This document shows, piece by piece, positions 1 through 64,000 of a stretch of 64,000 bases of DNA; position 1 is the stretch's first letter, and the number at the start of each line of letters is the position of its first letter. The DNA lies in the NCBI RefSeq assembly GCF_014696715.1, contig NZ_JACJQO010000011.1, positions 62,001 through 126,000 of the forward strand. The letters run 5' to 3'. A program made the position numbers and the translations under genes. Below the pieces are notes generated by a model, which was not told where the DNA came from, did no database searches, and was given only the letters and a program-made list of their open reading frames with translations. This DNA is from Pseudanabaena sp. FACHB-2040 (lineage in GTDB: Bacteria > Cyanobacteriota > Cyanobacteriia > Phormidesmidales > Phormidesmidaceae).

Positions 1-1212
1 CCGGCTAATCGCTTCAACCAATACCCTCATGAGTTTAGTGGGGGGATGCGGCAACGGGTTGCGATCGCACTGGCTATGCTGCTAGAGCCAAAGCTGATTG
101 TGGCCGATGAGCCTACGACCAGCTTGGATGTGACAGTGTCGGCCCAGATTTTGGCAGAGCTGACCCGCCTGTGTGAGGAGAACAATACGGCCCTGATCTT
201 GATCTCTCACGACCTAGCGCTGGTGGCTGAGCAGTGCGATCGCGTGGCCGTGATGTATCAGGGCGCGCTGGTGGAGGAAGGGCCAGCCCAGTCTGTGTTG
301 TTTGACCCGCAGCACCCCTACACACAGTCGCTGGTCGAGTCGGCCCTGCACCTACAGCGATCCAACGCTCGAACTGCAAGCGTGGAGCCGCCTCAGCCCC
401 TGCTTCGCGTGCAAGATCTGACCAAGCACTACGTTCTAGAGGCTGGCTTTTTAGGCAAGCTGTTGGGCCGACAGCAGGATACGGTGATCAGAGCCGTCGA
501 TGGCATTTCCCTCGATCTCTATGCCGGCGAAATCTTGGGGCTGGTGGGGGAATCGGGCTGCGGTAAGAGCACCCTTTCTCGCACCATTCTGCAGCTAATT
601 CAGCCGACCTCAGGGCGAGTGGAGTTTTTGGGCAGAGACTTAACTCAGCTCCCCCCTAGTGAACTGCGGCGGCAGCGGCGCAACCTGCAAATGGTGTTTC
701 AAGACCCCCATGCCTGCTTAAACCCGATGATGACGGTGGGGCAAAGCATTGCCGATCCGCTGCTGATTCATGGGTTAGCCAACCGCTATGAAGCCGCCAA
801 AAAGGCCCATGCCATGCTGGATCGAGTTGGCCTCACCCCCACCGAAACTTACTTCGATCGCTTTCCCGGCGATCTCTCAGGTGGACAGCAGCAGCGAGTT
901 GCGATCGCACGTGCCCTAATCACCCAACCCAAGCTAATCATTTGCGATGAACCTGTCAGTATGCTCGATGCCACGGTGCAGGCTCAGGTGCTAGAGCTGA
1001 TGCTAGACCTCAAGCGAGAGTTTGACCTAACCTACTTATTCATTACCCACGACCTCTGGGTTGCGAAGTTTTTGTGCGATCGCATTGCCGTAATGCAGGC
1101 GGGCAAGGTTGTGGAGCTAGGCCCCACCGAACAGCTTTTTGGCCATCCCCAGCATCCCTACACGCAGACGCTGCTACGGGCGGCACCGCTGTTTGCTCGG
1201 CAAGTTTCTTAA
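1..1212 (+). CDS. ABC transporter ATP-binding protein with two fused ATPase domains (5' partial)
   Basis: Peptide/nickel-type (Dpp/Opp, YejF-like) importer ATPase that powers uptake through a membrane permease pair. The frame is open from base 1, so the true start lies outside the window. Visible are the end of ATPase 1 (signature FSGGMRQRVAIA, Walker B LIVADEPTTSLD) and a complete ATPase 2 with Walker A GESGCGKST, signature LSGGQQQRVAIARAL and Walker B LIICDEPVSMLD. Each half ends with the HPYTQ oligopeptide-transporter C-terminal motif. The duplicated arrangement is known for single-gene DppD-DppF fusions. No permease or binding-protein gene is within the window, so the substrate is unknown. 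The family call is secure. Confidence 0.93.
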   Translation, partial: PANRFNQYPHEFSGGMRQRVAIALAMLLEPKLIVADEPTTSLDVTVSAQILAELTRLCEENNTALILISHDLALVAEQCDRVAVMYQGALVEEGPAQSVLFDPQHPYTQSLVESALHLQRSNARTASVEPPQPLLRVQDLTKHYVLEAGFLGKLLGRQQDTVIRAVDGISLDLYAGEILGLVGESGCGKSTLSRTILQLIQPTSGRVEFLGRDLTQLPPSELRRQRRNLQMVFQDPHACLNPMMTVGQSIADPLLIHGLANRYEAAKKAHAMLDRVGLTPTETYFDRFPGDLSGGQQQRVAIARALITQPKLIICDEPVSMLDATVQAQVLELMLDLKREFDLTYLFITHDLWVAKFLCDRIAVMQAGKVVELGPTEQLFGHPQHPYTQTLLRAAPLFARQVS

Positions 1213-1243
1213 AACAGACGCGCCTCCCCCTTTCCGCGTCTGC

Positions 1244-1486
1244 CTATGCAGCCTGAGCCAAATCGCCTAATCGCCCTTCCAAATAGCCGTACAGCCCTTC
1301 GCCTGCAGCGAAGTAGATCTCAATGCCTTGCCGGGTCTGCTCGGCAGCGATAATTTCAGCTCGGTAGTGGGGAGTTACCAAAAAGTTGATCCAGTCGGCG
1401 GTTTGAGCGAGGGGGACGGTCAGCTTGCCCATCCGAGCACCGTCGATGATTTCGATGACAAACCGAGGTTCAAACCCTGTCGCCAT
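1244..1486 (-). CDS. conserved hypothetical protein, 80 aa
   Basis: Small soluble protein with alternating hydrophobic and polar stretches (RFVIEIIDGARMGKL, AEIIAAEQTRQGIEIYF) that suggest a compact alpha/beta fold. It has no signal peptide or membrane helix. It converges with the ABC transporter gene, leaving a 31-base gap between the two stops. It reads like a real protein rather than a shadow frame, with no low-complexity composition. The function is not recognised. The start at 1486 is the only Met upstream of the conserved-looking core. Confidence 0.6.
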   Translation of the reverse strand: MATGFEPRFVIEIIDGARMGKLTVPLAQTADWINFLVTPHYRAEIIAAEQTRQGIEIYFAAGEGLYGYLEGRLGDLAQAA

Positions 1487-2135
1487 AGGACTGCCCTTAT
1501 AGTACTTTTGAACTATTTCTATTTTACTCGTGGCTTGGAGTTCTGCAACCTCTTTCTGCAGGTTAACCAGCGATGGGGTCTGCGGGCTCGCCTTGGCTGT
1601 GATACACAGAGTTCTTTAGGGGATGCTTCGGACTGCTTAGGGGGCTGAGGTTGCGATCGCACAGCACTCTTCTGCTCAAGACCCAGCACAACCAGCCTTA
1701 TTTTGGGCAAACTGGCTGGCTAGTAAACTTGAAGGATCGCCTCTATGCGGAGCTTGACTAGCTCCATCAACATAGGGTGGGAGGGCAATTTTCTGCTTGA
1801 AAACAATTCTTTGCAGCCACAAAAGCTTCTACAGGATCTGAGTAGCCTTGCTCATTACCTGCCGTAGAAAACTTCTGCATCCCAAATCGATTAAATCGCG
1901 GTGTTTACCGGGCATAGACGTGGTTAGCTAGCAGGCTTTGCATTAGCTAAAACCGCCTGTGTCTAAAAGAGAAATGTGTTGCTTTAGGTGGAACCGTATT
2001 GCAGTGTGGCTCCTTCGCTAGGAGCATGTTCTATAGAGAAGTCAACTCCTATTATCTGGGAGGACTTAAAGAATTCCAACATTGATCCGGGCTTTTTTGA
2101 GACCGTCCATAGAAATAAAATAAGGTGTAGACTGA
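1487..2135. other. 650-base intergenic region before Mn catalase
   Basis: No convincing gene. Minus-strand frame 1519-1710 is Arg/Pro/Lys-rich with no domain look. The plus side presumably holds the catalase promoter, but no clear -35/-10 pair could be picked. A weak AAGGTG ribosome-binding site lies just before the ATG at 2136. Confidence 0.5.
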
Positions 2136-2840
2136 ATGTTTTTCCATAAAAAAGAAGCGATTCATACCGTCAATACGGGCGAAGCCAACCCTCGTTTTGC
2201 TCAACTGCTGCTAGAGCAGTTTGGTGGAGCCACTGGAGAACTCACTGCTGCTCTGCAATATTGGGTGCAGTCGTTTCATGTTGAAGATCCTGGCCTTCGC
2301 GATATGCTTCAAGACATCGCGCTTGAGGAGTTTGGCCACCTAGAGATGGTTGGAAAGCTCATTGAAGAGCACACCAGAAATGTAGATCAAACAGAAGCCT
2401 ATAAAAGCTCGCTATTTGCGGTGCGTGGCATGGGTCCTCACTTTCTTGATAGCCAGGGAAGCGCTTGGACTGCCAGCTACATCAATGAAGGCGGTGACGT
2501 TGTGCGTGACCTGAGAGCCAACATTGCGGCAGAAGCAGGTGCCCGTCAAACTTATGAATCATTGATTAAACTTTCTACCGACGAAGGAACAAAGCGTACG
2601 CTGGTACACCTGCTGACCCGCGAAATCTCGCACACCAAAATGTTCATGAAAGCGCTAGATTCCTTGGGCAAGCTTGATGATCCGTTCTTTGGGAACATCC
2701 CCCCCGATGAAACGGTAGACATCTACTACAACCTGTCATCCAACGGCAAAGATGAGCGAGGCCCGTGGAACTCTGACGAAAACTTTAAGTATGTTGCTCA
2801 GCCAGCTCCCCAAGATGAAGCCCAGCCGACACATCAGTAA
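2136..2840 (+). CDS. manganese catalase
   Basis: Dinuclear-manganese catalase that converts 2 H2O2 to water and O2 in the cytoplasm. The ferritin-like four-helix bundle ligands are all recognisable: Glu35 (GELTAALQYW), Glu65 and His68 (LEEFGHLE), Glu133 (AAEAGARQTYE) and His166 (REISHTKMF). The length (234 aa) lies within the family range, and the C-terminal tail after residue 190 is hydrophilic, as in other members. It is monocistronic and converges with the ThrRS gene 14 bases downstream. It is probably an oxidative-stress enzyme; no operator was recognised. The family assignment is strong from the ligand set. Confidence 0.92.
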   Translation: MFFHKKEAIHTVNTGEANPRFAQLLLEQFGGATGELTAALQYWVQSFHVEDPGLRDMLQDIALEEFGHLEMVGKLIEEHTRNVDQTEAYKSSLFAVRGMGPHFLDSQGSAWTASYINEGGDVVRDLRANIAAEAGARQTYESLIKLSTDEGTKRTLVHLLTREISHTKMFMKALDSLGKLDDPFFGNIPPDETVDIYYNLSSNGKDERGPWNSDENFKYVAQPAPQDEAQPTHQ

Positions 2841-2854
2841 ACTCGTTACTTGTT

Positions 2855-4222
2855 TCACTTAATTACGCCGTTGAAATAACGCGAGAGAACTGGGTGTGAG
2901 TGCTTAGCATCATACCCAGTTCTTTCATCCTTCTGTTTCGCTGTAAGGCTAGCCAACAATCGCTCGTCTTCAGCTTTTGCCATTGGGATAAGAAACTGGT
3001 AGGGCGTGGCAAGATCTGCCAACATCTGCTCAAATTGAGCGAGGCTTACTTCTTGCCGTTCTACAGCCCCTAAACGCCGAAGATTCAATGTTTGGCTCAT
3101 AGCCTCCTGCTCCCCCACAATCGCAATCAGCGGAATTCTGCGTTTAGAGAGTTCTCGAATTTTCTTGCTAATTGTCTGATCCTGATTGTGACATTCCGCT
3201 CTGACATTAAGCTGCTGAAGCCGAGAGAAAATCGTTTCCGCCCAAGCAGATGCTTTATCAGAAATAGAGGCAATTGCAACTTGTGTCGGAGCAGCCCAAA
3301 CGGGAAGGATACCGCGATGGTGTTCTAATAAGATGCCAATCCAGCGCTCTAGTGAGCCTAAAATTGCTTGGTGCAGCATAACAGGACGCTCCAGTTCTCC
3401 CTGATCATTTACAAACGCTACCTCAAAGACTTGAGGTAGATTAAAATCTATTTGAAATGTACCGCACTGCCATGATCGCCCCAATTGGTCTTGCAAACTG
3501 ATTTCAAGTTTTGGACCATAGAATGCCCCTTCATTTGGAGCTAACTGGTAACTGTGTCCCAAAGCTTGAACGGCCTCAATTAAGAGAGACTCAGCACGAT
3601 CCCAAAGTTGATCGGAGCCAAGCCGTTGTTCGGGTCTGAGGGAAATCTGAAGGGAAAACTGCTCATAGCCAAAGGCAGCATAAACCTGCTGCACCATGTT
3701 GAGAAAATTGCTAATTGCATGCTGCACATCAGATTCTCGGCAGAAGATATGGGCATCATCTTGGATAAACTGTCGTAGTCGCATACAGCCCGATAATGTA
3801 CCCGAGAGTTCGTTGCGATGGCACATCCCAAATTCCATCAATCGCATGGGGTTCTCTCGATAGCTGCGCTTGTGGGACTGATAAATAGCAATGTGGGCAG
3901 GGCACGACATGGGTTTAAGCGCATAACTAGGATTGATGATGAATTGGGCTGATTCATTGTCTGCCTCCGCGTCTCCGCTGCCAACTACAAACATCCCCTT
4001 ACGAAATTTTTCCCAATGTCCTGAACGCTCCCAGAGTGATCGACTTAGAACAATGGGCGATCGCACTTCTTCAAACCCATGCGCTTGATACACCTGTCGC
4101 ATAAAGTCTTCAATGCAATGAAAAAGCCGTAGTCCCTGGGGATGCCAAAACACCATTCCTGGACTATGCTCCTCAAAGTGGAACAAGTCCATATCCCTTG
4201 CAAGTTCACGGTGATCTGCCAC
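2855..4222 (-). CDS. thrS: threonyl-tRNA synthetase lacking the TGS and editing domains
   Basis: Charges tRNA-Thr with threonine. At 455 aa it begins directly at the catalytic domain (ADHRELARDMDLFHFEE), so the N-terminal TGS and Ser-tRNA editing domains (about 240 residues in the full enzyme) are absent. Class II motifs and the zinc ligands are kept: Cys in MSCPAH, His in QDDAHIF and His in MLHQAILGS; the CHRNE motif is also present. The C-terminal anticodon-binding domain is intact, followed by an extra tail. I chose the GTG at 4222 because AGGAG (4231-4235) precedes it. A longer frame from 4312 would translate the terminator hairpin as protein. Two threonine-leader attenuators lie upstream. 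In Anabaena 7120 two ThrRSs exist, one of them stress-induced with impaired proofreading; whether this gene matches it is inference. Confidence 0.9.
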   Translation of the reverse strand: MADHRELARDMDLFHFEEHSPGMVFWHPQGLRLFHCIEDFMRQVYQAHGFEEVRSPIVLSRSLWERSGHWEKFRKGMFVVGSGDAEADNESAQFIINPSYALKPMSCPAHIAIYQSHKRSYRENPMRLMEFGMCHRNELSGTLSGCMRLRQFIQDDAHIFCRESDVQHAISNFLNMVQQVYAAFGYEQFSLQISLRPEQRLGSDQLWDRAESLLIEAVQALGHSYQLAPNEGAFYGPKLEISLQDQLGRSWQCGTFQIDFNLPQVFEVAFVNDQGELERPVMLHQAILGSLERWIGILLEHHRGILPVWAAPTQVAIASISDKASAWAETIFSRLQQLNVRAECHNQDQTISKKIRELSKRRIPLIAIVGEQEAMSQTLNLRRLGAVERQEVSLAQFEQMLADLATPYQFLIPMAKAEDERLLASLTAKQKDERTGYDAKHSHPVLSRYFNGVIK

Positions 4223-4252
4223 TTTAGTTTCTCCTGCTGTGTGAATTATCAA

Positions 4253-4288
4253 CAATAAAAAATCCCTCCAAAGCTTGCTTTGGAGGGA
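4253..4288 (-). terminator. gene-proximal attenuator terminator of thrS
   Basis: Perfect 12-bp inverted repeat, arms 4263-4274 and 4277-4288 (TCCCTCCAAAGC on either strand). On the minus strand it is followed at once by TTTTTTATTG. It lies between the second leader peptide and the thrS start codon, so as transcribed it would stop RNA before thrS. Its 5' arm contains CCCTCC, which can alternatively pair with GGAGGG at the end of leader 2 (plus-strand 4322-4327). Confidence 0.88.
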
Positions 4289-4315
4289 CAGATGAGCTGC
4301 ATGCGCAATCAATCG

Positions 4316-4387
4316 TCACGGCCCTCCTGGCGTGATGGTAGTGGTGGTGGTAGTAGTGGACATTGCAAGCGGTATTGGCAGCAACAT
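4316..4387 (-). CDS. threonine leader peptide 2 (gene-proximal)
   Basis: A 23-codon ORF starting at 4387, with AGGA eight bases upstream. After eight residues it reads MSTTTTTTTITPGGP and stops at TGA. Seven consecutive Thr codons plus an eighth (ACT ACT ACC ACC ACC ACT ACC ATC ACG) are a hallmark of leader peptides that sense charged tRNA-Thr, as in enterobacterial thrL. The final codons GGA GGG are the putative antiterminator strand. A ribosome that reaches the stop codon would cover them and let the terminator form. A ribosome stalled in the Thr run would leave them free to pair with CCCTCC of the terminator. An internal ATG at 4363 is an alternative start. Confidence 0.85.
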   Translation of the reverse strand: MLLPIPLAMSTTTTTTTITPGGP

Positions 4388-4403
4388 GAGCGCATTCCTA
4401 ATA

Positions 4404-4443
4404 ACACAAAAATATTGCCCCCCAGAGTTTGTCTGGAGGGCAA
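4404..4443 (-). terminator. promoter-proximal attenuator terminator of thrS
   Basis: Inverted repeat with arms 4415-4426 and 4432-4443 (12 bp with one G-U pair as RNA, 5-base loop). On the minus strand it is followed by TATTTTTGTG. It lies between leader peptide 1 and leader peptide 2. Its 5' arm contains CCCTCC (plus-strand ggaggg at 4435-4440), complementary to GGAGGG at the end of leader 1. Confidence 0.8.
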
Positions 4444-4476
4444 CTGAAGTAGTAAGACTGATGTCAGCGCAGCGCC

Positions 4477-4530
4477 TTACAACCCTCCTAAGGGAATAGT
4501 TCGGGTAGTCAGGGTGAGCGCTGCGTTCAT
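4477..4530 (-). CDS. threonine leader peptide 1 (promoter-proximal)
   Basis: A 17-residue ORF, MNAALTLTTRTIPLGGL, with four Thr codons within six positions and a TAA stop at 4477-4479. Its end (Gly-Gly encoded by GGA GGG, then one residue and stop) parallels leader 2, so the two units look like duplicates of the same design. No good Shine-Dalgarno sequence is seen before the ATG (CTCAAAATG), which is common in cyanobacteria. The GGAGGG (plus 4483-4488) can pair with the 5' arm of the following hairpin. It supports attenuation by threonyl-tRNA supply. Confidence 0.72.
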   Translation of the reverse strand: MNAALTLTTRTIPLGGL

Positions 4531-4559
4531 TTTGAGAAAGTTCTGTTTTGATATATCTT

Positions 4560-4588
4560 CTCTAACTCAATTCTCTAGCAGGTGTCAA
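4560..4588 (-). promoter_or_regulatory. candidate promoter for the thrS leader transcript
   Basis: On the minus strand a perfect -35 TTGACA (4588-4583) is separated by 17 bases from TTAGAG (4565-4560), a weak -10. The predicted start near 4553 would give a leader of about 330 bases holding both peptides and both terminators. No clear Zur-type palindrome was seen nearby. Confidence 0.55.
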
Positions 4589-4625
4589 GTACTCAGAAAA
4601 ACTAAACAACACCTCTAGTAAGCCA

Positions 4626-4796
4626 ATGTTAGGCCCAAGGGGTACACCCAAACCGGATTGTGCCCGGTTCCAATTCAGACTCTATAACGGCGAAGCTGCT
4701 CGTCCGAGTACCCGCACCAAGGCAAAATTCGATGCTGTGGGTGGGTGGCTACACATGCTTTTTGAGCAGTCCAGGACGGAGTTAGACCACGCCTAG
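4626..4796 (+). CDS. possible small protein, 56 aa
   Basis: ORF beginning MLGPRGTPKPDCARFQF and ending SRTELDHA, with a balanced, protein-like composition and an aromatic segment GGWLHMLFEQ. It fills the gap between the thrS leader (divergent) and the DUF3037 gene (convergent, overlapping by 4 bases). No ribosome-binding site was seen. It could be a real small gene or a remnant of a larger one. Function unknown. Confidence 0.28.
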   Translation: MLGPRGTPKPDCARFQFRLYNGEAARPSTRTKAKFDAVGGWLHMLFEQSRTELDHA

Positions 4797-5206
4797 CTCT
4801 TGCTGAGAGAGGCTGCTGGTGCCGGACGCACCATTGTTTTAAGCAAGTGTTCGATCACGGTCGATAGATTCTTGCACAAACCTGTGTGAACCCGCGATGT
4901 CTGAATGATGGTGCTGCGGGGGGCAACAATCCAATGGAACCGTTCTCTTTGCGGCAGTTGGCCAATTGGGCCAGCCTGCTCTCCCCCCGCGCAAATAATG
5001 GAGATGGCATCTAAGTAGCCCTGAACGGTTTCCACATCTAGGGTGGGGGCCAGGGCGGTGAGTCGTTGCTGATCGAGTTCAATCTGCGCTTCGAGAAATT
5101 TACGACTCGCGCACGACACGATCACCCCTACATTGATAAACTCTTCTCGCTCAACTCTGGGAACCACACGAATGATGGCGTAATCATAGGTGAAGTGATC
5201 GTGCAC
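4793..5206 (-). CDS. DUF3037 family protein
   Basis: 137-aa protein opening with the family hallmark YDYAIIRVVPRVEREEFINVGVIV. The rest is alpha-helical, with no membrane segment. DUF3037 genes are habitually paired with a HipA-like kinase gene. Here the upstream kinase gene ends 23 bases inside this one, so the two are translationally coupled and almost certainly act together. The molecular role of DUF3037 is not established. An antitoxin-like or regulatory partner for the kinase is possible but not shown by the sequence. Confidence 0.85.
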   Translation of the reverse strand: MHDHFTYDYAIIRVVPRVEREEFINVGVIVSCASRKFLEAQIELDQQRLTALAPTLDVETVQGYLDAISIICAGGEQAGPIGQLPQRERFHWIVAPRSTIIQTSRVHTGLCKNLSTVIEHLLKTMVRPAPAASLSKS

Positions 5207-5960
5207 GAATTGCCTCCTCTAAAAAACCACGGGGCGACTCTAGTCGTCTCAACAGGTACTCGATGTAAGCCTCGCGATGCTGCTGGATTTCGGTAAAGGG
5301 AGAGCCTTCTACCAGCCAGGTCTCGGGAATTTGATTAACGATGTGGGTAATGATCTCTGCCGTGAGTTGCGCTGTCATTTTGGCATCTGCCGCTGCAAGC
5401 TGGCTGGCAAAGCACAGCAAAACGTGGTCTTTGATGCCAGGGAAGGGGGCGTGGCTGCGCTCTAGGTAGTTGTTCCAAGTGTGGTGAAAACTGAGGGCCA
5501 CGCCGTGGTCAATCAGCCAAAGCCTGCGGTGCCACATCAGCATGTTGGTGTTGCGGGCTGTGCGGTCGATGTTGGTGACGTAGGCATCGAACCAGACAAT
5601 TGCCGAAGACAGCTCAGCATCGGGCTGCTGGGCCACGGGGTCGAAGGTGATGGAGCTAGGGAGGTAGTCGAGGGCAAGGTTAAGCCCCACACTGGCCCGG
5701 ATTAAATCTTGAATTTCAGGATCAGGCTCTGTGCGGGCCAATTCGGCATTGACCTCTACAAAGACAATTTCGGGCACCAGCAGCCCGACAGCCCGCGCGA
5801 TTTCCCCGGCAACGAGTTCGGCAATGAGGGATTTGGCCCCCTGACCGGCACCGCGAAACTTCAGCACATACATGCCATCATCATCAGCTTCCACAATCGC
5901 TGGAAGTGACCCACCCTCGCGCAAGGGCGTAACGTATCTTGTTGCAACAACTGTTCGCAA
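5184..5960 (-). CDS. HipA-like Ser/Thr kinase family protein
   Basis: 258-aa member of the compact HipA-like kinase family (PI3/4-kinase-like fold). Visible catalytic elements are Lys34 in MYVLKFRG (ATP-binding), Asp132 and Asn137 in NIDRTARNTN (catalytic loop) and Asp151 in LWLIDHGVAL (metal). It lacks the N-terminal Couple_hipA segment of the E. coli HipA toxin and is about half that protein's length. It forms an overlapping pair with the downstream DUF3037 gene. True HipA phosphorylates aminoacyl-tRNA synthetases; a synthetase gene lies just beyond, but any link is speculative. No HipB-like DNA-binding gene is present. Confidence 0.82.
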   Translation of the reverse strand: MRTVVATRYVTPLREGGSLPAIVEADDDGMYVLKFRGAGQGAKSLIAELVAGEIARAVGLLVPEIVFVEVNAELARTEPDPEIQDLIRASVGLNLALDYLPSSITFDPVAQQPDAELSSAIVWFDAYVTNIDRTARNTNMLMWHRRLWLIDHGVALSFHHTWNNYLERSHAPFPGIKDHVLLCFASQLAAADAKMTAQLTAEIITHIVNQIPETWLVEGSPFTEIQQHREAYIEYLLRRLESPRGFLEEAIRARSLHL

Positions 5961-6198
5961 ACAGATTCCTAATTACATTACTTCAGCCCATTCTAGTAGA
6001 ACTCATCACCGCAATAAATCTCGCAAGCTCTCCAGCATCAGTACTTTCAAGCTGCCCTGCTGCGTCTTTCACAAACGGTTCTCACGTTTGTAGAAAGCCA
6101 GACCTTCAGATGGTGTTGCCATATTGAGGCTCGAATCAGAGTAAACGCCCCTAAATTAGCCGCCTAGAGTCGGGCTCTGGCTCCATAAGGATTTTGTT

Positions 6199-7056
6199 AT
6201 GATAACCACCTGTAGAATCAGGGTACGTAGTGCTGATCTTTCGGAAGCTAGATCAAATATGGACTCTGCTGTGTTGAGTACCCCGTTTGAGCCTACTGCC
6301 CTGGCAGAGGCCGACATCCCTACATTGAAATCCAGCCTGTTGAAGCATGTCGAGGGCCGAGACGCAGAGCCAATGGCTAAAAAGGTTCGTTTTGCCAACG
6401 AAATCCTAATGCCACTTTTTAGTGAACTTAAAAGGCGAAATCCTACCCCTGATCTAAATCAGCAGATCCCGCTATTGAAAGGAATTTGGTTTCCTGTTTG
6501 GTCTACCAACCCTTTTCAAGATATTTTGCCGGGGCGGGTGCAGCAGGAGTCTTACCAAATCTTTGATGACAATGGCTATTACGCTAACCTAGCCCGCTAC
6601 AAGCCCGGTCGAAAAGCTCCGATTCTTAATCTGATCTCTCGTTGGCTGCTGAGCTACGACCTACTGATTATGCAGAGCTATTCTGTGGAAACTCAGGCCT
6701 CCGCTGATCCTGATCGCTCGGCAGTGCCCGACCAGGCTGTTCAGGAGTATTGGGACATTCGCAATGTCTGCATCAAGCAGTCTCTGCGCTTTGGCTCTCT
6801 TTCTTTCAGCCCTGAAGCTGCTCAAACTTGGTTCAATCAAAATGTGACCAAGTATCAAGCAGATCCTAAATCTCAAGAGCAAACTTCTGTACCTGTTGAG
6901 GATAAGACCCGCATCACTGCTAAGCAATACCAACAAATCTCTAAGGCTAGACCCCAGTTGGATAACCTCTATATTGACCAGGATTTTCGCTTGGTCAAAA
7001 CCCAACGGGAAAAATCACAGCGCCCTTCCTATACGGTAGCTACGCGCTTGATTTAG
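6199..7056 (+). CDS. possible PAP/fibrillin-like protein
   Basis: 285-aa soluble protein. Residues about 90-135 (KGIWFPVWSTNPFQDILPGRV, followed by a tyrosine-rich NGYYANLARY segment) resemble the PAP/fibrillin lipocalin-like domain (a GxW start, then an ILPGR-type turn and beta strands). Fibrillins associate with thylakoid lipids and plastoglobules in plants and cyanobacteria. Start uncertain: the ATG at 6259 (MDSAVLSTPFEP) also fits and would remove a non-conserved-looking basic leader of 20 residues. The C-terminal 60 residues are charged and may be flexible. It stands alone, bordered downstream by the attC-like motif at 7103. The domain call is by eye only. Confidence 0.5.
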   Translation: MITTCRIRVRSADLSEARSNMDSAVLSTPFEPTALAEADIPTLKSSLLKHVEGRDAEPMAKKVRFANEILMPLFSELKRRNPTPDLNQQIPLLKGIWFPVWSTNPFQDILPGRVQQESYQIFDDNGYYANLARYKPGRKAPILNLISRWLLSYDLLIMQSYSVETQASADPDRSAVPDQAVQEYWDIRNVCIKQSLRFGSLSFSPEAAQTWFNQNVTKYQADPKSQEQTSVPVEDKTRITAKQYQQISKARPQLDNLYIDQDFRLVKTQREKSQRPSYTVATRLI

Positions 7057-7102
7057 TCAAGATTTTGTCTTTAGTGTGGTTTGTGAAGGGGATAAATGAA
7101 TT

Positions 7103-7109
7103 GTTAGAT
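7103..7109 (-). other. attC-like core-site motif (integron remnant)
   Basis: On the minus strand ATCTAACAATTCATT follows the stop of the frameshifted membrane gene by 15 bases. It fits the attC R'' consensus RYYYAAC and the common attC opening TAACAATTCATT. No matching second half (GTTRRRY) is visible downstream, so if real it is truncated by the neighbouring 285-aa gene. Confidence 0.35.
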
Positions 7110-7124
7110 GTTGCTCCGTTCGGG

Positions 7125-7495
7125 TTACCCACGCACAGCTCTCCGAAACAGCCAGGCCGATCCGGCAAACAACGCGATAAAGAACCCATTTAGCCCCAGG
7201 ATCTCTGCCGGCCCGCTCCACGGAGACCCAACCCTACGCTCAGTGCGATCGCAGTCACAAATGCCTGAGCGAGTGCCGTTGCGGATAAGGCGCGTACCAT
7301 TCCATGAGGTTGGAGACGCGCAATGATGGCACCGATGATGCCGACAGCGAGCACCCCGAAATACATCAGGTTGGCGGGATCGCCGTGTTTCCCGATGATG
7401 CCAACGCTAAGACTTAACCAGATGAGGATAAATGCTGCTGCGATCGCAACGCCGATAGCGGATCGGTACGCGGTACTGTTTGTACGTGTTCGCAT
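7125..7495 (-). pseudogene. frameshifted small membrane protein gene
   Basis: Reading starts at 7495 (MRTRTNSTAYRSAIG) and encodes three hydrophobic helices (about 12-32, 43-60, 70-88). After ALSVGLG the frame shifts. The next frame over reads GSPWSGPAEILGLNGFF and then IALFAGSAWLFRRAVRG, stopping at 7125. That is clearly the missing fourth helix plus its basic end. A single-base indel near 7225-7240 explains it. The frame as it stands stops at 7190 after a nonsense tail. I remember this as a small bacterial membrane family of unknown function, but that is memory only. It may be a true pseudogene or a sequencing error. It sits at the left edge of the cassette-like patch. Confidence 0.7.
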
Positions 7496-7700
7496 GAGCG
7501 CATCTCCAATGTGATGCTAGGCTCTGCAATTAAAAGGTGAAGCCGCTACGGATTCTTTGCATCGGACGCAGATAACTTTTGCATCCCGGAGGCAATCTAG
7601 ATTTTTTCCGAAGCAGCAGGGTTGCTAGCCAACTTGTTATTAACCCACTTAGTTGACATACTACTATCCGCTCACACCTGTTTTAGATGATGGAGGATTT

Positions 7701-7707
7701 GTTAGTC
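7701..7707 (-). other. weak attC-like motif overlapping a stop codon
   Basis: Minus-strand GACTAAC contains the TAA stop of the 165-aa gene. This resembles the placement of attC R'' sites at cassette ends, but position 2 (A) breaks the RYYYAAC consensus and no partner site was found. Confidence 0.18.
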
Positions 7708-8199
7708 AATAGCTCTTAACGGTATGTCTATCCCGATGAACCGATGAATCTCGCTCGAAAAACTCTGACATTCATAGAAATCTAGATTTGCAGATGAAAG
7801 TGGGAGTATAAGGTTACCTCTCAAAGCCAAACGAATCTGAAATGCATCCCGTCCACGCCCAGCATATCTTTCTATCTCTAATGCAGTGATTTCTCTAATA
7901 TTGTATTGCGCATTTTTAATATCATATTGTGAGCCAAAAATGCCACATTTTTTATATAAAATCATCCCGGTCTTTCTATTGATAACACACCATAGTTCGC
8001 GTTCTTGAAAGAGGAGCACAACAAAACAACTAAAGAAAACTACTATGCCAATTCCAGCCAGTGACAAAATAACTCCTCTAAACAGACAGAAGACTGTGAA
8101 AACTAACAGTGCTCCAAGCATCAAAATAATAAGTGAATAATGTGGAGAATAGTGAATCAATAAAATAGAGTTACCCCTACGTTCAACCTCTAATGTCAT
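7702..8199 (-). CDS. two-helix membrane protein, 165 aa, unknown
   Basis: Two adjacent transmembrane helices (about residues 22-42 and 44-64) follow a short N-terminus. A C-terminal cytoplasmic domain of about 100 residues comes next (VINRKTGMILYKKCGIFG..., then YNIREITALEIERYAGRGRD, FQIRLALRGN). The layout of two helices plus a small beta-rich domain resembles bacterial PH-domain-like membrane proteins. Its AT-rich codons differ from the housekeeping neighbours, which fits acquisition. Its stop overlaps an attC-like motif. Function not recognised. Confidence 0.62.
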   Translation of the reverse strand: MTLEVERRGNSILLIHYSPHYSLIILMLGALLVFTVFCLFRGVILSLAGIGIVVFFSCFVVLLFQERELWCVINRKTGMILYKKCGIFGSQYDIKNAQYNIREITALEIERYAGRGRDAFQIRLALRGNLILPLSSANLDFYECQSFSSEIHRFIGIDIPLRAID

Positions 8200-8233
8200 T
8201 GCAGTTTCGACCTGTTTTCAGGTGGGTAGAGCT

Positions 8234-8260
8234 AGCGGTTGTGCTCACCGGATGTAGATA
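8234..8260 (-). other. attC half-site-like remnant
   Basis: The segment CGGTTGTGCTCACCGGATG matches the left half of the attC-like site at 9675 (CGGTCGTGCTCACCGGACG) with only two differences, and the similarity continues to GTAGATAAG/GTAGACAAG. The R motif beside it is degenerate (GCTAGC rather than CCTAAC). It looks like a decayed copy of the same site. Confidence 0.4.
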
Positions 8261-8269
8261 AGATTCTCG

Positions 8270-8693
8270 AACTTGATTAGCGATCGCCTCTAATGAAGTT
8301 TTGGTAGTAAGTCACTAGTCCTTTAATCTGCTATTCTCTGCGACGTCGACTAATGAAAATCGCCCCACAGGTTGCTAGTAAGCCTCCTGTAAAAATGACA
8401 TTACTTCTTTTCTGAAGAACCGTTTCGTATAGCTTGTTGTGATACTTCTGAATTGTAAATTTTCCATCTTCAGAATAATAAGATACTGTTCTAGGTGGTA
8501 GGTAGACAGTTCCTAAACCCATTAGTGCTACACCTAATACAAAAGTAACCCATCCAAATACACGCGTTTTCTTAACTCTCTAAAACTCTAGGATATTCTG
8601 CTAACTCTTCGACTGTCAGTAAGAAACAGTACCCTCCCGTGAAGCCTGACGGTAAGGAGCAGGTTAAACTGGGTTGGCCGTGGAGTGTAGAGC
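8270..8693. repeat. direct repeat copy 1 (about 425 bp)
   Basis: Closely similar to 10461-10886 in the same orientation. Shared landmarks are ACTTGATTAGCGAT at the left end, the whole 78-codon small membrane gene, CTCTCTAAAACTCTAGGAT and CCGTGGAGTGTAGAGC at the right end. Differences are scattered substitutions and small indels. Confidence 0.85.
8331..8567 (-). pseudogene. small membrane protein, copy 1, start codon lost (ATG to ACG)
   Basis: Same 78-codon frame as the copy at 10524-10760, but the initiating ATG is ACG here (8567-8565). Translation could begin only at an internal ATG (8522, MGLGTVYLPPRTVSYYSEDG), which removes most of the first membrane helix. The rest is intact: a soluble centre (KFTIQKYHNKLYETVLQ) and a second helix ending in ISRRRRE. 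Divergence from copy 2 is mostly conservative, so the loss may be recent. Function unknown. It may still yield a one-helix 63-aa protein. Confidence 0.55.
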
Positions 8694-8888
8694 TTGGATT
8701 AACTGACGTAGGGTTGATTGGTGCAAAAGTAACCCACAACACGAAATGAGAAAGGATGATTGTGTTGAATAGGAGACGCAAAGCATACATTAGTAGCCAT
8801 TGCAGCATAAGTGTTGCTGGTATTAACCAGGCGACCTGATCAGATTGCAGGCTGCTCTCTTAGATAAGCTATCAATGAGGATAATGCA

Positions 8889-9680
8889 ATGACTACAGTA
8901 GGGGTGATCGAAAGCATTTGGCGCTACCCTGTCAAAAGCATGAGCGGTGAACAGCTTGATGAAGTATTCGTAGCATTTTCTGGCGTAATGGGGGATCGCC
9001 TTTACGGGTTGATTAATGATAAAGGCAATCCAGGATTTCCGTGGCATACTGCTCGCGAGCAGGAAGATCTGTTGCAGTACAAACCCCGGTATAAACACCA
9101 CAGCTTTACTCTCAAGCCTAAACAACTAGAGGCAGCACAAAGTTTAGCCCCTGGTGTAAATCCTCTTTATCCTGACGCGGAACATTTTGCTGTTGAAGTT
9201 GAGACTCCGTCTGGACAGGTTTATGACCTTGGCAGTGAGGAGTTTATGTCTCACTTAAGGACTCTAACCAATAGTGACACTCTGCGGTTGCATTTTACTC
9301 AAAAGAACCAGTATGACTGCCGTCCACTTTCCCTTTTCTCACAGCAAACTTGCGATCGCTTGAGCGAAGAGCTGGAGATGGACGTTGATAAGCGACGATT
9401 TAGAGCCAATTTCTACATAACGTGGAACGATGGAAAGCCGCCTCTTTATGAGAATGAATTAGTCGGGCAGCGATTAAGGATAGGAGATCGTCTGGAAATT
9501 AGCATTTTGGAGCGCGACCCCAGATGTAAAGTCATCACGCTAGATCCAGAGACATCCGAAGCTAATCCCAAAGTCATTAAGCATGTTGCTCAAGCCTATG
9601 AAGGATACGCAGGCATATATGGAGCCGTATTAGTTGAGGGTGTCGTTAAAGCGGGCGACTCAATAGAGCTTGTAGCCTAA
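8889..9680 (+). CDS. MOSC domain-containing protein
   Basis: 263-aa protein with an N-terminal MOSC beta-barrel (GVIESIWRYPVKSMSGEQL, then GDRLYGLIN) and a C-terminal MOSC domain. The latter contains the conserved cysteine region (ERDPRCKVITLDPETSEANP). MOSC proteins bind or transfer the molybdenum cofactor or its sulfur; YcbX/YiiM relatives detoxify N-hydroxylated compounds. GAGGAT near the ATG can act as ribosome-binding site. The stop codon TAA lies inside GCCTAAC, the first core site of an attC-like element, as in integron gene cassettes. It converges with the acetyltransferase gene. The substrate is unknown. Confidence 0.88.
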   Translation: MTTVGVIESIWRYPVKSMSGEQLDEVFVAFSGVMGDRLYGLINDKGNPGFPWHTAREQEDLLQYKPRYKHHSFTLKPKQLEAAQSLAPGVNPLYPDAEHFAVEVETPSGQVYDLGSEEFMSHLRTLTNSDTLRLHFTQKNQYDCRPLSLFSQQTCDRLSEELEMDVDKRRFRANFYITWNDGKPPLYENELVGQRLRIGDRLEISILERDPRCKVITLDPETSEANPKVIKHVAQAYEGYAGIYGAVLVEGVVKAGDSIELVA

Positions 9681-9761
9681 CGGTCGTGCTCACCGGACGT
9701 AGACAAGCTGGGCCACTTAACCAATCATTTTAGGATGTTCGGCGTAGCGCGGTTGTTAGAC
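9675..9761. other. integron attC-like recombination site shared by two convergent genes
   Basis: 87 bp bounded by GCCTAAC (9675-9681; fits RYYYAAC) and GTTAGAC (9755-9761; fits GTTRRRY). The two ends are imperfect inverted repeats. Reading inward, GCCTAAC-GGTCG-TGCTCACCGGAC on one side faces GTCTAAC-AACCG-CGCTACGCCGAAC on the other. This gives two paired boxes with a 5-base spacer and a possible unpaired extra base, the attC architecture. Both flanking genes end inside the core sites: MOSC TAA at 9678-9680, GNAT stop at 9756-9758 on the minus strand. Confidence 0.65.
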
Positions 9762-10310
9762 AGTGGTCCGACGATCCCATTGCGCTCTTGTAATTCGCCA
9801 ATCCACCTTGCTCCAGCCTCGTTCAGACATCCATGTAGAACCCGGACGGATGGCAACTACTTCTGCTCCGATCCACTCCGCCAGCCGAGAAATTCGCACG
9901 TTTGCGTTGACAGTAGAGCCGGAGATTACCTCTAGCCTTAGTTCCCTGAATCCAAACTCGAGCAGGGCGCGCCCAACCTCAATCGCGTAGGCATATCGTC
10001 CCCAATAATCTGGTGCAAGTTCGATTCCCAGTTCCATCTCACCTGCATCACACCCCCTTCCCCGCAACCCGCAGCAACCGACAAGCACATAGGGTTCACG
10101 CCGTTGCACAATCGCAAGTTGGTAGTTGAGCCGAGGGCACTCAGAAGCCCATGTGCAAAATGTCTCGAACAAGCGGACTGAAATTTCGGGACTAGCTTCA
10201 CCTGGTTCGTAGAAGATCTGGCTGCGAGGGTCAGCTTGATAGCTCAGGAATGGAGATCGATCTAACTCAATGAAATCACGCAGCAGAAATCTTTTGGTTA
10301 CGATCTCCAT
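9756..10310 (-). CDS. GNAT family N-acetyltransferase
   Basis: RimJ/RimL-like acetyltransferase (Acetyltransf_3 type) that transfers acetyl from acetyl-CoA to an amine. It opens with the typical TKRFLLRDFIELDRSPFLSY. The centre has MELGIELAPDYWGRYAYAIEV, matching motif A (the glycine loop binds the CoA pyrophosphate), then FGFRELRLEVISGSTVNANVRI and RLAEWIGAEVVA, as in the family. The ATG at 10310 begins near the conserved RFLLRDF; an upstream ATG at 10331 adds seven residues. Acetyltransferases are common integron cassette cargo. Its stop lies within the attC-like site. The substrate is unknown. Confidence 0.85.
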   Translation of the reverse strand: MEIVTKRFLLRDFIELDRSPFLSYQADPRSQIFYEPGEASPEISVRLFETFCTWASECPRLNYQLAIVQRREPYVLVGCCGLRGRGCDAGEMELGIELAPDYWGRYAYAIEVGRALLEFGFRELRLEVISGSTVNANVRISRLAEWIGAEVVAIRPGSTWMSERGWSKVDWRITRAQWDRRTTV

Positions 10311-10460
10311 AGCAACAAGCTTATTGTTCAAACTTGACGGTTACTTCAAAAATTTCTATTTGCTAAGCAAAATTATTGCTGGGCCTTAGAACCAAAATAC
10401 CCTTAAACCTTGAACTTGGTGACAATCTATATCGAGCGGCTTCTCTGGCTCAAAAAGTCT

Positions 10461-10886
10461 CAAACTTGATTAGCGATTGCCTTTAACGAAGCTTTGACAC
10501 CAAGACACTAGTCCTTCAAGCTGCTATTCTCTGCGACGTCGACTAATAAAAATTGCCCCACAGATTGCTAATAAGCCTCCTGTAAAAATGATATTGCTTC
10601 TTTCCTGAAGAACCGTTTCATATGGCTTGTTATGATACTTCTGGATTGTAAATTTTCCATCTTCAGAATAATAAGATACCGTTCCAGGTGGTGGGTAGAC
10701 AGTTCCTAGACTCATTAGTGCTATACCTAATACAAAAGTAGCCCATCCAAATACACGCATCTCCTTAACTCTCTAAAACTCTAGGATAATCTGCCGGTTC
10801 TTTGACTGTCAGTGAGAAACAGTAACCTCTCGTGAAGCCTAGCGGCAAGGATCAGGTTAAATCGAGGTGGCCGTGGAGTGTAGAGC
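10461..10886. repeat. direct repeat copy 2 (about 425 bp)
   Basis: Partner of 8270-8693. It retains a functional start codon for the small membrane gene. Immediately after the right end of the similarity the sequence reads GTTAGAT (10889-10895), which fits the attC R' consensus; this may be chance. Confidence 0.85.
10524..10760 (-). CDS. small two-helix membrane protein, copy 2, 78 aa
   Basis: Starts MRVFGWATFVLGIALMSLGTV (helix 1), then a soluble hairpin-like centre of about 35 residues (TVSYYSEDGKFTIQKYHN), and ends with helix 2 (NIIFTGGLLAICGAIF) and a basic tail ISRRRRE. AAGGAG abuts the ATG directly, an unusually short spacing. The intact paralogue of the damaged copy at 8331-8567 lies about 2.2 kb away. 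Function not recognised. The repeated unit and lower GC suggest acquired DNA. Confidence 0.62.
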   Translation of the reverse strand: MRVFGWATFVLGIALMSLGTVYPPPGTVSYYSEDGKFTIQKYHNKPYETVLQERSNIIFTGGLLAICGAIFISRRRRE

Positions 10887-11232
10887 CGGTTAGATGTGGA
10901 TTAGCCCCGTACGGTTGAACTCCTGAGCTGCTTCTAGTACTGTCTATTATTGCGGGAAATGCTTCTGGGCGGGAAAGAGAGAACTTGGTGCTTCTTAAAT
11001 CCCCTGGGTGATCCCAACTTAGCCTAAGTAAGCTGGGGGTAACCTGGAATTAGTCTGGGCTCTAGCGTCTTGTTTTACCTCCATTGGGGACAAGCACTGA
11101 ATGTGCCTAGTAGTGGCTGTGAATCTCAGGATAAAATGAGGGAATAGCTGATTAGAACGGTAAAGCCGTAGTGGTGTCACTTTGCTTTAGAAATCAGCTG
11201 TCTCAAAGTTTTGCCGTTTACAAGTTTCACCC
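10761..11232. other. intergenic region before yqeY-like gene
   Basis: The first 125 bases belong to direct repeat copy 2. In the equivalent minus frame of copy 1 (8572-8808) an ORF is open, but here it is broken by a TGA, so neither is called. The remainder shows no gene. The promoter for the 11233 gene is presumably within 11100-11230, but no clear boxes stand out. Confidence 0.4.
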
Positions 11233-11691
11233 ATGAGCCTCAAGGATCGAATTGGCGAAGATATCAAGGCCGCTATGAAGGCCAAAGATAAAGTGCGCCT
11301 AGAGACTGTTCGCAGCATTAAAAAAGTCATTTTAGAAAAAGAAACCACTGTGCGTCCTTCCGGGCAGGATGCATTAACCGAGGAGCAAGAAATTGAAGTT
11401 TTGACCCAGCTTGCCAAGCAGCGCCGAGACTCAATTGAGCAGTATAAGCAGGCCGGTAGAACCGATCTGGCTGACAATGAATCTCAGGAGCTGGCTATTC
11501 TTGAGGAGTATCTGCCCACTCAGCTCTCTGATGAAGAGGTAGAAGCGGTGATTGACGGCATCATTGCCCAGGCAGAGGCAACGTCTCCCAAGGATATGGG
11601 CAAAGTGATGGGGCCTGCAATGAAGGAGCTGAAGGGCAAAGCCGATGGGGCTAAGGTGCAGGCATTAGTGAAGTCGAAATTAGGCGGTTAA
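11233..11691 (+). CDS. GatB/YqeY domain-containing protein
   Basis: 152-aa YqeY-type protein: SLKDRIGEDIKAAMKAKDKVRLETVRSIK at the N-terminus, EEYLPTQLSDEEVEAVI in the middle and the MGKVMGPAMKELKGKADG stretch near the end are characteristic. The domain is shared with the tail of GatB, which binds tRNA in the amidotransferase. The free-standing protein has no settled role. Length is typical. Monocistronic. Confidence 0.92.
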   Translation: MSLKDRIGEDIKAAMKAKDKVRLETVRSIKKVILEKETTVRPSGQDALTEEQEIEVLTQLAKQRRDSIEQYKQAGRTDLADNESQELAILEEYLPTQLSDEEVEAVIDGIIAQAEATSPKDMGKVMGPAMKELKGKADGAKVQALVKSKLGG

Positions 11692-11905
11692 AAGACGCGG
11701 TGAGGTAGGGGGGGATAGGGCCGAACCTGTAGCGGCAGGTTTACAACGTGACTCACGCACTCCTCCCTAATCTCAATAGGTCTGCCCAATAGATATTCCG
11801 TAAAGTGCCTCATCGCAGTGCGTGACGCATTAGATTCTAAACAAAGCAGGCTTATGCAAAATCAGTGCATTGCGCTAAAGCTGCTAGGAAAGAGGCAATT
11901 CAGAC

Positions 11906-12220
11906 CTAGTACTGGCGATCAAAGATCTTGGGTGCGTATTCTTTGCAGCCGTCGCAGGGGCCTAGAGGATTGGTGGCACAGCGCAGATAGGGCGACCTGG
12001 CATTTAGACTGCAGGTGATGTCACCCACCATGTAGCCCATGCCCTCTACATAGTGCATATCTTTGTCTTGGCTCAGCAGGGCGTTGAGACCCTGGTTAGT
12101 AGTCACTTCCAGCGCATAATTTACGTGTTCTGCGGCTTTCCGGTTGGCCCGGTAGCTTTGAACAGCGGAAATAATGGCCGGAGTGAGACCAATGACAAAG
12201 ATAAGGATGATAACCAGCAT
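11906..12220 (-). CDS. conserved cyanobacterial membrane-anchored protein, DUF6464-like
   Basis: 104 aa with one N-terminal helix (LVIILIFVIGLTPAIISAV), a charged linker and a C-terminal cysteine-rich segment (CSLNARSPYLRCATNPLGPC, then DGC) that could bind metal or form disulfides. The pattern NARSPYLRCAxNPxGPCxxC matches what I know as DUF6464 of cyanobacteria. Role unknown. It reads in the same direction as aspS downstream, with a palindromic repeat in the 200-base gap. Confidence 0.72.
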   Translation of the reverse strand: MLVIILIFVIGLTPAIISAVQSYRANRKAAEHVNYALEVTTNQGLNALLSQDKDMHYVEGMGYMVGDITCSLNARSPYLRCATNPLGPCDGCKEYAPKIFDRQY

Positions 12221-12384
12221 GGTTGTCTGTCAAGTCGGGATGCATTTTGCTCATCCTAACGTGACAGTCTAGGCAGGCTATCTATCCAAGTTGAGAATTG
12301 GTACGTTGCGTTGTGTTCCTTGATGTTTCGCAACGTTTCGCGCAACTAGTGCTAGCGCTGACCTATCAGGGCTGCAAAAGCATT

Positions 12385-12418
12385 CTATCGATAGAGATGC
12401 GACGAGTCGCGTCTCTAC
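12385..12418. repeat. short palindrome, GAGACGC family
   Basis: AGAGATGCGAC GA GTCGCGTCTCT forms a near-perfect hairpin. It is similar in style to 53980-54020 (GTAGAGACGCG ... CACGTCTCTGCA). It resembles dispersed short palindromes of cyanobacterial genomes. Confidence 0.55.
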
Positions 12419-12424
12419 AAGGAC

Positions 12425-14218
12425 CTATGCGTCTTTTTCTTTGGGTTCGTAAGTAGAGGCGACGTGAAGCTCTTTGAGCTGCTTCAGGTCTACACCCGAA
12501 GGTGCATTGGTAAGCAGACAGCGGGCCTGCTGGGTTTTGGGGAATGCGATCGCATCTCGAATCGACTCTTCGCCTACCAGCAGCATTACCAGTCGATCGA
12601 TGCCGTAGGCAATGCCGCCGTGGGGTGGGGTGCCGTATTCAAAGGCTTCTAGCAAAAAGCCGAACTTGTCGTGGGCTTCTTCGGTGGTCAGGCCGATAGC
12701 CTCAAACACCTGCTGCTGAATCTCGGGTTGATAGATCCGCAGGCTACCGCCGCCAAGTTCGTAGCCGTTAAACACCAGGTCATAGGCCTGGGCGCGAGCC
12801 GTCTTGAGGTCAGCGGTATCGTCTGGGTGGGGAGCCGTAAATGGATGGTGCAGGGCCTCTAAGCGCTTCTCATCCTCATTCCACTCAAACATGGGGAAGT
12901 CGGTGATCCAGAGCAGATTGAGCTGATCGGGGGGAATCAGGTTTAGCTCTTTAGCAATGGCTTGCCGCAGCCGGTCTAGCGTGGCATTGACCGTGTCTGT
13001 AGGGCCAGCGCCAAACAGCAGCAGATGACCATCGGCTGCCCCAGTGCGCTCCAGCAGCTCCTGCTTTTGCGCCTCGCTCAAGTTGTCTTTAATTGCGCCG
13101 ATGGTGTCGATGCTGCCGTCGCGCACCCGGATGTAGGCCAATCCCTTAGCCCCTGCCTCAGCGGCAATCTTAAACAGGTCGCCGCCTGGTTTAATACGAA
13201 CATTCGAAATGGCGTCGTTGCCGCCAGGGATGGGCAGCACTTTGACGGTACCGCCATCGGCGACAGCGCCAGAGAAGACCTTAAAGCCCGAATCTTTGAC
13301 CAGGTCAGAGACATTAACTAGCTCTAAGCCGTAGCGGGTATCGGGCTTGTCACAGCCGTAGCGCTCCATTGCCTCGGCGTAGGTCAGCCGGGGCAGGGGC
13401 AGAGGCAGATCAACGCCTTTGATTGCTTTGAAAATGTGGGCCACGAGCGCTTCATTAAGGCTCAGGATCTCATCCTGGCTCATGAAGCTCATTTCCATAT
13501 CTAGCTGGGTGAACTCGGGCTGACGGTCGGCCCGCAAATCTTCATCGCGGAAGCAGCGAGCGATCTGGTAGTAGCGGTCTAGCCCCGACACCATCAGCAG
13601 TTGCTTAAAGAGCTGGGGCGACTGCGGCAGCGCAAACCACTCCCCAGGATTAGCCCGCGACGGCACCAGATAGTCCCTTGCCCCCTCTGGGGTGGAGCGG
13701 GTCAAAATGGGGGTTTCAACCTCAACAAACCCCTCCTGATCTTCCAAGAAGCGACGGATGGATTTGATGATCTGGTGGCGCGTCTGCAGGTTGCTAGCCA
13801 TGCGCTCCCGGCGCAGGTCGAGGTAGCGATAGCGCAGGCGCAGGTCTTCGCGCACTGACTCGGTATCAGCTGTAGAGACCTGGAAAGGGAGCTGCTTACG
13901 AACTGCATTGAGCAGCACGATCTCGTCGGCGTAGATTTCGACTTCGCCAGTCGGCAGCTTGGGGTTGAGCGACTCGGGCGGGCGCTGGCTCACCCGTCCG
14001 GTAATGCGGACAACGTATTCGTTCCGCAGATGCTCTGCACTTGTATAGGAGTCGGGGGTCCGCTCAGGGTCGCTGACGATTTGCACAATGCCGGTGCGAT
14101 CGCGCAAATCCACAAAAACAACGCCCCCATGATCGCGGCGACGATCTACCCAGCCAAAGAGGGTGACGGTTTTACCAATGTGCTCTGCCTGGACTTGGCC
14201 GCAATAATGGGTTCGCAT
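12425..14218 (-). CDS. aspS: aspartyl-tRNA synthetase
   Basis: 597 aa, bacterial-type AspRS that charges tRNA-Asp. Order: OB-fold anticodon domain ([21 protein letters not shown]), class II core with motif 1 around [21 protein letters not shown], motif 2 [23 protein letters not shown], the bacterial GAD insertion, and motif 3 at the end ([23 protein letters not shown]-like). The start at 14218 (MRTHYCGQV) is the family start; the upstream ATG at 14245 adds nine non-conserved residues. It is followed by the adenosine deaminase gene region read in the same direction. The tRNA-Asp gene is 10 kb away. Confidence 0.97.
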
Positions 14219-14352
14219 GGTTCTAGAAAAACAGCTCGAAAGCAACGCGCTAACTTCAAAACCTTTCCATTATCGCGGATCATGGAACGGTTGAATTTGC
14301 TTTTTTGGAGGGTGCGGTCGCACAAGACCAATCCGACTCCCCCAGCCCCTTC

Positions 14353-15432
14353 TTAAGACAGCAGCAGCGAATCTTCGGCTCCCCCCTCTCTCAGCTCGTC
14401 CTCCCTCATATTGTCGATCTGGCGCAGCAGCACATCAGTGAGCAGAGAACTGGGCTGCTTGCGATGCGGCCAAGCAAAGGCATGGCGAAAAGCCGCTTCC
14501 TGACAGGCTCTCAATTCGTTAAAGCCGATGACATCGTGGGTCAGCAGACTTTCATACTCAAAGGGCAGCCGCACATTGTGCAGTCCAGCATTGTCGGTGC
14601 AGATAGCAATGTCTACCCCTTCATCAAAGCAGCGGTCAAACACTGGCTTGAGCTGGTTGATCTCCTGCAGCGTTCCCGTTTTTAGATAAGTAGTGGGGCA
14701 CACCTCTAGGCACTGTCCCCGCGCTGCAACTTCCCGCAGCAGCTCCGGATGCCGCAGCGGAATCTGAATGCCGTGGCCAATTCGCATCAGGTAGGGCAGC
14801 AGTTTCGGGTAACAGCCCTCAGTGGTTTCATAGAGGTGCCCGGTAGTGTTCAGCCCCAAACTACGGGCATGGGCATAGAGACCCACAAACTCATCTAGCC
14901 GCTCACTGTACTGGGCATCTCCGCCAGCTAAATCAACGGCACAAATGTAATTGGGGTATTGAGCCGCCAGATCGACAATGGCCCGGTTCACCTCATAGGG
15001 CAGCCGGGAGTGCATACAAAGAATCTGACGAGTAACGATGGGATACTCGGTTTGTTGACTGGCCCGCCCGACAATCTCAATGATTTCTGCCATCTTGTCG
15101 ATCCGCTCAGACTGCGGCAGATGCTCGGGGGTACGCAGATAGGGCGTGTAGCGCAGTTCTAAATAGGCTAGGTTCTCAAAAATATAAGCGCCCCGGATTA
15201 GCCGGTAGATAAAGTAGGGCAGCGCTTCGTGGGTTTGCACACTTTCCACCAGGGTGTGCAACTCCAAATACTCTGATAAAGTATTGCGGGGCCGGGTAAA
15301 AAACTCCTCAAAGTCGGAGTAGCCTGTAAACCTCTGAGCTAAGTCAGAGCGGTTGCGCTCAAAATACCGCCACAGGATTCGAGGAACGACTGATCCTCCC
15401 AGGTGACGGTGCAGTTCTGCATAAAGACTCAT
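14353..15432 (-). CDS. adenosine deaminase family protein
   Basis: 359-aa metal-dependent TIM-barrel amidohydrolase. Motifs in order: ELHRHLGGS (His-x-His zinc ligands), TTGHLYET (general acid/base region, Glu), RIGHGIQ (zinc His), CLEVCPTTYLKTG and ICTDNAGL (the TDD-like Asp region, here TDN). The usual reaction is adenosine to inosine plus ammonia. The Asn in place of the second Asp of TDDP, and CPTTY for CPTSN, point to a subfamily that may act on another adenine-like substrate. It is divergently transcribed from purA, the first step of AMP synthesis from IMP, so the intergenic region may coordinate purine salvage. Confidence 0.85.
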   Translation of the reverse strand: MSLYAELHRHLGGSVVPRILWRYFERNRSDLAQRFTGYSDFEEFFTRPRNTLSEYLELHTLVESVQTHEALPYFIYRLIRGAYIFENLAYLELRYTPYLRTPEHLPQSERIDKMAEIIEIVGRASQQTEYPIVTRQILCMHSRLPYEVNRAIVDLAAQYPNYICAVDLAGGDAQYSERLDEFVGLYAHARSLGLNTTGHLYETTEGCYPKLLPYLMRIGHGIQIPLRHPELLREVAARGQCLEVCPTTYLKTGTLQEINQLKPVFDRCFDEGVDIAICTDNAGLHNVRLPFEYESLLTHDVIGFNELRACQEAAFRHAFAWPHRKQPSSLLTDVLLRQIDNMREDELREGGAEDSLLLS

Positions 15433-15613
15433 GGTGCCCTCGCGGTAGAGTTCGCTAAAGGATAGGACTTCAAAAACCCAGAAAACTTAAAAATCTGTAA
15501 AAAAAGGTATTAGTCTGTTCTAGCTCACAATCCCCATAGTGGGTATATTGTGGGACACATTTGTTTTGAGCGGTAGAGCCCGAATTCAAATTTGCTCAAT
15601 ACTGCTGACCCGA

Positions 15614-15643
15614 TTGACACTAGCGACAATCGGTGACGATAAT
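15614..15643 (+). promoter_or_regulatory. strong sigma-70-type promoter of purA
   Basis: TTGACA (15614-15619), an 18-base spacer and GATAAT (15638-15643). Predicted transcription start near 15650, leaving a short untranslated leader before the TTG start at 15678. Confidence 0.75.
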
Positions 15644-15671
15644 GGGAATTTGTGTGAACTCTAGCACCTGA

Positions 15672-17012
<1,341 letters not shown>

Positions 17013-17058
17013 CCAGTGTCTGTTTTTGAACAAACAATTTTAACGGTGAGAAACTCCC

Positions 17059-17352
17059 ATGGAACTGACAATTGAATGCAGCAAGCGCGACCCCAAATCC
17101 AAGCCTAATGCACTGCGCCGGCAAGGTCTGCTCCCCGCAGTGCTCTACGGCCATGATGGGGCCAACTCGATCTCCCTGACCGTCAATGAGCGCGAGATGT
17201 CGACTCTGCTTCGCAAGGCCAAGGTTCAAGAAACCCCGATTATGGTCAATATCCCTGACCTGTCTTGGAACGGTGAGGCAATTGTGCAGGAAGTACAGAC
17301 CCACCCTTGGAAAAAAGAGATTTACCACATCAGCTTCTTTGTTCAAAAGTAG
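17059..17352 (+). CDS. rplY: 50S ribosomal protein bL25 (short form)
   Basis: 97 aa, binds 5S rRNA. The family start is clear (ECSKRDPKSKPNALRRQGLLPAVLYGHDG), followed by the beta-barrel. It ends EIYHISFFVQK without the long C-terminal CTC domain found in many bacteria, so it resembles the short E. coli-type form. It follows purA closely in the same direction, and a terminator about 160 bases downstream ends the unit. Confidence 0.93.
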   Translation: MELTIECSKRDPKSKPNALRRQGLLPAVLYGHDGANSISLTVNEREMSTLLRKAKVQETPIMVNIPDLSWNGEAIVQEVQTHPWKKEIYHISFFVQK

Positions 17353-17387
17353 CTGTTGAGGATAGGGCAGTAGCGCGTCTAGTTCCG

Positions 17388-17485
17388 TAGGATGGGCAAA
17401 GCAAGCGTGCTCATCAAAGCCTATACCCTCGAAAGCTCTAGAAGATGGGCACGGGCTATCGCCCTTTGCCCATCCTACAGGGCAC
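17388..17485. repeat. inverted repeat, GTAGGATGGGCAAAG family
   Basis: GTAGGATGGGCAAAG (left) is mirrored by CTTTGCCCATCCTAC (right), enclosing a second pair (CGTGCTCATC / GATGGGCACG). A shorter relative is at 54961-54990 (GAATGGGCACGCTTTGC, then TTTGCCCATC). It is a MITE-like dispersed element of unknown activity. Confidence 0.6.
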
Positions 17486-17508
17486 CCCATGAATCTAAGA
17501 TGAGTTCT

Positions 17509-17537
17509 AGCCAAGGGAAACGACCTTGGCTTTTTTA
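17509..17537 (+). terminator. intrinsic terminator after rplY
   Basis: Stem AGCCAAGG / CCTTGGCT (17509-17516, 17524-17531) with a 7-base loop, followed by TTTTTATT. It separates purA-rplY from the next gene. Confidence 0.85.
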
Positions 17538-17549
17538 TTGGAGTGATGC

Positions 17550-19094
17550 ATGACTGAAACCGCCCTGCCGCCGATTGTTCAGCAGATGCTGCAGCCGCAG
17601 TTCTACCCCCATCCGGTGACGGAACCAATTCGGCTGATGCAGACCCACGTTTCCTACGTGCTGCTAACTGGAGAATATGCCTACAAGCTCAAAAAGCCGG
17701 TCGATTTTGGCTTTTTGAACTACGCTACGTTGGAAAAGCGCCGCCACTTTTGCGAGGAAGAACTGCGGTTAAATCAGCGGGGGGCAGCTTCTCTGTATCT
17801 GGAGGTAGTGCCGATTGTGGAGGCAGGCGCAGGCTTTGCGCTGAGCGAGGCAGGGACACCGGTTGAGTACGCCGTTAAAATGCGGCAATTTCCTCAAAAC
17901 ACGCTGCTGAGCACTTTTTTTGAGCAGGGACGGCTGACGGAGGATCTGCTAAGAAATTTGGCAGAAGCGATCGCAACTTTCCACCAGCAGGCCGAAACCA
18001 GCGACTATATTCGCTCCTTTGGCGAAATTCCTCAGGTGCGACAGTCGATTGATGAGAACTACGACCAGACGGTGAGCTACATTGGCGGCCCTCAAACTCA
18101 GGAGCAGTTTGATCAGACCCGAGCATTCACCGATCGCTTCTTTGCTGAGCAACCAGCCCTGTTTCAGCGGCGGATGCAGCAAAACAAAATTCGGGCCTGT
18201 CACGGCGACCTGCACTTAAACAACATCTGCTACTGGCAAGATCAGCTGCTGCTGTTTGACTGCATTGAATTTAATGAGCCTTTTCGCTTTGTCGATGTCA
18301 TGTTTGACATCGCCTACATTGTGATGGACTTGGAGGTGCAGGGACGAACTGACCTCAGCGCTGCTTTTCTGAGTCACTATGTGGAGCAGACGGGGGATTG
18401 GGAAGGGTTGCAGGTGCTGCCGCTGTACGTGAGCCGTCAATCATATGTGCGGGCCAAGGTGACTTCCTTTTTGCTGAATGATCCATCAGTGCCTCAGGAG
18501 ACTAAGCAACAGGCTGAGGCCGCAGCTGCCAAATATTACCGGCTAGCCTGGTCGTATGTTCAGCCGAAGGTGGGACAGCTGTTCCTGATGGCTGGGCTGT
18601 CGGGGTCGGGCAAGTCAACCACGGCGCGCGAGCTGACCCGGCAAGCAGCCGCAATTCAAGTACGCTCGGATGCGGTGCGTAAGCACTTGGCTGAGGTGCC
18701 GCTGCAGGAGCGCGGAGCGGCTAACCTATACACCCCAGAAATGAGCCAGAAAACTTACCAGCGGCTGCTAGATATTGGGCTGATGCTAACCCAGAGTAAC
18801 TACTCGGTAGTGCTAGATGCTAAGTATGACCGCCAAGCTATGCGTCAGCCAGCCATTGAGCAGGCTCAGGTCCAGGCTATGCCGCTACGGATTGTCTACT
18901 GTGAGGCTCCGCTAGAGGTGCTGAAGGCACGGGTGCAGGGGCGGCAGGGCGACATTGCCGATGCCACGGTGGCGGTGCTAGAGAACCAGTCAATGGAGCC
19001 GTTCACGCTGGAGGAACAGCGGTATGTTACAACGGTGGATACAACTGGCAATCTCTTGGAACAGGTAGCCAGTATAGTTGGGAACAGCCAATGA
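17550..19094 (+). CDS. fusion of aminoglycoside-phosphotransferase-like kinase and P-loop kinase domain
   Basis: 514 aa. Residues 1-330 form an APH-like small-molecule kinase: GEYAYKLKKPVDFGFLNY (ATP lysine), CHGDLHLNNICYW (HGDxHxxN catalytic loop) and FDCIEFNEPFRFVDVMFD (metal site). From about residue 345 a P-loop domain follows (LMAGLSGSGKSTTARELT), resembling gluconate/polynucleotide-type kinases, with YCEAPLEVLKARVQGR further on. The two-domain architecture is widespread in bacteria (annotated as bifunctional aminoglycoside phosphotransferase/ATP-binding protein), yet the substrate is unknown. Antibiotic resistance should not be assumed. Its ATG lies just beyond the rplY terminator. Confidence 0.88.
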   Translation: MTETALPPIVQQMLQPQFYPHPVTEPIRLMQTHVSYVLLTGEYAYKLKKPVDFGFLNYATLEKRRHFCEEELRLNQRGAASLYLEVVPIVEAGAGFALSEAGTPVEYAVKMRQFPQNTLLSTFFEQGRLTEDLLRNLAEAIATFHQQAETSDYIRSFGEIPQVRQSIDENYDQTVSYIGGPQTQEQFDQTRAFTDRFFAEQPALFQRRMQQNKIRACHGDLHLNNICYWQDQLLLFDCIEFNEPFRFVDVMFDIAYIVMDLEVQGRTDLSAAFLSHYVEQTGDWEGLQVLPLYVSRQSYVRAKVTSFLLNDPSVPQETKQQAEAAAAKYYRLAWSYVQPKVGQLFLMAGLSGSGKSTTARELTRQAAAIQVRSDAVRKHLAEVPLQERGAANLYTPEMSQKTYQRLLDIGLMLTQSNYSVVLDAKYDRQAMRQPAIEQAQVQAMPLRIVYCEAPLEVLKARVQGRQGDIADATVAVLENQSMEPFTLEEQRYVTTVDTTGNLLEQVASIVGNSQ

Positions 19095-19159
19095 CCTGTA
19101 TCTAGGAAAAGAGTCAGGCTGACTGTGCTGTTTGTTTTTACCCTTATTAGGGATGCGCC

Positions 19160-19450
19160 GTGATTGACAAGATTGTTCCTACGGCTCTGCGACTCTGGCT
19201 GACGTTTTTGCTGCTGCTGGTGCTGCTGGGCTACTCGGTTTTGAGCAGCATTTTGTTTGGTGCGATCGCAGGTTTGGCCGGAGGGATAGTTAATGCCTGG
19301 TGGACTACCCTAGGTGGCGAACCTGTAGAGATCGTACTGCCAGAGCCGATTCGTCGCTTTGGTCGTCAAATTCGTGACCGCCAGCCCCGCATCCCGCTGA
19401 TTCGATCGCTGGCGCGCCAAGAGCGGCGGATTACTCGACCCAAGCGGTAA
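19160..19450 (+). CDS. small membrane protein, 96 aa, unknown
   Basis: Begins at GTG 19160. One long N-terminal hydrophobic region (about residues 10-48) could form two helices (LWLTFLLLLVLLGYSVLSSI and LFGAIAGLAGGIVNAWW). The C-terminal half is strongly basic (RRFGRQIRDRQPRIPLIRSLARQ, then RRITRPKR) and presumably cytoplasmic, perhaps contacting nucleic acid or acidic lipid. No family recognised. It follows the fusion kinase gene by 65 bases in the same direction and may share its transcript. Confidence 0.55.
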   Translation: MIDKIVPTALRLWLTFLLLLVLLGYSVLSSILFGAIAGLAGGIVNAWWTTLGGEPVEIVLPEPIRRFGRQIRDRQPRIPLIRSLARQERRITRPKR

Positions 19451-19465
19451 CAGGGCTGTTGAGCT

Positions 19466-20539
19466 TTAGACAACTGGTTTGCGGCGTAGGCTCAGAAGGC
19501 TGAGACCGGTGAAGGCGAGGGCTGCGATCGCACCCGGTTCTGGCACCTTGACTGAGGGTGCGAACAGCAGCCCAATTGGGCGCTTGAGGTTGCCGTTGTT
19601 GCTGACAAACAGAGAACGCTCTTTAGTGTCGCGATCAAACTTCAGCACCGACCCTACATTTCCTGGCGTTAGATCAAAGCCGACGTTAAACAGATCGCCC
19701 TCTGGGCTAAAGGCGAGGCTGCCAATGAAGTTATTGCTGGGCTGGGTGCCAGTGTAGTTGGTCGGTAGTACCTCTTCCAGTGCGCCCGTCTCAAAATCGT
19801 AGCGAAGCAGGTCATTGGCAAAGTCACTGACGTAGAGATCGCCATCTTGGGGTCCAATGGCTAGCCCAAGGAAACTGACAAAGCCAAACCCTTCAGGGGA
19901 AGGCGTGGGTCGATCGGCAAACGTCGAGCGTTGACCAGTGCCAATGTCGTACTGCAAGATCAGGCTGGGAAAGCCAACAGAGAAGTCAGGAGTACCGTCT
20001 TTAGCAACGCTGCCCTGGGTGGTGACATAGAGCTTGCCATCGGGGCCAAACAGCAGTCCGTTAGGCCCGTTGAGCCCCTCAGGCGTGACCCCATCGCCTG
20101 AGGCAAACACGTCTAGGAAAGCGCCTGTCGTGCCGTCGTAGCGCAAGATCTGGTCTGACAAAAAGCTGCTGACATAGAGGTTTTGATCAGGGCCAAAGGC
20201 TAGCCCGTAGGGCCGAAACAGCCCACCCCCTACCGCAAATTTGTCGATAAAGGCCCCATTCTTGCCGTTAAAGCGAAAAATAGCTGAGTTTTCAGGGGTA
20301 GTGCCGCTGCTGACATAGAGGTTGCCGTCGGGGCCAAACAGGAAGGTATCTGGAGAGTCTAACCCACTGCTAGATGAGACAAACTCACCCAAGAATTGAC
20401 CGCTGATCTCGTCAAAAGCGACAATATTATTACTGGCAGTATTGCCAACTAGCAAAGCTGCTTCGGCTGGGAGAGCAATACTGCCAAGCAGTCCGGCAAC
20501 CGAAAGCAGCCCTGGAACCCAGGTGTTGAATGATCTCAT
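19466..20539 (-). CDS. exported NHL/beta-propeller protein with PEP-CTERM sorting signal
   Basis: 357 aa: signal peptide (VPGLLSVAGLLGSIALPAEA), then repeated blades of the type LNGPNGLLFGPDGKLYVTT / GLAFGPDQNLYVSSF about every 45-50 residues. This is an NHL/SMP-30-like propeller. The C-terminus has the PEP-CTERM tripartite signal: VPEPG, a hydrophobic helix (AIAALAFTGLSLLSL) and RRKP. Such proteins are processed by an exosortase and attached to or released from the cell surface; no exosortase is in this window. Ligand unknown. A HIP1-containing gap follows its start. Confidence 0.85.
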   Translation of the reverse strand: MRSFNTWVPGLLSVAGLLGSIALPAEAALLVGNTASNNIVAFDEISGQFLGEFVSSSSGLDSPDTFLFGPDGNLYVSSGTTPENSAIFRFNGKNGAFIDKFAVGGGLFRPYGLAFGPDQNLYVSSFLSDQILRYDGTTGAFLDVFASGDGVTPEGLNGPNGLLFGPDGKLYVTTQGSVAKDGTPDFSVGFPSLILQYDIGTGQRSTFADRPTPSPEGFGFVSFLGLAIGPQDGDLYVSDFANDLLRYDFETGALEEVLPTNYTGTQPSNNFIGSLAFSPEGDLFNVGFDLTPGNVGSVLKFDRDTKERSLFVSNNGNLKRPIGLLFAPSVKVPEPGAIAALAFTGLSLLSLRRKPVV

Positions 20540-21102
20540 GGTGATGCGACTCAGCCCGTAAAATTACTGAGTATTATGAGCGATCGCACCCCAAAAAAAT
20601 GTTCTAAGGCTGACAGTTGAGCTTGCTTCTTTAAAGAAAGCATAGTTAACTCTTGGGCCTAAAGAGCGTAATTAATTGCCCTAACCATCTCAGTATCTGT
20701 ATCGGAAATGGTGGTCTGAAAAATTATAGGCAGCTTTGCGTCAACGCCTCAACCGCCCCTAACCCTATGTCCACCCCAGCAAGCACTTCGGCTCAAGGCT
20801 GCTCGGCCCGTCAGTGTTGTAAGCCAGTCCAGCACTTGCATAGGCATGAATGGATAACTCTAAACTACCTTTCCCTTTCAAAGTGGCAAGCAGCTCCACA
20901 CTAGTGAATAGCCCCACATGCAGACAGCAAAATTGCCCAGAGACGCATAACAACACTCCCCAGTCAATGCAGTAATTAAGGTGCAATTGACTTTATAAGG
21001 CTTGTTTGTCGGCGCTTGGGCAAACGTAGACTATAGATTTTATCGGGCTTGACGATTCGGTAGATCTACGATGAAAGCTGGGGTTCAATGTTTGAACCTA
21101 GC
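20540..21102. other. 560-base intergenic region without recognised gene
   Basis: Short frames at 20653 and 20765 are composition artefacts with no domain or ribosome-binding site. Nothing structured was seen apart from short A/T-rich stretches near 20590-20660. Confidence 0.4.
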
Positions 21103-21507
21103 TTAAATGTTCGAATCACTAGATTCGAGGGTAGAGGTAGCGCGACCCTTAAAGAGCGGCAGTTCCCGTTCGCCCAGATACCGGTTCAAGAAAGTAGAAG
21201 CCGCTGACAAGATTACCGGACCTACTAGGAAGGCAACCAGTCCGTGAACGGCAAAACCAGGAGTAAATAAAGAGGCTAGCCAGAAGCAAAAGCCATTGAG
21301 AACTAAGGAGAACGCTCCTAAGGTCACAAAGTTAATAGGCAGAGATAGAACTGACAGGATGGGTCGAATGAAACTGTTGACCAGGCCAATAACTGCAGCT
21401 GCAATCATGGCTGCTGGGAAGTTAGCCAGACTAACACCCTTGAAAAGGATATCTACAACCAGCAGAGCCAGTGCGGTCGATAGAATGCTGAACAGGTAAA
21501 GTAACAT
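21103..21507 (-). CDS. phage-holin-family (YvlD-like) membrane protein
   Basis: 134 aa with four predicted helices (about 3-23, 30-50, 55-80, 88-108) and a hydrophilic tail. The pattern LVNSFIRPILSVLSLPINFVTLGAFSLVLNG is characteristic of the Phage_holin_4_2/YvlD family (NxxIRPxLxxLxLPxxxxTLGLF). Despite the name these chromosomal proteins are not lysis proteins, and their function is unclear (envelope stress is suspected). Monocistronic and divergent from the Pmp3-like gene. Confidence 0.85.
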   Translation of the reverse strand: MLLYLFSILSTALALLVVDILFKGVSLANFPAAMIAAAVIGLVNSFIRPILSVLSLPINFVTLGAFSLVLNGFCFWLASLFTPGFAVHGLVAFLVGPVILSAASTFLNRYLGERELPLFKGRATSTLESSDSNI

Positions 21508-21696
21508 AGAGTTTCCTCCTAAATTAGGGGATTTGCGTGGAGGCGTTAATAGTCGTTATTGACGATTGTAATCAGCTTGGGGTGAGCTTGATATCTATCT
21601 AGGGTATGTGGCTGTTTTGGGTGAATCTTTTAAGCTGGTATGCAATGGAAGTAAAATTTCCCTGTTAATGCTGTTTCTCTTGAGAACAGAAGTGCC

Positions 21697-21879
21697 ATGA
21701 AACTGCTTCGTATTGTTCTATCGATTTTGATTCCTCCCGTTGGGGTGTTTATGACCTATGGTCTTAGCAGCACCCTAATTATCAACGTGCTGTTGACCCT
21801 ACTGGGCTATTTACCGGGCATGATCCACGGCGTGTGGGCTGTGACCAAGCACTATGACAATGTCGGTCAGGGTATCTAG
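21697..21879 (+). CDS. YqaE/Pmp3-like small membrane protein
   Basis: 60 aa, two helices (LLRIVLSILIPPVGVFMTYG and LIINVLLTLLGYLPGMIHGVWAV). The order ILIPPVGVF...LTLLGYLPGMIHGVWA is the Pmp3/YqaE/stress-responsive UPF0057 signature. Homologues modulate membrane potential and salt tolerance. Full-length for the family. Confidence 0.9.
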   Translation: MKLLRIVLSILIPPVGVFMTYGLSSTLIINVLLTLLGYLPGMIHGVWAVTKHYDNVGQGI

Positions 21880-22021
21880 GTTTTTAGCTGTTTTTAGCTA
21901 TCTGAGACCTGATAACTTAAGACCTTTAAGCGATTAAGAGGGGCTGCGTTGCACTCTCTCCTGGTCGCTTATTTTATTTTCTGAAATTTTTCTCATTGCG
22001 ATACCAAATCTAATCGCAGCT

Positions 22022-22069
22022 ACAGCTATTGCACCGAGCACAAAAGCTTGTGCTCGGTGCAATAGCTGT
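22022..22069. repeat. perfect 22-bp inverted repeat with 4-base loop
   Basis: Left arm ACAGCTATTGCACCGAGCAC plus AA, loop AAGC, right arm exactly complementary (22048-22069). There is no U-tract on either side, so it is not a standard terminator. It lies 140 bases past the Pmp3-like gene in a gap without genes. Confidence 0.9.
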
Positions 22070-22107
22070 GCACTGTCTTAGCTTTATTAAGCTAGTGGGT
22101 TAGTATT

Positions 22108-22194
22108 TCAATAGGTTGGGTTAGCCAGGTAATTCAACAGGTCTTGCAGTTGTTGGTTGAACCTCACTTCATTCAACCCAACCTACTAAATGTC
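22108..22194. repeat. MITE-like inverted repeat, AGGTTGGGTT family
   Basis: TAGGTTGGGTT at the left is mirrored by AACCCAACCTA at the right, with an inner pair around GTTGAA/TTCAAC. Variants at 38029-38066 and 38229-38306 carry the same GGTTGG...CAACC ends. Similar hairpins are scattered in many cyanobacterial genomes. Confidence 0.6.
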
Positions 22195-22230
22195 TCTTCT
22201 GGGTATGCCAAATCGCTGCGAAAGGCACAA

Positions 22231-22253
22231 TGGGCGCAGAAGTCTGCGCCCCT
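22231..22253. repeat. short palindrome, GGGGCGCAG family
   Basis: GGGCGCAGA AG TCTGCGCCC, a 9-bp stem. Relatives are at 26502-26525 and 48238-48262, each set in a conserved TAGGGGCGCAG... context. Confidence 0.65.
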
Positions 22254-22296
22254 ACTGGAGATAACCTGTAGCTGCCTTTAGAATAGGGCTTGGCTG

Positions 22297-23058
22297 TTAG
22301 GCATTAATCTTTCTAGCCGACTCCCAAAGCTCTTTGAGCCGGGCTTTGATCTGCCGTTCTTTGCGAGCGGCAACGCCACCGAGTTCAGTCAGTTTAACTT
22401 CAAATTCTGTCTGAGTCTCTTGCACAGGTGTTATCCCTTTGGCCTCAGATCGAACGCGAGCTTCGTCGTACCAAACCTTGGCCTGATCTAAATGCCCCTT
22501 AACATCTTCGTAGCGCTCACCATAGCGGGCAGCTAGATTGGCATCTAGGACGGATAGTTGGGCTCTCAGCTTGGCGTATTGCTCCATTAGTGTTGCAAAT
22601 CCTTCGCTGTCTCGAATTGTTTGAGTTGTTTTCCTGACCCAAGGCTGAACGTTTTCAGGATGATCTTGGCTGACCGTTTCAATTTCGCTTAGGGCGCTCT
22701 CAACGTCAGCTTGTAGGGCTGCTTCGGCTTGATCTACCTGGATTTGCAGCTCTTTAATTTGGGCTTGGGTAGATGAAATGGCATCCTGCTTCGGTCCGAT
22801 AATGCCTTCTACTGTGCCCTCAATAGAGGCTTGAATGTCGGCTGCGGCGTCGGCGCTGCTGCCCTTAACGTGCTCAAAGGCAGTTACGATTGCGTCTCTA
22901 GCTACATAGCGAATTTCGCCAGAACCGGCTTTGACTTCTCGTAGGGCCTCTGCGATTGCCTGCTTAAAAATGCTTCGAATTCGCTCGCTTCGCAGCCCCC
23001 CTTCAGCTTTTGCCTTTTCCAGGTCTGCCGCAATTTGTTCTTTCAGAGTCTGGGGCAT
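22297..23058 (-). CDS. coiled-coil/helical protein of unknown function, 253 aa
   Basis: Almost entirely helical, Ala/Glu/Lys/Gln-rich, without signal peptide. Two halves are visible: an N-terminal part (ERIRSIFKQAIAEALREVKA, then VARDAIVTAFEHVKGSSADA) that resembles histone- or apolipoprotein-like amphipathic helices, and a coiled coil from about residue 95 (TQAQIKELQIQVDQAEAALQ). Composition suggests a stress or structural protein. No catalytic motif. Two short dispersed repeats lie immediately downstream of it. Family not recognised with certainty. Confidence 0.65.
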   Translation of the reverse strand: MPQTLKEQIAADLEKAKAEGGLRSERIRSIFKQAIAEALREVKAGSGEIRYVARDAIVTAFEHVKGSSADAAADIQASIEGTVEGIIGPKQDAISSTQAQIKELQIQVDQAEAALQADVESALSEIETVSQDHPENVQPWVRKTTQTIRDSEGFATLMEQYAKLRAQLSVLDANLAARYGERYEDVKGHLDQAKVWYDEARVRSEAKGITPVQETQTEFEVKLTELGGVAARKERQIKARLKELWESARKINA

Positions 23059-23333
23059 GATTTACCTTCTTTGTGACAGTCGTTTTAATGGGTTGAGCGT
23101 GATTTTTATTGGAGGCTGCAGTTTCTCCAGTCTGTCGATCGTAACGAATCGTCCTATAGCCCTTTCTCCGTCCGAAGCGGGAGGCCTCTCTCTATCGCAA
23201 GAGATACAGACTCATCTTTAAGCGCCATGCTAAGCTCTCGCAATTGATGCTTACCTGGGTTCGCCTGCTGCGGCTGCCCAATGTTTGTTGCGGCTATGTC
23301 GTGATTGTGTTGTGACTGTATGGAGATGGTGGT

Positions 23334-23720
23334 ATGAGCCTGAATCGTGCATTTACCCTGGCAATAGGAACGGCTGTTTTGGTGAGCCTAACGGCGGGAC
23401 TGCCCCTCTTTGCTCAGGAGACGATGGAACCCCCTGGTGTACTGGTGGCCCCTGAGGAGAGCTTGGAGCTGCCAGAAAGCGAAGAGGTGCCTACTGATGG
23501 CCCAATGAGTGAAGCAGACCTAGAAGAACCTGAAACCGATGAGCTGCTTGAGGAACCTGGAGCAGAGGATCTGATGCTCGAAGCCAGTGAAGTCGAGCCA
23601 GCGTTGTTTGAGGAGTCAGGAGATTTTGATTTTGATGCTGAGACTGGTGCTGAGGTGGATGGAACTCAAAATGTGATTGAGTCTATCGAAGCCCCTGAGC
23701 CTCTCGAAGCGCCCGAGTAA
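23334..23720 (+). CDS. acidic exported protein, 128 aa, unknown
   Basis: Signal peptide (LNRAFTLAIGTAVLVSLTAG, cleavage probably after LFA), then an extremely acidic Glu/Pro-rich tail (EESLELPESEEVP, DELLEEPGAEDLMLEASEVE) with no folded-domain look. It could be a cation- or protein-binding periplasmic protein. Its terminator follows 40 bases after the stop. No family recognised. Confidence 0.6.
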   Translation: MSLNRAFTLAIGTAVLVSLTAGLPLFAQETMEPPGVLVAPEESLELPESEEVPTDGPMSEADLEEPETDELLEEPGAEDLMLEASEVEPALFEESGDFDFDAETGAEVDGTQNVIESIEAPEPLEAPE

Positions 23721-23761
23721 GACAAGAACTACCTAGACGTTACTAAACCTGATCTCCCGTA

Positions 23762-23785
23762 GGGCGTGCAGCCACACGCCCTTTT
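23762..23785 (+). terminator. intrinsic terminator after the acidic protein gene
   Basis: GGGCGTG / CACGCCC stem (23762-23768, 23775-23781), 6-base loop, then TTTTGTG. Confidence 0.7.
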
Positions 23786-23924
23786 GTGTGTCTAGTGTCT
23801 TTGTTGGGTTTAAAGTCCTGCTGGCGAGTTAGGCCGCAACCTTCCTTGTTTTGGGGACTTTGCAGTTTTCTCCTTAGGCTGCTTAGTTGTTGTGGTGAAA
23901 TGTTGCCCTAATGTTGCCTAATAG

Positions 23925-24083
23925 ATGCCGATAGATCCCACCAAGAAGACCACGGTTCGCATAACGGTGCCTAAGGACATCCACCAAGAGCTGAAGGAAG
24001 TAGCCCAGAAACGAGGTATTTCTATGTCTCAGCTATTTCTCCAAGCTGCGATCGCAACCTATTTACCGGATCGCCCAAGTTAA
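23925..24083 (+). CDS. ribbon-helix-helix (CopG-like) protein, 52 aa
   Basis: MPIDPTKKTTVRITVPKDIH begins with the beta strand typical of MetJ/Arc/CopG repressors (TTVRITVP). Helices follow: HQELKEVAQKRG, and SMSQLFLQAAIATYL with the usual SxSxL turn. Such proteins are DNA-binding homodimers, often antitoxins or plasmid copy-control repressors. No partner toxin gene is adjacent, so it may be an orphan regulator or a remnant. It lies between a terminator and the tRNA-Asp gene. Confidence 0.7.
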   Translation: MPIDPTKKTTVRITVPKDIHQELKEVAQKRGISMSQLFLQAAIATYLPDRPS

Positions 24084-24191
24084 GCCCTAAAGTCGCCGTA
24101 TGAGAGCGAATAGGATGCTCTTAGCCGTTAGATAGGCAGCTTTTAGTTAGAAGTTAGGTAACTTGGTGAATGAACACAGTTAGATTACACA

Positions 24192-24255
24192 CCTACTAAT
24201 GCTGCGCATAGCCTGCTGCATGGCTACGCTAAAGCGACAGGCTATGCGCATCATC
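24192..24255. repeat. palindromic element GCGCATAGCCTG
   Basis: TGCGCATAGCCTG at the left and CAGGCTATGCGCA at the right form a 13-bp stem around a 22-base loop. No U-tract follows. A palindromic repeat near the tRNA gene. Confidence 0.55.
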
Positions 24256-24326
24256 CCCTGGCGGAAGGATGAATTATTAGCTTGCCTAGCTCATCCACGA
24301 GTTAAGTAATTTCTTTGTTGACTTAA

Positions 24327-24400
24327 CGGGACTGACGGGATTCGAACCCGCAACTTCCGCCGTGACAGGGCGGTGCTCTAACCAATTGAACTACAGTCCC
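24327..24400 (-). tRNA. tRNA-Asp (anticodon GTC)
   Basis: The minus strand folds into a full cloverleaf: acceptor GGGACTG/CAGTCCC, D-arm GTTCAATTGGTTAGAGC, anticodon stem CCGCC/GGCGG around CTGTCAC (anticodon GTC), T-arm GCGGGTTCGAATCCCGT, discriminator G as expected for Asp. CCA is not encoded. Confidence 0.96.
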
Positions 24401-24531
24401 TCGTAGAGGGGTTTCCTCGTCCGAGGTGCCTCAGGTGAGGCGATTTATATAATGACAAGCTTTGGTAGCTTTTGTCAAACATTTTCCAAAAGTTTGTTCC
24501 AGGAAGTTGGCCTAAAAATTTTGGGTAGGGC

Positions 24532-26118
24532 TTAAGCCTCGGGGTACCAGAAAGGCTGGGCAAACTTTGTTAGCCAGTCTTTGATGCGATAGGTGGCGCG
24601 GCAGTCGTCTTCGTTGTAGCGGAGGATGGCTTCGAGGTAGGTGCGATCGCACGTCTCTAGCCAGGCGTTGTACCAGCAAATGGATTGGGCTCCGTTGGCC
24701 CCTTCATCGCGCCAGTCAAAGCCAATCCAGCGGGCGATATGCTTGAGGGCGTAGCTTTCGACCGGGAGCGTAACAGACTCGGTAATGCTTTTGTGGACGT
24801 CAAAGAACCGAGTCAGCAGCGTTTCAATAACTGGGTCGGGGGTGCCAAAGAGCTGGCCTAGTTTGCGCACAGTCTGAGCTTCATAGGGGCAGAAGTGATA
24901 GATCGGTGCGGTGGGGTAGTCGTGCACCAGCTCCAAAAACTGCGCCCAGGCAGTTTGCTCGGCTTCGGGAGATTCTGCCAGCAGGGCATGGAAGGTTTCT
25001 TCTCCAGTGCGATAGTCGACGACTAAAACACCGTGTAGATAGATCAGATCTTGGTCGGGGGCCGCCTCGATGTCAAAGTACAGCTCGACTTCGGCAGAGG
25101 GCAGATCAGCCGGGTGCAGCGCAAAGGTCTGGGGTGGATGGGGCGTAGTGCGTGCGATCGCACGGTTGCCCAGTAGGGCTTGGGCCTGGTGCACCAGCTT
25201 TTCGGCCACAGGTTCACCAAAGCCGGGCAGCGGCGCGAGCTGCTGGGGGTTGGCGGCGGCTAGCGCTTCAACCGTGGTCAGGTGGCGCTCCTGCAAGAAG
25301 ACATAGCGAGCGGGAGTGACTCCCGGCAGCAAAGAGAGGTGTTGCTCTGCTTTAGCGCTGCTGTAGCAGTGGCTAAACCAGTAGCAGAGGTCGCAGCGGC
25401 TATGGGAGATAAAAACTTCGGGCGGCTCTAACTGGCGTAGGTCGTAAAGGCAGCCGTTGAGCGTGTCTTGGAGCTTGAGCAGCTGCCGCTCTAGGTCTAC
25501 GGCATAGATTTTGCCTTCGCGCAGAGCCAGCCAGCTAGTTTCTGGCCACATGCCCTGTACTCGCGCCAAGACATAGGCATGAAAGGCCGCAACCACCTGA
25601 TAGTCGAGCTTGGGTTTTTTGCCTAGCTTGATGTCAATAGTGGTGTAGGTCCAGTTGCCCCAGTGAGACCAGCCGGGCTGCTTGATCAGCAGATCGGGCT
25701 GGCTGACTAGCTGAATGCCTTCAACAGCGGAGTCGGCAACTAAAACGGCCTGTGCGATCGCATCGATGCCCTGAGCCATCAAATCTTGAGTTGCCTTTGC
25801 ACCTGCTGTCCAGTCTCCTTTGGGGTAGCGCGGTCGGTGCAGCGGCTCGTACTCTTGCATCACGCTGGAGCGATGCACAGTGCTGTCTTGCCTGAGTTTG
25901 GCTAGGTAGTCGCTAGGGGGGTCTTTGGCTGTAGAGCTGCCGTATAGATCTAAAAACGCCCGTCGGCTGCAGCGCTGATAGTGAAACAGGAGATCATCAG
26001 TCAGCCAGCGAACGGGCGTTTTTGAGTTGGGGGTAATTGTTTCAGACGGAAATCTCAGGGGGGCTAGATGGCCACCCCCCGACTCAGGTCGTTGCGGCAG
26101 GGGGTAACTAGCAGACAA
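24532..26118 (-). CDS. TM0106-type RecB-like nuclease with C-terminal RNase H-like domain
   Basis: 528 aa. The N-terminal half is a PD-(D/E)xK nuclease of the Cas4/RecB type: YQRCSRRAFLD, QPDLLI and TTIDIKLGKK (catalytic D..xK), then a cysteine cluster CDLCYWFSHC which with the first Cys could hold an Fe-S cluster. A helix-hairpin-helix stretch follows (LAPLPGFGEPVAEKLVHQ). The C-terminal part has exonuclease-like acidic residues (VELYFDIEAAPD, FCPYEAQTV, RYNEDDCRATYRI), as in YprB-type RNase H folds. The family is known but its physiological role (repair or defence) is open. No CRISPR is nearby. Confidence 0.85.
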   Translation of the reverse strand: MSASYPLPQRPESGGGHLAPLRFPSETITPNSKTPVRWLTDDLLFHYQRCSRRAFLDLYGSSTAKDPPSDYLAKLRQDSTVHRSSVMQEYEPLHRPRYPKGDWTAGAKATQDLMAQGIDAIAQAVLVADSAVEGIQLVSQPDLLIKQPGWSHWGNWTYTTIDIKLGKKPKLDYQVVAAFHAYVLARVQGMWPETSWLALREGKIYAVDLERQLLKLQDTLNGCLYDLRQLEPPEVFISHSRCDLCYWFSHCYSSAKAEQHLSLLPGVTPARYVFLQERHLTTVEALAAANPQQLAPLPGFGEPVAEKLVHQAQALLGNRAIARTTPHPPQTFALHPADLPSAEVELYFDIEAAPDQDLIYLHGVLVVDYRTGEETFHALLAESPEAEQTAWAQFLELVHDYPTAPIYHFCPYEAQTVRKLGQLFGTPDPVIETLLTRFFDVHKSITESVTLPVESYALKHIARWIGFDWRDEGANGAQSICWYNAWLETCDRTYLEAILRYNEDDCRATYRIKDWLTKFAQPFWYPEA

Positions 26119-26631
26119 GGTGATGTATGGAGGCAGGAGAACAGAACAGCGTCAGCCTGGATATAACCTGTTTCGTCAGCCACGGCAGCAAGCCTAGACG
26201 AAGCGGTTCCTGCTTCTGCGAACTAGCTGAAGCAGTAGAGCATGGGTTGGAACACGGGCCACATCCCCACGGGATCATCGCAACTAGAGCCTTTAAGTAA
26301 TGGTGGCGGTAGCGAAACCTCAAACCGGATCAGCATAAGCCAACCGGACTCAGCACCTTCCACAAGATGAACATGCCTTATTGACAGTTATACCGTATTA
26401 CGACAGATGACAGCACAGGAATAAACGATATGCAAGAGGGGAAGCATCTTTTTCTATTCTTGAAGGTCTGTCGATGAGTCTGTCTCTAGGTACCTCTAGT
26501 TAGGGGCGCAGACTCCTGCGCCTACTGCAAAATCTGAGGTTCCACAATTTTAGTCAACGAAAACCGAAAGGAGAACCCTACTTAGAGGCTCCGGGAAATC
26601 CGGTTATCCCTCACACTGGAAAAAGATCTAG
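26119..26631. other. 510-base intergenic region, partly structured, unexplained
   Basis: Between divergent genes. 26170-26330 has several short complementary stretches (e.g. GCTTC..GAAGC around 26207-26235), and the minus frame 26108-26323 (Cys/Pro-rich, containing QKQEP) is not convincing as protein. 26502-26525 is a palindrome of the GGGGCGCAG family. No terminator or known riboswitch was identified. Confidence 0.35.
26502..26525. repeat. short palindrome, GGGGCGCAG family
   Basis: TAGGGGCGCAG ACTC CTGCGCCTA. Same core and flank (ACTGCAAAATCT) as the copy at 48238 (AGTGCAATATCT). Confidence 0.65.
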
Positions 26632-27852
26632 ATGCAACTGATGGCTTGGCCTGTGAATTCACCTTCTTCAACTCAGACTGACCTGGCTATCTTCCGGCAG
26701 CAGTTTCCGGCGCTGCTCAATAAAACCTATTTCAACTACGGCGGTCAGGGACCCATGCCCCGCGCCGCGCTTGATGCTATTTTGCAGGCTCACGAACGTA
26801 CTCAGCAGGAGGGGCCGTTTTCGGTTCAGGTGAACCAGTGGGTAGGGGCTGTCGGGGCGGCGATGCGGCAAACGATGGCGGGGGAATTGGGGGCTCCGGT
26901 AGAGGCAATTGCCCTGACTGAAGATGTAACGGTGGGCTGCAACATTCCTCTCTGGGGCGTGGATTGGCAGGCGGGCGACCACATTTTGATGACGGACTGT
27001 GAGCATCCGGGGGTGATAGCGGCGGTGCAGGAGATTTGTCGCCGCTTTGGAGTGACAGCCAGCACCTGCCCAATTCTCAGTACGCTCAATGGGGGCGACC
27101 CGGTAGCGGTGATTGCTCAGCACCTGCAGCCTCAGACCCGAATGCTGGTGGTCAGCCACATTCTTTGGAATACGGGACAAGTGCTGCCGCTCAAGTCGAT
27201 TGCTCAGCTCTGTCATGCTCAGGCCCGTCCGGTGCTGGTGCATGTGGACGCGGCGCAGTCGGTGGGGTCGCTGCCGCTCAATCTGACGGATCTAGAAATC
27301 GACTTTTATGCGTTTACTGGGCACAAGTGGTGGTGCGGGCCAGCGGGGTTAGGCGGGCTTTATGTACGGCCTGGGGTGTTAGAGCAGATCCAGCCCACGT
27401 ATATTGGCTGGCGCGGCATTACCACTGATGCCAGCGCTAACCCCACGGGCTGGCAGCCGACTGCCCAGCGCTATGAGGTGGCAACCTCAGACTTTGCGCT
27501 GATGGCAGGGCTGGAGGCTGCGATCGCAACCCACCACACCTGGGGCACTGCCGAGCAACGCTACCAGCGCATCTGTCAGCTCAGCCACTATCTCTGGCAG
27601 CGGCTAAATGAACTGCCGGGCATTCAGTGCCTGCGCTCGGCTCCACCGGAGTCGGGCCTGATCTCTTTTTACGTGCTGGAGCAGGGGGTGCCCTCGCCGC
27701 AGCGGCATCGGCAGCTGGTCAAAGACTTAGAAGATCGCGGCTTTTTGCTGCGGGTGCTGCTGTCGCCTCACTGTGTGCGGGCCTGCGTTCACTACCTAAC
27801 GCTGGAGTCGGAGATAGATGCTCTGATGGCCGAAATTGTCTCCCTTCTGTGA
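26632..27852 (+). CDS. class V aminotransferase, cysteine/cystine lyase (C-DES) type
   Basis: 406-aa PLP enzyme of the NifS-like fold. Landmarks: KTYFNYGGQGPMP (substrate loop), TEDVTVGCNIPLWG, TDCEHPG, VVSHILWNTGQVLP, LVHVDAAQSVGSLPL (PLP Asp) and YAFTGHKWWCGPAGLGGLYV (the Schiff-base Lys). The SxxW and GHKWWxGPxGxG context matches the cyanobacterial C-DES/slr2143 group, which releases persulfide from cystine or cysteine and can serve Fe-S assembly. No suf/isc genes are adjacent; cysH lies on the other strand 1.5 kb away. Start may be the first or fourth residue. Confidence 0.85.
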   Translation: MQLMAWPVNSPSSTQTDLAIFRQQFPALLNKTYFNYGGQGPMPRAALDAILQAHERTQQEGPFSVQVNQWVGAVGAAMRQTMAGELGAPVEAIALTEDVTVGCNIPLWGVDWQAGDHILMTDCEHPGVIAAVQEICRRFGVTASTCPILSTLNGGDPVAVIAQHLQPQTRMLVVSHILWNTGQVLPLKSIAQLCHAQARPVLVHVDAAQSVGSLPLNLTDLEIDFYAFTGHKWWCGPAGLGGLYVRPGVLEQIQPTYIGWRGITTDASANPTGWQPTAQRYEVATSDFALMAGLEAAIATHHTWGTAEQRYQRICQLSHYLWQRLNELPGIQCLRSAPPESGLISFYVLEQGVPSPQRHRQLVKDLEDRGFLLRVLLSPHCVRACVHYLTLESEIDALMAEIVSLL

Positions 27853-27860
27853 GGCGGGGA

Positions 27861-28445
27861 TCAGGCAGCGTCTTCGGGAGTCCGCAAGCGAGAATTTTGG
27901 TAGGTTTTTAGGGCGAATTGGATTGCGATCGCAAGCATCACAGCGACGACGACCAAGACCACCAGCGGCAGGGCTAGGGCCAGAAACGACAGCAGCAGGG
28001 CTCCGAGGATTTCTGCGATCGCAATTAAAAAGTTCGCCAGTCCGCCTGTGGTGGCAGTCGAGACGAGCCGTGTGAAGCCGCTCAGTCCCCTAACTGTGGC
28101 TGCGGTGCCACCGCCCGCAATAATTGCCAGGCTCCACTGAGCAAAGGGATCGAGCTGATTAGTAGCCAGGGCCATCAGCAGCGTTCCGGCAACCGTCGCC
28201 AGCGGCAGCGCCACGGTTTCGGCGAGCGCGTCCAGCCAAGGAATGAAGTAGATCAGCATCTCAAAGGCCAAGGCTACCAGCAGGCCAATGAAGGCGGGAT
28301 AGGTGCCCAGCCAATCCAGATTGTCCGCCAGTGGGACATGGCCAAACAGGGCCACCGCACTCAGCACCAAAAACGGCGCAACAATACGAAAGCCTGCCGC
28401 TGCCCCCAGCCCCAGGCCGATGCCGATGCTCTCAAGCAAGTCCAT
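27861..28445 (-). CDS. DUF4126 domain-containing membrane protein
   Basis: 194 aa, five or six helices, starting MDLLESIGIGLGLGAAAGFR as usual for the family. The conserved GLSGFTRLVSTATTGGLANF stretch near residue 130 is followed by two terminal helices. I chose the ATG at 28445; the longer frame from 28526 adds 27 residues with cysteines and no family similarity. It converges with the lyase gene (8-base gap). Function unknown. Confidence 0.82.
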   Translation of the reverse strand: MDLLESIGIGLGLGAAAGFRIVAPFLVLSAVALFGHVPLADNLDWLGTYPAFIGLLVALAFEMLIYFIPWLDALAETVALPLATVAGTLLMALATNQLDPFAQWSLAIIAGGGTAATVRGLSGFTRLVSTATTGGLANFLIAIAEILGALLLSFLALALPLVVLVVVAVMLAIAIQFALKTYQNSRLRTPEDAA

Positions 28446-28545
28446 AGAAAATATTGAAAAGCAATACCTAGACCCTAGCTTTCCTGGCGCTGACCTGCAT
28501 GGACAATCTGTCTGAATGAGGGCCAAATAGGGGGCTGAATTGGGT

Positions 28546-29349
28546 TTACCAAGGTAAGCGGCTGCCGTCCCAGGAAAAGAATTCGCCGCTGTCGGTTGAC
28601 TCTAATTTTTCAATCACCGCCATTAGCTGAGCGACCGTTCGCTCCACGGGAAACAGTTTTTCGGGCGGCACCCCTCGCTGAAAAGGCTGTGAGAGCTGGG
28701 TGTCGGTGGTGCCAGGGTGGAGCAGGGCCAGAATCGTCTTCGGGCTTTTGCGGCTGTACTCCACGGCAGCGGTGCGAAACAGCATATTCAGAGCGGCTTT
28801 CGAGGCTCGGTAACCGTACCAGCCGCCCAGCTGGTTGTCGCCAATGCTGCCGATCTTGGCCGAGATCGCGGCGAGGACGCTGGGCGCTGAGTGCTTGAGT
28901 AGGGGCAGGCACTGCTTGGCTAGCAGCGCTCCCCCGATGCTGTTGACCTGGAAGTAGCGCAGCAGTTGATCAGCATTGAGCTGGCGCAGGCTTTTTTCGG
29001 GCTGCAGGTCGCCCTCGTGGAGCAGGCCGACGCAGGAAAGCACCAGGTGGAGCTGGGGCGTTAGGGTGCTGAGGGTTGCGATCGCGCCCTCAATCTGAGC
29101 CTCATCCGTCAGGTCGAGCGGTAGGCAATGCAGGCGTTCTGGCTGTTCTTTCTGGAGGGCAAATAGGGCTTCAGCCCGCTCAGGGGTGCGGTAGGTGGCA
29201 TAGATGCGCGAGTAGCGCTGGTCAGACAGCAACTGCCGAACAAAGCCCAGGCCGATGCCTTGGTTGGCTCCCACAATTAGGGCATTAGCAGCGTGTAAGG
29301 TATCTCCAAAGGGCATAGCAAAGCGAACAGTAAAGGCCACTTGTAGCAT
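28546..29349 (-). CDS. SDR family oxidoreductase, C-factor-like
   Basis: 267 aa short-chain dehydrogenase. Rossmann motif ALIVGANQGIGLGFVRQLL (GxxxGIG), LDLTDEAQ (cofactor Asp), SCVGLLHEG (NxAG equivalent, here SCVG), catalytic Ser in AAISAKIGSI and YGYRASK (Tyr-x-x-x-Lys), then HPGTTDTQLSQPF. This matches CsgA/C-factor-like SDRs of unknown substrate. Start 29349, or ATG 29316 (MPFGDTLHA), closer to the Rossmann motif. It reads with cysH upstream (31-base gap), so the two may be co-transcribed. Confidence 0.87.
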   Translation of the reverse strand: MLQVAFTVRFAMPFGDTLHAANALIVGANQGIGLGFVRQLLSDQRYSRIYATYRTPERAEALFALQKEQPERLHCLPLDLTDEAQIEGAIATLSTLTPQLHLVLSCVGLLHEGDLQPEKSLRQLNADQLLRYFQVNSIGGALLAKQCLPLLKHSAPSVLAAISAKIGSIGDNQLGGWYGYRASKAALNMLFRTAAVEYSRKSPKTILALLHPGTTDTQLSQPFQRGVPPEKLFPVERTVAQLMAVIEKLESTDSGEFFSWDGSRLPW

Positions 29350-29380
29350 GAAGCCTTTTGCTGTTGCTAGCAGAGAGCGG

Positions 29381-30157
29381 CTAGAGCGAGCTGGAGTTTA
29401 AACTCTCTGCCTCTTCTGCAGTCTGTGGCAGGTGCAGCCCGCACTCCTGCTTTAGCCCATTAAAGCGGGTATTGCGCTCGTCACTGTCGTCAGCGGTCAG
29501 GGGCCGACTGGAGTGCCAATCACCTACGGTCACGTAGCCATGATCAAAGAGCGGATGGTAAGGCAGATCGTGGGCGACCAGATAGTCGTATATGTCTTTC
29601 GAACTCCAGCGCAGGATAGGCAGAAGCTTGTAACGTCCACCCTGTAGGCCAAGCGGCTGCAGCGTTTTGCGGTGGTCGGTTTGGTTTGCTCTCAACCCCG
29701 CCAACCAGGCCGTTGCGCCCAAGTCCCTCAGGGCTCGCTGCATCGGCTCAACCTTGCGGATCTGGTCGTAGCGATTGAGCGAATCAACATCCTGCTGCTC
29801 CCAAAGCTGTCCGTAGAGGGCTTCCATGCGGGCCGGACTCAGGGGCGACTGATAAACCTGCAGATTGAGATTCAGCCGAGTGGTCAACTCCTCAGCAAAG
29901 CGGTACGTCTCTGCCGGTAAGTAGCCCGTATCTACCCAGATTACGGGAATTCTGGGAATCACCTGGGTCACTAGATGGAGCATTAGGGCCGACTGAATGC
30001 CAAAGCTGGTACTCATCACCAGGCCACCGCCAAAAGTCTCAGCGCCCCACTGCACCAGCTTGATGGCGTCAGCATTGCTAAAAGTTTGATTGAGCGCATC
30101 TAGGTCTAGCGCCGGCTGATCTAGGTGCGAAGTGTGCTGTAGCATCGCCTCGGTCAT
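29381..30157 (-). CDS. cysH: phosphoadenylyl-sulfate reductase
   Basis: 258 aa. Thioredoxin-dependent reduction of PAPS to sulfite in assimilatory sulfate reduction. Visible: [21 protein letters not shown] (PP-loop-like nucleotide site), [30 protein letters not shown] and the C-terminal catalytic cysteine in QECGLHLP. The paired CC...CxxC of the Fe-S APS-reductase branch are absent, so the PAPS type is favoured. ATG 30157 is preceded by GGGAG at proper distance; the longer frame to 30202 has no such site. It pairs with the neighbouring SDR gene. Confidence 0.92.
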
Positions 30158-30460
30158 GAGGCACTCCCTATCTAAAACACAAGATTTTGCCAGCACAGAC
30201 AAGCTTTACCGGCAAAAACCACTACTGCATCATAATCGAAATTGTTCACCCGTCTGACGCTTTAGAGCAGAGGCAAGCGGTTGTGGCTTGATGATTCTCG
30301 CTTGGGGTAGATTGCCTGCTCTATTGGTTTTGCTAGTGTACTAGCAGGCTTTGTAATGTCTAAAAGCCCCAGTTGGACCTGCCCAGGTTCAAAGTAGGGC
30401 TTTTTTTCAACTTCAGTCACTACCATCACTATCAACTGATTTATCAGTGGAGTTTAATAT
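30158..30460. other. intergenic region with a terminator upstream of glgX; possible small RNA
   Basis: Between divergent cysH and glgX. A plus-oriented terminator at 30362-30411 lies before the glgX start with no annotated gene in front of it. A short plus transcript starting around 30210-30300 could end there, or the hairpin could be an attenuator of glgX. 30250-30350 has partial inverted matches (GCAGAGGCAAGC / GCTTGGGGTAGATTGCCTGC). Confidence 0.35.
30362..30411 (+). terminator. intrinsic terminator upstream of glgX
   Basis: Outer stem AAAGCCC / GGGCTTT with an inner near-perfect GGACCTG / CAGGTTC pair, followed by a run of seven T. It precedes the glgX ATG by 50 bases. Confidence 0.7.
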
Positions 30461-32593
30461 ATGCACGTTGCGGTTTGGCCTGGGGACGTTTACCCCCTAG
30501 GAGCTCACTGGGATCAAAAAGGTACCAACTTTGCTCTCTTTTCTGAACATGCAACGGCTGTTGACCTCTGCCTCTTTGATAAAGATGGAGAGGAAACACG
30601 GGTGCCGCTGACAGAAGTAAGCAACTTTGTCTGGCACGGCTATCTTCCTGGCATTGGACCGGGGCAGCAGTATGGGTACCGAGTGTATGGCCCCTACGCG
30701 CCCCACGAAGGCCATCGCTTCAACCCCAATAAGCTGCTGATCGACCCCTACGCCAAAGCGATCGCAGGGGAAGTTGGCAATGGCCCTGAGCTGTTTGGCT
30801 ACGACTGGGAGAGCCCCGACGAAGACCTCTCCTACTCAGAACTAGACAGCGCCGAACTGATGCCCAAGTCGGTGGTGGTCGATGAAACCTTTGACTGGGA
30901 AGGCGATGCGCTGCTGCGGACCCGCTGGCACGATACCGTCATTTACGAAGTCCACGTCAAAGGCTTTACCAAACAGCACCCGGATATCCCTAAGGAACTG
31001 CGGGGCACCTATGCCGGGTTGGCCCACCCGGTTGCGATCGAACACTTGCAGCGGTTGGGCATTACCGCTGTCGAACTGATGCCGATTCACCACTTTTTGT
31101 CGGTGCCAGGGCACTTGGCGAGCAAAAACTTGCGTAACTACTGGGGCTACGACTCCATTAACTACCTGGCCCCCTTCTCCGGCTACAGCTCCAGCGGCAT
31201 TTTAGGGGAGCAGGTGTCTGAGTTTAAGGAGATGGTGAAGGCGCTGCACCGAGCCGGCATTGAGGTGATTCTCGATGTGGTCTATAACCACACTGGCGAG
31301 GGCAACCACATGGGGCCCACCCTGTCACTGCGTGGAATTGATAACGTCAGCTACTACCGGTTAGTAGAGGGCGATGCCCGCTACTACATGGACTTCACAG
31401 GCTGCGGCAACTCTCTACACATGCGTAGCCCCCAGGTGTTAAAGCTGATCATGGACAGCCTGCGTTACTGGGTCAGCGAGATGCACGTCGATGGCTTCCG
31501 CTTTGACCTGGCCTCGGCCCTGGCCCGCGAACTGTACGACGTGGATCGGCTGTCTGCCTTCTTTGACCTGATTCACCAAGACCCAGTTCTAGCTGGGGTG
31601 AAGCTGATTGCTGAACCCTGGGATGTGGGTACAGGTGGCTATCAAGTCGGTAACTTTCCGGTCAACTGGTCGGAGTGGAATGGCCGCTATCGCGACACCG
31701 TACGCGACTTCTGGCGGGGCGAAGATGAGATGCTGGGCGAATTTGCCTACCGCCTCACCGGCAGCCCCGATCTCTATTTCCAGATGAATGGACGACAGCC
31801 CAACGCCAGCATCAACTTCATCACGGCCCACGACGGCTTTACGCTTAACGACCTGGTCAGCTACAACGATAAGCACAACGAGGCCAACGGTGAAGACAAC
31901 CAGGACGGCGAAAGCCACAACCGCTCTTGGAACTGTGGCGAAGAAGGTCCCACCAGCAATCCGGAGGTGCTGCAGCTAAGAGAACAGCAGCGACGCAACT
32001 TCCTCACCACGCTGATGCTCTCACAAGGGGTGCCCATGCTATTGGGGGGAGATGAGATCGGGCGATCGCAAATGGGCAATAACAACGCCTACTGCCACGA
32101 TGACGAGATCTCCTGGTTTGACTGGGAGTTGCCGGAGGGCAACGAAGATCTAATTAACTTCTGCCGGGAGCTGATTTACTTCCGTAAGCAGCACCGGGTC
32201 TTCCGGAGGCGCAAGTGGTTTCAGGGTCAGGCGATCCACGGGGTAGAGGTTAACGACATTAGCTGGCACAACCCCGATGGCAGCGAGATGACTCAGGAAC
32301 AGTGGGATGTGGGCTACTCGAAATCGATGGCTGTGTTTCTCAATGGCGATCGCATTCCCAGCCCTGGCCCTCAAGGCGAGCGCGTCAGCGACGACAGCTT
32401 CCTGATGTTTTTCAACGCCCACTACGAGACGATTGAGTTTAACCTGCCTGAGGTTTTGAACAGCGACTCCTGGGCCGTAGAGATCGATACCAAAGAGCCG
32501 CGCTTTGTCACTGAGGAACGTGTCTTTACAGGCACGCAAGCCGTTCCGGTGGTAGCTCGCTCCCTGGTGATCTTGAAGCGACTGATGGTTTAG
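30461..32593 (+). CDS. glgX: glycogen debranching enzyme GlgX (isoamylase type)
   Basis: 710 aa GH13 enzyme cleaving alpha-1,6 branches of glycogen. N-terminal CBM48 (WPGDVYPLGAHWDQKGTNFALFSEHA), then the TIM barrel with conserved regions: VILDVVYNHTGEG, VDGFRFDLASAL (nucleophile Asp), KLIAEPWDVG (acid Glu) and NFITAHDGFTLNDLVSYN (stabilising Asp). Length is normal for GlgX. The ATG follows a leader containing a terminator-like hairpin. It overlaps the convergent histidine kinase gene by 4 bases, so antisense interference between the two is possible. Part of cyanobacterial night-time glycogen use. Confidence 0.96.
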   Translation: MHVAVWPGDVYPLGAHWDQKGTNFALFSEHATAVDLCLFDKDGEETRVPLTEVSNFVWHGYLPGIGPGQQYGYRVYGPYAPHEGHRFNPNKLLIDPYAKAIAGEVGNGPELFGYDWESPDEDLSYSELDSAELMPKSVVVDETFDWEGDALLRTRWHDTVIYEVHVKGFTKQHPDIPKELRGTYAGLAHPVAIEHLQRLGITAVELMPIHHFLSVPGHLASKNLRNYWGYDSINYLAPFSGYSSSGILGEQVSEFKEMVKALHRAGIEVILDVVYNHTGEGNHMGPTLSLRGIDNVSYYRLVEGDARYYMDFTGCGNSLHMRSPQVLKLIMDSLRYWVSEMHVDGFRFDLASALARELYDVDRLSAFFDLIHQDPVLAGVKLIAEPWDVGTGGYQVGNFPVNWSEWNGRYRDTVRDFWRGEDEMLGEFAYRLTGSPDLYFQMNGRQPNASINFITAHDGFTLNDLVSYNDKHNEANGEDNQDGESHNRSWNCGEEGPTSNPEVLQLREQQRRNFLTTLMLSQGVPMLLGGDEIGRSQMGNNNAYCHDDEISWFDWELPEGNEDLINFCRELIYFRKQHRVFRRRKWFQGQAIHGVEVNDISWHNPDGSEMTQEQWDVGYSKSMAVFLNGDRIPSPGPQGERVSDDSFLMFFNAHYETIEFNLPEVLNSDSWAVEIDTKEPRFVTEERVFTGTQAVPVVARSLVILKRLMV

Positions 32594-34092
32594 CGGGCCT
32601 GGGCCGGTAGAGACAGCTCTCCTGAGCCTGCCTGGCTAGCTGGGGGCTGCGCGATTTTGAGGGTGAAGGTGGTGCCTAGCCCCACCTCACTCTCTAGCTC
32701 AATCTCCCCCTGGTGCAGGTCGAGACACTTTTTGACCACGGCCATGCCCAGGCCGCTGCCAGTGGTGTTGCCAATATTCTTGCCGCGAATAAAGGGTTCG
32801 TAGAGCTGGGCCTGATCTTCAGGGGCAATGCCCATGCCCTCGTCTCTGACCTGAAAAGCAATGCTCCCTGGCTCACAGTACAGGGTGAAGTAGATTGGGC
32901 TGTCTGCTGGCGAGTACTTAATGGCGTTGGAGAGCAGATTGCTCAAGATGGAGTACAGCAGCTTTTCGTCTAAATAGGCGTGGGTGCAGTTGCCCTGCTG
33001 GCTAAACTGTATGGCCCTGGGCGGCTCGTTGAGTAGCTGCAGATCTTCGATTAGGTTGAGGCAGAAAGATTGGATTTCAAGCAGTTCGGGCCTGCACTCC
33101 AGCTTGCCAGCATCGGCTCTAGCTAGCGTCAAAATGTCGTTGAGCAGCTGCGTCATTAGCCGAGCAGATGCCTGAATGCGAAGCAGGCCCTTGAGCTTTG
33201 CGGCGTCGATCGTGCTGTATAGCGTTTCTCTCAGCAGCTGGGCCGATCCCAAAATGCTGCTGAGCGGTGTGCGAAATTCGTGGGAAACCATCGAGAAAAA
33301 CTGCAGCTTTAGCTCTCCTAGCTCCTTTTCTTGGGCTAGCTTTTGCTGCATCTGCTCTAGCTCCTGTCGCTTAAACATTTGCCGGTAGAGCAGCGCATAG
33401 ACCCCTAAAAGCACGGCAAAGGTCAATGCCGTACCGCAAATCTCGATAATCATACGGGCTTGGGAGCTGGCTTGGGACTGTTTGACCTGGACTTCTAGCC
33501 GCTCCTCTTCAGTAATTTCTAGCTCGGCAATGACCTGGTAAATTTGGGTCTGGTTTTGATTGGCCTGTACCAGCAGGGGATGCTCTGCGGTCAGTTGCGA
33601 TCGCATTTGGCGATAAAGCTCAGTAGACTGGGCCAATAGCTGCCGCCGCTGATGAATTAAGGCTTCTAGCTGATCAAGGCGCTGCTCCTGTCCGGGCTTG
33701 TCGGTGAGCGGCTGCCGCAGCTGCTCCAGCTTCAGATCCAGGCTCTCAATGGCTTGGTCGTAGGCCTCTAGCTCCTGCCGGTCGTCGAACAAGATGTAGC
33801 GCCAGCGACGAGACTCGGCATCGGTAAGGGTGGCTGAGACATGGGTAAGGGTCGCTAGCAGTTCGGTGGTCTGCTTAAGCTGTACTGTGCGGTCGATCAG
33901 CTGGGTCGCGTTTTGGTAGGAGATGAAGTTTACCGCGCCCATTAGCAGCAGCGCTAGGCAAAAGGCCACCGTTACCCACAGGCGTTCGACCGACCACTTC
34001 ACGGTGCTTGAATTTTGGGGGCTTGAATTCATCGGGCTTGAATTCACGGTGCTTGAACTTGGGAGGCTTGAGTGGGGAAGGCTTGAACTCAT
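32590..34092 (-). CDS. sensor histidine kinase with periplasmic CHASE3-like domain
   Basis: 500 aa. Low-complexity Ser/Asn N-terminus built on repeats of TTCAAG-type DNA, helix at about 33-53, a 4-helix periplasmic domain of CHASE3 type (YQNATQLIDRTVQLKQTTELL, DAESRRWRYILFDD), helix about 213-235, coiled linker, HisKA with phospho-acceptor His about 271 (FSMVSHEFRTPLSS), and HATPase with N-box LLSNAIKYSP, G1 DEGMGIAP and G2 GSGLGMAVVKK. Divergent from the OmpR-type regulator at 34229, its likely partner. The signal is unknown. Confidence 0.9.
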   Translation of the reverse strand: MSSSLPHSSLPSSSTVNSSPMNSSPQNSSTVKWSVERLWVTVAFCLALLLMGAVNFISYQNATQLIDRTVQLKQTTELLATLTHVSATLTDAESRRWRYILFDDRQELEAYDQAIESLDLKLEQLRQPLTDKPGQEQRLDQLEALIHQRRQLLAQSTELYRQMRSQLTAEHPLLVQANQNQTQIYQVIAELEITEEERLEVQVKQSQASSQARMIIEICGTALTFAVLLGVYALLYRQMFKRQELEQMQQKLAQEKELGELKLQFFSMVSHEFRTPLSSILGSAQLLRETLYSTIDAAKLKGLLRIQASARLMTQLLNDILTLARADAGKLECRPELLEIQSFCLNLIEDLQLLNEPPRAIQFSQQGNCTHAYLDEKLLYSILSNLLSNAIKYSPADSPIYFTLYCEPGSIAFQVRDEGMGIAPEDQAQLYEPFIRGKNIGNTTGSGLGMAVVKKCLDLHQGEIELESEVGLGTTFTLKIAQPPASQAGSGELSLPAQAR

Positions 34093-34228
34093 GGGGTTTG
34101 CCGTAATGGGGCCAGCCGTTTGAGCAGGCGGTGCATTAGAGTGGATGGGGAATTGGCAAAGCCTCGTCTGAGCGCAAAAAGCCCCTCTTTCAACCTTTTA
34201 ACTTTAAAGTCTGCTGCTCCTGAGCTTC

Positions 34229-34921
34229 ATGCGTATTTTGGTGGTCGAAGATGATGCCCAGATTGCCGACATGCTGACGGAGGCGCTAACCCACCGCCAG
34301 TATCAGGTGGATGTAGCCCACGATGGAGAGGTTGCCTGGGAGTGGGTGAATGCCCTGGATTATGAGCTGGTAGTGCTGGATGTAACGCTGCCCAAGCTCG
34401 ACGGCATCCGGCTCTGTCAAATGCTGCGGGCGCGGGGAGCTACGGCTCGCAACGCGACAATTCCGGTGATTATGCTGACGGCGCGCGACACCAAGGCCGA
34501 CAAGATTTTGGGCCTCGATGCTGGGGCCGATGACTATATGGTCAAACCCTTTGACCTAGATGAGCTGATGGCCCGCATTCGGGCACTGCTGCGACGAGGT
34601 AGCCCTACTGCTAACCCCACCCTGACTTGGGGGCCGCTGCACCTAGTTCCCAGTACTTACGAAGCCACTTACGCTGACCAGCCGCTAACGCTAACGCCCA
34701 AGGAATATGCGCTGCTGGAGCTGCTGGTGGCTAACGGTCGACGGGTTTTGAGCCGTCCCGGCATCATCGAGCAGTTATGGTCTGCCGAAGATTCCCCCAC
34801 GGAAGAAGCGGTTAAAACCCACATCCGCACGCTGCGACAGAAGCTCAGAGCGGTAGGCGCTCCTGATGACTTTGTGGAGACGGTGCACGGGCTGGGCTAT
34901 CGTCTGCGGCAGTGGGCCTGA
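34229..34921 (+). CDS. OmpR/PhoB-family response regulator
   Basis: 230 aa. Receiver domain: MRILVVEDDAQIADML (acidic pocket), Asp51 in LVVLDVTLPKLDG, Thr in VIMLTARD, Lys in DYMVKPFDLDEL. C-terminal winged helix: LTLTPKEYALLELLVANG, then VKTHIRTLRQKLRAVG and VETVHGLGYRL. It activates or represses genes after phosphorylation. It is divergently paired with the kinase at 32590-34092. PhoB-type regulators bind 11-bp direct repeats like those found upstream of five genes at 38-54 kb. That this regulator binds them is only a hypothesis. Confidence 0.95.
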   Translation: MRILVVEDDAQIADMLTEALTHRQYQVDVAHDGEVAWEWVNALDYELVVLDVTLPKLDGIRLCQMLRARGATARNATIPVIMLTARDTKADKILGLDAGADDYMVKPFDLDELMARIRALLRRGSPTANPTLTWGPLHLVPSTYEATYADQPLTLTPKEYALLELLVANGRRVLSRPGIIEQLWSAEDSPTEEAVKTHIRTLRQKLRAVGAPDDFVETVHGLGYRLRQWA

Positions 34922-35213
34922 TTTGCCTGATCCCCCCGAAATCCCCCCGAATTACTCCCAAAATTCTGACCTGGCTTCAGTAGGGTGGAGGGGCGCTAAG
35001 GTGGAAACTCAATCCTTACTATAAAGAAACTTAAAGCCTGCGACCAGTTTGTTCTAGGGCTAGAGGGCAGCTGTAGCTTTGCCTATGAGGGTTGGAAAAA
35101 GCTGTGGATCTGTGTCTGCCTGGCGCTGTTTCAGCACAGACTGTCGAGCCTCGCATTAGGGCTCGAGTACTTTTGCTGAGCCAGTCTGGACTACCCTATC
35201 CCACTAAATTGCT

Positions 35214-37964
35214 ATGCAAACGATCACTAAAGAGAACCCATCTGTGGGTATCTACCACGAGTTGCCGGGCATGGACGTAGCTCGGCAGCTAGAAAGCCAT
35301 GCTGAGCGAGGGCTGACCCCGGCAGAAGTGACGGAGCGCCGCCGCCAGTATGGCCCCAACGAGCTGGAGTCCAAACCGGGTAAGCCTGCCTGGCTGCGGT
35401 TTCTGCTGCAGTTTAACCAGGCACTGCTTTACATCTTGATCGTTGCTGGGATCATCAAAGCCTTCCTTGGTTCCTGGACCAATGCGGCGGTGATTTGGGG
35501 TGTGACGCTGATCAACGCCATTATTGGCTTTGTGCAGGAGTCGAAGGCAGAAGGTGCGATCGCAGCCCTAGCCAAAGCCGTTACCACCGAAGCCACCGTC
35601 ATCCGCGATGGCAAAAAGCAGCAGATCCCTTCTCAAGAGCTGGTGCCCGGTGACCTAGTGCTGCTGACCTCGGGCGACAAAGTGCCTGCCGACTTGCGAC
35701 TGCTCACGGTGCGGGGGCTACAGGTAGACGAGTCGGCCCTGACCGGGGAATCTGTGCCAGTCAACAAAGCCACCGAACCCCTAGGAGCCAATACGCCGCT
35801 AGCCGAGCGCATCAATATGGCCTTTGCCGGGAGCTTTGTTACCTTTGGCCAAGGCAGCGGCGTCGTGGTCGCCACTGGCAATACCACAGAAGTCGGCAAG
35901 ATTTCCCAATCGATTGAGCAGCGCAGCAGCCTGAGCACACCGCTGACTCGCAAATTCGACAAATTCAGCCACACCCTGCTATATGTCATCCTGTCGCTAG
36001 CGACTCTGACCTTTGTGGCCGGACTGGGGCAGGGCCGTTCTTGGGCTGAGATGTTTGAGGCGGCAGTAGCTCTGGCCGTCAGCGCCATTCCCGAAGGACT
36101 GCCAGCAGTGGTGACGGTCACCCTAGCGATTGGCGTCAATCGCATGGCCCGCCGCCACGCCATTATTCGCAAACTGCCAGCGGTGGAAACCTTAGGGGGA
36201 GCCACTGTAATCTGCTCCGACAAGACCGGTACCCTAACCGAAAACCAAATGACGGTTCAAGCGGTCTATGCGGGCTGTCAGCGCTACCAAGTAAGCGGCA
36301 TCGGCTACGCCCCTGAGGGAGAAATTCGGGTCGCGGCAGGAGATCGGGCCGGGCACGGGGCTAACGCAGATCCTATTGGCAATCTGCGGGGGCTGCCTGC
36401 TTTAGAAGAGTGCCTAATGGCTGGAGTGCTATGCAACGACACTCACCTGGAATGGAAGGAGGAACGCTGGACTGTTGTGGGCGACCCGACCGAGGGAGCG
36501 CTGGTCACAGCCGCGCAAAAAGCTGGACTGGAGCAGGCCAAGCTGGCCGCACAGTGGCCCAGAATAGAAACCATTCCCTTTGAATCTCAGTTTCAGTACA
36601 TGGCTACACTGCACCGCATGAGGGAAGACCACACTCTCTACGTCAAGGGGGCGCTAGAGGCCATTCTCAACCGCTCCCAGACCATGCTGGATCGGCGGGG
36701 GCAGGTGGTGCCGATTGAACCAGACCGCCTGCGGATGGAGACTGAGCGCCTAGCCGAACAGGGCCTGCGAGTGCTGGCCTTGGCCAAAAAACGGGTGCCC
36801 AAGCGACAGACTCATCTGGAGCATGACGACATCGAATCTGGCCTGATCTTCTTGGGGGTGCAGGGCATGATCGACCCCCCTCGGGAGGAGGTGATGGCTG
36901 CAGTCCACGCCTGCCAAACAGCGGGCATTCAGGTGAAGATGATCACGGGAGACCACCTGACCACTGCCAAAGCGATTGCCGAACGGATTGGCCTGGAGAA
37001 GGGTGGGCAACTTCAAGGCTTTACCGGCCAGCAGCTCGCTGAGATGAATGACTCTGAGCTAACCGAGGCCCTAGAAGATGGCTCTGTGTTTGCCCGAGTT
37101 GCGCCCACCCAAAAGCTGCGCCTGGTAGAAGCGCTGCAGTCTAGGGGCGAAATCGTGGCCATGACCGGCGATGGGGTGAACGATGCCCCAGCCCTAAAGC
37201 AGGCCGATATTGGGGTAGCCATGAGCAAAGCGGGCACCGACGTGGCCCGTGAAGCGGCAGACATGCTGCTGACCGATGACAACTTTGCCTCGATTGAAGC
37301 AGCGGTAGAAGAAGGCCGGACGGTTTATCAGAATTTGCGGAAAGCGATCGCATTTATCCTGCCCGTTAATGGCGGCGAGTCGATGACCATTTTGATCAGC
37401 GCCCTGCTGGCCCGCGAACTGCCGATTTTGGCCCTGCAGGTGCTGTGGCTAAACATGGTCAACTCAGTGGCTATGACCGTGCCCCTGGCCTTTGAGCCCA
37501 AGCAAGATCGCACAATGATGCGGCCCCCCCGCAACCCTCGCGAACCGCTGCTATCCGGCAGCCTGTTCAAGCGCATTGTGATTATTTCAGTTTTTAACTG
37601 GATTTTGATCTTCGGCATGTTTGAGTGGGCTCAAGATGCCTTTGGCAGCAATGCCATTGCCCGCACTATAGCAATTCAGGCCCTAGTCGCCGGACGGATC
37701 GTTTACCTGCTTAGCATTAGCCAGCTAGGTCAGGCTTTGGTAAATCGCCTCCGAGGCCGCAAAGCTCCGATCAATGCGCCCGCTATTGGCTGGGGCATTT
37801 TGGCAACGGTGGTGCTGCAGGTACTGTTTAGCCAGTGGAGCATCGCCAATGCTCTATTTGCCACCGCTCCGCTGACGCTGACTCAGTGGCTGATTTGCCT
37901 ACTCCCTGCGCTGCCGATGATTCCGGTAGCTGTGTTGGCCGATCGATTTGATCCGGCGAATTGA
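35214..37964 (+). CDS. P-type cation-transporting ATPase (P2 type)
   Basis: 916 aa. ATP-driven cation pump. N-terminal cation_ATPase_N (GMDVARQLESHAERGLTPAEV), A-domain with LTGES (VDESALTGESVPV), TM4 motif SAIPEGLPAVVTV as in P2A/P2B Ca2+ pumps, phosphorylation site CSDKTGTLTENQ (Asp about 336), KGALEAIL nucleotide site, GDGVNDAPALKQADIG and six C-terminal helices. The PEGLP motif favours Ca2+ (or Mn2+/Na+) rather than heavy metals. Length is full. The ion cannot be settled from sequence alone. The short minus-strand frames within are shadows. Confidence 0.93.
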   Translation: MQTITKENPSVGIYHELPGMDVARQLESHAERGLTPAEVTERRRQYGPNELESKPGKPAWLRFLLQFNQALLYILIVAGIIKAFLGSWTNAAVIWGVTLINAIIGFVQESKAEGAIAALAKAVTTEATVIRDGKKQQIPSQELVPGDLVLLTSGDKVPADLRLLTVRGLQVDESALTGESVPVNKATEPLGANTPLAERINMAFAGSFVTFGQGSGVVVATGNTTEVGKISQSIEQRSSLSTPLTRKFDKFSHTLLYVILSLATLTFVAGLGQGRSWAEMFEAAVALAVSAIPEGLPAVVTVTLAIGVNRMARRHAIIRKLPAVETLGGATVICSDKTGTLTENQMTVQAVYAGCQRYQVSGIGYAPEGEIRVAAGDRAGHGANADPIGNLRGLPALEECLMAGVLCNDTHLEWKEERWTVVGDPTEGALVTAAQKAGLEQAKLAAQWPRIETIPFESQFQYMATLHRMREDHTLYVKGALEAILNRSQTMLDRRGQVVPIEPDRLRMETERLAEQGLRVLALAKKRVPKRQTHLEHDDIESGLIFLGVQGMIDPPREEVMAAVHACQTAGIQVKMITGDHLTTAKAIAERIGLEKGGQLQGFTGQQLAEMNDSELTEALEDGSVFARVAPTQKLRLVEALQSRGEIVAMTGDGVNDAPALKQADIGVAMSKAGTDVAREAADMLLTDDNFASIEAAVEEGRTVYQNLRKAIAFILPVNGGESMTILISALLARELPILALQVLWLNMVNSVAMTVPLAFEPKQDRTMMRPPRNPREPLLSGSLFKRIVIISVFNWILIFGMFEWAQDAFGSNAIARTIAIQALVAGRIVYLLSISQLGQALVNRLRGRKAPINAPAIGWGILATVVLQVLFSQWSIANALFATAPLTLTQWLICLLPALPMIPVAVLADRFDPAN

Positions 37965-38387
37965 GGGAGGAAGGGCAGAAGGTGAAGAGGGGAAGGCGGG
38001 GGAGCAGGGGGCAGAGGAATAAGGTAACTCCGCAGGTTGGCGTCAAGCGCAGCGCAACCCAACAAGCCATCTGCTACTTTACAGGCATAGGCGTTCTGCA
38101 GCCTGGCAGCCTGTCACTTTTCCATCACATTCAACCCAGAGCATGAAAAGAGGATTACCTACCTTCCCCTCTCCTCCTTCTGTCTGTGCAGGCAAGGAAA
38201 GAGGAGTGGTGTGTCTAGTCCTTTTTTTAGGTTGGTGTCGAGCTTGCGAGACTCAACAAACCTCTGAACTTGTTGAGTTTTGCTGGGACTCAACCGAACC
38301 TACAAGCTCTGTCCCCTGCCTTCCTTTGAGCCTCCCCATTCCCGCTCAACTTCTGGGAATGGGCTGCTCACTCCACTGGAGAAACCC
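37965..38387. other. intergenic region with two MITE-like repeats and an operator
   Basis: Holds AGGTTGG...CAACC hairpins at 38029-38066 and 38229-38306 and a Pho-box-like direct repeat at 38112. No gene was seen; the reading frame open from 38280 upstream of the cytochrome is not needed for it. Confidence 0.5.
38112..38133 (+). promoter_or_regulatory. Pho-box-like direct repeat, site 1
   Basis: TGTCACTTTTC followed by CATCACATTCA. An 11-bp spaced repeat, 254 bases before the cytochrome gene start. Shares the TGTCAy and TCACAtt cores with four other sites at 41782, 46617, 48843 and 54161. Confidence 0.5.
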
Positions 38388-40418
38388 ATGCGACTGCGAA
38401 CCTTAATTCTTCTTATCTCCCTGGTCGTCTTGGTGGGCTTCCTGGGATATCGGCTAGAGCTGACGCTGCCGACTGGGCCACCAGATCTGGCGTCTACCTA
38501 TACACCGATGACGCAGCCACCGCCTCGGGGCGTTGGCTCCTACGATGTGCTGGGGCATACGGTGAGTCAGGCAGAAGCGGCTCAACTGCTACAAACCGAG
38601 GAAGGGCGGCAGCAGCTGTCACCAGAACAGGGCGCAGTTGAGATTACGGAAGATCTGCTGGCCCTGGGGCGAGAATCTTTCTACCACGAGACCTTTGGTA
38701 ATGAGGTGCTCTTTACCGATGTGATTGGAATCTTGGACGGTCCTTTGGGGCTGCCCAAGCTGACTAAAGCGATTTTGGCGCTGAAGGGGCAGCCTACCAA
38801 TAACCTGCAGGTAACGCTGGATGAGGCGGTGACTTTGGGCGATCGCAACTTCCCAGCGGGCACTGTGATCAACACGGGGCTAGACGTGCCCAAGGGCTCT
38901 GTCTTTCCGCTGGGCCTGGTGACTCATGTGAAGAACGTTCGGCCCCAGGTGGGCGTTACCTGCGCTCTCTGTCATGCCACAGTAAACCAGGAGACGGGGC
39001 GAATTATCGAAGGGGCAACTAATACTGACGTCAACCTGGGAATGTTGCTGGCCCTGGCTCCAAACTCGGCAGCGCTGTTTCGTCAAACAGATGTAAATCC
39101 GACCGAGATTCCTTCTGGTGAGCACACCTACTTAACTGCTGAGGGAGAGACCGCAAACCTTCCCAATGCCGAGCAGGTGGAAAAGGCAGTAGACGGAGCG
39201 CTGCTGTCGTGGCCGCCGGGTAATTTTGTCTCCAACGGCGACCTGAAGAACAACTCGGCCCAGGTGCCCTCCTCTTACACCCATGAAGCATTTCCCTACG
39301 CCTGGAGCGGAGTGGCTTCTATCGGCTGGTTTCATGGTCTGACCACCCTAAATAATGCTGTCTTTGGCCTCAATGCCGACCCGACTACTACGGCAGATGC
39401 CGCCCCCGAGGTGCTGGGCATCGACAAAGAGATTTATCTAGGCACGATGCTGCAAAATGCACCTACTGACCATTTCCGTCTACCGGAAGGGGCGCGACCC
39501 TCAGAGTTTTTTGAATCTGTTGATCCCACTCCGGGTTCCCCGGGTATCAACTGGACAATTAAAATGCCGGAGTACCCAAAGGGCACGCTATTTATGCAAA
39601 ACGGCCTGATGGCGGCTACGCCAGGGCACTTAGTTGCAGAGCAGCTCAATGGGATGTCGGCCTGGCAAAACACGCTGGCTCCGCCGCCAAATGAAGCCGT
39701 TACCGATGTGGCGTCAGTTCAGCGAGGGGCGAAGATCTTCGACAACGCCAACTGCGCTACCTGCCACAGCGGTCGCTACTTCACTAACCATAGAGTGATT
39801 GCCCAGCGCGAAGTGAAAACCCAGCCGGTACGGGCTCCTGCCTCTAAGGACTTCGCTGAGGCGTTTGTGCCGCCCGACACCTACGCGCCCAACGTGCCGG
39901 TGCCGCTTCCAGCAGACCCGATGGTGCTGTCGGTGCCCACCGATATCACGCCTGAAGAAGACATCAAGCTGGCCTACGCCCAGAGCGATCCGGCAGGAGG
40001 CTATAAGGTGATGAAGCTGATTGGGGTGTATCTCCATGCGCCTTACCTACATGATGGCGGCGTGGCAGCTAGCGCCACGGCCCTCAAACAGGAGGAAGAC
40101 GGCTGGTACAGCGTGGCCGACCCAACCCAGATCGGCATGGTAGGTACCTTCATGCGCCACATTAAGCCCGATCCGGGTGCAAGCCTGCGGATGCTGGTAG
40201 ACCGCAACCTGCGTCAGCCGATGGTAGAGGCCAACCGGGCCAATCCCGATCTGCAGCGGGCCAATGTCAGCGGTCAGGGTCACGAATATTGGGTAGACCA
40301 AAAAGCCGGGTTTGATCCTCAAGACCAGACAGATCTAGTTAACTTCCTGCTGTCTTTGGACGATGACCCGGTGGCATTGCCGCCCTCGGTGACGACGGAG
40401 GTGGCTGCTGCCCGCTGA
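38388..40418 (+). CDS. exported di-heme c-type cytochrome (peroxidase-like)
   Basis: 676 aa. N-terminal membrane anchor/signal (LRTLILLISLVVLVGFLGY), large periplasmic part with two CxxCH heme sites: CALCHATVN (about residue 193) and CATCHSGRYF (about residue 460). The second sits in a domain like MauG/cytochrome-c peroxidase ends. The first lies in a domain I do not recognise. Start at ATG 38388 has GGAG at the right spacing; the in-frame extension to 38280 does not. Adjacent to a sugar dehydrogenase lipoprotein, which could donate electrons, but that is inference. Confidence 0.8.
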   Translation: MRLRTLILLISLVVLVGFLGYRLELTLPTGPPDLASTYTPMTQPPPRGVGSYDVLGHTVSQAEAAQLLQTEEGRQQLSPEQGAVEITEDLLALGRESFYHETFGNEVLFTDVIGILDGPLGLPKLTKAILALKGQPTNNLQVTLDEAVTLGDRNFPAGTVINTGLDVPKGSVFPLGLVTHVKNVRPQVGVTCALCHATVNQETGRIIEGATNTDVNLGMLLALAPNSAALFRQTDVNPTEIPSGEHTYLTAEGETANLPNAEQVEKAVDGALLSWPPGNFVSNGDLKNNSAQVPSSYTHEAFPYAWSGVASIGWFHGLTTLNNAVFGLNADPTTTADAAPEVLGIDKEIYLGTMLQNAPTDHFRLPEGARPSEFFESVDPTPGSPGINWTIKMPEYPKGTLFMQNGLMAATPGHLVAEQLNGMSAWQNTLAPPPNEAVTDVASVQRGAKIFDNANCATCHSGRYFTNHRVIAQREVKTQPVRAPASKDFAEAFVPPDTYAPNVPVPLPADPMVLSVPTDITPEEDIKLAYAQSDPAGGYKVMKLIGVYLHAPYLHDGGVAASATALKQEEDGWYSVADPTQIGMVGTFMRHIKPDPGASLRMLVDRNLRQPMVEANRANPDLQRANVSGQGHEYWVDQKAGFDPQDQTDLVNFLLSLDDDPVALPPSVTTEVAAAR

Positions 40419-40499
40419 CCTATATTTTCTGCACAATAGCAATCATGAGGTGGGTGAGTAGCTAAAGGCCCTAGACAGTCAAGTAAAAGGTTTAGTCCT

Positions 40500-41759
40500 A
40501 TGAACCAAATTTCGACTCAAAACAGCCGACTGAAGCGGCACACTGCCCTGTTGCTGAGGGGGATGGTTGCGAGTGCGATCGCACTCGCCGCCTGTCAACC
40601 CACGACACCTACCCCAACTCAGCCCGAGCAAACGCCCGAACCTCAGACCACTGCCCCCGAACAGGTTCAGCAAGTCTCAACGACCAACGCTACCTGTGAG
40701 TTGGTGGAGCAGGGCTTTGGCCCCACCGGGCAGGTCGATATTCGGGTTGAAGAAGTTGCTTCGGGGCTAGAAGTGCCCTGGGGCATCGATTTTTTGCCCA
40801 ATAGCGACATGCTGGTGACGGAGCGAGCCGGACGGGTGCGCCTAGTGCGCCAGGGCCAGCTGCAGCCAAACCCAGTCGCCACTATTGAGGCCACAGATGT
40901 TGGAGAAGGGGGGCTGCTGGGCATCGCCGTTCACCCCGACTTTGCCAGCAACCGCTGGTTTTACGTTTACTACACGGCCAACCGCGACGGCTCTCGCACT
41001 AATCTGGTAGAGCGCTGGCAGCTTTCGGAGGATGGACTGAGCGCAACTCGCGATCGCACCATCCTGGGCGATATTCCCGTTGCCCAATTTCACAACGGCG
41101 GACGCATCCGCTTTGGCCCCGACGGCATGCTCTACATCGGCACGGGCGATGCCCGCGACCCCGATATCTCCCAAGACCAAAACAGCCTAGCGGGCAAAAT
41201 TCTGCGCGTTACCCCCGAAGGTGAAGTGCCCGCAGACAACCCCTTCCCCGGCAACCCAGTGTTTATCTCCGGCATTCGCAATACCCAAGGCTTTGACTGG
41301 ATCGATGCTTCCACCTTGTGGGTAACCGACCACGGTCCCAGCGGCGAATTGGGCCGCAGCGGCCACGACAAAGCTAGCGTTGCCCGCGCCGGAGACAACC
41401 TGGGCTGGCCCACCACATACCGCTGCGAGTCAGAACCTGGCCTGGTGACGCCCTCTATCGTCTGGCAGCAGGCCCTGCCCCCTGGCGGTTCCGTAATCTA
41501 TACCGGTACTGCTATCCCTGAATGGCAAGACAGCCTCATCATTGCCACCCTGCGCTCGGAGCACCTGCAGCGAGTTGCCTTCGACCCCCAAAATCCGGGT
41601 CAGGTGCAGAGCCACGAGGTCTATCTCCAGGGCGAGTATGGCCGCCTCAGGGATGCCGTGATGGGGCCAGACGGCGAACTCTATATCACCACCAGCAACT
41701 GCGACGGACGCGGCGGTTGTCCCAGCGAGCAAGACAAAATTCTGCGGGTTACCCGCTAA
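40500..41759 (+). CDS. PQQ-dependent sugar dehydrogenase-like lipoprotein
   Basis: 419 aa. Lipoprotein signal with lipobox ALAAC, Pro/Thr-rich linker to about residue 60, then a six-blade beta-propeller of the GSDH/aldose sugar dehydrogenase family: EVPWGIDFLPNSDMLVTERAG, GLLGIAVHPDF, FHNGGRIRFGPDGMLYIGTGDA and QGFDWID...DHGPSG. The family oxidises aldoses in the periplasm using PQQ, if the cell can obtain it. No pqq biosynthesis genes are in the window. 81 bases downstream of the cytochrome gene, same strand, possibly one transcript. Confidence 0.88.
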   Translation: MNQISTQNSRLKRHTALLLRGMVASAIALAACQPTTPTPTQPEQTPEPQTTAPEQVQQVSTTNATCELVEQGFGPTGQVDIRVEEVASGLEVPWGIDFLPNSDMLVTERAGRVRLVRQGQLQPNPVATIEATDVGEGGLLGIAVHPDFASNRWFYVYYTANRDGSRTNLVERWQLSEDGLSATRDRTILGDIPVAQFHNGGRIRFGPDGMLYIGTGDARDPDISQDQNSLAGKILRVTPEGEVPADNPFPGNPVFISGIRNTQGFDWIDASTLWVTDHGPSGELGRSGHDKASVARAGDNLGWPTTYRCESEPGLVTPSIVWQQALPPGGSVIYTGTAIPEWQDSLIIATLRSEHLQRVAFDPQNPGQVQSHEVYLQGEYGRLRDAVMGPDGELYITTSNCDGRGGCPSEQDKILRVTR

Positions 41760-41781
41760 TCAAAAGGAGTAAACCCCCGCT

Positions 41782-41803
41782 TGTCATTTTCAGGTCACAT
41801 TTA
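41782..41803 (+). promoter_or_regulatory. Pho-box-like direct repeat, site 2
   Basis: TGTCATTTTCA followed by GGTCACATTTA, 41 bases before the rhomboid start. A further TCTTCACGATA continues the 11-bp period. GATAAA just downstream could serve as -10. Confidence 0.6.
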
Positions 41804-41844
41804 ATCTTCACGATAAAAGTGGCGGAAACCCCAAGAAAACTAAC

Positions 41845-42576
41845 GTGGTTCCTCTTCATGACAACAATCCGACCAAAATCACGCCCTGGGTTAACTATGG
41901 GCTGATTGTCGCCAATGTTTTGGTCTTTATCTATGAGCTGATGTTGCCGTCTGACCAGCTGCAGAGTCTATTTCAGAACTTTGCCATCGTACCCAGTCAG
42001 CTTACTGAGGCCTTTCAAAGCGGCGACCCAACCCAAATCACTGCTCAGTCACTGACCCTGATTACCTCCCAGTTTCTCCACGGCGGTTTTTTGCATCTGG
42101 GCGGCAACATGCTGTTCCTCTGGGTGTTTGGTAACAACATTGAAGAAAAGCTGGGCCGAGTTCCCTACCTCTTTTTTTACCTGGCCTGTGGAGCGCTGGC
42201 AGGGCTGGCCCAGTGGTTTTTCTCCATGCAGTCCAGCATTCCTACGGTGGGGGCGAGTGGTGCGATCGCAGGTGTTCTCGGAGCCTACATTCTGCGCTTT
42301 CCCAAGGCCCGCATTCTCACCCTGATACCCCTGGGAATTTTCCTGACCACCTTCCGCATTCCCGCCGTATTTTTCCTGGGATTTTGGTTTTTTCAGCAGG
42401 CGTTCTACGGTGTGGCCAGCCTGCAAGCCACCACGAGCATCGAGACTGGCGGCATTGCCTACTGGGCCCATGCCGGAGGCTTTCTCGTAGGCCTGGCCTT
42501 GGGTCCGCCCCTAGGCCTGTTTTCATCCAAAGGCGATGCGATTGAAGGCTCGCGTCCCAATCGGCGGATTCGATAG
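41845..42576 (+). CDS. rhomboid family intramembrane serine protease
   Basis: 243 aa, six or seven helices. Catalytic Ser in [15 protein letters not shown] (GxSG) and His in [36 protein letters not shown] is the conserved HxxxN oxyanion helix. Start is GTG at 41845 ([17 protein letters not shown]), the usual N-terminus of the bacterial/cyanobacterial clade. It cleaves membrane proteins within the bilayer. Preceded by an operator-like repeat and followed by the superoxide dismutase gene 94 bases later, probably one unit. Confidence 0.93.
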
Positions 42577-42670
42577 TCGTTTGCTGCTCCACCTCTGGCC
42601 TTCCTTTGACAAGCCAATTTCTATCCCTTTTCCAAAGGTTGAGGGTTTATCGTTTTTGAGGTTGAAATTA

Positions 42671-43453
42671 ATGAAGTTTTTGAAGCGTCAGCTCAAGTAC
42701 GTACTCTCGGGCATGGCAGCCCTACTGCTATTGGTGGCCTGCCAAGGCGTACCCCAAGCCCAAACTCCTGCCGGACAACCCCAGGCCCAACAGGCCCAGG
42801 CTGAGACCTCACCTGTTGCTTATGTAGACCGCGAACTAGCGACCCCCGCTGAACTGCCGCCCCTACCCTACGACTACGGTGCCCTAGAAGCCGCAATCGA
42901 TGCCGAAACCATGCGGCTGCACCACGACCGGCACCACGCCGCCTACGTAAACAACCTGAATGAAGCCTTACAAGACTACCCAGACCTGCAGGGCCGCAGC
43001 GTTGAGTCTCTGCTGCGCGATCTAGACAACCTGCCCGACGATATCCAGACGACGGTGCGTAATAACGGGGGTGGTCACCTCAATCACACCATCTTCTGGC
43101 AAATCATGAGCCCCGATGGCGGCGGCGAACCCACTGGCGAAATCGCCCAAGCCATCGAACAAACCTTTGGTGACTTCAGCAGCTTCCAGGAGCAGTTTAA
43201 CGAAGCAGGCGGTGATCAGTTCGGTAGCGGTTGGGTATGGCTAGTGCGCAACGGCCAGGGTAGTCTAGAAATCACCAGCACCGCCAATCAAGACAGCCCC
43301 ATCATGGACGGCCAGTACCCAATCATGGGCAACGACGTGTGGGAACACGCCTACTACCTGCGCTACCAGAACCAGCGGGCTCAGTACCTAGAGAACTGGT
43401 GGAACGTCGTCAACTGGCCGGAGGTGGAGCGGCGGTTTCAGGCTGCTTCTTAG
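42671..43453 (+). CDS. lipoprotein-anchored Fe/Mn superoxide dismutase
   Basis: 260 aa. Superoxide dismutation outside the cytoplasm. Lipoprotein signal with lipobox LLVAC, Gln/Ala/Pro linker to about residue 48, then a full Fe/Mn SOD. Metal ligands: His in [17 protein letters not shown] (first ligand), His in [11 protein letters not shown], Asp/His in [14 protein letters not shown] chose ATG 42671; the open frame back to 42536 overlaps the rhomboid gene and carries no signal. Metal choice (Mn or Fe) cannot be settled safely by eye. Extracytoplasmic SODs of this kind occur in filamentous cyanobacteria. Confidence 0.93.
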
Positions 43454-43520
43454 GGAAATGAGAGGTAGATGAGTGGGCGGGTGGAGGAGTGAGGGGGTGG
43501 AGCAGCATTTAATAAAGCCT

Positions 43521-43610
43521 CCCCATCTCCCCTACCTTCCCCATCTCCCCTACCTTCCCCATCTCCCCTACCTTCCCCATCTCCCCTACCTTCCCCATCT
43601 CCCCTACCTT
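43521..43610. repeat. 18-bp tandem repeat, five units
   Basis: Five exact copies of CCCCATCTCCCCTACCTT, a strongly pyrimidine-biased strand, in the leader of the ferric-reductase-like gene. An open frame through it would read PHLPYL repeats, but the real start lies after it. Confidence 0.95.
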
Positions 43611-43667
43611 CCCCCTACTCATCCACTCTTCTACCTCCACCCCTACCCCCTAGCAAGGAGAACAGCG

Positions 43668-45005
43668 ATGAGACGCCTGTTAATGCACAGCCCGATCGCA
43701 GTAGCCTTACTGTGGATCTTGGCTTACCTGCTGATTACCCTGCTGCCCTTGGTGGTGATGGTGCTGCACCCAGCTCCATCGGGGCGAGGCTTTTGGGTTG
43801 AGTTTTCGGTGGCGCTGGGCTTTATTGCTTTGGCGCTGATGGCGCTGCAGTTTGTGCTGACTGCTCGGGTGAACCGGATTGAGTCATCCTACGGCATTGA
43901 CATCTTGCTCCAGTTCCACCGCTACACCTCGATTGTGGCCTTTCTCATGGTGCTGGTGCATCCTGCCATTCTGTTCATCACGCAGCCTGAGACGCTTCAG
44001 CTTTTAAACTTTCCCCAGGCTCCACTGCGAGCGCAGATGGCGGTGCTGGCGACGCTTGCTTTTCTGGCGATGGTGATCACTACGATTTGGCGTAAGCAGC
44101 TCAAAATTCCCTACGAACCTTGGCGGGCTAGCCACACCATCTTGGCTGTGCTAGCGGTGGGATTGGGCTTTGGCCACGGGTTGGGAGTGGGGAACTACTT
44201 GGGCTATTTCTGGAAGGCGGTGTTGTGGTCTGGCTTTATGCTGGGGGCGCTCTGGCTGATTCTCTACGTGCGCCTGATCAAGCCGTGGATGATGACTAAG
44301 CGCCCCTACTTGGTGGAGGAGGTGATTCCCCAGCGAGGAGATGTTTGGACGCTGGCCTTGCGGCCCTACGGCCACAATGGGTTTACCTTTAATCCGGGTC
44401 AGTTCGCCTGGTTGACGCTCAATATTACCCCTTTGAGTATGCGAGAGCATCCGTTCTCTATGTCCTCTAATGGGGACCATCCGGAGCGGATTGAGTTTGG
44501 CATTAAGGCTATTGGCGACTTTACTGAACGCATTAAGGACATTGAGCCGGGTACTCGCGCCTACCTTGATGGCCCCTATGGCGTGTTTACGACCGAGCTC
44601 TATTGGGATACTGCCGGGTTTGTGCTAATTGCGGGCGGTGTTGGCATTACGCCCATTTTCAGCATCCTCAAAACAGCAGCAGAGCGGAAAGATGACCGCC
44701 CCTTCCTGCTGATCTATGGCAGTAAGTCTTGGGATGATGTGACCTACCGGGAAGAGTTGGAGGAACTGAAGGAGAAGCTGGATCTAGAAATTGTCCATGT
44801 GATCCGCAAGGCTGAGGACGATTGGGCGGGCGAAACGGGCTATGTCGATAAGGATGTGTTGGAGAAGTACATTCCTCGCCACCGAGGCAGCCGACAGTAC
44901 TTTATTTGCGCCGCTCCCGTGATGATGGACTCTGTCGAACGGGCCTTGTTTGATTTAGGGGTTCCGGTTACACATGTGCATATGGAGCACTTTAACCTGG
45001 CGTAG
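43668..45005 (+). CDS. ferric-reductase-like transmembrane FAD/NAD(P)H oxidoreductase
   Basis: 445 aa. Six helices of the ferric reductase/NADPH oxidase type with heme-ligand histidines (LLQFHRYTSIVAF, MVLVHPAILF, ASHTILAVLAVG, GFGHGLG). A cytoplasmic FNR-like module follows: FNPGQFAWL, EHPFSMSSNG (FAD), GGVGITPIFSIL (nucleotide), and the C-terminal CAAPVMMDSVERALFDLGV with EHFNLA end. It passes electrons across the membrane to iron, oxygen or a periplasmic partner. ATG 43668 has AAGGAG upstream; the frame from 43473 merely reads the tandem repeat. Followed by a 51-aa membrane gene. Confidence 0.9.
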   Translation: MRRLLMHSPIAVALLWILAYLLITLLPLVVMVLHPAPSGRGFWVEFSVALGFIALALMALQFVLTARVNRIESSYGIDILLQFHRYTSIVAFLMVLVHPAILFITQPETLQLLNFPQAPLRAQMAVLATLAFLAMVITTIWRKQLKIPYEPWRASHTILAVLAVGLGFGHGLGVGNYLGYFWKAVLWSGFMLGALWLILYVRLIKPWMMTKRPYLVEEVIPQRGDVWTLALRPYGHNGFTFNPGQFAWLTLNITPLSMREHPFSMSSNGDHPERIEFGIKAIGDFTERIKDIEPGTRAYLDGPYGVFTTELYWDTAGFVLIAGGVGITPIFSILKTAAERKDDRPFLLIYGSKSWDDVTYREELEELKEKLDLEIVHVIRKAEDDWAGETGYVDKDVLEKYIPRHRGSRQYFICAAPVMMDSVERALFDLGVPVTHVHMEHFNLA

Positions 45006-45013
45006 GAGGATGT

Positions 45014-45169
45014 ATGCGGTACAGCATTATGCTGCAGTTGGTAACGCTGACAACGTTGTTTTTGTTGGGGGCAGCAGCAGTGTTTGCCTGGGTGCAAAAT
45101 CGCCCGACCACGGCTGAGAGCAGTGATGATACGCTATCTCACTCCTTAACTGCTGTGCTCCTGGCATGA
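45014..45169 (+). CDS. small single-helix membrane protein, 51 aa
   Basis: Starts MRYSIMLQLVTLTTLFLLGA, one hydrophobic helix (about 5-26), then a short polar tail (VQNRPTTAESSDD). AGGAGG precedes the ATG by five bases. Its TGA overlaps the ATG of the next gene (ATGA), and it begins 8 bases after the oxidoreductase stop, so the three are translationally linked. A small accessory subunit of the oxidoreductase is plausible. Function unknown. Confidence 0.7.
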   Translation: MRYSIMLQLVTLTTLFLLGAAAVFAWVQNRPTTAESSDDTLSHSLTAVLLA

Positions 45170-46611
45170 TCACAATTGAGCGTCGTCCCCAAGTTGTCCA
45201 AACCCGGCCCGTGAAGCGGCGGGTAGGAAACTGGCGCGATCGCATTCTGGCTGTTCTAGCCCTGGTCAATCTGGGACTGGTTGCTTTTGATGCAACTTAC
45301 CTCAAGTTTCGCAATTTTTACCGGCAGGAATTGCCTGGGCTGGCGCAGCTCTACGACCCAGTCAAGGGCATTCGGCCCCATGCGGCGGCGGTACGCTACG
45401 AGGAACTGGTGGCGGCGCTGCAAAATCAGCTGGTGGCAACGGGCGTGAACTCGCCAGAGGTAGCGCAGCGGCTGGCAGACTTGCGATCGCACAGCACCCA
45501 ATTTCTCATTGACAATCCTCTGGTAGCGACCGATCAGGGCAATATCGCTGAAAAGATTAAGGCCGAGATCCGTCAGCGTACGGGCACAGCAACCACCCCG
45601 GCAGGCTTTGCTCGCTTTTGGAGCCAAGCTTATCTAGCCCAGACCAACTGGCCAGGAGAACTGGCCTTTTGGAATGAGCAGATTAACCCCCGAGTGCAGA
45701 CGGCCTATTTTCGCGACAGCAACCGCTGGGGGCTGCCGGTCAACTATTTTTGGTTGCTGGACTGGCCCTTTATTTTGATCTTTCTGGCTGACTTTCTGAT
45801 TCGCACCCGCATCACGAGTCAGCGCAACCCCCGGCTAGACTGGCTAGAGGCAATGCTGCGGCGCTGGTATGACCTGCTGTGGCTGCTGCCTGTCTGGCGC
45901 TGGCTGCGGCTGATTCCCACCACGGTGCGGCTCTACGAGGCGCGGCTGCTAAACCTAGAGGCGGTGCGATCGCAGGTCAACCACGATGTTGCCGTCAACT
46001 TTGCCCAAGAGTTGATGGAGCTGATCGGCATCCAGGTGATCGACCAGATGCAGGCTTCAATTCGCAAAGGCGATCTGGCCGAGATGATTTTTCATCCCGA
46101 AGCACGGCGGCCTTACGTGCAGGTTAACGGGGTTAATGAGGTGCAGGCCATTGCCAGCCGCATCGTCAATGTCGGCCTCTATGACGTAGTGCCCCAAGTG
46201 CAGAGCGACATTGAGGCGCTGCTAACCCACAGCCTGACGACCAGCCTCAGCCAAATTCCCCTCTACAGTCAGCTAAAGAACCTGCCTGGAATTGGGCACC
46301 TACCCAGCCAGTGGACTGAGCAGCTAGCCCGTGAGCTGTCACAAGCAACATATCAAAATGTGTTGCGATCGCTCGAAGATCCCGTCGCGGCAGACATTCT
46401 CGAACGCCTCAGCACCAACTTCCGTGAAACCCTCGAAGTCGAGCTGCAAAAGCGCCATAACCTGAAGGACATACAGGACTGGCTGGTAGACATGCTGGAG
46501 GAATTTAAGATCAACTACGTTCAGCAAATCGCCGACGCCGAAATCGAGCAGCTCGTCGAAAAAACAGAGAACCTACACTACAGCGTTCGCTCCTCTCGGC
46601 GCTCGGCCTGA
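45166..46611 (+). CDS. conserved membrane protein with voltage-sensor-like segment, 481 aa
   Basis: Helix 1 at about 25-42, a large non-membrane part with PVKGIRPH and coiled stretches, two or three helices about 190-265 (YFWLLDWPFILIFLADFLIR, WYDLLWLLPVWRWLRLIPTT). The pattern D-x5-R followed by a Trp/Arg-rich helix recalls S3-S4 of voltage-gated channels. No pore is recognised. The C-terminal 200 residues are helical (FAQELMELIGIQVIDQMQAS). It is coupled by ATGA overlap to the 51-aa gene and hence to the ferric-reductase-like gene. No function assigned; I infer a membrane partner of the oxidoreductase. Confidence 0.72.
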   Translation: MITIERRPQVVQTRPVKRRVGNWRDRILAVLALVNLGLVAFDATYLKFRNFYRQELPGLAQLYDPVKGIRPHAAAVRYEELVAALQNQLVATGVNSPEVAQRLADLRSHSTQFLIDNPLVATDQGNIAEKIKAEIRQRTGTATTPAGFARFWSQAYLAQTNWPGELAFWNEQINPRVQTAYFRDSNRWGLPVNYFWLLDWPFILIFLADFLIRTRITSQRNPRLDWLEAMLRRWYDLLWLLPVWRWLRLIPTTVRLYEARLLNLEAVRSQVNHDVAVNFAQELMELIGIQVIDQMQASIRKGDLAEMIFHPEARRPYVQVNGVNEVQAIASRIVNVGLYDVVPQVQSDIEALLTHSLTTSLSQIPLYSQLKNLPGIGHLPSQWTEQLARELSQATYQNVLRSLEDPVAADILERLSTNFRETLEVELQKRHNLKDIQDWLVDMLEEFKINYVQQIADAEIEQLVEKTENLHYSVRSSRRSA

Positions 46612-46616
46612 GCGGC

Positions 46617-46638
46617 TGTCACTCTCAGGTCACAATTA
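46617..46638 (+). promoter_or_regulatory. Pho-box-like direct repeat, site 3
   Basis: TGTCACTCTCA followed by GGTCACAATTA, differing from site 2 at three of 22 positions, 39 bases before the mgtE start. Confidence 0.6.
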
Positions 46639-46677
46639 GGGTGAACACTGGAGTCAGTTTGCTTAGGTTTTCTCCGG

Positions 46678-48099
46678 ATGCATGAGAACGAAAGAGAACA
46701 CAGCCTGACTGCTCAGACTGCTCTCCCCATGCCGCCCACACATTCCCACGAGGCCTATCAAGAATGGCTGCACAATCGCCTATGCGTCTTGATCGAGAAC
46801 CAGGACTTTGAGGCAGCTAAAGCTCTACTTGTCCCTGTGCAGCCTGCTGACGTAGCCGATGCGATCGAAACCCTGCCCGACAAAGCCCAGGCCATCGCCT
46901 TTCGCCTGCTGGCTAAAGATCAGGCTGTTGAGGTTTACGAACACCTGCAGCCCCGGGTGCAGTACTCGCTGATTGAAGACTTTAAACAGCCCGATGTGCA
47001 GTCTGTTGTAGATAGCATGTCGCCCGACGATCGGGCTCGATTGTTTGACGAACTGCCTGCCAAAGTCGCGCGCCAGATCGTACAGCAGCTCACCCCGGCA
47101 GAGCGCAGCGCCACAGCTCTGCTGTTGGGCTACAAGCCTGGCACCGCCGGACGCATCATGACACCGGAATACATCTCCCTCAAAGAAGGGCAGACGGTGC
47201 AGCAAGCCTTAGAAAAAATTCGGCGAGAAGCACAACAGGCCGAAACCATTGCCTACCTGTACGTGACCGATACTGACCGACAGTTGACAGGTCTGCTCTC
47301 CCTGCGAGAGCTGGTGATGGCCCCGTCTGATCAGGTCATCGGGGCCTTGATGATTCGCAACGTGGTATTTGCCCACACTGATACCGACCAAGAGGAAGTG
47401 GCCCGACTGATCCAGCGCTATGACTTTGTGGCCCTCCCCATAGTCGATAGTGAGCAGCGCCTGGTGGGTATTGTCACCATCGACGATGTGCTAGACGTGC
47501 TAGAGCAGGAAACCACTGAAGATATTTATGCCCTAGGCGGTGTGCAGTCAGGCGGCGACTCCTATTTCCAGTCCAACCTGTTTACCGTGGCCCGCAAGCG
47601 GGTGGCCTGGCTGATGGTGCTGCTAGTCACTAACACGATGACGACTGCGGTGATTACTAGTCAGGAGGCTGTTTTAGAGCAGGTAATTGCTTTGGCGGCA
47701 TTCATTCCGCTGCTCATCGATGCGGGGGGTAATGTGGGAGCCCAATCTTCCACTGTCGTCATTCGGGGTCTCAGCACAGAAGAAACTCACATGAAGCGGG
47801 CACTCTGGGTGATCTGGCGAGAAGCGATGGCCGGAATCATTTTGGGGCTGATGCTAGGAACTGTCGTGTTTGTCTGGGCCACCATACTGCAGGGCGATAT
47901 GCTGGTAGCTTTAGCAGTGGGCATTAGTCTCTTTGCCATTTCGGCCATTGCCTCTCTAGCTGGATCAGCCTTGCCCTATGTTTTCAATTCCTTTGGCCTA
48001 GATCCAGCGCTGATGTCAGCCCCCTTTATTACCACAGCCGTAGATGTGTTGGGGGTGTTGATTTACCTCAACGTGGCTCGAATAATTTTGCAGCTTTAG
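46678..48099 (+). CDS. mgtE: magnesium transporter MgtE
   Basis: 473 aa. Mg2+ channel/transporter. N-terminal helical superhelix domain (ALLVPVQPADVADAIETLPD...LFDELPAKVARQIVQQL), two CBS domains (LLGYKPGTAGRIMTPEYISL to VGIVTIDDVLDVLEQE) that sense Mg2+, and five C-terminal helices with PLLIDAGGNVGAQSSTVVIRGL (the family selectivity-filter region) and LPYVFNSFGLDPALMSAPFITT. Length full. No Mg riboswitch was seen in the leader, but the operator-like repeat lies 39 bases upstream. Confidence 0.95.
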   Translation: MHENEREHSLTAQTALPMPPTHSHEAYQEWLHNRLCVLIENQDFEAAKALLVPVQPADVADAIETLPDKAQAIAFRLLAKDQAVEVYEHLQPRVQYSLIEDFKQPDVQSVVDSMSPDDRARLFDELPAKVARQIVQQLTPAERSATALLLGYKPGTAGRIMTPEYISLKEGQTVQQALEKIRREAQQAETIAYLYVTDTDRQLTGLLSLRELVMAPSDQVIGALMIRNVVFAHTDTDQEEVARLIQRYDFVALPIVDSEQRLVGIVTIDDVLDVLEQETTEDIYALGGVQSGGDSYFQSNLFTVARKRVAWLMVLLVTNTMTTAVITSQEAVLEQVIALAAFIPLLIDAGGNVGAQSSTVVIRGLSTEETHMKRALWVIWREAMAGIILGLMLGTVVFVWATILQGDMLVALAVGISLFAISAIASLAGSALPYVFNSFGLDPALMSAPFITTAVDVLGVLIYLNVARIILQL

Positions 48100-48125
48100 G
48101 AACCGCCCTATTCCTGTCGGCAATC

Positions 48126-48166
48126 AACTAAAAAACGCCGCATCACGGAGAAATTGATGGGGCGTT
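48126..48166 (-). terminator. intrinsic terminator on the minus strand
   Basis: Minus strand: AACGCC-CCATCA stem against TGATG-CGGCGTT with one mismatch, then a TTTTTT tail. It lies downstream of the 82-aa gene and could also mark the end of mgtE. Confidence 0.6.
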
Positions 48167-48237
48167 CCAACCAAGCACGATTAAGTATTTCCCTTGGTAG
48201 GGATTTCCTAAAGACTGGCCGCAAATTGATCTGTGGT

Positions 48238-48262
48238 AGGGGCGCAGGGGCCTGCGCCCAGT
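48238..48262. repeat. short palindrome, GGGGCGCAG family
   Basis: GGGGCGCAGG GG CCTGCGCCC, flanked by GTA and AGTGCAATATCT. Third copy of the family in the window. Confidence 0.65.
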
Positions 48263-48357
48263 GCAATATCTTTAGTTCTAATAACAAGAACCAGAATAAC
48301 CGAAGCTGGGCTTAATTCTTGCTAATTCCTAACAGAGTACAGGAGAATTTTAACTGA

Positions 48358-48606
48358 TCAATCTGGCGAGGTCATCACGCCCATTTCTGAAGCGGCAACC
48401 GTGTCAGGGGTGTCGTCAAAAGCAGATTTATTGCCGTCAGCAGACCTAGCAATCTCGTCAGGATCGATGTTTCCAGTACCGCTGGTCGGGACTTGATTTT
48501 GCTCCAGTTTCTTTAGGGTCTCATCTTTGACTTCCTTAGACTGCAGCTCCTCAGGGTTAAAGGTGCTGGGGGGTATTGATTGATCTTCGGGATTTTGGGG
48601 TGACAT
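48358..48606 (-). CDS. hydrophilic protein, 82 aa, unknown
   Basis: No membrane segment. Asp/Glu/Pro/Ser-rich, beginning MSPQNPEDQSIPPSTFNPEE and ending MGVMTSPD; disordered-looking, with a charged helix in the middle (ELQSKEVKDETLKKLEQNQV). No cysteine. Possibly a small stress-related disordered protein. Divergent from the APC permease gene. Family not recognised. Confidence 0.5.
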   Translation of the reverse strand: MSPQNPEDQSIPPSTFNPEELQSKEVKDETLKKLEQNQVPTSGTGNIDPDEIARSADGNKSAFDDTPDTVAASEMGVMTSPD

Positions 48607-48975
48607 AGCTTCAGGTGAGAGGTGAGAAGAAGGTTGGCGTTGGTTGAAGGAACCCCTTGGCCGGGAACCTCTCTATTCAGTGTTGAATTCCCTGATGCTG
48701 TCGGTATCTCCCCAAAGGGATAAAGCCGAAAACTGCTGATGGGAAATGTGGTTTGGCAAACCTTAAAGAATTAAACTAGCGGCCCTACCCATCGGCAGAG
48801 ATCTTCTGAGGGTGCGAGGTTTACTACTTTGGGGCAGGCCGTTGTCATTTTTTCTTCACATTTGCCCCCAACGATGGGATTTAGAACTTGCAGGTTGAGT
48901 GCGAGCGACATCTTTCAAAGAATGTCTGAACGAGTTCTTTAGCTACAGCCTTTCATCCCAGCAGCGGAAAAACCC
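48607..48975. other. intergenic region upstream of APC permease
   Basis: Contains a Pho-box-like direct repeat at 48843 and otherwise no gene. Confidence 0.4.
48843..48864 (+). promoter_or_regulatory. Pho-box-like direct repeat, site 4
   Basis: TGTCATTTTTT followed by CTTCACATTTG, 111 bases before the APC permease start. Shares the TGTCAT and TCACATTT cores with the other sites. Confidence 0.5.
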
Positions 48976-50334
48976 GTGAGTAGATTTAACAATTCTGTTC
49001 TTCTGCGGCAGCCTTCATCCGTGGAGGTTGGCAAGCCTCAGCTGCATTTGCCCGGTGCGATCGCATTAATCGTCGGCATTGTTATCGGTGCTGGCATCTT
49101 TGAAACGCCGTCGCTAGTAGCTGACAACATTGGCAGCACTCAGGGCGTGATCGGGGTTTGGCTATTGGGGGGTTTAATCTCGTTCTTAGGAGCCCTATGC
49201 TACGCCGAGCTAGCCACCACCTATCCCCATGTTGGCGGCAACTACTACTACCTGCAGCGGGCCTTTGGTCAGCCGCTGGCGACCCTGTTTGCTTGGGCTC
49301 GCATGACTGTGATCCAAACGGGGTCGATTGCGCTGCTGGCCTTTGTTTTTGGTGACTACGCTTCTCAACTGCTGCCCTTGGTTGGGTACTCGCCCTCGAT
49401 CTATGCAGCGCTGGCGATTGTGCTGCTGACAGGGCTAAACATTCTGGGGCTGCGGCACAGCGGGCGGGCACAGACTTGGCTCACCTCAGCGCTTATCCTT
49501 GGCCTGCTACTGGTCATCGTGATTGGCTTGGCCTTGGCCCCGGCAGCAACTCCGGCGGCGACAGTCTCCTTTGGGCAAGCGCCTGCTTGGGGTCTGGCCC
49601 TGGTTTTTGTGCTGCTGTCTTACGGCGGCTGGAATGAGGCTGCCTATATCTCGGCTGAGATTGCCCCGCCTCGGCGCAACATAGTGCGATCGCTGCTGTG
49701 GAGCATCGGCATTATTACCAGCATTTACCTGCTGGTCAACCTGGCCTACCTGCGCGGACTGGGAGTGGTTGGCATGGCTAATTCCGATGCGGTGGGGGCA
49801 GAACTGCTGCGGCGCACCGTAGGCGAACCGGGTGCGATGCTGATTAGCCTGTTGGTGGTGCTGGCCACCCTAGGGTCGATCAACGCCACGATCTTTACCG
49901 GAGCCCGCACCAACTATGCGCTAGGGCAAGACGTTTCGCCCCTAAGCTTTTTAGGAAAATGGCAGCCTGGGCCTGGTGCGCCCACGGCAGCCTACGTTTT
50001 GCAGGCTGCGATCGCACTGGCCCTGGTCGGTCTAGGCACCTTCACCCGCCAGGGATTTGAAACCATGGTGGACTATACCGCCCCAGTGTTCTGGTTTTTC
50101 TTTTTGCTCAGCACTGCCTCTTTAATCATTCTGCGATCGCGCGATCCCAATCGGCTGCGGCCCTTTCAGGTGCCTTTTTACCCGGCGGTGCCCCTGCTGT
50201 TTTGCGCGGTATGTGTCTATCTGCTCTACTCCAGTCTGGCCTACACGGGCGTAGGGGCCCTACTAGGCGTGGCTGTGTTGGGGCTGGGCCTGCCGCTGCT
50301 GCATCGTGATTTTTCTCGGCCGTTGCGGCGCTAG
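48976..50334 (+). CDS. APC family amino-acid permease
   Basis: 452 aa with 12 helices. Begins at GTG 48976. LPGAIALIVGIVIGAGIFETPS is the unwound TM1 substrate site of the APC superfamily (GIVIGxGIF). Helix 6 has LALVFVLLSYGGWNEAAYISAEI, typical of the LAT-like branch. The substrate could be amino acids or polyamines; nothing adjacent decides it. The Pho-box-like site is upstream. Confidence 0.9.
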   Translation: MSRFNNSVLLRQPSSVEVGKPQLHLPGAIALIVGIVIGAGIFETPSLVADNIGSTQGVIGVWLLGGLISFLGALCYAELATTYPHVGGNYYYLQRAFGQPLATLFAWARMTVIQTGSIALLAFVFGDYASQLLPLVGYSPSIYAALAIVLLTGLNILGLRHSGRAQTWLTSALILGLLLVIVIGLALAPAATPAATVSFGQAPAWGLALVFVLLSYGGWNEAAYISAEIAPPRRNIVRSLLWSIGIITSIYLLVNLAYLRGLGVVGMANSDAVGAELLRRTVGEPGAMLISLLVVLATLGSINATIFTGARTNYALGQDVSPLSFLGKWQPGPGAPTAAYVLQAAIALALVGLGTFTRQGFETMVDYTAPVFWFFFLLSTASLIILRSRDPNRLRPFQVPFYPAVPLLFCAVCVYLLYSSLAYTGVGALLGVAVLGLGLPLLHRDFSRPLRR

Positions 50335-50445
50335 CATCGCTGGGTCTTTAGCTAGTGAACTGGTTTCTGTTGGGCTGTTCGATCAGATTTTGTGACCTGT
50401 GTTTCTGCCTTTCTTAACTTGTCTTAACTAATGGAGAGATTTGCC

Positions 50446-51096
50446 ATGCAACCCCGCAAACGCCTGTCCCTGCTGTTAGCTGGCGTCAGCATTGTTGGCC
50501 TGAGTGTGGCCGGATGCAACTCTGGGCGCGATTTTGAGGCAGAAACAGCCCCAAGCCCGACCCAGGCTCAGCTGGATCAGACCGCCCCAGCCGTAGATCC
50601 GACTGCCGACCCCGATCGAGGCCCGGACGTGGTCTATGTGCCCACGCCCCAGCCCGTGGTTGAGGAAATGCTGCGCATTGCCGATGTGCAGGCAGACGAT
50701 GTGGTCTATGATTTGGGCAGCGGCGACGGTCGGATTGTGATCACAGCGGCTCAACAAGTGGGAGCTCGCGGCATCGGCATTGACATCGATCCCCAGCGCA
50801 TCCGAGAGGCCAACGAAAATGCTGAGCAGGCAGGCGTTACCGATTTAGTTGAGTTTCGTCAAGAAGACCTGTTTCAAACAGACTTTAGCGAGGCCACGGT
50901 GGTTACACTCTACCTGCTGCCCGAGCTGAACCTGCAGCTGCGGCCCCGCTTGCTGGAAGAGCTGCAGCCGGGCACGCGGATTGTTTCCCACGCCTTTGAT
51001 ATGGGTGACTGGGAACCAGATGAGGTGGTGCGGGTTGGGTCTCAAACGATTTACTACTGGGTAGTTCCTGAAAATGCTCAGGCTAAGCTGCAGTAG
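50446..51096 (+). CDS. exported lipoprotein with SAM-dependent methyltransferase fold
   Basis: 216 aa. Lipoprotein signal (RLSLLLAGVSIVGLSVAGCN), linker, then a class I Rossmann domain: VVYDLGSGDGRIVITAAQQV (motif I, SAM binding), GIGIDIDPQRIREANENA (motif II acidic), FRQEDLF and VVTLYLLPELNLQLRP. The domain matches cyanobacterial/proteobacterial methyltransferases annotated as SAM-dependent. Start at 50446 has GGAGAG at the right distance. An export signal on a SAM-binding domain is odd, since SAM is cytoplasmic; the anchor may be unprocessed or the protein non-catalytic. The substrate is unknown. Confidence 0.8.
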   Translation: MQPRKRLSLLLAGVSIVGLSVAGCNSGRDFEAETAPSPTQAQLDQTAPAVDPTADPDRGPDVVYVPTPQPVVEEMLRIADVQADDVVYDLGSGDGRIVITAAQQVGARGIGIDIDPQRIREANENAEQAGVTDLVEFRQEDLFQTDFSEATVVTLYLLPELNLQLRPRLLEELQPGTRIVSHAFDMGDWEPDEVVRVGSQTIYYWVVPENAQAKLQ

Positions 51097-51115
51097 CCAC
51101 GGTACGGATTGAAGC

Positions 51116-52564
51116 ATGATTTCCAGAGTCAAAACCCGACGGTGCTGGTGGCGTTGGCTGGGATTTGCTCTGGGTTTGGGGCTAGTCCTAATAGTTCAAC
51201 TGCCCTGGAGCCAAGCTCTAGGGACATCCCCAGAAGCTGTGCCTGTGCCCGTGGTAGAAGAGGTTGCTCCTGCAGAGGGGCTATTTTTTGCAGATGTGGT
51301 AGTGCGAAACCAGCCTGTTTTTCAAATTGGGGGTCTCTCTGATCTGAGCGCTACAGAACGGGCTCAGATCGTCAATCGCCGCATCGCCAGCGTGTTAGCT
51401 CAGAATCGGAATCAAACGGTGCGAACGGTGACGGTGCAGCCTGATCCAGTGCGGGGAATCGCTACGCTGCAGGTCAATAACCGGGTTTTGATGACGGTAA
51501 CTCAGCAAGATTCCCAGGACTTTAACTTACCAATCGAGGAACTTGCCCAGCGGTGGTCTGAGCAGCTAACTCAAGCCTTTGAGCAGCCGCCTTTGGCGAT
51601 TGACGTGGGCCAGCGACTCTACTCCACCGTGCGGCAGTTTCAGCGCGATGTGATTGATCAACTCCCGGCTCTAATCGGGGCGGTGCTGGTGGTGGTAATG
51701 ACCTGGCTGCTGGCGGTCAGTGTGCGGCATCTGATGATGACCGGAGCGCAGCACTGGGAGGTTGATCACAACTCCAAGGCACTGGTCAGCCGCTTAGGCT
51801 ATGGGGCTGTCTGGGTAGTGGGCTCAATCGTAGCGCTGGGAGTACTGGGATTGGATTTTGGCACACTAGTAGGCACCTTAGGCCTGACTAGCGTAGCCAT
51901 TGGCTTTAGCCTGCGAGACGTGCTGAGCAACTATTTTTCGGGCGTTGTATTGCTGGCCTCGCGGCCCTTTCGGTTGGGCGATCAGATTGTGCTCAATGAC
52001 TATGAGGGCACCGTTACTCAGATCCAGCTGCGGGCAACCACGATTAAAACTTACGATGGCCGCACAGTCTTTATTCCTAACCAGGAAGTTTTTAATAGCA
52101 GCATTGTCAACAACACGACGGCTACGGTTCGTCGCAGTGCCTTTATGGTGGGCATTGATTTTGGGGCTGATATCAATCAGGTCAAGCAGATCATGCGAGA
52201 GGCGGTGCTAGCCACGATTGGAGTTGAGCCCGATCCGCCGCCGGAAATTTTGGTGCGAGAGCTGGGGGCCAGTGCCGTCAAGATTGAGGTGCGGGTCTGG
52301 GTCAATTCGCGGCGGCTGTCGTTTTTAGAAAGTACGTCGCGGGCTGCCCAAGCGGTAAAGGAGGCTCTGCAGCAGGCTGGAATTGGGATGCCCACAGAAA
52401 TTTACACCGTCAAGCTGCAGGCTCCCTTGGCGGATGTAGCTGATTCGGCTGATGGCCAAATCGCTCTGGCGCTGCCGCTATCTGCCGCTTCCCGGCAGGC
52501 GAGCAACTCCTCTACTTCGGAAAGCAGCACACCTCGTTCCCAGGAGGACCATGATCAGCTTTAA
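51116..52564 (+). CDS. MscS family mechanosensitive channel
   Basis: 482 aa. N-terminal signal-like segment, a periplasmic domain to about 170, then helices and the pore-lining TM3 (GTLVGTLGLTSVAIGFSLRD), followed by the MscS beta domain (VLSNYFSGVVLLASRPFRLG, IQLRATTIKTYDGRTVFIPN). A hydrophilic Ser-rich tail ends the protein. It gates under membrane tension to relieve turgor. It overlaps the YihY fragment downstream by 14 bases. Confidence 0.92.
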   Translation: MISRVKTRRCWWRWLGFALGLGLVLIVQLPWSQALGTSPEAVPVPVVEEVAPAEGLFFADVVVRNQPVFQIGGLSDLSATERAQIVNRRIASVLAQNRNQTVRTVTVQPDPVRGIATLQVNNRVLMTVTQQDSQDFNLPIEELAQRWSEQLTQAFEQPPLAIDVGQRLYSTVRQFQRDVIDQLPALIGAVLVVVMTWLLAVSVRHLMMTGAQHWEVDHNSKALVSRLGYGAVWVVGSIVALGVLGLDFGTLVGTLGLTSVAIGFSLRDVLSNYFSGVVLLASRPFRLGDQIVLNDYEGTVTQIQLRATTIKTYDGRTVFIPNQEVFNSSIVNNTTATVRRSAFMVGIDFGADINQVKQIMREAVLATIGVEPDPPPEILVRELGASAVKIEVRVWVNSRRLSFLESTSRAAQAVKEALQQAGIGMPTEIYTVKLQAPLADVADSADGQIALALPLSAASRQASNSSTSESSTPRSQEDHDQL

Positions 52565-52886
52565 AAGGGCTCGTCGCTTAGTTAAAGGCACGGTGGCTGA
52601 GTGGAGATCTCACGAGGTGTCTTTGCTGGCCTCCTCTCTGGCCTATTCCACTGTGTTTACCCTGGCTCCACTGGCGATCATCGTGATTATGATCGTGGGC
52701 GCAATTTTTGGTGAAGCAACTGCCCAAGAGCAGCTTGTGGCTCAGCTAGAAGAGCTGGTGGGGGCCGAAGGGGCGGGATTGCTGGGCACTGCGATCGCAA
52801 ACCGGCGCGACCAAACCGGCGAGGGGGTCGGCAATTTTTCTTTGTTGTCCACTCAGACGATCCCACCCGTTAAGCCCGATAATTAA
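52551..52886 (+). pseudogene. truncated YihY/BrkB family membrane protein
   Basis: 111 codons from ATG 52551 (AGGAGG upstream). Residues 1-100 match the YihY/BrkB start: RRLVKGTVAEWRSHEVSLLASSLAYSTVFTLAPLAIIVI, then IANRRDQTGEGVGNFSLL. The family is about 280-300 aa with six helices; only one helix remains here. After FSLL the sequence reads STQTIPPVKPDN and stops, unrelated to the family. So the 3' two-thirds was deleted, leaving the next gene 19 bases away. It may be an inactive remnant; a small expressed protein cannot be excluded. Confidence 0.75.
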
Positions 52887-52905
52887 CGTCAGGTAAAAAG
52901 TCAGA

Positions 52906-53961
52906 GTGGCTATGGATAGCTCAGGATTTGACCCCCAGCGGGTATGGCGCTACCTGAATAATGCTCGCTTGATTCGCTATCTGCTGCTGTTTGCTCTGGC
53001 CTGGGCCTCGGTGCAGCTACTGGCCTATTTTGAAACGGTCATCGTCGTTTTTGTCTTTGCCGCTATTCTGGCCTTTTTGCTCAACTACCCAGTGCGGTGG
53101 GCGACCCGGCTGATGCCGCGCTGGGTGGCTGTCATGGTCGTCTTTCTGCTGAGCCTAGTGATATTGGGCGCTCTGGTGGCAACCCTAGGGCTGACGATGC
53201 TCTCCCAGGCTCAGCAGCTCTTAGAGCAGGCTCCTCAACTGCTAGAAGATGCGATCGCACTGCTCAATCAAGCCCAAGTCTTTTTCAGTAGTCAGAACAT
53301 TCCCATTGATTTCACGACCCTAGAAGCGCCGCTGCGAGAACAGGCCCTAGGAATGATTGGCCTAGGCTTTGCTACCCTACAGGGGTTTCTCTTCCGGTTT
53401 GTTGATCTGATCCTGATTGCGGTGGTGGCTTTCTTTATGCTGCTAGAAGGTAGGCAGCTTTGGAACTTTGGCGTGAATCTTTTGCCTCCCGGACAACAAG
53501 AGAACCTAACGACCGCTATTCAAGCTAACTTTCTGGGCTTCTTTTGGGGGCGACTGCTGCTCTCGATTTTCTTTGGAGTGTCGGCCTTTTTGGTCTTTGT
53601 GCTGTTGGGGGTGCCCTATCCGCTGGTGCTAGCTGCGATCGCAGGCGTATTTGATTTGATTCCTGGCATTGGGGCCACCTTGGGCATTAGCTTGGTTTGC
53701 CTGATCATTTTGCCTCAGGGTATTTTCCTCAGCCTTAAAGTGCTCGTCGGCTGCATTTTGCTGCAGCAGGTCGAAGAAAACCTGCTTATGCCTCGAATCA
53801 TGCAGGGCTCAATCAACATGAATCCAGTAGTGATGTTTTTTGCCCTGCTGGTAGGAGCCAGAATTGCCGGATTGGTAGGCGTCTTTCTCTCTATTCCGAT
53901 TGCCGGAGTTTTAATCAGCCTGTTGAATATCGAAGCCTTTCGAGGGTCCAAAGACAATTAA
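52906..53961 (+). CDS. AI-2E family transporter (PerM/UPF0118)
   Basis: 351 aa from GTG 52906, or ATG 52912 two codons in. Eight helices, with the family landmarks AILAFLLNYPVRWATRLMPR, LLGVPYPLVLAAIAGVFDLIP and IPGIGATLGI; the C-terminal LLMPRIMQGSINMNPVVMFF is also typical. Members act as exporters or sodium/proton antiporters; the autoinducer name is historical. Lies behind the YihY remnant. Substrate unknown. Confidence 0.9.
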   Translation: MAMDSSGFDPQRVWRYLNNARLIRYLLLFALAWASVQLLAYFETVIVVFVFAAILAFLLNYPVRWATRLMPRWVAVMVVFLLSLVILGALVATLGLTMLSQAQQLLEQAPQLLEDAIALLNQAQVFFSSQNIPIDFTTLEAPLREQALGMIGLGFATLQGFLFRFVDLILIAVVAFFMLLEGRQLWNFGVNLLPPGQQENLTTAIQANFLGFFWGRLLLSIFFGVSAFLVFVLLGVPYPLVLAAIAGVFDLIPGIGATLGISLVCLIILPQGIFLSLKVLVGCILLQQVEENLLMPRIMQGSINMNPVVMFFALLVGARIAGLVGVFLSIPIAGVLISLLNIEAFRGSKDN

Positions 53962-53979
53962 TTACAGCCCACCTGTAGA

Positions 53980-54025
53980 GACGCGTAGCCCTCTGGGCGT
54001 AGCTGTAGCCCACGTCTCTGCACCC
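53980..54025. repeat. palindromic repeat, GAGACGC family
   Basis: GTAGAGACGCGTAG at the left opposes CACGTCTCTGCA at the right, with internal GGGCGTAGC / GTAGCCC-type pairing. Related in style to 12385-12418. Confidence 0.55.
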
Positions 54026-54160
54026 TATCAACAGACTTCGGGCCGCAGATCTGGACGCAGTTGACACGCTTAGCCTTGCCTTCTATGTCCATCCCACTCA
54101 GGTCACGTCTCTATACCCGTGGGTAGATTTAGACTCGCCTCAATCTATCCTTAGGACTCT

Positions 54161-54182
54161 TGTCATAATCCTGTCACATTTC
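54161..54182 (+). promoter_or_regulatory. Pho-box-like direct repeat, site 5
   Basis: TGTCATAATCC followed by TGTCACATTTC. Of the five sites this is the best match to the E. coli Pho-box pattern (CTGTCATAwAw + CTGTCAy). It lies 57 bases before the FAS1 gene start; TAATAG just after could be a -10. Confidence 0.65.
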
Positions 54183-54239
54183 TTAGTAATAGTGAATAGA
54201 AGCACCTTCGAACCTAAGTGAAGCTAGGAGATTTTCATT

Positions 54240-54848
54240 TTGCGTAAACCCATTAAGACTCTTTTGGGCATGACCATTGGCCTGCTAGCGCTGCCCGTGA
54301 TTGCTGCCTGCGATACCCCCACAGCCGAAACCCCCACGCAGACTCCTACCGCAACTGCCCCTGAAGTTGAACAACCGCCTGCTGTTACGCCTGCCGAAGG
54401 CACCGGCACTAGCGATACCGCTAACCGCACCATTGCCGAAATCACGTCCTTCGACAACTCTTTCTCTACCCTAAACACTGCCATCGAAGCGGCTGGTTTA
54501 GAAGACACCCTCAATGGCGACGGTCCCTACACAGTCTTCGCGCCCACAAACGAGGCTTTTGAAGCCATCCCTGCAGCTACCCGCGAGCGGCTGTTAGCCC
54601 CTGAAAACCAAGATGCCTTGGTGCAGGTTTTGTCTTACCACGTGCTGGCTCAAGATCTGCCTGCAAGCCAAATCCAAGCTGGTGAGGTCGAAACCATTTC
54701 TGGTCAGTCTTTAAACGTTGAAGTTGACTCAGGGACTCAAGCAGTTAACGTTAACAACGCCCGCGTAGTTCAGCCCGATGTTCAGGCCAGTAATGGCGTG
54801 ATCCACGTCGTAGATCAAGTCATTCTGCCCCCTGGCTTTACTCTGTAG
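54240..54848 (+). CDS. FAS1 (fasciclin) domain lipoprotein
   Basis: 202 aa. Lipoprotein signal with lipobox VIAAC, Thr/Pro-rich linker to about 65, then one FAS1 domain: SFDNSFSTLNTAIEAAGLEDTL, GDGPYTVFAPTNEAF (family motif H1), YHVLAQDLPASQ (H2 YH motif) and NGVIHVVDQVILP. FAS1 domains mediate adhesion and matrix contact outside the cell. Start is TTG at 54240; no closer ATG keeps the signal peptide. Followed by a strong terminator. Confidence 0.9.
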   Translation: MRKPIKTLLGMTIGLLALPVIAACDTPTAETPTQTPTATAPEVEQPPAVTPAEGTGTSDTANRTIAEITSFDNSFSTLNTAIEAAGLEDTLNGDGPYTVFAPTNEAFEAIPAATRERLLAPENQDALVQVLSYHVLAQDLPASQIQAGEVETISGQSLNVEVDSGTQAVNVNNARVVQPDVQASNGVIHVVDQVILPPGFTL

Positions 54849-54905
54849 AGTCATCCAGCAGGTTTAATCGCTCTGGCTGGATCTTCCTGAATCTCCGTCC
54901 TATTA

Positions 54906-54937
54906 GCCCGGCGCAGTGCGCCGGGTTTGCTTTTATA
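54906..54937 (+). terminator. intrinsic terminator after FAS1 gene
   Basis: CCCGGCGCA / TGCGCCGGG stem (54907-54925) followed by TTTGCTTTTAT. Confidence 0.8.
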
Positions 54938-54960
54938 GCCATTGCCGCAAAGTGTGATCT

Positions 54961-54990
54961 GTAGAATGGGCACGCTTTGCTTTGCCCATC
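54961..54990. repeat. short repeat, ATGGGCAAAGC family
   Basis: GAATGGGCACGCTTTGC then TTTGCCCATC. Same elements as 17388-17485, in compact form. Confidence 0.5.
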
Positions 54991-54996
54991 CAAAAC

Positions 54997-55743
54997 CTAA
55001 GGCACACATTTAATCGCTTTGCCAATGTAATTAATAGAAATATCCTCGTTAATAGCAACTTTTATAGTGTTTGTTCTTTTGTATTCCAAATAGCTTGCCA
55101 AATTCAGCCGCAGAGCTTCTCCAAAAAGGTCAAATCCCTTAAACTCCAAATCGCGAAAACCGCTTTTCTGCAGTAATTGAGTGAGTTCTTCGGGCGTAAT
55201 AAACTTATCCCAGTCATGAACGCCTTTTTGAATCTCTCCTAAAATATTCTCCATCAGCCAAATCATCACAAACCTAGACTTAAAGGTGCGATTGATGGTG
55301 TCAAAGAAAAATAAGCCATTGGGTTTTAGCACTCTAAAAATTTCTGATATGACGTTAGGCACTTCCTGCACATGTTCTAAAACATCAACACAAATAACCA
55401 CGTCAAATGCACTGTCTGCATAGGGCATATTTTCGGCTAGGCCCGAGCGGTAGTCGATTTCATAGCCACCTATCCGAGCGTGGTTTTGTGCGGCCTCAAT
55501 ACATTTTTGAGACTGGTCAAGGCCATAGGCATGCACACCCATCGCTGCCATGAACTCGCAGGAGAATCCACCGCCACACCCTACATCCAAGACTTTTAGC
55601 CCTTGCCAGCTTTCAACATAGCGGTTGAAGAATTCAAACCGAGGCTTGTTTAAGTGGTAAAGAGCGTAGATGTCGGCATCTTCGTTCCACCAGCGCTCGG
55701 CGTTTAGGTCATAAAATTTGAGATCGTTTTTCTTAACAGCCAT
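54997..55743 (-). CDS. SAM-dependent methyltransferase, UbiG-like
   Basis: 248 aa. N-terminus DLKFYDLNAERWWNEDADIYALY is typical of UbiG-type methyltransferases. Motif I VLDVGCGGGFSCEFMAAMG, motif II GLDQSQKC, and VVICVDVLEHVQEVPNVISE (post-I). Cyanobacteria lack ubiquinone, so the substrate is not the E. coli one; a plastoquinone-type or secondary-metabolite role is possible. Codons are visibly more AT-rich than the surrounding genes, and it sits isolated beside a repeat-filled gap. Both suggest horizontal transfer. Confidence 0.85.
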   Translation of the reverse strand: MAVKKNDLKFYDLNAERWWNEDADIYALYHLNKPRFEFFNRYVESWQGLKVLDVGCGGGFSCEFMAAMGVHAYGLDQSQKCIEAAQNHARIGGYEIDYRSGLAENMPYADSAFDVVICVDVLEHVQEVPNVISEIFRVLKPNGLFFFDTINRTFKSRFVMIWLMENILGEIQKGVHDWDKFITPEELTQLLQKSGFRDLEFKGFDLFGEALRLNLASYLEYKRTNTIKVAINEDISINYIGKAIKCVP

Positions 55744-56705
55744 ATAGACGAGTTAGATTGGTTAGCTCCCATTATCTAGGAAGCTTCCCGATCCAAATCG
55801 TTAGTAAACATAAAATCTTCATAGGGAGGATTATCTCTAAACTGAGCCAAGCTTCTGCAAATCTCTGCCTTCAAAAAGGATTGCTAACCACGTCTAACTT
55901 GCTCTTGACAAAGTGGGCGGTTCTGTTTTCACCTACGGCTTCTACTAGAGCTGAACCAGATGCTGTAGGATGTGTTGTGGCTTTACTCCAACCTAACCCT
56001 CGGGGCAAGCTTCGATGCGTCATGCAGGGCGATAACGCACCCTACTTCTGTCTTCTATTAGTCCTGTTACTAACAGCATTGTTGATGACTTCAGAGATTC
56101 CCCAACGGCAAACCCCCTTCAGATCGGCCTGTAAGAGGGGTTGTTTGCCATTCCTAAAGTAGGTAAAGGGGACGCTGGGATTTTATGGTCGAACCTAGCG
56201 TTTCAGTCTACCTGGTCTAGATTGGGACGCTGGGAGGGATTGAGGTGTGTCAGACCTCTTTCCTCCCACTAGGCTCAATCGCTTTGCAGCATTCAAACTA
56301 TCAAAACAGATTAGAAGTTCAACCGTAGAAACAAGAGGCTGTTTGAGAGGGGATCTGTTGTCGCTTTAGTCACCTGCTGATCCCTCCTGCCCCCTTAAAA
56401 GGGAGGTTGTTCAGGCTCAAAGTCCTTTTAAGGGGGGCTTAAGGAGGATCTCAACCTTTTGCCGCATAAAGCAGACCCTTTCAAGCAACCTCATGAGTAC
56501 ATTTGTTCGATAAACCACTTTTCCATGCTCACAGCACTCAAAAGCCGTTTCATACTCAATTCGCACTCAAAAACTGCAGGCTGAGGTCGTCTTAAGAGCA
56601 ATTCCACGCTTTTGTGAAATGCCATCGTGGAAAGGCGCTAAGGCTGGAAAAGTTGAAGCCTAGGCGGTGTAGAAGCTTTAGGTGGTTACTTTTTGTTTTG
56701 AGTAA
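55744..56705. other. 960-base gene-poor gap with MITE-like repeats
   Basis: The frame 55758-56162 does not look coding. Visible: a hairpin-like TGTAGGATGTGTTGTGGC...GATAACGCACCCTAC element (55967-56046); a palindrome at 56379-56455 (GATCCCTCCTGCCCCCTTAAAA ... ending AAGGAGGATC); repeated GGGACGCTGGGA at 56168 and 56225. No RNA gene recognised other than the tRNA at its end. Confidence 0.45.
56379..56455. repeat. MITE-like inverted repeat, CCCCCTTAAAAG family
   Basis: GATCCCTCCTGCCCCCTTAA at the left mirrors TTAAGGGGGGC...GAGGATC at the right (with interruptions). Elements ending in GATCCCCC...GGGGGATC are widespread in cyanobacteria. Confidence 0.6.
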
Positions 56706-56778
<73 letters not shown>

Positions 56779-57295
56779 TTTTGCTGCCCGATTGATTGAG
56801 AAGGCTTATTAGCGTGTTCTCGGATCTGATAGGGTTGCTTCCAAATATTAGCGAGGTAGATGGGATCTAGCAACTTAAAGGGAAATCTAGAGAAGGCTGC
56901 TCTGTCCCAGACTGCCTTGTGCAAGGGGTTGCCCTGTCTATTTATTATCAGCATTGCCTGAAAAGGACTGCGATAGGGTATTAGTAAACAGATAGCTCCG
57001 CAAAGCGAACAGCATACACAGGTGATTTGTGGGCAGGTAGATGGGGATTAACTTTCCTGTCAAAGGGGACTACCTCCGGGCCTCGACTCATATTTCAGAG
57101 GTGTTTGCCATAGCTGTGTGTTGTGGAGTAAATAGCTCATTAGAATAGAGCAACCCTACCGGGTTAGGCTGTCGGGTGACTTTAGGGTGCAATACTCCTA
57201 AGGAGCGGTGGGGTCAGCACGCTGTTAGCGTGAAATCGCCTGCTGCAGCCATTCAATCAGGTATCTGACCTCCATAGGAGTAAACAGGCCACGTC
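56779..57295. other. intergenic region, 500 bases, no recognised feature
   Basis: The frame at 56769-56954 overlaps the tRNA and is a shadow. Nothing else with gene character or strong structure was seen. Confidence 0.4.
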
Positions 57296-57961
57296 ATGTT
57301 TATTCTCAAGCGGCAGGATGTTGAAATCAAGAACGTTCCGCATCCTAGCAAAGACCAGCAGATTCCAATTCTCTCCTATCAGGGTCAGACATTTCGTCTG
57401 TTGAGTGTGTTTACCGCCGCTCAGGAGGAAGAAGCCAGGTCGCTCTGGCGAGATTTGACCGACAACAAGGGCAAAGCCTGCGTGTTGTTGGAGGAACCCG
57501 ATCGCTTCAGCATTTGGGGCAAGGTGCGGCTTGACCAGTTTGAGGAAGAGTCTCCAGGGGGTGAGGTTCCGGCTAACGAGGCGTTTATTCAGGCTTGTTT
57601 GCTGCTGCTGCAGGTGCTCTACATTGATGTAGAAGATTTGCTGGGGGCCAAACAGGCCAATTTGTTTGAGAAGGATGTTGCCGATGCCTTTAGAGAGTGG
57701 CGGTTTCCGATGGCTGATTCTGATAAGGCTGTGAAAACGCTGCTGACGGTTGATCCGCTGGCGATGACTCAAGTTCCGCCTTGGCAGGAGCACCATTTAC
57801 AGCGGCTGCTGGGAGAAGCCTACCGGATTGGTAAGGAGTATTTTGGCAATGCTAGCTTTGTTCAGCGATCTATGGAGGCGCTGGAGGACATGACTGCTAG
57901 TGACCGGCAGATGGTGCTGCGGTGGCTGCAGGAGTCTCCTTCTGGCAAACTTTGGCTCTAA
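57296..57961 (+). CDS. conserved cyanobacterial protein, 221 aa (Npun_F0813-like)
   Basis: Soluble, no signal. MFILKRQDVEIKNVPHPSKD, then QIPILSYQGQTFRLLSVF and EEEARSLWRDLTDNKGKACVLLEEPDRFSIWGKVRLDQ resemble what I recall as the Npun_F0813 family of cyanobacteria. The C-terminal half is helical (FREWRFPMADSDKAVKTLLT). It is encoded alone; role unknown. The minus-strand frame covering it is a shadow. Confidence 0.75.
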   Translation: MFILKRQDVEIKNVPHPSKDQQIPILSYQGQTFRLLSVFTAAQEEEARSLWRDLTDNKGKACVLLEEPDRFSIWGKVRLDQFEEESPGGEVPANEAFIQACLLLLQVLYIDVEDLLGAKQANLFEKDVADAFREWRFPMADSDKAVKTLLTVDPLAMTQVPPWQEHHLQRLLGEAYRIGKEYFGNASFVQRSMEALEDMTASDRQMVLRWLQESPSGKLWL

Positions 57962-58176
57962 GCTTTGGCTCTAGAAGGAAAGCTGCCTTTTTAAGAATCG
58001 TTGACTGTCGGACAGTATCGGGTGCGATTGTGCCACCCTGACTGAACAGGAGAATACTTCGCCGCTACAATGCTTGCGTAACCTGATGATCGTAGGCATA
58101 GGAAGAAATCAGGTGCGATGGTTTCCTGGCCCGATGTTCTGATTTCTTCTGATCCCATTGTGTAAGGAGTCTACCG

Positions 58177-59166
58177 TTGAGCAAGTCTGCCTCTGCTGCA
58201 TCTTCTCGTTCTTTAACGACGCTGACAGTTGCTCTAGGTGTTGCCTGGGGGATTGTGGCGCTGTTGTTTTTTCTATTGTTTAGCTCTCCGGGGGTAGATG
58301 GTGAACAGCCTGGATGGTTTCTTGTAGGCATTACCATTCTGGAGGCGGGGGCATTTGCGGTATCTTCTATGCTGTGCTTCCGCAACTGGCGCAGTTCACA
58401 GATTGTCAGTGGCCGTGGTGTCTGGCTTTGGATTGGTCTGGGGCTGCTGTCTTACACACTCGGAAATTTGCTGTTCTTCTTGTGGGGCACTGTCTGGGGT
58501 CTAGACCCGGCGGTATCTCTGGGAGATTTTTTCTACATTCTCAGCTATATCTTCTTGGCGGGAGGAATGCTGCAGGCCGTACTGCCGCGACGGTTAAACC
58601 TGGAGCCGCCTCAGTGGCTAATTGTGGCGGGTCTAGGCCTGGGTGGTGTTTTGATTGCCTATTTCGTCAACTATCAGGTAGTTGGACCGTCGCCTACAGC
58701 TGAGGCGGCTCCGCCTGTAGTGCAGTTGGTGCAAACTGTGGCACCGCAGCAGACGCCTTTGCCTGCTGAAGGGGCGGCTCCGGTCGTGCCTGCGCTCGAG
58801 GAGGAACCCAATACGGCACCGGCTTGGGTGCTGCCGCTAGACCAGCGACTAGAGCCATTTCAGTCGGCGGTAGGGCTGCTGTATGTCGTTGCTGACTGCA
58901 TCTTGCTGGTAATTGCGGCGACGCTGCTAGTGGCTTTTTGGGGCGGTCGGTTTTCTCAATCGTGGAAGTTAATTGCGATCGCAGCCTTCTGTCTCTACAT
59001 TGCCGATATGTTTTTTGCCTACTCCGTAAACGTGGGTACCTATCAAGAAGGTAGCCTCTGGGAGGTGTTTTGGACGTTCTCAGCAATCTTCTTTGGCCTA
59101 GGAGCTGTGGTAGAACACGCAATTTCTACTCAGTCTCGGCGGAGTACGCGACGTCGCAGAGCCTAG
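58177..59166 (+). CDS. conserved cyanobacterial membrane protein, 329 aa
   Basis: Begins at TTG 58177. About eight helices: residues 12-32, 47-66, 80-105, 108-130, 145-165 and three more after about 230, separated by a Pro/Ala/Glu-rich non-membrane loop (about 172-222). The C-terminus is basic (STQSRRSTRRRRA). There is no catalytic motif. The loop likely faces one side as a flexible linker. Family not recognised beyond being cyanobacterial in character. A HIP1 site lies within. Confidence 0.68.
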   Translation: MSKSASAASSRSLTTLTVALGVAWGIVALLFFLLFSSPGVDGEQPGWFLVGITILEAGAFAVSSMLCFRNWRSSQIVSGRGVWLWIGLGLLSYTLGNLLFFLWGTVWGLDPAVSLGDFFYILSYIFLAGGMLQAVLPRRLNLEPPQWLIVAGLGLGGVLIAYFVNYQVVGPSPTAEAAPPVVQLVQTVAPQQTPLPAEGAAPVVPALEEEPNTAPAWVLPLDQRLEPFQSAVGLLYVVADCILLVIAATLLVAFWGGRFSQSWKLIAIAAFCLYIADMFFAYSVNVGTYQEGSLWEVFWTFSAIFFGLGAVVEHAISTQSRRSTRRRRA

Positions 59167-59216
59167 CTAGGGAACTAAGATATTAGATGGCGATGACTTA
59201 GGCGAGTACGTACCTC

Positions 59217-60401
59217 ATGGCACCGAGCAAGCTGTCTGACGCAGACAAGCAGACTATTCTTGAGCTATACCGTCAACCAGAGGAAACCACCTCAACTCTG
59301 GCTGAACGGTATAGCGTCAGCAACAGCACGATCAGTCGGTTGCTTAAAACGCAGCTGCCCGAAGCAGAGTATGCGGCGCTAATTCAGCAGAAGCGGGGCG
59401 GCTCGGTGGAGACAAGCCAGCCAGTTGCGTCTCCACCCCCGGCAACGGTAGCCCCAGTAGAAGTGCCTGAACCTAAGGTGCCTGTAGTAGAAGAGGCCAC
59501 CGTAGAAAAGACTCCAGTCGAAAAGACTCCGGTCGAAAAGACTCCGGTCGAAAAGGCTTCAGTCGAAAGGGCTCCAGTTGAGGTGCCCTCAGTCGTTAGG
59601 GACGAGGCCGAAGTGCCTCCGCCCGCTCCCTCGGTTGTGGCCAAAGAGCCTGTAGAGCAATCCGCGCCTCCCGGCAAAATTCCCCCTCCGCGTCGCCGAT
59701 CCCGCAGCGAGGTTGCCGAGACGGCAACTCCCGAGTCGAGCGAGTCGATGCAGCTGCCCCTGTTAAAGGACAACAAGACCGAAGGCCCCAGCGCCCCTGA
59801 CTACGGCCTGCCTCCTATAGGCGCTGTGGCAGACGAGCCAGAACTCCTGCCAGTAGCTCAGGAGGAGGCAGTCGCTGCTGTACTGAATAACAATCAGTCA
59901 GTGGGCGCAGATTATGATGACGACCTCGATGACCTTGATGATCTAGATGACGATGACGACGACGATCTAGATGACGATGACGATCTAGACGATGAAGAGA
60001 TGGGGAACTGGAAGTTTTCTAAGGGGGGTACACCCCAGCTGCAAAAGGTGCAGATCAGTCCTCTAACGACCTCTGCTCTACCTCGTCTCTGCTATGTCGT
60101 AGTTGAGCGCAACTCTTCAGAGCTGGTTACCTGCCCACTGCGAGATTTTGCGGAGTTGGGTCTGATTCCAGAAAACGAAATTGACTCTCGCACCTTACCA
60201 GTCTTCGACAACCACCGGATCGCCCGTCGATTTTCTCGCCGTAACCAGCGGGTGGTCAAGGTACCCGACGGCAGGATGCTGCAAAAGACCAGTTCCTACT
60301 TGCAGGCAAAAGGGATTACCCGGCTGTTGATTGACGGGCAGATCTACACCCTGGAAAATGTAGCGCCTGTATCAAATAGTTCAGAGTTTGAAGAAGATTA
60401 G
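59217..60401 (+). CDS. helix-turn-helix protein with acidic and repeat linker, 394 aa
   Basis: N-terminal HTH of transposase/resolvase-like fold (KQTILELYRQPEETTSTLAERYSVSNSTISRLLK; residues 10-45). Then a long linker: tandem VEKTP repeats (15-bp units at about 59506-59570), Pro/Glu-rich stretches and a poly-Asp block (DDDLDDLDDLDDDDDDDL...; residues about 240-262). The folded C-terminus (about 280-394: LPRLCYVVVERNSSELVTC, DNHRIARRFSRRNQRVVKVP, GITRLLIDGQIYTLENV) I recognise only as cyanobacterial. Probably a DNA-binding regulator; no transposase catalytic residues are seen. Confidence 0.75.
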   Translation: MAPSKLSDADKQTILELYRQPEETTSTLAERYSVSNSTISRLLKTQLPEAEYAALIQQKRGGSVETSQPVASPPPATVAPVEVPEPKVPVVEEATVEKTPVEKTPVEKTPVEKASVERAPVEVPSVVRDEAEVPPPAPSVVAKEPVEQSAPPGKIPPPRRRSRSEVAETATPESSESMQLPLLKDNKTEGPSAPDYGLPPIGAVADEPELLPVAQEEAVAAVLNNNQSVGADYDDDLDDLDDLDDDDDDDLDDDDDLDDEEMGNWKFSKGGTPQLQKVQISPLTTSALPRLCYVVVERNSSELVTCPLRDFAELGLIPENEIDSRTLPVFDNHRIARRFSRRNQRVVKVPDGRMLQKTSSYLQAKGITRLLIDGQIYTLENVAPVSNSSEFEED

Positions 60402-60569
60402 CTGTGTAGCGGCTAGATTCAGTGCAGTTGCGGACCCCTATCGGTAATAATTTTTACCAACGGAACTTCCGGGTACCCCGTTGAAGTTTTGTATAGGGGT
60501 TTGGGTGGGATGTCTACTGCCTAAACCACTTTCATCAGACCACTTTCATAAAAAGAGTTTGGTCGAAGT

Positions 60570-61679
60570 ATGTCCCAGCAGTCTGCAATTCTAGAAGGTC
60601 AAGCAGCGCTCTACTTTCAGGAGGAACTTGCTAACTGTAATGCTCGATTAAATGAAACGCCTGAGGATGTTGGCACCTGGCACTACCGAAGCTATTTGCT
60701 GGGGTTGCTGGGCCGCTACCAGGAGGCATTAATCAGCTATAAAAAAACGTTGGTATTGGACGCCGAAGATGACAAGATCTGGTGTAACTATGCTGCGCTG
60801 CTAGTCTGCTGCGGCTTCTTAATTGATGCCGTATCTGCCTACGACAGAGCTCTGCAGCAGGCTCCAGATAGTGCTCGCGCCTGGCATAAGCGAGGCGAAA
60901 CCCTGCACCAGCTGCGCGACTACATGGCTGCGGTAAAGAGCTATGACCGAGCGCTAGCCTTAGAGCCAACCGCCTGCCGCATTTGGTTTAACCGAGGTTT
61001 AGCGCTCTACCACTTGGGTTGTCACCAACAGTCAGTAGATAGCCTACGAACGGCAATTGAGCATCGTTCGGACTTTGGCCAAGCCTGGAACTGCTTGGGC
61101 TACTTGCTGGCGCAAAAGAAGCAGTATGAGGAAGCGATCGCATGTTTTGATCGGTCTCTGGCCCTAGACCCTGCTAACTCTAAAATTCATCACTACCAGG
61201 CTCATGTTCTGCGGCAGATGGGTCGCTTCTCTGAGGCGATGGAAAAGCTAGAGCAGGCCACCCGCCTAGATCCACTCAACCACCGCCACTGGTTTTTAAA
61301 GGGAATTACTCTGGGCAAACTGCGGCGTTATAAGAGCGCTAAGGCTAGCTTGGAGCAAGCGCTCAAGCGGCAAGGTCACCACGCTGAGGGCTGGCTAGCG
61401 CTGGGGTTGACCCTGCGTAAGCTCAAACGGTTTGAAGACGCCATTCAAGCCTTTAACAAATCTTTGGGGATTGATCCTAATCAGGCTGCCGCTTGTTTCC
61501 ACCAAGCCTGCTGCTATGCCCAACTAGATCGGCCTGATTGGGCTGTGGAGAGGCTGCAACGTGCGATCGCACTTCAACCCGAACGCTACCTCATCCGCAT
61601 GCAAACTGAGCCAGCCCTAGCTGCACTTCGTCTTGACAACTATCTCGACAATCACCTCCTCTCCCTCACTAGTCGATGA
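60570..61679 (+). CDS. TPR repeat protein, 369 aa
   Basis: About nine tetratricopeptide repeats in an array, e.g. WHYRSYLLGLLGRYQEALIS, IWCNYAALLVCCGFLIDAVS, AWHKRGETLHQLRDYMAAVK, IWFNRGLALYHLGCHQQSVD, WLALGLTLRKLKRFEDAIQA. No signal peptide or other domain. TPR arrays are scaffolds for protein-protein contact. Partners unknown. Confidence 0.9.
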   Translation: MSQQSAILEGQAALYFQEELANCNARLNETPEDVGTWHYRSYLLGLLGRYQEALISYKKTLVLDAEDDKIWCNYAALLVCCGFLIDAVSAYDRALQQAPDSARAWHKRGETLHQLRDYMAAVKSYDRALALEPTACRIWFNRGLALYHLGCHQQSVDSLRTAIEHRSDFGQAWNCLGYLLAQKKQYEEAIACFDRSLALDPANSKIHHYQAHVLRQMGRFSEAMEKLEQATRLDPLNHRHWFLKGITLGKLRRYKSAKASLEQALKRQGHHAEGWLALGLTLRKLKRFEDAIQAFNKSLGIDPNQAAACFHQACCYAQLDRPDWAVERLQRAIALQPERYLIRMQTEPALAALRLDNYLDNHLLSLTSR

Positions 61680-61778
61680 GAGGAGGCAACTATCCAGCGG
61701 GGTTAAAGCACGCTTTACCCTGCTTAGCGTCAACATCGAACCTGTCGCTAGCCGACAGCCTCACTGTCAACAAAGCGG

Positions 61779-62000
61779 CTAAATGCGGCTCTTAAGCAGT
61801 GACTTAGCTCGGTCAGCTAGCTGACGGTATTGGGTCTGGGCTTCTTGGAACAAGGAAGCGGCTTCTTCGTCCCCAGCATCACGAGCATCTGAAATGTATT
61901 GCTCAATGGTTGCGCTCCCTTCTAAAGCGTGATAGAGAACGCTAACCAGGTCATATTGCCGATTCTCAGTACCCGTGTTTTGTTCGGTTGTGGAAGCCAT
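61779..62000 (-). CDS. small helical protein, 73 aa, conserved-looking
   Basis: Two helices predicted (YDLVSVLYHALEGSATIEQYISDA and DEEAASLFQEAQTQYRQLADRAKSLL). The pattern resembles ferritin-like or PA2169-type helical hairpins, but metal ligands are not complete. No signal. Upstream of it and reading the same way are the 62251 and CsbD genes, all on the minus strand. Stress-associated small proteins are commonly grouped this way. Function unknown. Confidence 0.6.
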   Translation of the reverse strand: MASTTEQNTGTENRQYDLVSVLYHALEGSATIEQYISDARDAGDEEAASLFQEAQTQYRQLADRAKSLLKSRI

Positions 62001-62250
62001 AATTTGAGTCTCCTACTGTTACAAAGTGATACCAACTTTTGAAGAACATATCCTGTTGGTATGCCTCCACCCTAGTCATCCTGTCCAGAAAGAATGTCGC
62101 TCTGTTGGTGTAGACACTGCTCTTTCACATGGCAGACCTTTTGTAACCTCAGAGACGTTCTAGGCGAAAGGCTGGGTTAAAGGTTTGTATGACATGTAGG
62201 GCTTTGATATAGCAGTAGGGCTCTAGCTGCAGTCGGCGATACGATACAGC

Positions 62251-62472
62251 TCAGGTCGATAGAGAGCAGTTAGGAAAACGGCCCATCTTACAGGCTTCAA
62301 CAATTGCATTGCGGCACTTCAAAGGCGAAGACCCTGTTCGTTTAGAAAGGGTCTTTAAGCTGATCACCGGATGGCTTTCTTGGGGAGCCTCTAGATAAAG
62401 TTCAAAGGCAGCTTCAAGAATATCTAGGTTTAGAGACCCTACCGCTAGAGATTGAGTAATCAGGTTCAACAT
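62251..62472 (-). CDS. small protein, 73 aa, unknown
   Basis: MLNLITQSLAVGSLNLDILE then EAAFELYLEAPQESHPVISL and a short basic helix with SSPLKCRNAIVEACKMGRFP. Helical, no signal, two cysteines. The last stretch could be a small DNA-binding helix (SKRTGSSPLKCRNAIVEA), but this is weak. It shares orientation with the neighbouring small stress-type genes. No family assigned. Confidence 0.5.
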   Translation of the reverse strand: MLNLITQSLAVGSLNLDILEAAFELYLEAPQESHPVISLKTLSKRTGSSPLKCRNAIVEACKMGRFPNCSLST

Positions 62473-62538
62473 TTGAGTTCTCCTTGCAAAACAAATGTGC
62501 CGCTTGTGGCCTAGGCTTATTCCTGGGGTTTATTGTTT

Positions 62539-62577
62539 AAAAAAGCCTGGAGAACGTGTGCTCCCCAGACTTTTTTA
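62539..62577 (-). terminator. terminator after the CsbD gene
   Basis: Minus strand: AAAAAAGTCTGG ... CCAGGCTTTTTT, a 12-bp stem with one G-U pair and its own T-run, also usable in the opposite direction. Confidence 0.7.
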
Positions 62578-62612
62578 GTCAGCTAAGCTAAGCTTCCTCA
62601 CGCTCAAAGCTC

Positions 62613-62786
62613 TTACCCTTTGAAGGCGTCTTTGACATCTTCTTTGGCATTGCGAGCGTTGGATTCAGTTTGCTTGGCCTTACCTTTGGCCTGATCTTCA
62701 GGATCGCCGGTCACTTTGCCGAGCGCTTCCTGAGCTTTACCTTCTACATTTTTAGCGGCTGCTTTAGCGCGTTCTTCGGTAGACAT
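62613..62786 (-). CDS. CsbD family stress protein, 57 aa
   Basis: MSTEERAKAAAKNVEGKAQE then ALGKVTGDPEDQAKGKAKQ, the standard CsbD repeat pattern (NVEGKxQExxGKxTGDxxxQAxGKAxQ). It is short, acidic/basic and soluble. General stress-responsive in other bacteria; role unknown. A start at ATG 62786 and stop at TAA 62613 fit the family length. Confidence 0.92.
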   Translation of the reverse strand: MSTEERAKAAAKNVEGKAQEALGKVTGDPEDQAKGKAKQTESNARNAKEDVKDAFKG

Positions 62787-63205
62787 AAGTGTTACCTTTG
62801 TGTGTCAACTTCTACACAGTATTAAAAAGAGTCCTAGGAAGATATCTGTCTTAAGTTCGAAAAGCGTGCCAACTCATGTCTATAGAACTTGGTAGATTAA
62901 TGAACTCTTTGAGCAGCGTTATTCTAAGAAGCCTTGAATTAACAGTCCTTGGAAGTATCGGATGAGCCGTGAAGGCAAAATCTAAGGAAGGCTTTTTGTA
63001 AATTTCCTCTTTTTTTAGGGCCAATCTCTCAAAGAAGATAAAAATTATTGCTGCTGTATTTAATTGCAGCCTTTTAGCTGAGCTTGCTATGCCGGAGGGA
63101 TTAGCGGGTTAGCGTCTTTGGAAGGAAGGCATTTCTATCAAAAAATAGGCAAATTATAGAGAGTCATATTAATGGCCCTTTAAAAACGGAGTTGAGCTAA
63201 AAGCT
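62787..63205. other. intergenic region, 420 bases, AT-rich, nothing recognised
   Basis: Contains long A/T-rich stretches (around 62995-63060) and likely the divergent promoters of CsbD and the 63206 gene. No gene or strong structure identified. Confidence 0.35.
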
Positions 63206-63799
63206 ATGCAACCAAGAGATCCCTATGAGGCAGATAGCTCGTCTAAAGTGGCGAACGATGTCCGCATGGCTAGAGAAGCAGAACTAATCGAGGAAAATGA
63301 GCGGCTGCGAAATGCTCAAGCAAAACGCAACACGGGCGCTCAAGGCAATCGATTAGCCAAAGAAAACGAGCGGCTCCGGGGTGAGCAGGCCTACCGCGAC
63401 AGTGCTGGAGCAGTCGGGGGGCTGGTCATTGGCGTGTTGATTTTTGCGCTGGCAGTATTGGGAATTGGCGCATTTTTCTACCTGGGGCGAGACTTGGGGG
63501 CCGACCAGAGCCAACCCACTCAGCCTCAGCCAGAAGCTAGCGAGGGACAGGACATTAATATCAATGTGCCTCAACCCCCTCCCATTACTGTTGAGCCGCC
63601 ACCCCAGCAGCAAATCAATGTAGAGGTGACCCCTGCACCTGTGACAGAAAACAGGAATCCTAGCCCGCCCGCTATTGACACTCCAGCAGGCACGGCTGAA
63701 ACGCCTCAGGCTCCTGTAACCAATCCCCCTGCGGCTGCCCCAACAGCTCCAGAAACAGCCCCAGGAACGACTGCTGTGCCTCAGCAGGAGGCGAATTAA
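63206..63799 (+). CDS. single-helix membrane protein with coiled coil and Pro/Gln-rich tail, 197 aa
   Basis: N-terminal coiled coil with repeated ENERLR (AREAELIEENERLRNAQAKR and LAKENERLRGEQAYRDS), one helix about 70-93 (GLVIGVLIFALAVLGIGAFF), then an extracytoplasmic-looking Pro/Gln/Thr-rich tail (PPPITVEPPPQQQINVEVTP) to the end. The layout suggests a membrane-anchored scaffold. Disordered tail, no enzyme motif. Family not recognised. Followed by a strong hairpin. Confidence 0.6.
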   Translation: MQPRDPYEADSSSKVANDVRMAREAELIEENERLRNAQAKRNTGAQGNRLAKENERLRGEQAYRDSAGAVGGLVIGVLIFALAVLGIGAFFYLGRDLGADQSQPTQPQPEASEGQDININVPQPPPITVEPPPQQQINVEVTPAPVTENRNPSPPAIDTPAGTAETPQAPVTNPPAAAPTAPETAPGTTAVPQQEAN

Positions 63800-63811
63800 G
63801 AAACTTCCTTC

Positions 63812-63868
63812 AATTGAGAGGCCAGTCTTAACCTACCTTTCAAGCTTGACTGGCCTCTTAATCAATTT
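63812..63868 (+). terminator. intrinsic terminator after the 63206 gene
   Basis: AGAGGCCAGTC (63817-63827) pairs with GACTGGCCTCT (63848-63858), followed by TAATCAATTTTC. A second smaller hairpin AGCCTCAG/CTGAGGCT lies at 63893-63922, with a T-run after it. Confidence 0.65.
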
Positions 63869-64000
63869 TCTTAAGTTGTTAGTTTCACAGCACAGCCTCA
63901 GGCTCTAAGTCTGAGGCTTTTGTGTCGGTACTGGTTAGCCAGTGCCTAGGCGCTCGGCTATTAACTGGCAGGTGTGCTGTAAGCCAGCGCAGTTGGGTTA

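Follow-up and report, generated by a model that had tools for sequence, protein, structure and literature searches.

Genomic Locus and Features of the thrS2 Region

The window considered here, a stretch of 64,000 nucleotides from Pseudanabaena sp. FACHB-2040, carries on its minus strand a gene for a threonyl-tRNA synthetase (ThrRS), hereafter thrS2, with two consecutive attenuator-like units in front of it. The first, unit 1, extends from 4530 to 4408 and unit 2 from 4387 to 4257, both on the minus strand, and in each of them a GGAGGG near the end of a short leader ORF is complementary to CCCTCC in the 5' arm of the terminator that follows. The neighbors of thrS2 in the window encode a DUF3037 protein, a HipA-like kinase and a manganese-catalase-like protein. 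The genes for the DUF3037 protein and the adjoining kinase (HipA_2) lie upstream of the attenuators on the same strand (4793-5960, minus), and a full aspartyl-tRNA synthetase gene is found 8 kb from thrS2 (12425-14245, minus). The features of the region are, in the direction of transcription (fractions refer to the 13 loci with close thrS2 relatives described below):

4561-4588, minus: probable promoter (TTGACA 4588-4583, 16-nt spacer, weak -10 GTTAGA 4566-4561)
4477-4530, minus: unit 1 leader ORF, MNAALTLTTRTIPLGGL and stop; equivalent leader in 13/13 loci
4483-4488, minus: unit 1 GGAGGG (codons GGA GGG), 5' strand of the antiterminator; present in 13/13 unit 1 copies
4435-4488, minus: unit 1 antiterminator GGAGGG:CCCTCC; minimum free energy (MFE) structure of the nascent segment, -18.2 kcal/mol, 6/6 pairs
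4480-4476 with 4456-4452, minus: possible inner helix of unit 1, GTAAG:CTTAC (pair listing)
4408-4444, minus: unit 1 intrinsic terminator of 13 pairs, stem 4444-4432 / 4426-4414, T-run 4412-4408 (terminator scan)
4316-4387, minus: unit 2 leader ORF, MLLPIPLAMSTTTTTTTITPGGP and stop, 23 aa; equivalent leader in 12/13 loci
4322-4327, minus: unit 2 GGAGGG, 5' strand of the antiterminator; GGAGGG in 11/12 copies, AGAGGG in locus L072
4282-4327, minus: unit 2 antiterminator GGAGGG:CCCTCC with a hairpin between the arms; MFE structure of the nascent segment, -17.1 kcal/mol, 6/6 pairs
4257-4289, minus: unit 2 intrinsic terminator, stem 4289-4278 / 4273-4262, T6 4262-4257 (terminator scan and folding)
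4231-4235, minus: thrS2 Shine-Dalgarno sequence AGGAG, outside both hairpins; GGAG in 12/13 loci, GAGGA in L075
2855-4222, minus: thrS2, threonyl-tRNA synthetase of 455 aa with catalytic and anticodon-binding domains, GTG start at 4222

The preliminary description of this DNA had dealt with unit 2, which proves to be real, and had missed the other unit (leader 4530-4477, terminator 4444-4414 and T-run). The seven consecutive Thr codons that it had reported are read on the minus strand as ACT ACT ACC ACC ACC ACT ACC, followed by ATC ACG CCA GGA GGG CCG TGA. GGA GGG is found where it had been placed (4327-4322), not directly before the stop but with the CCG codon intervening; in both window leaders one codon separates GGAGGG from the stop. 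The complementarity to CCCTCC (4287-4282, minus strand) and the T6 (4262-4257) hold exactly as described, and the supposedly perfect 12-bp hairpin (4289-4262) does have 12 pairs, the terminal one being G-U. The leader start had to be moved: the ATG at 4363 is internal, and ATG 4387, which gives 23 aa and whose region is kept in most relatives, is the more likely start. In most unit 2 leaders an AAGGA-like sequence stands before the start (by eye). The window's leader 1 holds only 4 Thr codons.

The TTGACA of the probable promoter is found by eye in 11/11 rows of alignment A3, and the two copies on Acaryochloris plasmids (see below) have CTGACA farther upstream and lack TTGACA at the corresponding place. 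A consensus promoter scan of the window did not pick up this TTGACA promoter (4561-4588). A terminator scan of the window alone returned 4 sites vs 2.9 in shuffled sequences, and from the window by itself the reality of the element would be less sure. An Rfam search of the window and a permissive one of positions 4200-4800 (E up to 10) returned nothing relevant, including no match to the enterobacterial Thr-leader covariance model and none to a T-box.

An Editing-Less Threonyl-tRNA Synthetase Beside the Housekeeping Enzyme

The synthetase GTG announced downstream of the hairpin in the preliminary description is the thrS2 start at 4222, backed by the AGGAG in front of it and, in loci L006, L007 and L074, by stop codons in frame at -15 to -27. 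A start at TTG 4312, which would lengthen the protein to 485 aa, was rejected, as it is not conserved and in-frame stops follow in the same three loci. The protein scores 449.6 bits against TIGR00418 (bacterial ThrRS; cut-off 383.65), covering profile positions 172-561 only, and a Pfam scan found the catalytic core and the anticodon-binding domain, no editing domain and nothing else. In an alignment, C107, H158 and H284 are kept at the positions that we take to be the zinc ligands of ThrRS. In locus L074 (G180:C5) an early in-frame stop in thrS2 leaves an open frame of 325 aa, and both leader units look intact.

A housekeeping ThrRS is also present in 11/11 thrS2 genomes checked, a set without the Acaryochloris chromosome; in one of these genomes it is a contig-end fragment only. 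In 2/11 of these genomes (G162:C55:28843-30234 and G182:C2:338381-339769) there is an additional, T2-like ThrRS that shares 55% identity with the housekeeping enzyme. In a maximum-likelihood tree of 30 rows, the 13 thrS2 rows form one clade (100/100) that does not group with the cyanobacterial T1 or T2 type and that shares one side of a 100/98 branch with proteobacterial ThrRS, apart from the T1 and T2-like rows, the latter having been chosen by their 55% identity to the housekeeping enzyme and not by name. As these 30 rows were chosen, 13 of them from 58 non-thrS2 loci, and the root serves for drawing only, the sister group of thrS2 is provisional. The 13 rows checked among those 58 loci, from Proteobacteria, Chloroflexi, Thermotogae and archaea, have open frames of 569-677 codons and are therefore not editing-less copies.

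Distribution of thrS2 and of the Tandem Units

Relatives of thrS2 with 73-86% protein identity are found in five named genome contigs, in other genomes of the class and on two plasmids. The gene occurs in 10/388 genomes of the same class at 1e-150, in 6/63 genomes of its own family and in 4/36 and 1/19 genomes of two other families; these samples overlap, and the counts take in the own genome where it was sampled. A search for more distant relatives at 1e-130, on the same 63 genomes as the family search, gave none that were new. Two copies reside on the plasmids pREC2 and pREC1 of Acaryochloris marina MBIC10699 (loci L094 and L095), both predicted to be conjugative. Considered together, the patchy distribution, the plasmids and the position in the tree suggest that thrS2 has spread horizontally.

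After removal of L068, L069, L070, L073 and L076, which are the contigs of L004, L005, L006, L007 and L008, 13 loci were compared. With a unit defined as [AG]GAGGG, one codon and a stop, then CCCTCC within 90 bases, unit 1 is found in 13/13 loci and unit 2 in 12/13, or 25 units in total; in L007 unit 2 is lost and a decayed trace is left. The test that the preliminary description had set itself, conservation of leader, GGAGGG and hairpin in relatives, thus comes out in favor of the element: leaders, GGAGGG and spacing recur in all 25 units, and GGA GGG is unchanged to the third base in 24 of them, the exception being the AGA GGG of L072 unit 2. The region upstream of the promoter does not align among the loci by eye. 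Locus L075, whose unit 1 has a weak T-run, aligns with a shift and was excluded from alignment A4 and from model R1, and it is included in the unit, folding, codon and shuffle counts; a relic in genome G200 (see below) is not among the 13 loci or 25 units.

A strict pattern (GGAGGG-N3-TRA ... CCCTCC ... GGRGGG), run on the 388 class genomes, is found at 17 places in 12 of them, and at none for the reversed control. Fifteen of these places are units before thrS2, covering 10/10 thrS2 genomes of the sample; neither of the two stray matches has a Thr leader. In the same 10 genomes the pattern missed 4/19 units, two ending in TAG, one carrying AGAGGG and one whose 3' arm is broken. With a covariance model of unit 1, 31 matches turned up in 25 of the 388 genomes. 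The ten strong ones are all unit 1 of thrS2, and the remainder comprises unit 2 of G182, the G200 relic and 19 weak matches, two of which are opposite-strand matches on known hairpins. Nine loci matched by the model were read, namely G182 unit 2, the G200 relic and seven others, none of the seven with a Thr leader. As judged from these genome searches, the motif is nearly exclusive to thrS2.

Coding Character of the Leaders

Threonine accounts for 79/156 of the last 12 codons before GGA in unit 1 and for 83/144 in unit 2, with 4-8 Thr per leader in 13/13 unit 1 copies and 3-9 in 12/12 unit 2 copies. The codons ACC, ACT, ACA and ACG interchange among loci, ACC and ACT making up 139/162 of all Thr codons, and outside Thr and Gly-Gly the peptides are variable. 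Pairwise differences over the seven codons before GGAGGG, which are not independent events, show a peak of synonymous changes in the reading frame, with 147 in frame vs 66 and 51 out of frame for unit 1 and 70 vs 38 and 26 for unit 2, and fewer non-synonymous ones (209 vs 303 and 273 for unit 1; 117 vs 153 and 157 for unit 2). The runs of Thr codons are of low complexity, yet this codon choice argues against a simple repeat and for frames that are probably translated.

Alternative RNA Structures

When the nascent segment from GGAGGG to CCCTCC is folded, the antiterminator helix is in the MFE structure of 25/25 units, 24 of them with 6/6 pairs, at -17.1 to -26.4 kcal/mol; this is partly so by construction, because the units were picked for both arms. 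The predicted terminators range from -10.2 to -27.0 kcal/mol. Compared with 300 dinucleotide shuffles per segment, and calling exceptional a segment for which 15 or fewer shuffles fold as low, 17/25 antiterminator segments are exceptional (7/13 in unit 1, 10/12 in unit 2; mean z -2.86). The 8/25 unexceptional ones include the window's two, with 30/300 shuffles as low for unit 1 and 26/300 for unit 2. If folding includes the 3' arm of the terminator and leaves every base free, the terminator equals or surpasses the antiterminator in 20/25 units, the antiterminator being favored in the other 5/25, all of them unit 2; the model therefore requires the antiterminator to win kinetically, through the usual head start of whichever structure forms first. 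In unit 1 the inner helix GTAAG:CTTAC is fully paired in 10/12 rows, the other two having one G-U exchange and one mismatch, and it appears in the free prediction of 8/13 copies.

Two cases, L075 unit 1 and the G200 relic, bear on the compensatory changes that the preliminary description had proposed to look for, while the core pairs are nearly invariant; classical covariation is accordingly thin, with few tests, and the case leans instead on the relic, on position and on exclusivity. In L075, matching bases have been added to the unit 1 leader as well as to the 5' and 3' arms, so that each of the alternative helices is longer. In the relic (G200, contig C64, L119) thrS2 is broken, with only residues 2-57 and 80-126 detected and stops within them; both leaders are kept, MITRFCLATTTVTTTTTYLGEV before its stop and a second, longer one rich in Thr, and different bases make up the antiterminator of unit 1 (AGAGG.GUGA:UCAC.CCUCU). 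The weak unit 2 terminator of this relic (-7.5) fits a decaying locus. The two-state logic put forward earlier is consistent with the folding, and it is retained with changed sequence in this diverged relic; pairing that appears to be kept despite changed bases is seen in the one relic and in L075. In sum, the element is well supported by comparison and moderately by folding.

A Proposed Tandem Attenuation Mechanism

We consider it highly probable, from the comparison of sequences and predicted structures, that a backup ThrRS lacking the editing domain is controlled by two serial transcription attenuators, which are ribosome-mediated and sense the charging of Thr-tRNA. RNA polymerase would start upstream of 4530 and a ribosome would follow it on leader 1. 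With ample Thr-tRNA, the ribosome would reach the leader 1 stop and cover GGAGGG, so that CCCTCC would pair with the terminator 3' arm and transcription would end near 4408. With scarce Thr-tRNA, it would stall at the Thr codons, and the free GGAGGG would capture CCCTCC to form the antiterminator; polymerase would then read through to unit 2, where the same test would be made again before thrS2. Two leaky terminators in series would give a low background and a steep response. As there are two switches, each combining a Thr-rich frame with a stop signal, thrS2 should turn on only when Thr-loaded tRNA is short, and the natural trigger would most likely be failure of the housekeeping ThrRS (e.g., in zinc shortage) or shortage of threonine.

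The interpretation as threonine attenuation offered in the preliminary description is supported, and it was incomplete in that it lacked the second attenuator in series, the patchy and partly plasmid-borne nature of the paralog, and the Streptomyces lividans precedent discussed below.

A Possible Role of Zinc Shortage, and Other Explanations

The trigger has its own candidate reading, compatible with the attenuation model, according to which the whole serves to respond to zinc shortage: the housekeeping ThrRS would lose its zinc, Thr-tRNA would fall as a result, and the attenuators would read that. We regard this as a tentative proposal, possible though short of probable for the element as a whole. 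It draws on the plasmid neighborhoods, both of which hold zinc or metal genes. On pREC1 thrS2 is accompanied by cobW, a cysS copy, folE, a dihydroorotase gene, a metallothionein gene and an ArsR/SmtB regulator gene, and by an ORF for which NCBIfam gives Zur as the best match (E 2.3e-21, short of the model cut-off); on pREC2 it is found near metal ABC transporter genes, the gene for the binding protein of a zinc ABC transporter and a Fur-family gene. Upstream of the pREC1 cysS copy, which is divergent to thrS2, lies a palindrome (ATGATAATCATTCTCAT, within L095:2265-2950) that resembles a Fur/Zur box; a Zur-box-like pattern in the Pseudanabaena genome itself gave 9 matches vs 8 for the control on each strand, and so did not discriminate. 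One report describes threonyl- and cysteinyl-tRNA synthetase genes as flanking homologs of the zinc protein gene zepA (PMC10957091). Together with the metal genes beside the plasmid copies, this marks zinc shortage as a likely trigger, at least in certain hosts. In Anabaena, low zinc brings about a change to a second ThrRS, there via Zur (PMC4787780). Against the reading stand the three residues of thrS2 aligned with zinc ligands and the window itself, where no zinc gene set was found among the ORFs scanned (23/34 of at least 230 aa plus one shorter): 20 further window ORFs belong, where anything matched, to unrelated families, including one P-type cation ATPase. At the non-plasmid loci, ORFs were read within about 2 kb, and two of them, both in L072, were scanned.

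It is improbable that the leaders are drug- or metabolite-sensing arrest peptides and thrS2 a drug-induced resistance copy against a ThrRS inhibitor. A divergent ThrRS that is patchily distributed and partly plasmid-borne would suit such a role, and a drug acting on the housekeeping ThrRS would trip the switch anyway; however, the leader peptides are variable except for Thr and Gly-Gly, which is not what an arrest peptide looks like, the window has no ORF above 916 aa and thus no long gene of NRPS/PKS type close by, and the plasmid neighbors indicate metal supply instead of drug resistance.

Still less credit is due to the idea that the leaders act at translation, via Rho or via mRNA decay instead of intrinsic termination. 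In its favor, a possible GTG start overlaps the stop of leader 2 (GUGA), GGAGGG looks like a Shine-Dalgarno sequence, and the T-run of L075 unit 1 is weak; yet each of the two hairpins in the window has its T-run, the AGGAG of thrS2 lies about 26 nt beyond the end of hairpin 2 and is thus not masked by it, and the frame that would continue into thrS2 is broken by the stops at -15 to -27 mentioned above for three loci. From the GTG in this GTGA, a frame runs through the terminator into thrS2 in L004, L067, L071, L072, L094 and L095, and not in the window, L006 or L074.

That the hairpins are ordinary terminators of the upstream DUF3037 gene (ending at 4793), with accidental Thr ORFs, is hardly credible: this gene does share the strand of thrS2 in the window, intergenic terminators are common and the window's terminator count is near the shuffled mean, but the near-exclusive link of the motif to thrS2 and the recurrence of leaders, GGAGGG and spacing in 25 units below sequence that is not alignable by eye speak against it, and at the plasmid loci L094 and L095 the hairpins are not terminators of an upstream gene, because the annotated neighbor is divergent with no ORF of at least 90 aa between and both units are present.

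Relation to Known Systems

Ribosome-mediated attenuation is classical, and the thr operon of E. coli and other enterobacteria is controlled by a Thr-leader attenuator. The two attenuators proposed for thrS2 have in common with it the Thr-rich leader, the intrinsic terminator, the alternative antiterminator and the sensing of Thr-tRNA charging; they differ in having no Rfam match, a synthetase instead of biosynthesis as target, two units, a six-base GGAGGG:CCCTCC pairing and another phylum as host. Bacillus thrZ is a second ThrRS gene. Its T-boxes bind the tRNA directly, whereas at thrS2 the ribosome and the leader peptide would do the sensing. A T-box survey lists two to three adjacent T-boxes before thrZ, likewise a ThrRS gene under several serial tRNA-charging attenuators, and none in the 13 cyanobacterial genomes that it covered (PMC2494555).

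A Thr leader before thrS has a precedent outside cyanobacteria, since attenuators have been proposed in S. lividans at thrL-thrS and alaL-alaS (PMC8079986). What is common is a proposed leader peptide before an aminoacyl-tRNA synthetase gene, thrS included; the Streptomyces case differs in that its leader has only two Thr codons, one hairpin is noted to be without a uridine-rich sequence and a single leader is listed. Tandem attenuators and leader ORFs are also described for Salmonella mgtCBR (PMC3641672), where other genes are concerned, whereas the thrS2 units are alike, both reading threonine. With the T1/T2 pair of Anabaena (PMC4787780), the system shares a conditional second ThrRS defective in editing beside a constitutive one; Anabaena thrS2 is, however, repressed by Zur according to the same source, and the window protein is without the whole editing domain and, in the tree, lies apart from the T1 and T2-like rows. 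According to an analysis of leader genes from 2016, there were no reliable data on attenuation in cyanobacteria (PMC4833913). Among the matches listed in the open-access literature, which did not include Lopatovskaya et al. (2010), there was no leader-peptide attenuator before a cyanobacterial synthetase gene. New here are the phylum, the two same-amino-acid attenuators in series and the mobile setting.

Implications

A broader proposal, whose chances we judge to be evenly balanced, is that the locus represents a mobile cassette made of a promoter, two attenuators that respond to the same signal, Thr-tRNA charging, and together form a steep AND gate, and a near-proteobacterial ThrRS without editing domain. 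Such a cassette would be spreading among cyanobacteria, also on conjugative plasmids within metal-supply islands, would rescue cells from failure of the housekeeping ThrRS, and would constitute the first well-supported case of ribosome-mediated attenuation in the phylum. If the switch is functional, transcription and translation in cyanobacteria are coupled closely enough to permit attenuation of the classical kind, and the tandem arrangement would amount to a compact natural sensor, with little leakage, for the charging of a single tRNA. It may then be tRNA charging, and not Zur alone, that summons spare synthetases, and a module of sensor plus enzyme may travel on plasmids.
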